Part shown: positions 1 through 20,330 of the stretch, piece by piece
How the letters are laid out: the number at the start of each line of letters is the position of its first letter
Numbering within the stretch: the first letter of the stretch is position 1
Virus record (IMG/VR): IMGVR_UViG_3300009128_000167
Location: 1 to 20,330 of that record
Source: a virus
Length of the DNA stretch: 20,330 nucleotides
Strand: one strand, 5' to 3'
Translations under genes and position numbers: made by a program
The notes under the pieces: generated by a model
Seen by the model: only the letters and a program-made list of their open reading frames with translations
Database searches by the model: none
Told to the model about the DNA's origin: nothing

Positions 1-73
1 CTTGGTTAGCTTTGGAGAAAATAGGATAAGTTTGTACAAATACAATTCTTAGTATAACTGTATCTATTCCCAC
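1..73 (-). CDS. Doubtful minus-strand ORF start, running off the left edge
   Basis: A minus-strand frame is open from a GTG at 73-71 to the window edge, 24 codons. It is preceded by a good Shine-Dalgarno-like AAAGGGAG (minus strand, 87-80) at a six-base spacing. The encoded start contains RIVFVQTYPIFSK, a hydrophobic beta-strand of the kind seen near the N-terminus of GT-B glycosyltransferases. If real, this gene would be divergent from everything else in the window. Against it: all other genes are on the plus strand, the start is GTG, and only 24 codons are visible. On the plus strand, two short frames could instead be the tail of an upstream gene, one ending at a TAG at 50-52 and one at a TAA at 27-29. 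None of these can be decided here. Confidence 0.2.
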   Translation of the reverse strand, partial: MGIDTVILRIVFVQTYPIFSKANQ

Positions 74-142
74 CCAACTCTCCCTTTAATTATATCAGTA
101 ATATCTGGGTTGTATATTATAAAATGTAATTGTTCGTTATCA

Positions 143-171
143 CTCACAAACATAAAAAATATTAATACAAT
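143..171 (+). promoter_or_regulatory. Candidate sigma70-like promoter ahead of the glycosyltransferase cassette
   Basis: CTCACA (143-148, four of six matches to TTGACA) is followed after 17 bases by TACAAT (166-171, five of six matches to TATAAT). Transcription would start near 178, leaving a leader of about 35 bases that carries GGGAG (200-204) eight bases before the ATG at 213. A TATAAT is also readable on the minus strand at 121-116. The region is AT-rich, so chance matches are likely. I see no exact T4-type late promoter (TATAAATA) here. Confidence 0.3.
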
Positions 172-212
172 ATTCTGAATTACTGTACTATTAACGTACG
201 GGAGCCCTGAAT

Positions 213-2090
213 ATGAAAAGTCCGTTTGATCAACTTACTATAAAAGATAATACTGATATAGTTGTAGTTTCTGATCTATTCTCTACTGATATTAACGGTG
301 GAGCTGAACTAACTACTGAAGCTATATTAGAGAATACTGAATATGTTATACAAAGAGTTTATTCTAAAGATGTAACTATCGATCTATTGAAAGAGGGAGT
401 TAAGAAATTCTGGATCTTTACCAACTTTTCTTCTATCGATCTTAATCTTTTACCTACTATTGTTGCTAATCTTAAATATTCAGTTATTGAGTATGATTAT
501 AAGATCTGTAAATATCGCTCTATAGAGAAACATAAACACTTTGAAGGTTCTGACTGTAACTGTCATAATGAACAGCACGGTAAGTTAATCTCTACTTTTT
601 ATTATGGAGCTAAATCACTATGGTATATGTCAGAGGGACAAAGATCTGTCTATGAATCTAGATTCCCTTTCTTAAAAGATACTAATAATTTTATTTTATC
701 CTCTGTGTTTTCTTCAGCATTTTTTGATGAAATATCTGAGTTAACAAAAAATAAAAAGAATGAAAAATATTTAATACTAGACTCAAGCAGCTGGATCAAA
801 TCACCGCAATCAGCAATTGAGTGGTGTAAAGAAAATAACAAAGAGTTTGAACTGATTTCAGGACTAACACACAATCAGTTCTTGTCAAAGTTATCAACTT
901 CAAAAGGAATAGTCTATAAGCCTTCAGGGAACGACACTTGCCCTAGAATGATCATTGAAGCAAAGCTTCTCAACTGTGAGCTTGAAATAAGCGACAACGT
1001 TCAGCACAAGAACGAAGAGTGGTTTGCAGGCTCAAATAAAGAGACAACAGATTATCTACAATCACGTCCCACTGTATTTTGGAAAGAAATAGACGAAAAT
1101 ATTAAGAAGCCGACAATTTCAGGTTACACGACAACATACAACTGCGTCGATCAGGAGTACCCATTTGAACAGTCAATATTGTCACTGACTTCATTCTGTG
1201 ACCAGGTAATTGTTGTCGATGGTGGTTCTAAAGATGGTACGCTCGAATGTCTCCAAAAGCTTGCGGAGGCCCACGATTCAATAACTATTCATACCATTAG
1301 ACGTGACTGGAAGAACAAACGTTTCGCTTTGTACGATGGGGCCCAAAAAGCTGCTGCCAGAAAACTCTGTACATCTGATTTCTGTTGGCAACAAGACGTA
1401 GACGAGATAGTTCATGAAGACGACGGGCAAAAAATAAAAAATCTTGTAGAAAACTTCCCAAACACAACTGATTTAGTAGCTCTTCCTGTTGTAGAATACT
1501 GGGGTGGATACGACAAAGTGAGAATCGATGTCAATCCGTGGAAATGGAGACTAAGTAAAAACAAAGAATACATAACACATGGAATACCAGCCCATCTAAG
1601 AGAATATGACGAAAATGGCGAATTATTCTCAAAACCAGGATCAGATGGGTGTGACTATATACGAACTGACAACGGAAACCCTATTCCGTTTGGAAACTTC
1701 TATACACAGGATCTTCACGAAGTAAGAACCTTAGCAATTTCAGGAAATACAAGGGCTATCACAGAATACCAAAAGGCTATCGAAAAAATAACATCAAATT
1801 ATCCTGGAGTTTATCATTATTCTTGGTTCGATCTTGAGAGAAAAATAAAGACTTACAAAAATTATTGGACAAAACACTGGCAGAGTATGTACAATATTAC
1901 ACAGGAAGACACGACTGAAAACAACATGTTCTTTGACAAACCTTGGTCTGAAGTATCTGACAAAGAGATAACAGACCTTGCCATAAAACTCAAGAATGAA
2001 ATGGGTGGCTGGATATTCCATCAAAAACTAGACTTTACGAGACCAACGCCATCGATAAAGATTTGTAAAACACCAAAGTCTATGTTATAG
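213..2090 (+). CDS. Two-domain glycosyltransferase (GT-B-like half fused to a family 2 GT-A domain)
   Basis: The 625-residue protein has two parts. Residues about 14-290 look like a GT-B/GT4-type fold: a GGAE glycine-rich loop at 29-32 and a C-terminal segment containing CPRMIIEAK (243-251), resembling the sugar-nucleotide binding half of GT4 enzymes. Residues about 300-600 are a GT-A family 2 domain: a nucleotide-binding strand with VVDGGSKDGT (334-343) and a DxD-type metal site in QQDVDE (D395, D397). It should move sugars from nucleotide sugars to an unknown acceptor; two active domains could add two sugars in turn. The ATG has GGGAG eight bases upstream, and an in-frame TAA at 192-194 rules out a longer start. 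Codon choice changes sharply near base 740 (see findings). It heads a cassette of three glycosyltransferases and a nuclease. The acceptor (virion protein, DNA or host glycan) is not shown by the sequence. Confidence 0.85.
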   Translation: MKSPFDQLTIKDNTDIVVVSDLFSTDINGGAELTTEAILENTEYVIQRVYSKDVTIDLLKEGVKKFWIFTNFSSIDLNLLPTIVANLKYSVIEYDYKICKYRSIEKHKHFEGSDCNCHNEQHGKLISTFYYGAKSLWYMSEGQRSVYESRFPFLKDTNNFILSSVFSSAFFDEISELTKNKKNEKYLILDSSSWIKSPQSAIEWCKENNKEFELISGLTHNQFLSKLSTSKGIVYKPSGNDTCPRMIIEAKLLNCELEISDNVQHKNEEWFAGSNKETTDYLQSRPTVFWKEIDENIKKPTISGYTTTYNCVDQEYPFEQSILSLTSFCDQVIVVDGGSKDGTLECLQKLAEAHDSITIHTIRRDWKNKRFALYDGAQKAAARKLCTSDFCWQQDVDEIVHEDDGQKIKNLVENFPNTTDLVALPVVEYWGGYDKVRIDVNPWKWRLSKNKEYITHGIPAHLREYDENGELFSKPGSDGCDYIRTDNGNPIPFGNFYTQDLHEVRTLAISGNTRAITEYQKAIEKITSNYPGVYHYSWFDLERKIKTYKNYWTKHWQSMYNITQEDTTENNMFFDKPWSEVSDKEITDLAIKLKNEMGGWIFHQKLDFTRPTPSIKICKTPKSML

Positions 2091-2113
2091 TCTAATATAA
2101 ACAGGATTATAAA

Positions 2114-2962
2114 ATGAGTGAAGAAAAGTATTTACTGCCAACGGGAAAACCACACGTATCGTTTTCTGAGATAAAAGAATGGTCAGAATGCAGCTGGCGT
2201 CATAAACTTGCAAGAATCGACAAGATCGATATGTTCAAACCCTCACCATACCTTGGGTTTGGAACAGCAGTTCACGAAGGCTGCGAAAATATGCTCGAGG
2301 GAAAAGATCTCAATAAAGACAAGCTGCTCAATGACATTCGAGAAGACTTTAAGAAGCACGGATTCGATGATCCTAAGTGGGTTGAACAACAGCCTGGTTG
2401 GTATAAAAAATCATCTGATGTCGGTGTTGAAAAATGGTGCGAATGGGCCGAGAATATGTGGGCTGAAGTCCCTGCCTATCTTGATAAAGAGTTCCCAGGG
2501 TGGGAGACAGTAAAAGCTGAGGAATATCTCTTTGAAGAAATAGAAGGAAAACCTGTTAGTTTCAAAGGATTTGTAGATGCAATTATCAAAGCCCCTAAAA
2601 AGAGAGGACAAGGACATACATATTGGATCTTAGACTGGAAGACAGCGGGTGCTTGTGGTTGGAGAAGAGACAAAAAACAAGATTTTAAACTCCAAGCACA
2701 GTTAGTTTTATACAAACATTTTTACTCAAGAAAATATGATATACCACTCAAGGACATCCGCTGCGCATTTATTCTCTTAAAACGTGGTGGAAAGATTGGA
2801 AACGTAGTTGATATTGTTCCAGTGTCTGTAGGACCTAAGACTCTCGCAAAAGGAGTAAAATTGATGAATAATATGATTCACTCAGTAATGAGAGGGTTTG
2901 CAATGAAAAATAGAAACTCATGTCAATTCTGCCCATACAAAGATACGGAGCATTGTAAATAA
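2114..2962 (+). CDS. Cas4/RecB-like PD-(D/E)XK nuclease with putative Fe-S cluster
   Basis: This 282-residue protein carries the RecB/Cas4 nuclease motifs in order: GTAVHEG with H54 and E55, GFVDA with D155, ILDWKTA with D174 and K176, and the Q196-xxx-Y200 motif (QLVLY). One cysteine near the N-terminus (C26) and three near the C-terminus (C270, C273, C281, in CQFCPYKDTEHC) match the split four-cysteine pattern that holds a 4Fe-4S cluster in Cas4 and AddB-type nucleases. It probably degrades or trims DNA ends with a divalent metal, in phage recombination, repair or breakdown of host DNA. AGGA (2103-2106) lies seven bases before the ATG. It sits between glycosyltransferases with no Cas1 or Cas2 nearby, so a CRISPR role is not supported. 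The family assignment is firm; the biological role is inferred. Confidence 0.85.
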   Translation: MSEEKYLLPTGKPHVSFSEIKEWSECSWRHKLARIDKIDMFKPSPYLGFGTAVHEGCENMLEGKDLNKDKLLNDIREDFKKHGFDDPKWVEQQPGWYKKSSDVGVEKWCEWAENMWAEVPAYLDKEFPGWETVKAEEYLFEEIEGKPVSFKGFVDAIIKAPKKRGQGHTYWILDWKTAGACGWRRDKKQDFKLQAQLVLYKHFYSRKYDIPLKDIRCAFILLKRGGKIGNVVDIVPVSVGPKTLAKGVKLMNNMIHSVMRGFAMKNRNSCQFCPYKDTEHCK

Positions 2963-4204
2963 ATGAGGCAAAAGAAAAAGATTCTAATTCTGTCTGATCA
3001 CGCACTTTCATCTTCAGGCGTCGGGACGCAAACACGTCATTTAGTTAATGGACTGCTAGAGAAAAACGAGTGGACTTTTAGACAGTTTGGTGCAGCTATG
3101 AAACATGCTGATTATAAAACTGTCCATGTCAGTGATGATTTTGTTATTAAACCTATTGATGGGTTCGGAGACAGAAATTTACTTAGACTTACACTTGCTA
3201 CTGAAAAGCCAGATCTTATTTTTATTTTTACAGACCCACGTTTTTTTATTTGGTTGTGGGAGATGGAAGACGAAATTCATCAAGTCTGCCCAATAGCTTA
3301 TTGGCACGTCTGGGACAATGCTCCTTTTCCAAAATTTAATAAAACCCTTTACGATTCTACAGATACAATAAATTGTCATTCACATCTTACATATAGACTG
3401 CTGTCAGAGAATATGACTGATAAAAAACGCATTAACTTTATTCCACACGCTGTTCCAAAGAGTCTGTTTTTCAGGCTTAGTGATATTGAAATAAAAAATT
3501 ATAAATCAAGAGTATTAGGAAAAAATAGAGAAAATGATTTTGTAGTAATTTGGAACAATAGAAACGCAAGAAGAAAAAGACCCGGTGATTTGCTTGTCTC
3601 TTGGAAATCGTTTCTAGATAAAACGCAAAAAAAAGACGCACTTTTGATAATGCATACAGACCCTCTAGATAAAGAAGGTTCCAATCTTTACACATTATCT
3701 GAAGAATTAGGTATAAAAGAGAACGTTTATTTTTCAAGAGACAGATTAGAGTTTGAGAAAATAAACATTCTTTACAATATTTCAGATATCTGCATCAACA
3801 TTAGTTACGCCGAAGGCTTTGGACTCTCTACTTTAGAAGCAATGCAAGTCGGAACACCTATAATTGCAACCAAGACCGGCGGCCTAACTAGACAGATTAT
3901 TGATCACAGAGACGGAACTGAAAACGGAATTGCTCTCAATGTCGTATTAAAGACGATGTCTGGGTCTCAACAAGTTCCTTATATTTATGAAGACTTTTCC
4001 TCTATTGATGACATTTCTGATGCTCTTTTTACAGCGTATAACTGGACAAAAGAAGAAAAAGAGAAAATGTCAAAAAAGGTCGAAGACTACGTTGATTCTG
4101 AGTTTAATTTACAAACTACAGTTGATCACTGGCACAATTCATTGACTAACACAATAGACACTTGGAAAGACGACTACAAAGCATGGGATATTACAACATT
4201 ATGA
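2963..4204 (+). CDS. GT4-type glycosyltransferase
   Basis: The 413-residue protein shows a GT-B fold. The N-terminal domain starts with a strand (KILILSDHA) and a glycine-containing loop (GVGTQTRHL, 19-27). The C-terminal nucleotide-sugar domain has NARRKRPGDLL (201-211) and the GT4 signature EGFGLSTLEA (284-293), which gives the usual E-x7-E pair (E284, E292), followed by VGTPIIATKTGG. It should be a retaining glycosyltransferase using a nucleotide sugar. Its ATG directly follows the nuclease stop (TAAATG), so the two are probably translationally linked. A weak GGAG lies about 12 bases upstream (2947-2950). Its last bases overlap the next glycosyltransferase through ATGA. The acceptor is unknown. 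Confidence 0.85.
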   Translation: MRQKKKILILSDHALSSSGVGTQTRHLVNGLLEKNEWTFRQFGAAMKHADYKTVHVSDDFVIKPIDGFGDRNLLRLTLATEKPDLIFIFTDPRFFIWLWEMEDEIHQVCPIAYWHVWDNAPFPKFNKTLYDSTDTINCHSHLTYRLLSENMTDKKRINFIPHAVPKSLFFRLSDIEIKNYKSRVLGKNRENDFVVIWNNRNARRKRPGDLLVSWKSFLDKTQKKDALLIMHTDPLDKEGSNLYTLSEELGIKENVYFSRDRLEFEKINILYNISDICINISYAEGFGLSTLEAMQVGTPIIATKTGGLTRQIIDHRDGTENGIALNVVLKTMSGSQQVPYIYEDFSSIDDISDALFTAYNWTKEEKEKMSKKVEDYVDSEFNLQTTVDHWHNSLTNTIDTWKDDYKAWDITTL

Positions 4205-5376
4205 AAAAGAAAAACGTAGTTATTAGGGCACCGTTATTATCACAGTCCGGTTATGGGGTTCATTCAAGACAAATCGTAAAATGGCTCTTCAGTAGAGAAG
4301 ATTTTTCTACAACGTCGCAGGTTGTCAATTGGGGAAACACACCTTGGTTATTGAATCATGACGCTGAAGACGGTCTCATTGGCTCCATCTTAAACTCAAC
4401 TACAACAGGAAGAGACAATTTCGATATATCTTTTCAAGTTCAACTACCAAATGAATGGGATACAAGCTTAGCGAAATTTAACGTGGGAGTTACAGCGTTA
4501 GTAGAGACAGATAAATGCAATAAATCTTGGATAGAAAACATAAACAAAATGGATCTTGTTATTGTTCCATCAAAGTTTGCAAAAAAAACAGTCTATAACA
4601 CTGGAGTCGATATTACAACAAAAATAGTCGTAATAGGCGAGTCGTATCACGAGGCAATCGACAAAAACGTAGAGCAGACTGCAATTGATATTGATACTAA
4701 ATTTAATTTTCTTTTGTTTGGACAATTTACCGGGACTACTCCTACAACAGATAGAAAAAATCTGTTCAATACAATAAAATGGCTATGCGAAGAGTTTGAA
4801 AATGATAAAGATGTTGGGATTGTTTTTAAAACTAACTCAAGCAGAGGCACAAAAATTGACAAAGGTATAACAACAGGTTTAGTAAAAAGGCTTCTGAAAG
4901 AAGTAAGACGAGGAGAATACCCAAAAGTTCATCTACTTCACGGAAATATGCAACCATCAGAGGTAGCCTCATTATACAAACATAATTCAGTTAACGCGTT
5001 GATAACTGCTACACGAGGAGAAGGGTTTGGGTTACCCATATTAGAAGCAGCAGCTTCATCATTACCTATAATTGCCACAAATTGGTCTGGGCATCTTGAC
5101 TTTCTATCGCTCGGTCATTTTATAAAGCTTGATTACACACTTCAAGACGTTGATAAAAGAAAAATTGACAACAATATATTTGTAGATGGTGTAAAGTGGG
5201 CAGAAGTAGATGAAAATGACTTTAAGAAAAAAGTAAGAAACTTTTATAAAAACAGAAAAGGTGTTCAAGCCAAGTCAAACAAATTAGCTGAAAAAATAAA
5301 GCAAAATTATTCGTTCGAGTCAATAAAAACGAAGTATAATGAAATAACACAGAAAAATATTTTACAAAATGATTGA
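4201..5376 (+). CDS. GT4-type glycosyltransferase, second copy of the fold
   Basis: I place the start at the ATG at 4201, giving 391 residues and a four-base ATGA overlap with the preceding gene. An upstream in-frame TTG at 4162 would add 13 residues inside that gene and is less likely. The N-terminus (VVIRAPLLSQSGYGVHSRQ) has the glycine loop of GT-B enzymes. The C-terminal domain has DRKN (184-187) and the GT4 motif EGFGLPILEA (274-283), then LPIIATNWSG. It differs enough from its neighbour to suggest another sugar or acceptor. It overlaps the next gene by eight bases, so the cassette appears to be translationally coupled to the downstream membrane protein and sigma factor genes. The substrate is not deducible. 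Confidence 0.85.
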   Translation: MKKKNVVIRAPLLSQSGYGVHSRQIVKWLFSREDFSTTSQVVNWGNTPWLLNHDAEDGLIGSILNSTTTGRDNFDISFQVQLPNEWDTSLAKFNVGVTALVETDKCNKSWIENINKMDLVIVPSKFAKKTVYNTGVDITTKIVVIGESYHEAIDKNVEQTAIDIDTKFNFLLFGQFTGTTPTTDRKNLFNTIKWLCEEFENDKDVGIVFKTNSSRGTKIDKGITTGLVKRLLKEVRRGEYPKVHLLHGNMQPSEVASLYKHNSVNALITATRGEGFGLPILEAAASSLPIIATNWSGHLDFLSLGHFIKLDYTLQDVDKRKIDNNIFVDGVKWAEVDENDFKKKVRNFYKNRKGVQAKSNKLAEKIKQNYSFESIKTKYNEITQKNILQND

Positions 5377-5686
5377 TTTTATTTCACATTACCATCTATA
5401 TATTATAGGATTGTTATTATTGTTGTGTGTTGTTGTGTCTTATTACACAGCAAAGTTTGCACTTTTAATATTAGAAACAGAAAAAAAATTAACTGAATCT
5501 TTGGACGCAATTGACGAGGAATATATGGAAATATCAAAAATTCTTGAAAAACCGGTATTTTTCGACAGTCAAGAAATAAGACAAGTAATAAGTAGTATAG
5601 AAAATGTTAGAAGCACCTTTTTAAACATTTCGGCTTATATTATAGAAGATTATAAAGAAGAAGAAAAAGTTAACGTTGAAAATTAG
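5369..5686 (+). CDS. Small single-span membrane protein of unknown function
   Basis: The 105-residue protein has one strong hydrophobic segment at about residues 10-36 (including YIIGLLLLLCVVVSYY) and a charged, probably helical tail that could form a coiled coil (about 37-60 and 68-98). It ends in an acidic, lysine-rich stretch. There is no lipobox or cleavable signal peptide, so a membrane-anchored protein with one cytoplasmic or periplasmic helical domain is the simplest reading. It overlaps the glycosyltransferase upstream by eight bases and its stop lies nine bases before the sigma factor start. A role in lysis (spanin or holin) was considered, but nothing specific supports it. I do not recognise a characterised family. 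Confidence 0.7.
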   Translation: MIDFISHYHLYIIGLLLLLCVVVSYYTAKFALLILETEKKLTESLDAIDEEYMEISKILEKPVFFDSQEIRQVISSIENVRSTFLNISAYIIEDYKEEEKVNVEN

Positions 5687-5690
5687 GAAA
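5685..5690 (+). promoter_or_regulatory. Ribosome binding site for the TTG start of the sigma factor
   Basis: AGGAAA overlaps the stop codon of the membrane protein gene and stands four bases (six from AGGA) before the TTG at 5695. It supports the longer, non-ATG start. A competing site, AGGGA at 5736-5740, lies five bases before an in-frame ATG at 5746. Confidence 0.4.
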
Positions 5691-5694
5691 TCAA

Positions 5695-6432
5695 TTGTTA
5701 ATACGACGAACGACTAGAAGAAGAGGAAAAAGAAAAGGGACCAAAATGTATTTTGGGCGCCCTGCTCATGATGCAATAGTTGAATTTCAAAATACTGAAA
5801 TTGAAGAAGAAAAACACGAGATCTACATCACAAGAATAAAACAGCCATTTAACAAGTTAGTTGAAAACCTTATTTTTATTCATGGATTTAAATCGCTTAC
5901 TGGCTCTTACGAAGACTTAAAAAATGACTGTGTTACATTTCTTTACGAGACGCTACATAAATTTGATCCAACAAAAGGATCAAAGGCCTTTTCGTATTTC
6001 AACGTAGTCGCCAAAAATTGGTTAATAATACAGTCAAAAAAGAACACACGTGACATGAAAAGGTCAGTCTCTATTGATGACACAGAGATTTTGAGTCACA
6101 GAGATAAAGTCGCAATAGAAAGTCATTCAATAGCTCACTCTCAAGATGTTCATCTCATAAAAGAAAACGCTATTCAAAATCTTTTTTTACTTTTAGAGGA
6201 AATAAAATCGAAAATAGATGGCGCTAACGAGATGTCTTGTATAAATGCCATTATTACTCTATTTGTTAGCATTGAAGAGCTCGAGTTTCTTAACAAGCGA
6301 GCAGTTTTTGTGTATCTGAGAGACATATCAGGACTAAATCCTAAACAACTTTCAGTCGCAATGTCGTCAATACGAAAACAATATAGATCAATAAAGAAAG
6401 ATGATAAATTCGACATAGTTTTTGGAGAATAA
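5695..6432 (+). CDS. gp55: gp55-like late-transcription sigma factor
   Basis: From the TTG start it is 245 residues. Residues about 50-125 match sigma70 region 2 as found in T4 gp55-type factors: a helical stretch (FNKLVENLIFIHGF), then the core-binding/-10 segment with HKFDPTKGSKAFSYFNVVAK (89-108) and a basic tail after it. There is no region 4, as in T4 gp55. The C-terminus ends DKFDIVFGE, an acidic-hydrophobic tail comparable in kind to the sliding-clamp-binding tail of gp55. It should bind host RNA polymerase core and direct late (virion) transcription. The TTG start adds a basic N-terminus (RRTTRRRGKRKGTK). Starting at the ATG at 5746 would remove 17 residues of this without touching region 2. 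It lies directly ahead of the baseplate genes. Confidence 0.8.
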   Translation: MLIRRTTRRRGKRKGTKMYFGRPAHDAIVEFQNTEIEEEKHEIYITRIKQPFNKLVENLIFIHGFKSLTGSYEDLKNDCVTFLYETLHKFDPTKGSKAFSYFNVVAKNWLIIQSKKNTRDMKRSVSIDDTEILSHRDKVAIESHSIAHSQDVHLIKENAIQNLFLLLEEIKSKIDGANEMSCINAIITLFVSIEELEFLNKRAVFVYLRDISGLNPKQLSVAMSSIRKQYRSIKKDDKFDIVFGE

Positions 6433-6435
6433 ATG
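6424..6435 (+). promoter_or_regulatory. Stop/start junction with embedded ribosome binding site
   Basis: GGAGAATAAATG joins the sigma factor to the next gene: GGAG is the SD, the reading frame ends GGA-GAA-TAA, and the ATG follows at once. The same 12 bases recur at 8113-8124, suggesting a preferred coupling arrangement. Confidence 0.6.
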
Positions 6436-6801
6436 ACTAAAAGAAACAAAATAGAGAAAGAGTTGACAAAGATCAACGATAAACAAGAAAAAGTAAAACA
6501 GTTTTCTGATCTTTTAGACTCAATAGAATCCTTAGAAGACAAAAGAAAATTTTTATGGCGAGAGATTTATGAGAACGCTATAAACGACAGAGAGTGTGCA
6601 TCGTTTTTATTCGCTGATTTATTCAAAGAACTTTCAGGGTCAGCACAACACGCCGTTGCTGGGACAATTGCATCAAAATATCTTGAAAGAATGAGTAAAT
6701 CAAATGATCAGATTCTTAAGCTAGCTGAGTTAATATCAAAAGCCGAAGAAGTGTCTGCTAAAATAAACCCAGATGATATTTATAGCACGATAATGGGATA
6801 A
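6433..6801 (+). CDS. Small helical protein, possible late-transcription co-activator
   Basis: The 122-residue protein is charged and almost entirely helical: a likely coiled coil at about 5-45 (EKELTKINDKQEKVKQF and on), then a second helical region with KYLERMSKSNDQILKLAELI (76-95). The C-terminus ends PDDIYSTIMG, acidic then hydrophobic. There is no signal peptide or membrane segment. Its start abuts the stop of the gp55-like factor, with a shared SD. In T4, gp55 works with the small co-activator gp33, which bridges polymerase and sliding clamp through a similar type of C-terminal tail. Adjacency, size and tail make a gp33-like role possible, but I see no diagnostic gp33 motif. A small-terminase-like or baseplate assembly role is also open. 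Confidence 0.65.
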   Translation: MTKRNKIEKELTKINDKQEKVKQFSDLLDSIESLEDKRKFLWREIYENAINDRECASFLFADLFKELSGSAQHAVAGTIASKYLERMSKSNDQILKLAELISKAEEVSAKINPDDIYSTIMG

Positions 6802-6804
6802 ACG

Positions 6805-8121
6805 ATGGCAATTGACAACTTTAGTAGGGCAATCAGAGATGTTTCTACACACGTAAGTAATGCAAAAAACAAAGCAATTGATTCTACGTTTGCAGCGTAT
6901 GTTGTTGATGTCATCGACGATCCAAAAAGAGTCTCACCTGAAAGAAAAGAGACAATTTTAAAGTTTTTACACAATAAATCGGCTTTCGATTATCTTCCCG
7001 GCAAATCAGTAATATTTGCAAAAATCGATTCTAGTAGGAAAATGAAAGGAAAAAAAGTCTATTATGCTTTACCTTTTATGTCTACACATCTTTCACAGCC
7101 AATAAATGCTGGAGAAATGGTATGGGTTTTTAACGATAATGGGTCATATTATTGGGTATCAAGAAAGGTCTCGCTGTCTAATCTTGAAGATGTAAATTTT
7201 ACATCTGGATTACGAACAGTAAGCGAAACAGACTCTACAACAACTAGATCAAATTTTGATATAGCTAACGGTATAGATAACACTGATGAAAATACAAACG
7301 CAGACTTTCCATCACTTATATCGACAGCCGATGCCGATCTTGTAAAACTCATGACATTTTTTGACAGTCATTCTTCAAAAAGCTTTGTAGGCGAACCAAC
7401 ACCAAATATCAAACCAAAAGGAAATGAATTCTTAATTCAAGGGGGGAATAATTCTTCTATTAGATTAGGTAATGACAATTTTTATGGGACAGGGAATATA
7501 GATATAACGTCAGGTTTAGCTTCACTTTTTAATGAGACAAGACAAAACTCTCGCGGATATTCAGAAACAAATAGAGCTTTATATGACGACAGAGATGAAG
7601 CTGAAGGTAATCCAGATCTTGTAGCTGATGAAGCAAGAATTTTTATTTCATCTAAGACAGAAAATACAGACTTAAAGTTTAACTTAGAGACTACTAATAT
7701 TGACGAAGACGTAATTAATACAGCTTCTCCAGAAGAATCGTCACTAATTGCGTCAAAAGCAACAAATCAGATTATGATCGCTAGAGAAAATGGTATTGTT
7801 AAAATAATTCATGAATCTGGTTCCAATATAACGATGGATTCTGACGGGAATATACAGATATCTTGTCACCCAGAAGGAAAAATACGATTTGGATCTTCTT
7901 CATCTTTAGAGCCTTTTGTGCGCGGAGATAAAATGCTATCAGAATTTAACAAATTGAAAACAGCAATAAATACAATGGCTGCCACTCTAAAATCAGGTGG
8001 AACTACACCGGGGTTTGGCGGTCCCAATCCTATTCTCGCCACTGCAATGACAAAATTAGAAGTCGACGCTAGCTCAATAAATATGGAAGGATCACTTTCA
8101 GAAAAAATAAAAGGAGAATAA
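6805..8121 (+). CDS. gp5: Baseplate central spike / hub protein (gp5-like, OB-fold)
   Basis: The 438-residue protein has an N-terminal OB-fold-like domain (about 28-122) with alternating strands such as GKSVIFAKID and GEMVWVFNDNGSYYWVS, as in gp5/VgrG-type spike proteins. A long variable middle follows. Near the C-terminus (about 318-375) short repeating beta strands (IVKIIHESGSNITMDSDGNI) lead to PFVRGDKM, the pattern of a triple-stranded beta-helix needle followed by a hub-facing segment. It probably forms the trimeric spike that pierces the host envelope. The lysozyme domain found between these parts in T4 gp5 is not visible. It begins three bases after the previous stop. The gene and gp25/gp6-like genes form a classic hub-wedge cluster. 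Confidence 0.75.
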   Translation: MAIDNFSRAIRDVSTHVSNAKNKAIDSTFAAYVVDVIDDPKRVSPERKETILKFLHNKSAFDYLPGKSVIFAKIDSSRKMKGKKVYYALPFMSTHLSQPINAGEMVWVFNDNGSYYWVSRKVSLSNLEDVNFTSGLRTVSETDSTTTRSNFDIANGIDNTDENTNADFPSLISTADADLVKLMTFFDSHSSKSFVGEPTPNIKPKGNEFLIQGGNNSSIRLGNDNFYGTGNIDITSGLASLFNETRQNSRGYSETNRALYDDRDEAEGNPDLVADEARIFISSKTENTDLKFNLETTNIDEDVINTASPEESSLIASKATNQIMIARENGIVKIIHESGSNITMDSDGNIQISCHPEGKIRFGSSSSLEPFVRGDKMLSEFNKLKTAINTMAATLKSGGTTPGFGGPNPILATAMTKLEVDASSINMEGSLSEKIKGE

Positions 8122-8124
8122 ATG
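8113..8124 (+). promoter_or_regulatory. Second copy of the stop/start junction with embedded ribosome binding site
   Basis: GGAGAATAAATG is identical to 6424-6435. It ends the spike gene (GGA-GAA-TAA) and starts the 64-residue gene, with GGAG placed five bases before ATG. Confidence 0.6.
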
Positions 8125-8316
8125 TCAGGAAATATTTCATCAAACGAAATTGCTGATTTGAAAGAGTCTATAATTTCAGCTTTCTTAACGGCATCAGGGC
8201 TCTCGACAACAAATAAAGATCACGAAGACGCTGTTAAAAAAATAGAAACACTCGGGAGCGATCTGACGGACGCTATTTCAAAATTTGTAGAAGTCGCGCT
8301 CGCGCCACCTGAATAA
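8122..8316 (+). CDS. Small acidic helical protein between spike and gp25-like genes
   Basis: This 64-residue protein is predicted to be mostly helical and is acidic: SSNEIADLKESIISAFLTA, a loop, then a second helix (DAVKKIETLGSDLTDAISKF), ending in PPE. It has no membrane segment, signal or cysteine. The start is fixed by the preceding stop and a shared SD. Its position in the hub cluster suggests a minor hub, spike-cap or chaperone part, but it has no metal-binding PAAR features and I do not recognise a family. Codon use looks like that of its neighbours, which supports a real gene. Confidence 0.65.
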   Translation: MSGNISSNEIADLKESIISAFLTASGLSTTNKDHEDAVKKIETLGSDLTDAISKFVEVALAPPE

Positions 8317-8368
8317 TTTTGTAATAACATAAAAAAATATTCGTTATATTTATTATTAGAGGGAATGG
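8317..8368 (+). promoter_or_regulatory. AT-rich gap, possible promoter before the gp25-like gene
   Basis: This is one of only three clear gaps in the cluster. It contains TATATT (8345-8350, five of six to TATAAT) but no fitting -35 at 17 bases. AACATAAAAAAATATT (8326-8341) nearly repeats a sequence in the 5' leader (149-163). GTTATATTTAT (8343-8353) differs by one base from GTTATAATTAT at 17126-17136. GAGGG (8359-8363) serves the start at 8369. No terminator hairpin is apparent. Confidence 0.25.
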
Positions 8369-8839
8369 ATGTTAAAATATAATTTCAAAAACGTTGGAAT
8401 AGAAAGAAATTCTGATGAATTAAAATCAAACAGCACGTTTGAAGCCTCTTATGGGATAAAAACGCCATTAAACAAAGGAACTGGCGTTATTTTTGACATG
8501 TCAACTGATTTTCGAAGTCAAATAAATGACAATCTTAGTAATCTGATAAAAACTAATCATGGCGAAAGATTGGGCTCATTCAATATAGGCGCCAATATTC
8601 AACCACTACTAACAGAGAAACTGTCAGAAGACGACTTCGCTCAAGCTGTAATGTCACGCATAAAGACAGCAGTATCTTTAAGTATGCCATACATAGAGCT
8701 ATCAGGTTTCGAATATACGCAAGGTAAGATTGACATAATAACAGGAGCAGCATCGGCTCATTTATCGATATCGTATTCGATACGAAGCGTTAACATAATA
8801 AATAAAAAACTTAGCGTAGTAATACAGCCAGTGAGTTAA
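8369..8839 (+). CDS. gp25: Baseplate wedge protein, gp25-like (W/lysozyme-like fold)
   Basis: At 156 residues it has the normal size for gp25-like proteins. The family hallmark is visible: an N-terminal strand region, then DNLSNLIKTNHGERL (54-68), corresponding to the conserved NLLxTxxGER segment. A helix (DDFAQAVMSRIKTAVSLSMP) and paired C-terminal strands complete the fold. Like T4 gp25 and phage P2 W it should sit at the core of the wedge, joining sheath start and gp6-like arms; it is structural despite the lysozyme-like name. GAGGG stands five bases before the ATG. An overlapping ATG at 8365 is out of frame and hits a stop after five codons. The next gene starts one base after its stop, which fits the gp25-gp6 pairing. 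Confidence 0.9.
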   Translation: MLKYNFKNVGIERNSDELKSNSTFEASYGIKTPLNKGTGVIFDMSTDFRSQINDNLSNLIKTNHGERLGSFNIGANIQPLLTEKLSEDDFAQAVMSRIKTAVSLSMPYIELSGFEYTQGKIDIITGAASAHLSISYSIRSVNIINKKLSVVIQPVS

Positions 8840-8840
8840 A

Positions 8841-10676
8841 ATGCAACAAAAATTAATAAACAACTTAACAAGAAAAAAAAAGAGAACATTTTATGGTCGT
8901 GACTTCGACGCACTTCGAACTGATCTTTTAAGTTACGCTACAACGTATTTCCCTGATTCTATTCAAGATTTTTCAGATGCCTCTGTGGGCGGACTGTTTC
9001 TTGACATGGCAGCGCATGTAGGCGATGTGATGTCATTCTACTTAGATCATCAGTTTAACGAGCTAGATATAAACACAGCTACACAAACAAAGAACATTGA
9101 AAAGCTTCTAAAATCAGCTGGAATAAAAAACAGATCATCGTCACCATCTATCGTTGAGGTAGATTTTTATTTGACTGTGCCTTCAACAACAGATATTAAC
9201 GATAATGTTGTTGTTGACCCAGATGTCTTACCTATTATATTAGCAGGGACAACAATGAAATCAAATTCGGGAATAAAATTCGAACTAATGGAAGATTTAG
9301 ATTTTTCAAAACAGATTTTTGACGAATACTTACACGAACGTTTTATAAATGTGGACGATCTCGACTCAGATTTAAATCCTAATTCTTATATAGTTAAAAT
9401 GAAAGGAATTTGTGTATCCGGAGAATCTAAAACAACAACAATCCCGGTTGGAGAATTTAAACAATTTAAAAAAATAACAATACAAGATGCTGATATTAAC
9501 GAAATATTAAGAGTAATAGACTCGTCTGGGAACGAATACTATGAAGTTGATTATTTGTCTCAAGATGTCGTCTTTAAAGCTGTGCAAAATAAAAGCTACG
9601 ATTATGATAAAGTTTCAGATAATTTAGAGATTCTTCCGGCGCCATACAGATTCACAAGAGAGTTTGACAGAAGTTCATCATTCACTAACTTAACATTTGG
9701 TAGCGGCAACGCAATGACTTTAGATACTGACTATATACCGGACCCAAGTGAATTTGCTCTCCCTATGTATGGAAAATCAGTTGTAAGTAGACAATCAATT
9801 GACCCAAATAACATGCTGTCAACATCAACTTTGGGTATGTCACCGTATAACACGAAGCTTACAATAGTCTATAGAAAGGGCGGGGGTCTAAACAACAATG
9901 TATCAGCTGAATCAATAAAAACAATTGAAAATCTAGAAATAACGTATAACAGAAACTCTTCTTCTTATAATAATTTTGCAATAAAGACATCACTAAATAT
10001 AAACAATGTAAACTCTTCAAAAGGTGGAGAAGACAAACCTACAATAAACGAATTAAGATATGAATATAAAGGCCATCAAAATTCTCAGTCTAGAATTGTT
10101 ACAAAAGGCGATCTTTTGACTAGAGTGTATACATTACCAACAAACTTCGGAAGAGTATTTAGAGCAGGGCTTTCAAATACAACTTCAAATCTATTTTCCA
10201 CCCAATTATTTATAATAAGCAGAGACGCTTCAGGAAAATTAGTTGCCTCTTCTGACAGTCTTAAAAAGAATCTTGAAGTATATTTGAATCAATATAGACT
10301 AATAACAGACGCTATTGATATTCTTGATGCTTTTGTTATTAATATCGGCGTTGAGTACGAGATAGTGACTGATGGAATTATACATAAAAGTATTATAGTC
10401 GCAGACATAAACAAAAAAATAAAATCATTTTTTGATATAAAAAAGTGGCAACTTGATATGCCGATAAATAGTACTGATCTTGAACTTATTATCAACAACG
10501 TTTCGGGAGTCATCTCGCTAAATTATTGTAAACTAATAAATAAGACAGGTGGAAGCTACAGCGCCCAAAGTATAGACATAGCTGCAAGCACTACGGGTAA
10601 ATTTTTAGTAGGACCACCTGGCTCAATATTCGAGTTAAAGAATTCATCTGACGATATTCAAGGATACGTGAAATAA
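8841..10676 (+). CDS. gp6: Baseplate wedge protein, gp6-like (J-family)
   Basis: The 611-residue length is close to T4 gp6 (about 660). The N-terminus is typical: YGRDFDALRTDLLSYA (18-33), a pattern SVGGLFLDMAAHVGDVMSFY (48-67), then a helix with TQTKNIEKLLKSAGIK. A beta-rich middle follows (about 100-430). The C-terminal part (about 467-570) contains DSLKKNLEVYLNQYRLITDA and INIGVEYEIV, the J/gp6 C-terminal dimerisation type region, and ends near ISLNYCKLIN. It should form the wedge dimers that make the inner baseplate ring and change shape on contraction. It overlaps the next ATG by one base (TAATG). The identification is strong. Confidence 0.88.
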   Translation: MQQKLINNLTRKKKRTFYGRDFDALRTDLLSYATTYFPDSIQDFSDASVGGLFLDMAAHVGDVMSFYLDHQFNELDINTATQTKNIEKLLKSAGIKNRSSSPSIVEVDFYLTVPSTTDINDNVVVDPDVLPIILAGTTMKSNSGIKFELMEDLDFSKQIFDEYLHERFINVDDLDSDLNPNSYIVKMKGICVSGESKTTTIPVGEFKQFKKITIQDADINEILRVIDSSGNEYYEVDYLSQDVVFKAVQNKSYDYDKVSDNLEILPAPYRFTREFDRSSSFTNLTFGSGNAMTLDTDYIPDPSEFALPMYGKSVVSRQSIDPNNMLSTSTLGMSPYNTKLTIVYRKGGGLNNNVSAESIKTIENLEITYNRNSSSYNNFAIKTSLNINNVNSSKGGEDKPTINELRYEYKGHQNSQSRIVTKGDLLTRVYTLPTNFGRVFRAGLSNTTSNLFSTQLFIISRDASGKLVASSDSLKKNLEVYLNQYRLITDAIDILDAFVINIGVEYEIVTDGIIHKSIIVADINKKIKSFFDIKKWQLDMPINSTDLELIINNVSGVISLNYCKLINKTGGSYSAQSIDIAASTTGKFLVGPPGSIFELKNSSDDIQGYVK

Positions 10677-11812
10677 TGTATAAAATAATACCGGCAACTG
10701 CTGATGCTTATATAACAAACAAAATACTTAACAAAACAACTCGAGCTACAGACGCCAACACTGGGCTTTCAAGCACTCTGGATATTTTTAAATTATATTC
10801 TGAAAACTCTTTTGATGGTGAAGCCAACCCGATAGAGCTGTCGAGGGCCCTGATTAAATTTGACCTTGATGATGTAATGGCACTCACACCAACAACACTA
10901 ACCGACTTTTCATGTGAATTACATATGTTTGACACATTCGGGGGACAAACAACACCATCGAATTTTACTCTACAGCTTTTCCCGCTTGCAAAAGAATTCA
11001 CTGAAGGAATGGGACGAGATGTAGAATCGTTTGATGATCTTGATGTCTGTAACTACACTATTTCATCTTATAACAGTTCAGGCCCCGGAAATATATTATG
11101 GGACACAGAGGGCGCCGACGCTGATGTAGATGATGTCCTGAAGACAGGTTACCCAGGAATGACTCAAGACTTCGCTCAAGGGACTGAAGATCTTGTTATT
11201 GACGTAACTGATGTAATTTCTGATATGATCGATGAAACAATTTCGAATTACGGGTTTAGACTTTCATTTATAGCCACTGAAGAAACAGATTCAAAAACAC
11301 GTTTTGTAAAGCGTTTTGTATCACGACACTCAACTGATAAAAATAAAACGCCAAGACTAATAATAAAATATAAAGATGCAATCGAATCTTCTACAGACGA
11401 CGTAAATTATACAAATTATCAAGCTACAATTCTCAATCTTCAAAAAGAATATAATCACTCTGATATCGTAAGACTTCACGTCTTTATTGAGGATAGAAAT
11501 TATAATCTTGTTGAGTCTTCAAAAGTACCTCTAAAAAACAAAGGCTTGCTTATAGGATCTTCGGACGTCGATGTGGGTGTATCAAGTAGTACATTGTGTT
11601 TCTCTATTGTCGATAAATCAAGCAACGATATTATAATTCCGTTTGACAAGACGGGAACCATTGTGTCGTTTGATGCAGATGAAATGTTCTTTAGTCTCGA
11701 TACAAATAATCTTACAAAAAATAATTCATACGAAATAAAATTCAGAATTTATGACAACACGTCGGGATTACAATATACTGTTGGTGAAGACTTCATATTT
11801 AGGGTAGTTTGA
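10676..11812 (+). CDS. Beta-sandwich structural protein with DNRLRE-like domain
   Basis: Residues about 1-232 of 378 resemble a DNRLRE/CBM96-type beta sandwich. It begins with IIPATADAYITNK and repeats strand patterns such as ELSRALIKFDLDDV and LTDFSCELHMFD. It also has the late features VIDVTDVISDMI, GFRLSFIATEETDSKTRFV and a closing PRLIIKYKDA, which these domains usually show as RLIVTY. Residues about 240-378 form a second, Ig-like beta region. In cellular proteins such domains are extracellular and often bind carbohydrate. In a baseplate cluster, between the gp6-like gene and a large gp7-like candidate, it is most likely a wedge-peripheral or fibre-attachment protein. There is no signal peptide, consistent with a virion part. 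AGGA (10661-10664) is 11 bases from the start. Confidence 0.7.
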   Translation: MYKIIPATADAYITNKILNKTTRATDANTGLSSTLDIFKLYSENSFDGEANPIELSRALIKFDLDDVMALTPTTLTDFSCELHMFDTFGGQTTPSNFTLQLFPLAKEFTEGMGRDVESFDDLDVCNYTISSYNSSGPGNILWDTEGADADVDDVLKTGYPGMTQDFAQGTEDLVIDVTDVISDMIDETISNYGFRLSFIATEETDSKTRFVKRFVSRHSTDKNKTPRLIIKYKDAIESSTDDVNYTNYQATILNLQKEYNHSDIVRLHVFIEDRNYNLVESSKVPLKNKGLLIGSSDVDVGVSSSTLCFSIVDKSSNDIIIPFDKTGTIVSFDADEMFFSLDTNNLTKNNSYEIKFRIYDNTSGLQYTVGEDFIFRVV

Positions 11813-11813
11813 T

Positions 11814-14800
11814 ATGACAATTTATACGAATTCTATAAGCAAATTATTCAACAATAAGTTGTTTGATGAGTTTCCAGAGTCAGACTTCTTTAAAGAGACG
11901 TTAAAGTCAATTTCATCTACTCAACAATTAAATCTTGATTGGTCAAAATTTGAAAATCATACATTTTTCAATTCAGCAGTCTCTAACGTAAATACAGCGT
12001 TTGACAAACTTGTCAATGGATACCCAATCGATGGAACAAAAAAAGAAACAATTGATTTTATTAACTCATTGACAGGATTTGAGAAATATGTTTTAGATAG
12101 TTTCCCAAAAAACACTGGATTTTTAGAGTTTGACAAAGCGCTCTCAAATTATATAAACGTAAAAGATATAAAGAATTCTGGAATAGTAATAAAAGAATCA
12201 TCACCAACAAAAGGCGAACGTGGGCTCAACCCTGAAAACAATTCATTTTCTATTGAGATGAAACTAAACCCAAATGGCGTTACAAACTTAAATCAAATAG
12301 TCTTTCAAAAACTCGAAAATACAAATATAGGATTTACAATTGCTTTAGAAGCGTCTGTTGATCTTACAACGTGTAATTTATTATTCATAGTAACTACAGC
12401 AGAAATGACTTCATATATTTCGGCACCCATAAAAAAATCAGAATGGAATCATGTTGTTGCTGTTTTCGACAGATCAGCCAGTGATTCAACAATATCAGTT
12501 ACAATCGATGGAACAAAGATAACGAACGATACAATTCTTGAGATGTTCGAAATATCCCCTACTACTAATTATTTAAAAATAGGAACCGGAAATACGACGA
12601 CATATCAAGTTGGCCTTGACTTCTCACCTGCTGAGACTTTTGATGGTTACATTGACGAGCTTAGATATTATCACAAAGCTTTAACGTGGAGCGAAATTGA
12701 ACCAAAAATAAACAAAGAGTTATTTCAAGATGATGATTTAATTCTCTATTTTAGATTCAATGAACCTTACGACGTTGAAGAGTCTGTAAATACACCTTCA
12801 GTAGTGATAGATAGTTCTGGGAACGGATATCATAGTATTGTCGATAATTTTACTCCATCATTAAGAGATAATTCACTGATCGACAATCCTATGCATTTAG
12901 AAGATGACAGATATTTTCCTATCTTATTTCCAAACAACACGTTAGTAAAAGAATTTAACAATTCGCTGTTAACTGATGCTATTTTATATGATGATAATAA
13001 CCCGAATTTAATAACAAAACTAGTGCCCCCGCATTATTTTTTAGATGGCATGAAAGACACAAATTCAGATGAAAAAGGGTTCGGGTCAATTCTTGACGCA
13101 TATAAGGGAGAAAAACCAAACGAAGGAAAACTTGGTACTGCTCAACTTTTAACGTCTATGTTACTAATTTGGGGCAAGTTTTTTGACGAGATCAAAATAG
13201 TAACTGATAATTTTTCAAATTTAATAAACGTTGAATACGAAGATGAAGAAGCAACTATAAATACTTTTTTGACTTTTGTAGCTAAATATTATGGCTTTGA
13301 ATTGCCCACAATATTCACAGAAGCTTCATGGGAGCAGTTTTCTGACGGGTCAAATTTAGGAATTGAGACCGACAAATCTAGCGCTGCACTGTCATATATT
13401 CAGTCACAAATTTGGCGTCGAATTTTAGTAAACTTAAAAGACATATACAAATCAAAAGGAACAATAAATAGCATAAAGTCGTTTCTTCTTTCAGCCGGAG
13501 TTGACCCAAACTCACTTCTTAGACTTAGAGAGTATGGCGGAAATCTTAAAAATGACATAAAATATTCAAGAGAAGAAAAAATAGAAACCTCTACAATGCT
13601 TGATTTTTCTGGATCGCTCGGGACTGCAGTCGTAGCCGATATGCCTTTTATACAATCAGGGTTTCTTTCGGGTTCAAGAATAGAGACTGGGTTTCCAGAA
13701 ATTCAAGGAAATATGATCAGTATTGACACATTTTATTCACCTGGTGATGATATACCACATGCTGATCAACAGTCGAGACATGGCATATCTGATCACGAAT
13801 CAGATGGATTATATTCGTCAGGGTCGTTCTTATACGAAGGAATTTATTCATTCCCAGTTGATCGAGAATACGAAGAATTTCAAAGTCTCTTGCGAATAAA
13901 CTCTTCAGGCACATCTCAGGATAACGTTATCGTTAATATAGTTGCTCAATCTTCGTCACTTGATCCTGAAGATAATAAAATCAAGTGCTTTTTGACTCCT
14001 GCTGATAATTTGTTACCAACAAAAGTTGAGCTTGTTCTGACTGGAGTCAATATATTTGATGGAAAAAAATGGAACGTATGCGTCGGAAGAGACAGATTTG
14101 ATGAAATAGAGAATAACGTATCATCATCATATTACTTAAAAGCGACACGCCAAATGTTTGGTGATATAAAAGAGTTTCATCAGACAAGTGCCCTGTACGA
14201 AGAGTTGTTTCATGGATCTGATTCATTTGCAACTATAGACGCAACAGATAACGTCAATGGTCATTTCTTTACAATTGGAAAACAAACGTTCGGCGTTCCT
14301 TCGTCTAATAAGTTTTTGAATAGCTTTGGTTCTAGTTCCGAAGAAATGACAACAACGTTTGAGGGGAAAGTTGGGCATTTAAGAATGTGGTCAAAATCGT
14401 TTGATGACAAAGATTGGAAAGAACACGTTCGAAATTATACATCACTGGGTGTAAAATCACCTTTTGACAATTTCAACTTCAATACCCATGCTTCAGGTTC
14501 GTTTCAGAGACTGAGGGTTGATGCATCAACAGATCAATCTGACACTGTTGCTTCTGCTCTTGGTGAAATATCTATATTTGATTATTCACAAAACGAAAAA
14601 CATTTGTTAGGGACTGGGTTTGAACCAGAAAACACTGTCATAAAATCGGAAAATTTCTATTTTAATATCATATCACCAAAATTCGACCTTCTTCAGACAA
14701 ATAACAAAGTTAGAGCTCGCGGGCTTCAAGATGAAACGAATGTAGAAAACTCATTGAATGCAATTCAAGGTCTCGTGCATGAAGTCCCACTGTTTGAAAA

Positions 14801-15236
14801 GTTTTTTGATGACCCTCGTTTTGCTGTTGAATTCTCTTCTATAGACGCACTCAACGAAGATATTATAAAAATGTTTAGCTCTCTTGATGTAATAAACGAT
14901 ATACTGGGACAACCAAATTTAATGTTTGCAGACTCTTATATTGATCTTGAAAATCTTCAAAAGATCTATTTTAACAGACTAACTGACAAACTTGACATCG
15001 ACGCTTATATGGGAATTTTTAAGTGGTTCGACGATGCTTATACTAAGATAATAAGGCAACTCTTGCCAAAAAAGACAAAGTATATGGGAACAAACTTTAT
15101 AATTGAGTCACATATGCTCGAGAGAAATAGGTTCAAATATTTGTTCGATGACATTTATATGAACTCATCAGAAAGAGATAATTCAAGGGGCAATATTTTT
15201 CTGTCTCAAATAGCTGGAACAGTTAAAAAGTTTTAA
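11814..15236 (+). CDS. Large baseplate wedge protein with two LamG-like jellyrolls (gp7-like candidate)
   Basis: The 1140-residue protein is mosaic. Residues 1-120 form a helical N-terminus. Residues about 135-320 are a LamG/concanavalin-like jellyroll: SFSIEMKLNP, SEWNHVVAVFD (209-219), FDGYIDELRYYHKALTWSEI (276-295), then LILYFRFNE. Residues about 440-575 are helical with the tail-protein segment IWRRILVNLKDIYKSKGT (533-550) and LLRLREYGG, seen in many phage baseplate/tail proteins. A second jellyroll-like part spans about 600-880, with KKWNVCVGRD and EGKVGHLRMWSKSF. The C-terminus (about 965-1115) has DPRFAVEFSSIDALNEDI, IYFNRLTDK and GTNFIIESHMLERNRFKY, matching a recurring conserved tail of large phage structural proteins as I recall it. 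Position after the gp6-like gene and size suggest a gp7-like wedge. AGGGTA (11801-11806) provides the SD. Confidence 0.7.
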   Translation: MTIYTNSISKLFNNKLFDEFPESDFFKETLKSISSTQQLNLDWSKFENHTFFNSAVSNVNTAFDKLVNGYPIDGTKKETIDFINSLTGFEKYVLDSFPKNTGFLEFDKALSNYINVKDIKNSGIVIKESSPTKGERGLNPENNSFSIEMKLNPNGVTNLNQIVFQKLENTNIGFTIALEASVDLTTCNLLFIVTTAEMTSYISAPIKKSEWNHVVAVFDRSASDSTISVTIDGTKITNDTILEMFEISPTTNYLKIGTGNTTTYQVGLDFSPAETFDGYIDELRYYHKALTWSEIEPKINKELFQDDDLILYFRFNEPYDVEESVNTPSVVIDSSGNGYHSIVDNFTPSLRDNSLIDNPMHLEDDRYFPILFPNNTLVKEFNNSLLTDAILYDDNNPNLITKLVPPHYFLDGMKDTNSDEKGFGSILDAYKGEKPNEGKLGTAQLLTSMLLIWGKFFDEIKIVTDNFSNLINVEYEDEEATINTFLTFVAKYYGFELPTIFTEASWEQFSDGSNLGIETDKSSAALSYIQSQIWRRILVNLKDIYKSKGTINSIKSFLLSAGVDPNSLLRLREYGGNLKNDIKYSREEKIETSTMLDFSGSLGTAVVADMPFIQSGFLSGSRIETGFPEIQGNMISIDTFYSPGDDIPHADQQSRHGISDHESDGLYSSGSFLYEGIYSFPVDREYEEFQSLLRINSSGTSQDNVIVNIVAQSSSLDPEDNKIKCFLTPADNLLPTKVELVLTGVNIFDGKKWNVCVGRDRFDEIENNVSSSYYLKATRQMFGDIKEFHQTSALYEELFHGSDSFATIDATDNVNGHFFTIGKQTFGVPSSNKFLNSFGSSSEEMTTTFEGKVGHLRMWSKSFDDKDWKEHVRNYTSLGVKSPFDNFNFNTHASGSFQRLRVDASTDQSDTVASALGEISIFDYSQNEKHLLGTGFEPENTVIKSENFYFNIISPKFDLLQTNNKVRARGLQDETNVENSLNAIQGLVHEVPLFEKFFDDPRFAVEFSSIDALNEDIIKMFSSLDVINDILGQPNLMFADSYIDLENLQKIYFNRLTDKLDIDAYMGIFKWFDDAYTKIIRQLLPKKTKYMGTNFIIESHMLERNRFKYLFDDIYMNSSERDNSRGNIFLSQIAGTVKKF

Positions 15237-15245
15237 GGAAAGATA

Positions 15246-17120
15246 ATGGCTTATACAATACGAAAAGATCCGGGAGTTTTAGTCCCTTATGAAGACGATA
15301 CTGGTGAAAATAAAAGGACTGTTTCAAGAATAGAAGAGTCATTTAGCGTTGCGAGCCTAACGTCTGACGAATATTCTGATTTCGAAACTCAAACAAAAAC
15401 AATAACTAACAAACAAGTATTGACGTCTGGGATCGCGTTATCTTATGATGAGATAACATCAGCCGACGTAGTCTTTCCAAACACTCAAAGAAAAAGAAAA
15501 CAAGATGAACCTTACGATCTTACTAAAGCTTTTAAGACAAAAAACAAAAAAATATACTCAAGAAGTGCAGCCGCTGCTCTAAAACTACTAACTCGGGTTA
15601 GCGGGACAACTGTTTCTGGGATAGACACAACAACTACACATACAGAGACAGGTGCGTCGTTCTTTTACACGTCAACTGATATTCCTTTCTTACCTGCTCC
15701 CGGAAAGCGAATGAACGAAGACGTAAGATCGATAATTGTAAGCTCTCCAGATGCGACAAAATATCAGTATATAAAAACAGATAGTCCATCTTTGACAATT
15801 GGAGCTGCCACTGATAAGCAGTTTTCAATTTCAGTATGGTTTTATCTAAATAGTGAAAAAGAGACAATTCTTGTTACAAAAGGTCTCACAACTGGAACTC
15901 AAGAGTATGAACTAAAAGTTAACAGTGATATGACTATATCATTTAAGACAATCGACACTTCGCTAAACTCTTATATAATAACATCATCACTAAGTGTAAC
16001 TCCAAACATATGGAATCACGTAGTAATATCATCAACTGGCAACGACTGGACAGACGTCGACGCACTGACAAAAACATTTTATAAGCTTTACATTAACAAA
16101 TCGATAGACAAAGGTTTCTCAACAGCTGTTGCAGCGTACGACGCAACTGGGACACAAACTTCAGCTGAGTTATTGTATGTTGGTCACAACGGATCTGGTG
16201 ATGATAATAATATCGATGGCCTAATTGCTGAAGTCGCTATTTGGACTGATTATTATCTAAAGAAAAGAGAAGTCGCTGCTATTTACGATGCAGCTACAAA
16301 GTCACTAATGAAAATGGACACAACAAGCGTAGACCCTTTTCGCCAAGGTGTTTCAGTTACGACTAACAAATATAAAAACGAATCACTACTCTATAAACTT
16401 TCTTCAAACAATCAACGTAATGTAAATTATCCCGACCATTTTGTTGCCCAAAGAGAGTTCGGACAACCTTTCGGGTTCGATGGAGATGTCCCTTTCAATG
16501 ACGTCGAAGGCAGATTTTCAACTTACGATCTCACTACAATGGAGATTTTAGACACAAACACAGTTCAGTATCCTGTTATTTATGACAACAATATTGTTGA
16601 ACCCAAACGTGAAAACGGAGTTCTTGAACCACTTGCTATAAGAGAGACAGTATTCAACAATTCGGTTGACTCACCCTTTCAAGCCCACAGAATCTCTGGA
16701 GAGCTATGCGGAGGAAACTCAAACCCAGAGTTCGGAACTATTTTTATAACAAACGATATCAAAAGAAAAGAAGATCAACAAAAAATAGAAAACGTAATGA
16801 TTAACAGTGACTGTTATTTTGATGCCGAAGAAAAGGCGTTTGATAGTGTATACGACGAAGCAACATTAAAGTACATAACATTTTCAGTTCCAGGGTTCGT
16901 GTCAGACGTCCCACAAGAAGAAGTGACCTTCGATGATACAATTGATCTAACGGCAAACGAATTAATAACAGAAACAGAGTCGATAACATCATTATTAATG
17001 TCTTCTCCAGATAGCTCAAGGTCAAACTATTTAATAAAATCGGCACAATCAGGGTTCATCTATGGCAACAACCCAGAAGGGACTGACTCTTTAGCTTACG
17101 GCGGGTTACTCAGAAAATAA
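15246..17120 (+). CDS. LamG-domain virion surface protein
   Basis: This 624-residue protein has a low-complexity, Thr/Ser-rich N-terminal part (1-165). A LamG-type jellyroll follows at about 172-350: FSISVWFYLN (193-202), IWNHVVISS (255-263), FYKLYINKS (278-286) and the terminal helix-strand signature IDGLIAEVAIWTDYYLKKRE (323-342). The remaining C-terminal part (about 360-624) contains GRFSTYDLTTMEI and ends SLAYGGLLRK; I do not recognise its function. No signal peptide or transmembrane segment is present. Following the wedge genes it is probably a baseplate-rim, fibre or decoration protein that contacts host-surface sugar. The ATG lies nine bases after the preceding stop, with AAGGAAAG overlapping that stop. 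Confidence 0.7.
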   Translation: MAYTIRKDPGVLVPYEDDTGENKRTVSRIEESFSVASLTSDEYSDFETQTKTITNKQVLTSGIALSYDEITSADVVFPNTQRKRKQDEPYDLTKAFKTKNKKIYSRSAAAALKLLTRVSGTTVSGIDTTTTHTETGASFFYTSTDIPFLPAPGKRMNEDVRSIIVSSPDATKYQYIKTDSPSLTIGAATDKQFSISVWFYLNSEKETILVTKGLTTGTQEYELKVNSDMTISFKTIDTSLNSYIITSSLSVTPNIWNHVVISSTGNDWTDVDALTKTFYKLYINKSIDKGFSTAVAAYDATGTQTSAELLYVGHNGSGDDNNIDGLIAEVAIWTDYYLKKREVAAIYDAATKSLMKMDTTSVDPFRQGVSVTTNKYKNESLLYKLSSNNQRNVNYPDHFVAQREFGQPFGFDGDVPFNDVEGRFSTYDLTTMEILDTNTVQYPVIYDNNIVEPKRENGVLEPLAIRETVFNNSVDSPFQAHRISGELCGGNSNPEFGTIFITNDIKRKEDQQKIENVMINSDCYFDAEEKAFDSVYDEATLKYITFSVPGFVSDVPQEEVTFDDTIDLTANELITETESITSLLMSSPDSSRSNYLIKSAQSGFIYGNNPEGTDSLAYGGLLRK

Positions 17121-17168
17121 AAAGTGTTATAATTATAGATGTATCTCTATTAAGTTACGGGAAGTTAA
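17121..17168 (+). promoter_or_regulatory. Short gap with possible promoter before the last gene
   Basis: A TATAAT hexamer lies at 17128-17133 with only a poor -35 (GTTACT at 17105-17110, three of six, 17-base spacer). GTTATAATTAT (17126-17136) is close to GTTATATTTAT at 8343-8353. GGGAAG (17159-17164) is the ribosome binding site, four bases from the ATG at 17169. No terminator hairpin is visible, so read-through from the upstream genes is likely. Confidence 0.3.
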
Positions 17169-20100
17169 ATGAGCGAAACAGTAAAAAGTATATTTCTTGA
17201 CAACACAACTGCTGAAAGTGTCAATATTGTTGATCACGATCTAACAAAAGACTGGCAGTCTATTTATGGGACAAGAAACCCGAACATAACAAACCCAGGT
17301 CTTGTTGCATACTGGCGCTTTTTTGACGACAACGTGACACCACTAACGACAAATGACGCTTCTGGGAACAGTCACGACATAACTTGGACAGACGAACCAG
17401 ATTTATCAAGTGAAACTCCGTTTAAAAACAAAAACACTACTATAGCTTTTAATGGAACAAGTGATGTTGGAACAATAACAAATCCCTCAGATAACTCACT
17501 TTCTTTTGGAGATGGTACAGAGGACTCTGAGTTCAGTATAAGCTTTTGGGCAAAACCAGACTTTTCAGATTCTAGTAAAACATATTACAATATAATAAAC
17601 AAAGTAAGTTCTCTTGATAAAGAATATGCAGTTTATTTTTATAACGGCGACGGCGATTCTGATGCCACAATAACTTTAAAATGTTATGATGAGTCAGAGA
17701 CACCGCCTAACGGATGGGAACGTAGACATATTATTGAAGATATGGGTATAGTGGGAGAAAATTGGTATAATATTACTTTTACTTCAAAAGGAAGTACTGG
17801 TACAAATCCTGAAATTGCTGAAGGAATTAAGATATATGTAAATGGTGAAGAGAAAAGTTCATATTATTACTATTACAACGATTACGTAGCAATGGAACAG
17901 ACAACAGCTGATATTACAATTGGCGGCTGGGCAGGAGCAGGTCAATACTTTAAAGGTAACTTATCTGAGGTCGCCATCTGGAACCGTGAGCTTACGGCAG
18001 TCGAGGCCAAAGCGCTACACGACGTCAAATTTGGTGCTATCTCGAACTCATACACATCCTACTCACCAAGACTTGCTCTTCGTGACAAGGACAACCAACG
18101 TGGTCAATATCCGACAGTAAAAAGAGTTGGTGACAAAGACAGATCGGGCGCATTCAACGTACAATTCAACGATGAAAACACTGTGTTGTTCGACGAAAAC
18201 GTTGCAACATACTTGCCCGTTGGGTTACAATCATCAGACACAAAGCTCAGAGAAATAGATAAAAAAATTGAAATACCCTCTGGGAGAGTCTCAAGATCGC
18301 TTGCTGGAGAAAGCTTCAACATCGTAACTGACAGTGAAGACATTTCAGCATACAACGATGAGCTCGATAAAACTCAAGACACTGACTTCTACAATGAGGG
18401 AACAAACAGAGATATTTACCCAGGGTTCTCTTCACCACTAAATAGCAAGACTTCGTTCACGTTTGACATAACAGCCACAGAAGAACAGTATGTATTTAGG
18501 CAGACCGGGTTCTTAGCGCCAAACAATGGTTATACGGGCGATACGTTTGGAGGAGAAGATAAAACTGGGTTTTGTTATTATTCGTTTGAAAACGGAACAT
18601 GGGATGAAAAAGGCAGACCTTATTATGGCGCCCCAGACAGTGACGCAGATAATTTAAAGTTTTTTGGTCCAAACACATTCCCGTCACAATTCACGGGCGG
18701 AAACAGCTTCTTCGCCAAACATGGCAACCCAAGCGCAAACAAAGCGTCTGGAGAAATTGCATATTCGTCGTTGAAAGATCTAGGATATGATAAAATAGGG
18801 ATGCCAACGATTTCCAACTTTGCTCCTTGGGCTGAACAATATCACGCAACAAATGAACAGTCGTTAAAAGTTAATGATTTTTTATCTTCACCTTTTCTTT
18901 TAGAAAAAATTCGAATTTCTCTCCCTGTTTACGCAAGACAGATCATAGATGGCGTCGGTTCTCCCGGTGACAGAACACGTGACATGAAAAATTATATGGC
19001 TTTTTTATACCTTCAAAGAAGAACGAAAGAATACGAAACCGATTCATCGGAAGATGCAAAAAAATCAGAACGTATAATAATTGCCAGCGCGTCATTATGT
19101 TTTTATAATCCAAATGTACTCACTTGGGCAGATCGATCTGTTGAAGTTATTGACTTTGCTCCTATTCACGAACCTAATTTTGTCCACGCTTTTGATATAA
19201 TTAACGATGGAACTGTAGAAATAGGCGAGTTTGAAGACACAATTGATTTAGAATTCACACCTTCAGTGTCTAATGGTGGGCAGTCAGTAATGGCGATTCC
19301 TAGACTTGACATAAATTCAGCAGATCCATATAATGATTCTGTTGCAGAAACAGTTGTTGTTGACAGTAACTCAAGAAATTATTTTTCATTCTGGCCAGGA
19401 GGTTCATCAATAGAGAGATTCAGTGTAAAAGACACAGACGGGATAGAGCTTGGTGCGGAATATTCAGGAGGAACACTTTCTGACTTAAAATCTACGTATT
19501 ATATCACACCCGCTCCGTTTGACAATTTTGATTATGACAACTCATTTAAACAAAAGTTTCAAAAGTTACAACTAACTAAACCAAATACAAGACATTTGAA
19601 AAACTATGGTACAAAAAAGACAAATGTTACTCCTGAATTAGATGATAGCGTTAATCTCTATAGAGTTACACAACCCTATTATGTTGAAACTTTTTCTCAC
19701 AAAACACCTTTTGTCTTACTTCCTGGTGATGAGTTAGTTCTTGGCATCGAACAATGTGTTGGAGACAGAATAAAAACAGGGGCTGGGTCTGACGTTGATT
19801 CCGACATCGTAACAATAGCAGATGAAGCAAATCACAACACTATTACCAGTATCAACTTAGGGCTCGATTCGTATCATTCTCTCTCTGGGTCACTCCTGAA
19901 GATCAAAACCGATCCAGCTTCAATGACGCTTTACGGCTCACTAATAAAAGAAAATAAAGAACATCACGACACGATGAATCAAGATTTGACATCGAACTCA
20001 GTTCACGAGGCTATCTACGGACCACACGTTCTTGACCAATTCGAAATAGAGCCTATATCGATGTACGCAGGAACCTTCTCAGACGAATATGTTAGTGGGT

Positions 20101-20330
20101 CAATGTTCTCTGGGATGAATGACACACTTGAGATACACTCAGACGAAGGTCTTGATATAAACTTAACAGACACTAGATTTGTATCAAAAACAGTCACAGC
20201 CGGAGACGTATCTGATGATTGGTCGTTGACTCGTTTTAACACGTTCGTTGATGAAAAAGAGAGATACTATGACACGCTGTTACCAGACGTATTTGAATAT
20301 TTGTCGAATATAAGCGAAAATTACAGTTTA
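17169..20330 (+). CDS. Very large LamG-domain virion protein, 3' end beyond the window
   Basis: I translated this frame from ATG at 17169 to the last base: it is open for 1054 codons with no stop, so the gene is cut by the window edge. Residues about 44-286 are a LamG-type jellyroll: LVAYWRFFDD (45-54), FSISFWAKPD (122-131), ENWYNITFTSKG, IKIYVNGEEK (220-229) and FKGNLSEVAIWNRELTAVEA (261-280). A five-tyrosine run sits at 232-236. Residues about 540-1054 form a long region with FLLEKIRISLPVYARQ, PYYVETFSHKTPFVLLPGDE, TLYGSLIKENKEHHDTMNQ and VHEAIYGPHVLDQFEIE. This resembles an uncharacterised module of large phage structural proteins as I recall it. GGGAAG four bases upstream supports the start. 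It is the third LamG carrier in a row, probably a fibre-like or peripheral baseplate protein. Confidence 0.75.
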   Translation, partial: MSETVKSIFLDNTTAESVNIVDHDLTKDWQSIYGTRNPNITNPGLVAYWRFFDDNVTPLTTNDASGNSHDITWTDEPDLSSETPFKNKNTTIAFNGTSDVGTITNPSDNSLSFGDGTEDSEFSISFWAKPDFSDSSKTYYNIINKVSSLDKEYAVYFYNGDGDSDATITLKCYDESETPPNGWERRHIIEDMGIVGENWYNITFTSKGSTGTNPEIAEGIKIYVNGEEKSSYYYYYNDYVAMEQTTADITIGGWAGAGQYFKGNLSEVAIWNRELTAVEAKALHDVKFGAISNSYTSYSPRLALRDKDNQRGQYPTVKRVGDKDRSGAFNVQFNDENTVLFDENVATYLPVGLQSSDTKLREIDKKIEIPSGRVSRSLAGESFNIVTDSEDISAYNDELDKTQDTDFYNEGTNRDIYPGFSSPLNSKTSFTFDITATEEQYVFRQTGFLAPNNGYTGDTFGGEDKTGFCYYSFENGTWDEKGRPYYGAPDSDADNLKFFGPNTFPSQFTGGNSFFAKHGNPSANKASGEIAYSSLKDLGYDKIGMPTISNFAPWAEQYHATNEQSLKVNDFLSSPFLLEKIRISLPVYARQIIDGVGSPGDRTRDMKNYMAFLYLQRRTKEYETDSSEDAKKSERIIIASASLCFYNPNVLTWADRSVEVIDFAPIHEPNFVHAFDIINDGTVEIGEFEDTIDLEFTPSVSNGGQSVMAIPRLDINSADPYNDSVAETVVVDSNSRNYFSFWPGGSSIERFSVKDTDGIELGAEYSGGTLSDLKSTYYITPAPFDNFDYDNSFKQKFQKLQLTKPNTRHLKNYGTKKTNVTPELDDSVNLYRVTQPYYVETFSHKTPFVLLPGDELVLGIEQCVGDRIKTGAGSDVDSDIVTIADEANHNTITSINLGLDSYHSLSGSLLKIKTDPASMTLYGSLIKENKEHHDTMNQDLTSNSVHEAIYGPHVLDQFEIEPISMYAGTFSDEYVSGSMFSGMNDTLEIHSDEGLDINLTDTRFVSKTVTAGDVSDDWSLTRFNTFVDEKERYYDTLLPDVFEYLSNISENYSL

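Follow-up and report, generated by a model that had tools for sequence, protein, structure and literature searches.

Fixed and patchy LamG-type jellyrolls in three neighbouring, predicted baseplate proteins of uncultured aquatic phages

When three consecutive genes of a phage each encode a LamG-type jellyroll, was one domain copied or shuffled locally from gene to gene, or did the copies come from elsewhere? The question is raised by the window analysed here, a stretch of 20,330 nucleotides (IMG/VR virus record IMGVR_UViG_3300009128_000167), in which three neighbouring ORFs at 11814-15236, 15246-17120 and 17169-20330 encode proteins of 1140, 624 and 1054 amino acids, as a preliminary description had given them. 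We refer to these proteins as T1, T2 and T3; the third ORF is open at the window's end, so that T3 is at least 1054 aa long. The relevant features are as follows.

8369..8839, + strand: p156, putative gp25-like baseplate wedge protein, a weak assignment (Pfam GPW_gp25 E 0.0049, under the cut-off; PHROG 261 baseplate wedge E 0.044)
8841..10676, + strand: gp6-like baseplate wedge protein, 611 aa (PHROG 219 baseplate wedge subunit E 1e-6)
10676..11812, + strand: p378, unnamed protein in the gp6-T1 interval, in an order that relatives keep
11814..15236, + strand: T1, 1140 aa, predicted wedge-type baseplate protein with two jellyrolls
12111..12908, + strand: T1 jellyroll 1, aa 100-365, LamG/pentraxin type, fixed in the family (PF13385 E 2.7e-16)
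12924..13778, + strand: T1 core 1, aa 371-655, with a KSKGT..SI motif inside (homology to the Mel-JY01 and immuto post-gp6 proteins)
13779..14648, + strand: T1 jellyroll 2, aa 656-945, diverged (hhalign and model)
14649..15233, + strand: T1 core 2, aa 946-1140, C-terminal part, well conserved
15246..17120, + strand: T2, 624 aa
15717..16295, + strand: T2 LamG domain, aa 158-350, an addition restricted to few phages (PF13385 E 1.7e-14)
16299..17117, + strand: T2 core, aa 352-624, conserved, C-terminus GTDSLAFGGL
17169..20330, + strand: T3, at least 1054 aa, running into the window's end
17298..18032, + strand: T3 LamG domain at site A, aa 44-288 (PF13385 E 5.5e-15)
18033..20330, + strand: T3 core, aa 289 onward, with no site-B LamG in the window

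One PF13385 (Laminin_G_3) jellyroll was identified by Pfam in each of T1 (aa 140-295, 60.5 bits), T2 (aa 173-335, 54.7 bits) and T3 (aa 118-279, 56.2 bits), in every case at about twice the curated cut-off of 27.6 bits, and a search of the whole record returned exactly these three PF13385 places, all above the cut-off. Chance is ruled out at such E-values, and the identity of the domains is a direct observation. The three signatures by which they had been recognized from the sequence were also present: an FSI-type motif (FSIEM in T1, FSISVW in T2, FSISFW in T3), a second motif (WNHVV, WNHVV and WYNIT) and a third (FDGYIDELRYY, IDGLIAEVAIW and FKGNLSEVAIW). To the three named jellyrolls must be added the second, diverged one of T1, which the preliminary description had overlooked, for a total of four in the window. 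The remainders of the three proteins do differ, in that the T1, T2 and T3 core profiles match different proteins, the exception to this separation being two fused T2-T3 genes (L057 and L076). The base composition of the domains was not unusual (33-38% G+C versus 35.5% overall) and therefore bears no trace of recent import.

The gene order gp25-like, gp6-like, p378, T1, T2, T3 was observed in the window and in most relatives. In Flavobacterium phage immuto, a protein annotated as baseplate wedge matched the gp6-like protein at 31.6% over 99% of the length; judged from gp6 alone, hosts close to Flavobacterium or among freshwater cyanobacteria would be a first guess. The one gene that separates this gp6 homologue from T1, p378, lacks a stretch of ~140 aa present in more distant relatives. 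By tblastn against 50,697 phage records, the gp6-like protein matched 6 records, and T1, T2 and T3 had no match at E 1e-5. By profile, the cores of T1 matched the post-gp6 proteins of Microcystis phage Mel-JY01 (PP395634, 167764-171774; hhalign E 3.3e-21, hmmsearch 4.7e-29) and of immuto (MW353176, 85576-89373; hmmsearch 1.8e-17), both annotated as hypothetical. Homologous cores (core 1 and core 2) and a shared gene neighbourhood make T1 a member of this post-gp6 family. Unlike T1, Mel-JY01 has ~91 residues between the matching parts where the profile has ~315 and therefore lacks jellyroll 1, and in immuto ~40 residues replace the stretch that holds jellyroll 2.

Like the wedge proteins T4 gp7 and P2 gpI, T1 is placed after gp6, here with p378 in between, and a KGT..SI motif at one and the same place of T1 aligned with both P2 gpI and the post-gp6 protein of HTVC008M. 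Similarity in single-sequence hhalign comparisons was not significant for T4 gp7 (E 0.15, aligning elsewhere than the KGT..SI place) or P2 gpI (E 0.17), nor was it for the HTVC008M post-gp6 protein (E 0.097), the T4 gp6 control of these runs giving E 0.11. Pfam matches of T1 proteins to Tail_P2_I (4 of 41, best 0.028) and Gp7_helical (1 of 41) were weak. According to a paper on marine T4-like phages, VrlC takes the place of T4 gp7 there; that paper also describes concanavalin A and other carbohydrate-binding domains in unidentified structural proteins of the baseplate operons of pelagimyophages and cyanomyophages (PMC7029224). The one VrlC compared with T1, that of HTVC008M, showed no significant similarity (E 0.28). 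T2 likewise gave E 0.93 when compared with an annotated baseplate wedge subunit of HTVC008M (36520-37908).

The AlphaFold2 model of T1 (pLDDT 70.0 and pTM 0.46 overall) points to a ConA-like jellyroll fold for jellyroll 1, which aligned with dimethylformamidase (6lvb; Z 20.3, rmsd 3.4, 213 residues) and PTX3 (Z 17). The profile scores of all three domains and the alignment of the T1 model with pentraxins, PAPP-A and dimethylformamidase are shared with the PF13385/concanavalin A-like lectin superfamily at large; what differs is the predicted setting of the window's domains in baseplate proteins. Jellyroll 2 matched LamG domains from outside T1 by hhalign (prob 72.5, E 3.3e-5), the two T1 cores giving E 0.1 and 0.34 in the same comparison, and in the model the two jellyrolls aligned as a pair with the tandem LG domains of neurexin and laminin. 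Because strands resembling the N-terminal part of a LamG domain seem to come after jellyroll 1, a circular permutation was considered; it was dropped, as aa 100-365 of the model aligned with PAPP-A and dimethylformamidase in unpermuted order.

Among the best 80 of 171 relatives, jellyroll 1 was detected with our own LamG profile in all 80 loci, a count somewhat biased in that one of the six T1 search peptides (IKKSEWNH) sits inside it, and jellyroll 2 was detected with an iterated profile in 79, the remaining locus (L009) ending before it. The profile had been iterated on the same loci as were counted, and Pfam, used as a check, identified jellyroll 1 in 39 of 41 T1 proteins (that of the window plus those of 40 relatives out of the 80). 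The T1 jellyroll is an old, fixed part of T1 and was not shuffled in on this time scale.

Such constancy of place is unusual for a receptor-binding module, and ConA-like folds also serve as protein-protein modules, as the laminin and neurexin matches illustrate, so that the jellyrolls might instead be structural, bracing the wedge or packing proteins together and binding no host receptor. Against a structural role, conservation in 754 of 820 pairs was lower for jellyroll 1 than for core 1, as expected for a surface-facing part, and between the window and L007 jellyroll 1 stood at 60%, with both cores and the N-terminal part at 79-91%. The T2 and T3 proteins of most phages, moreover, have no LamG, and those copies are therefore not structurally required. 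We give a purely structural role a small but appreciable chance.

The distribution of LamG in T2 and T3 was patchy. Nearly every locus has the T2 core immediately 3' of T1, for the most part in proteins of 275-330 aa without LamG; a LamG domain was found in 6 of 66 T2 proteins by Pfam and in 6 of 63 phages by our own profile, where at least 4 changes are needed. For T3, the corresponding figures were 13 of 42 proteins by Pfam at any site (42 of 72 candidates) and 13 of 52 phages by profile, with at least 7 changes. These counts do not separate gain from loss, and diverged T2 or T3 jellyrolls of other phages may have been missed by the profiles, lowering the gain count. The backbone tree (82 rows, quick method) carries a long-branch warning for L085, L107, L039, L105 and L081. 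The sisters L006 and L091 differ in the presence of a T2 LamG (SH-aLRT 97), and the position of that LamG relative to the core differs among the window, L101 and L112. The L007 relative of T3, full-length at 1697 aa, carries a second LamG at site B, where T3 of the window has none. The model of T2 was poor (pLDDT 49.3), its best PDB match being a pentraxin (E 0.021).

Were these patchy domains acquired independently long ago and then inherited, with many losses but little movement from slot to slot? In a tree of 94 LamG domains, T1 jellyroll 1 formed one clade (100/99), and so did the site-A T3 jellyrolls of the window, L091 and L007 (100/97), the latter being what descent would predict; the difference between L091 and L006 in T2 may also be a loss, to which the change counts are blind. 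Other supported clades mixed the slots. The window's T2 jellyroll grouped with T2 of L006-L008 (99/92), and this group was nested with T3 jellyrolls of L054 and L072 (99/82) and T2 of L101 (95/88), while a second mixed clade (98/91) held T1-like second jellyrolls (L108, L120), T3 jellyrolls (L006, L007, L011, L012, L101) and a T2 jellyroll (L112). Together with the shifting place of LamG in T2, this slot crossing, which is directly observed, makes little-exchanged old acquisitions unlikely. The tree has long branches, with 46 of 88 inner branches open and the bootstrap not settled. It excludes the second jellyroll of T1, near-identical or repeated loci (L001-L004, L086-L090, L092, L097, L106, L124), 8 of 14 chosen T1 rows, 10 of 24 bacterial domains, the bacterial background being from one phylum only, and 25 of 69 'other' domains.

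In ranked phmmer searches, the T1 jellyroll of the window had no match to that of T2 or T3 at E<=1, nor was its alignment with either significant. Queried with the T2 jellyroll, T3 ranked 35th of 118 matches, and in the reverse search T2 ranked 65th of 125, both of them outscored by domains that sit in different proteins of other phages; the pair scored 16-17 bits, far under the best outside relatives of T2 (39.3 bits in L095, 38.2 bits in L105) and of T3 (72.0 bits in L094, 68.0 bits in L093). The three jellyrolls are not each other's closest kin, the outcome that the preliminary description had itself named as speaking against local shuffling. Its other suggestion, tandem duplication and divergence, by which one jellyroll would have been copied from T1 to T2 and T3 within this phage lineage, has the same domain family in three adjacent genes in its favour, as well as a T2-T3 alignment at 25.7% identity (E 4e-6) and a T2+T3 clade that the AU test did not reject (p 0.142), but given the phmmer ranks, the 94-domain tree and the weak rejection of a T1+T2+T3 clade (AU p 0.032) we consider it largely refuted for T1 and, taken as a whole, the most improbable of the alternatives.

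What we propose, and regard as probable, combines fixed jellyrolls in T1, acceptor slots in T2 and T3, a LamG pool among phages and an outer-baseplate location for all three proteins. T1 to T3 would belong to the outer baseplate or tail tip of a large contractile-tailed phage, aquatic and uncultured, and would be exposed on the baseplate exterior. T1 would be a wedge-type protein after gp6 with two LamG/pentraxin-type jellyrolls fixed in its design, and T2 and T3 would be separate structural proteins with conserved cores that serve as acceptor slots, at which LamG modules may be gained, lost or replaced by recombination with other phages. The T2 and T3 jellyrolls of the window would have been drawn from a common phage LamG pool, not from T1 or from each other. 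As judged from the sequences, LamG modules appear to be exchanged between phages at baseplate slots rather than duplicated locally. Of the shuffling first suggested, then, one domain type in three otherwise unrelated baseplate-cluster proteins stands, as does movement of modules between T1-like, T2 and T3 slots across many related phages; what finds no support is the shuffling of a single domain inside this genome, since T2 and T3 have their closest relatives in other phages. The jellyrolls may hold glycans or proteins of the host surface, multivalent glycan binding being plausible, and extra modules could widen or change what the baseplate can hold before sheath contraction.

Exchange of tail modules has mostly been described for fibres and spikes. 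The patchy additions in T2 and T3 are a new instance of this known phage habit, with a module pool common to many such viruses. Neither LamG genes in succession nor concanavalin-type domains in baseplates are new to the literature; in Pseudomonas phage pPa_SNUABM_DT01, five LamG proteins are reported, three of them consecutively numbered (gp001-003), and the suggestion made there is that they bind receptors or play an accessory part at the surface (PMC8541153). That phage belongs to another group, and the account of its LamG proteins there is given without module history (PMC8541153). Domains of receptor-binding and baseplate proteins were over-represented in recent mosaicism as analysed by Smug et al. 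in 2023, the words laminin, concanavalin, jelly and lectin being absent from the main text of that paper (PMC10684548). T1 to T3 resemble such mosaics in sharing PF13385 beside non-homologous remainders, but the fragments of at least 50% identity by which recent mosaicism was recognized there (PMC10684548) compare with 25.7% for T2-T3 and no significant alignment for T1. We found no description of LamG modules in a wedge-type baseplate protein in the literature searched, which held few subscription journals and no bioRxiv preprints.

Across dozens of uncultured phages, T1 carries a lectin-type fold as a fixed part, and T2 and T3 carry the same fold, as predicted from the domain family, as a mobile one, which allows the two states to be compared side by side. 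If the T2 and T3 modules bind host surfaces, they would provide a sequence-readable clue to what these uncultured phages hold. More tentatively, and with the odds rather against it, a widespread uncultured group of large aquatic phages with contractile tails may carry a LamG pair permanently in a wedge-type protein beside gp6, with the next two genes as LamG sockets. Were this so, receptor recognition would be carried partly by the baseplate body, in fixed and swappable layers, and not by fibres and spikes alone, and docking might be linked directly to sheath contraction through the fixed pair. Searches of viral contigs with the T2 LamG returned only the four T2 loci already known; with the T3 LamG, they returned 44 loci, and genome contigs yielded 1 relative.

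Each of the three consecutive proteins T1, T2 and T3 carries one Laminin_G_3 domain (PF13385, here LamG) according to Pfam (60.5, 54.7 and 56.2 bits, respectively, against a cut-off of 27.6). This confirms the preliminary description, all of whose named LamG motifs were found in the three translations. The window, a virus record of 20,330 bases, covers baseplate genes of a phage that has a contractile tail and T4-like components:

213-2090, 2963-4204 and 4162-5376: three glycosyltransferase-like genes, upstream of the baseplate genes
left of the baseplate genes: late-sigma-factor-like gene (PHROG 234, E 1.1e-4)
left of the baseplate genes: PD-(D/E)XK nuclease
right half of the window (+): p156, weakly gp25-like, first of the baseplate gene series
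right half of the window (+): gp6-like wedge protein, between p156 and p378
10676-11812 (+): p378, between the gp6-like gene and T1
11814-15236 (+): T1, after p378
15246-17120 (+): T2, after T1
17169 to the window end (+): T3, incomplete, cut by the end

Judged by gp6, the nearest cultured phages were immuto of Flavobacterium (31.6% identity) and Mel-JY01 of Microcystis (31.0%); T1, T2 and T3 had no tblastn match at E 1e-5 among 50,697 phage records, and the IMG/VR contigs that carry relatives are as long as 320 kb. In pelagimyophages, one study places glycosyltransferases in a host-recognition island (PMC7029224).

T1 was the constant member of the trio. Its jellyroll 1 (aa 100-365) occupied the same position in 80/80 loci (the best 80 of 171 relatives) and was detected by Pfam in 39 of the 41 T1 proteins scanned. 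In an AlphaFold2 model, this region aligned with dimethylformamidase (Z 20.3, 213 residues, rmsd 3.4), PAPP-A (Z 20) and PTX3 (Z 17). By model and profile alignment, aa 656-945 form a second, diverged jellyroll (jellyroll 2): the region was modeled as a long series of strands (pLDDT mostly 65-92), the tandem LG domains of laminin and neurexin were matched as a pair, and its profile reached E 3.3e-5 against non-T1 LamG domains versus only 0.1 and 0.34 for the T1 cores. Full-length structural relatives of T1 occurred among uncultured marine virus proteins (best BFVD match, E 9.8e-53). The cores themselves (aa 371-655 and 946-1140) were homologous to the post-gp6 proteins of Mel-JY01 and immuto, in which the pieces bordering jellyroll 1 are separated by 91 residues (Mel-JY01) versus about 315 in the profile, and those bordering jellyroll 2 by about 40 (immuto) versus about 390. 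Given these short spacings, both jellyrolls appear to have been added to a pre-existing core before the window's group diversified. T1 is a candidate gp7/gpI-type wedge protein: it resembles these in gene position and in a KGT..SI motif that aligned at one site with both P2 gpI and the HTVC008M post-gp6 protein, but at E-values (0.1-0.2) no better than that of the gp6 control (0.11). T1 of L008 (L008:10001-14026) is 1341 aa long, with extra stretches of ~100 aa around jellyroll 2 in comparison with window T1. More distant T1-like proteins (L093, L107, L120) have at least 1900 aa and two LamG domains each, the first of which form a separate clade (100/99), distinct from jellyroll 1.

In almost every locus, the T2 core lies directly 3' of T1; most of the proteins that carry it are some 275-330 aa long, too short for LamG. 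LamG was found in 6/66 T2 proteins by Pfam (6/63 phages by our own profile, with at least 4 changes on the T1-core tree) and in 13/42 T3 proteins (42 of 72 candidates scanned; 13/52 phages by our own profile, at least 7 changes). L091 and L006 are sisters on that tree (SH-aLRT 97); T2 has LamG in L006 and is a 273-aa protein without it in L091. L007, whose gp6 is 80% identical to that of the window, has in T3 a second LamG absent from window T3, and the position of LamG relative to the T2 core was not the same in the window group, L101 and L112. In two loci (L057:12097-16125 and L076:10381-14325), the T2 and T3 cores are joined in single reading frames of 1342 and 1314 aa; L022 (13723-15461 and 15507-21332) has two T2-core and two T3-core genes in tandem, and several other loci have the T3 core in two neighboring genes. 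T2 of L018 (L018:13316-14902) carries a C-terminal extension of ~200 aa that had no Pfam match and by eye looks like another ConA-type fold. In a comparison covering the window, L010, L012, L036 and L045, p378 was found to lack a ~140-aa stretch present in the same protein (about 500 aa) of more distant relatives, so T1's neighbor gains or loses a domain too. Its N-terminal part had no Pfam match, and we take it to resemble a DNRLRE-type carbohydrate-binding domain.

Neither the earlier proposal that one LamG had been shuffled within this genome nor a duplication there was borne out, the three jellyrolls being no closer kin to one another than to those of other proteins. In a comparison of 252 LamG domains taken from loci of viruses and bacteria, the T1 jellyroll had no match at E<=1 to those of window T2 or T3. 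Beyond its own orthologues, T2 LamG best matched L095 (39.3 bits) and L105/L106 (38.2), with window T3 ranking 35/118 (16.9 bits); T3 LamG best matched L094 (72.0) and L093 (68.0), with window T2 ranking 65/125 (16.1 bits). In a tree of 94 domains, weak at many points (46/88 inner branches open, bootstrap values not yet converged), jellyroll 1 formed a single clade (100/99). Window T2 clustered with T2 of L006-L008 (99/92), joined by T3 jellyrolls of L054 and L072 (99/82) and then by T2 of L101 (95/88); window T3 clustered with T3 of L091 and L007 (100/97). A mixed clade (98/91) took in second jellyrolls of T1-like L108 and L120, T3 of L006, L007, L011, L012 and L101, T2 of L112 and one L104 domain whose context is unassigned. 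Monophyly of the window's three groups was weakly rejected (p 0.032), and that of T2 plus T3 alone was not (p 0.142). Across the whole phage group, by contrast with this genome, LamG modules do pass between T1-like, T2 and T3 slots. Our interpretation of the locus is therefore a fixed wedge protein of lectin type plus two acceptor proteins drawing LamG from a common phage pool.

The jellyrolls may point outward and attach to some structure of the host. Jellyroll 1 could equally be a brace, as its constancy in all 80 phages would allow, and LamG folds such as those in laminin, neurexin and pentraxins bind proteins too. Against a brace, jellyroll 1 was less conserved than core 1 in 754/820 T1 pairs (window versus L007, 60% versus 79-91% for the N-terminal part and both cores), which would favor the outward, host-holding role; so does the absence of T2/T3 LamG copies from most phages, because of which those copies are dispensable for assembly.

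Several elements of this arrangement are already in print: consecutively numbered LamG genes (gp001-003) in Pseudomonas phage pPa_SNUABM_DT01 (PMC8541153), concanavalin A domains in baseplate-operon structural proteins of pelagimyophages and cyanomyophages (PMC7029224), and domain shuffling that affects receptor-binding as well as baseplate proteins (PMC10684548). A wedge-type protein with a fixed LamG pair adjoining two LamG-exchanging slots was not found in the literature searched. In the close relative L007, the gene after T3 (L007:20461-21369) encodes a 302-aa tail-fiber-like protein with a Peptidase_S74 endosialidase chaperone.
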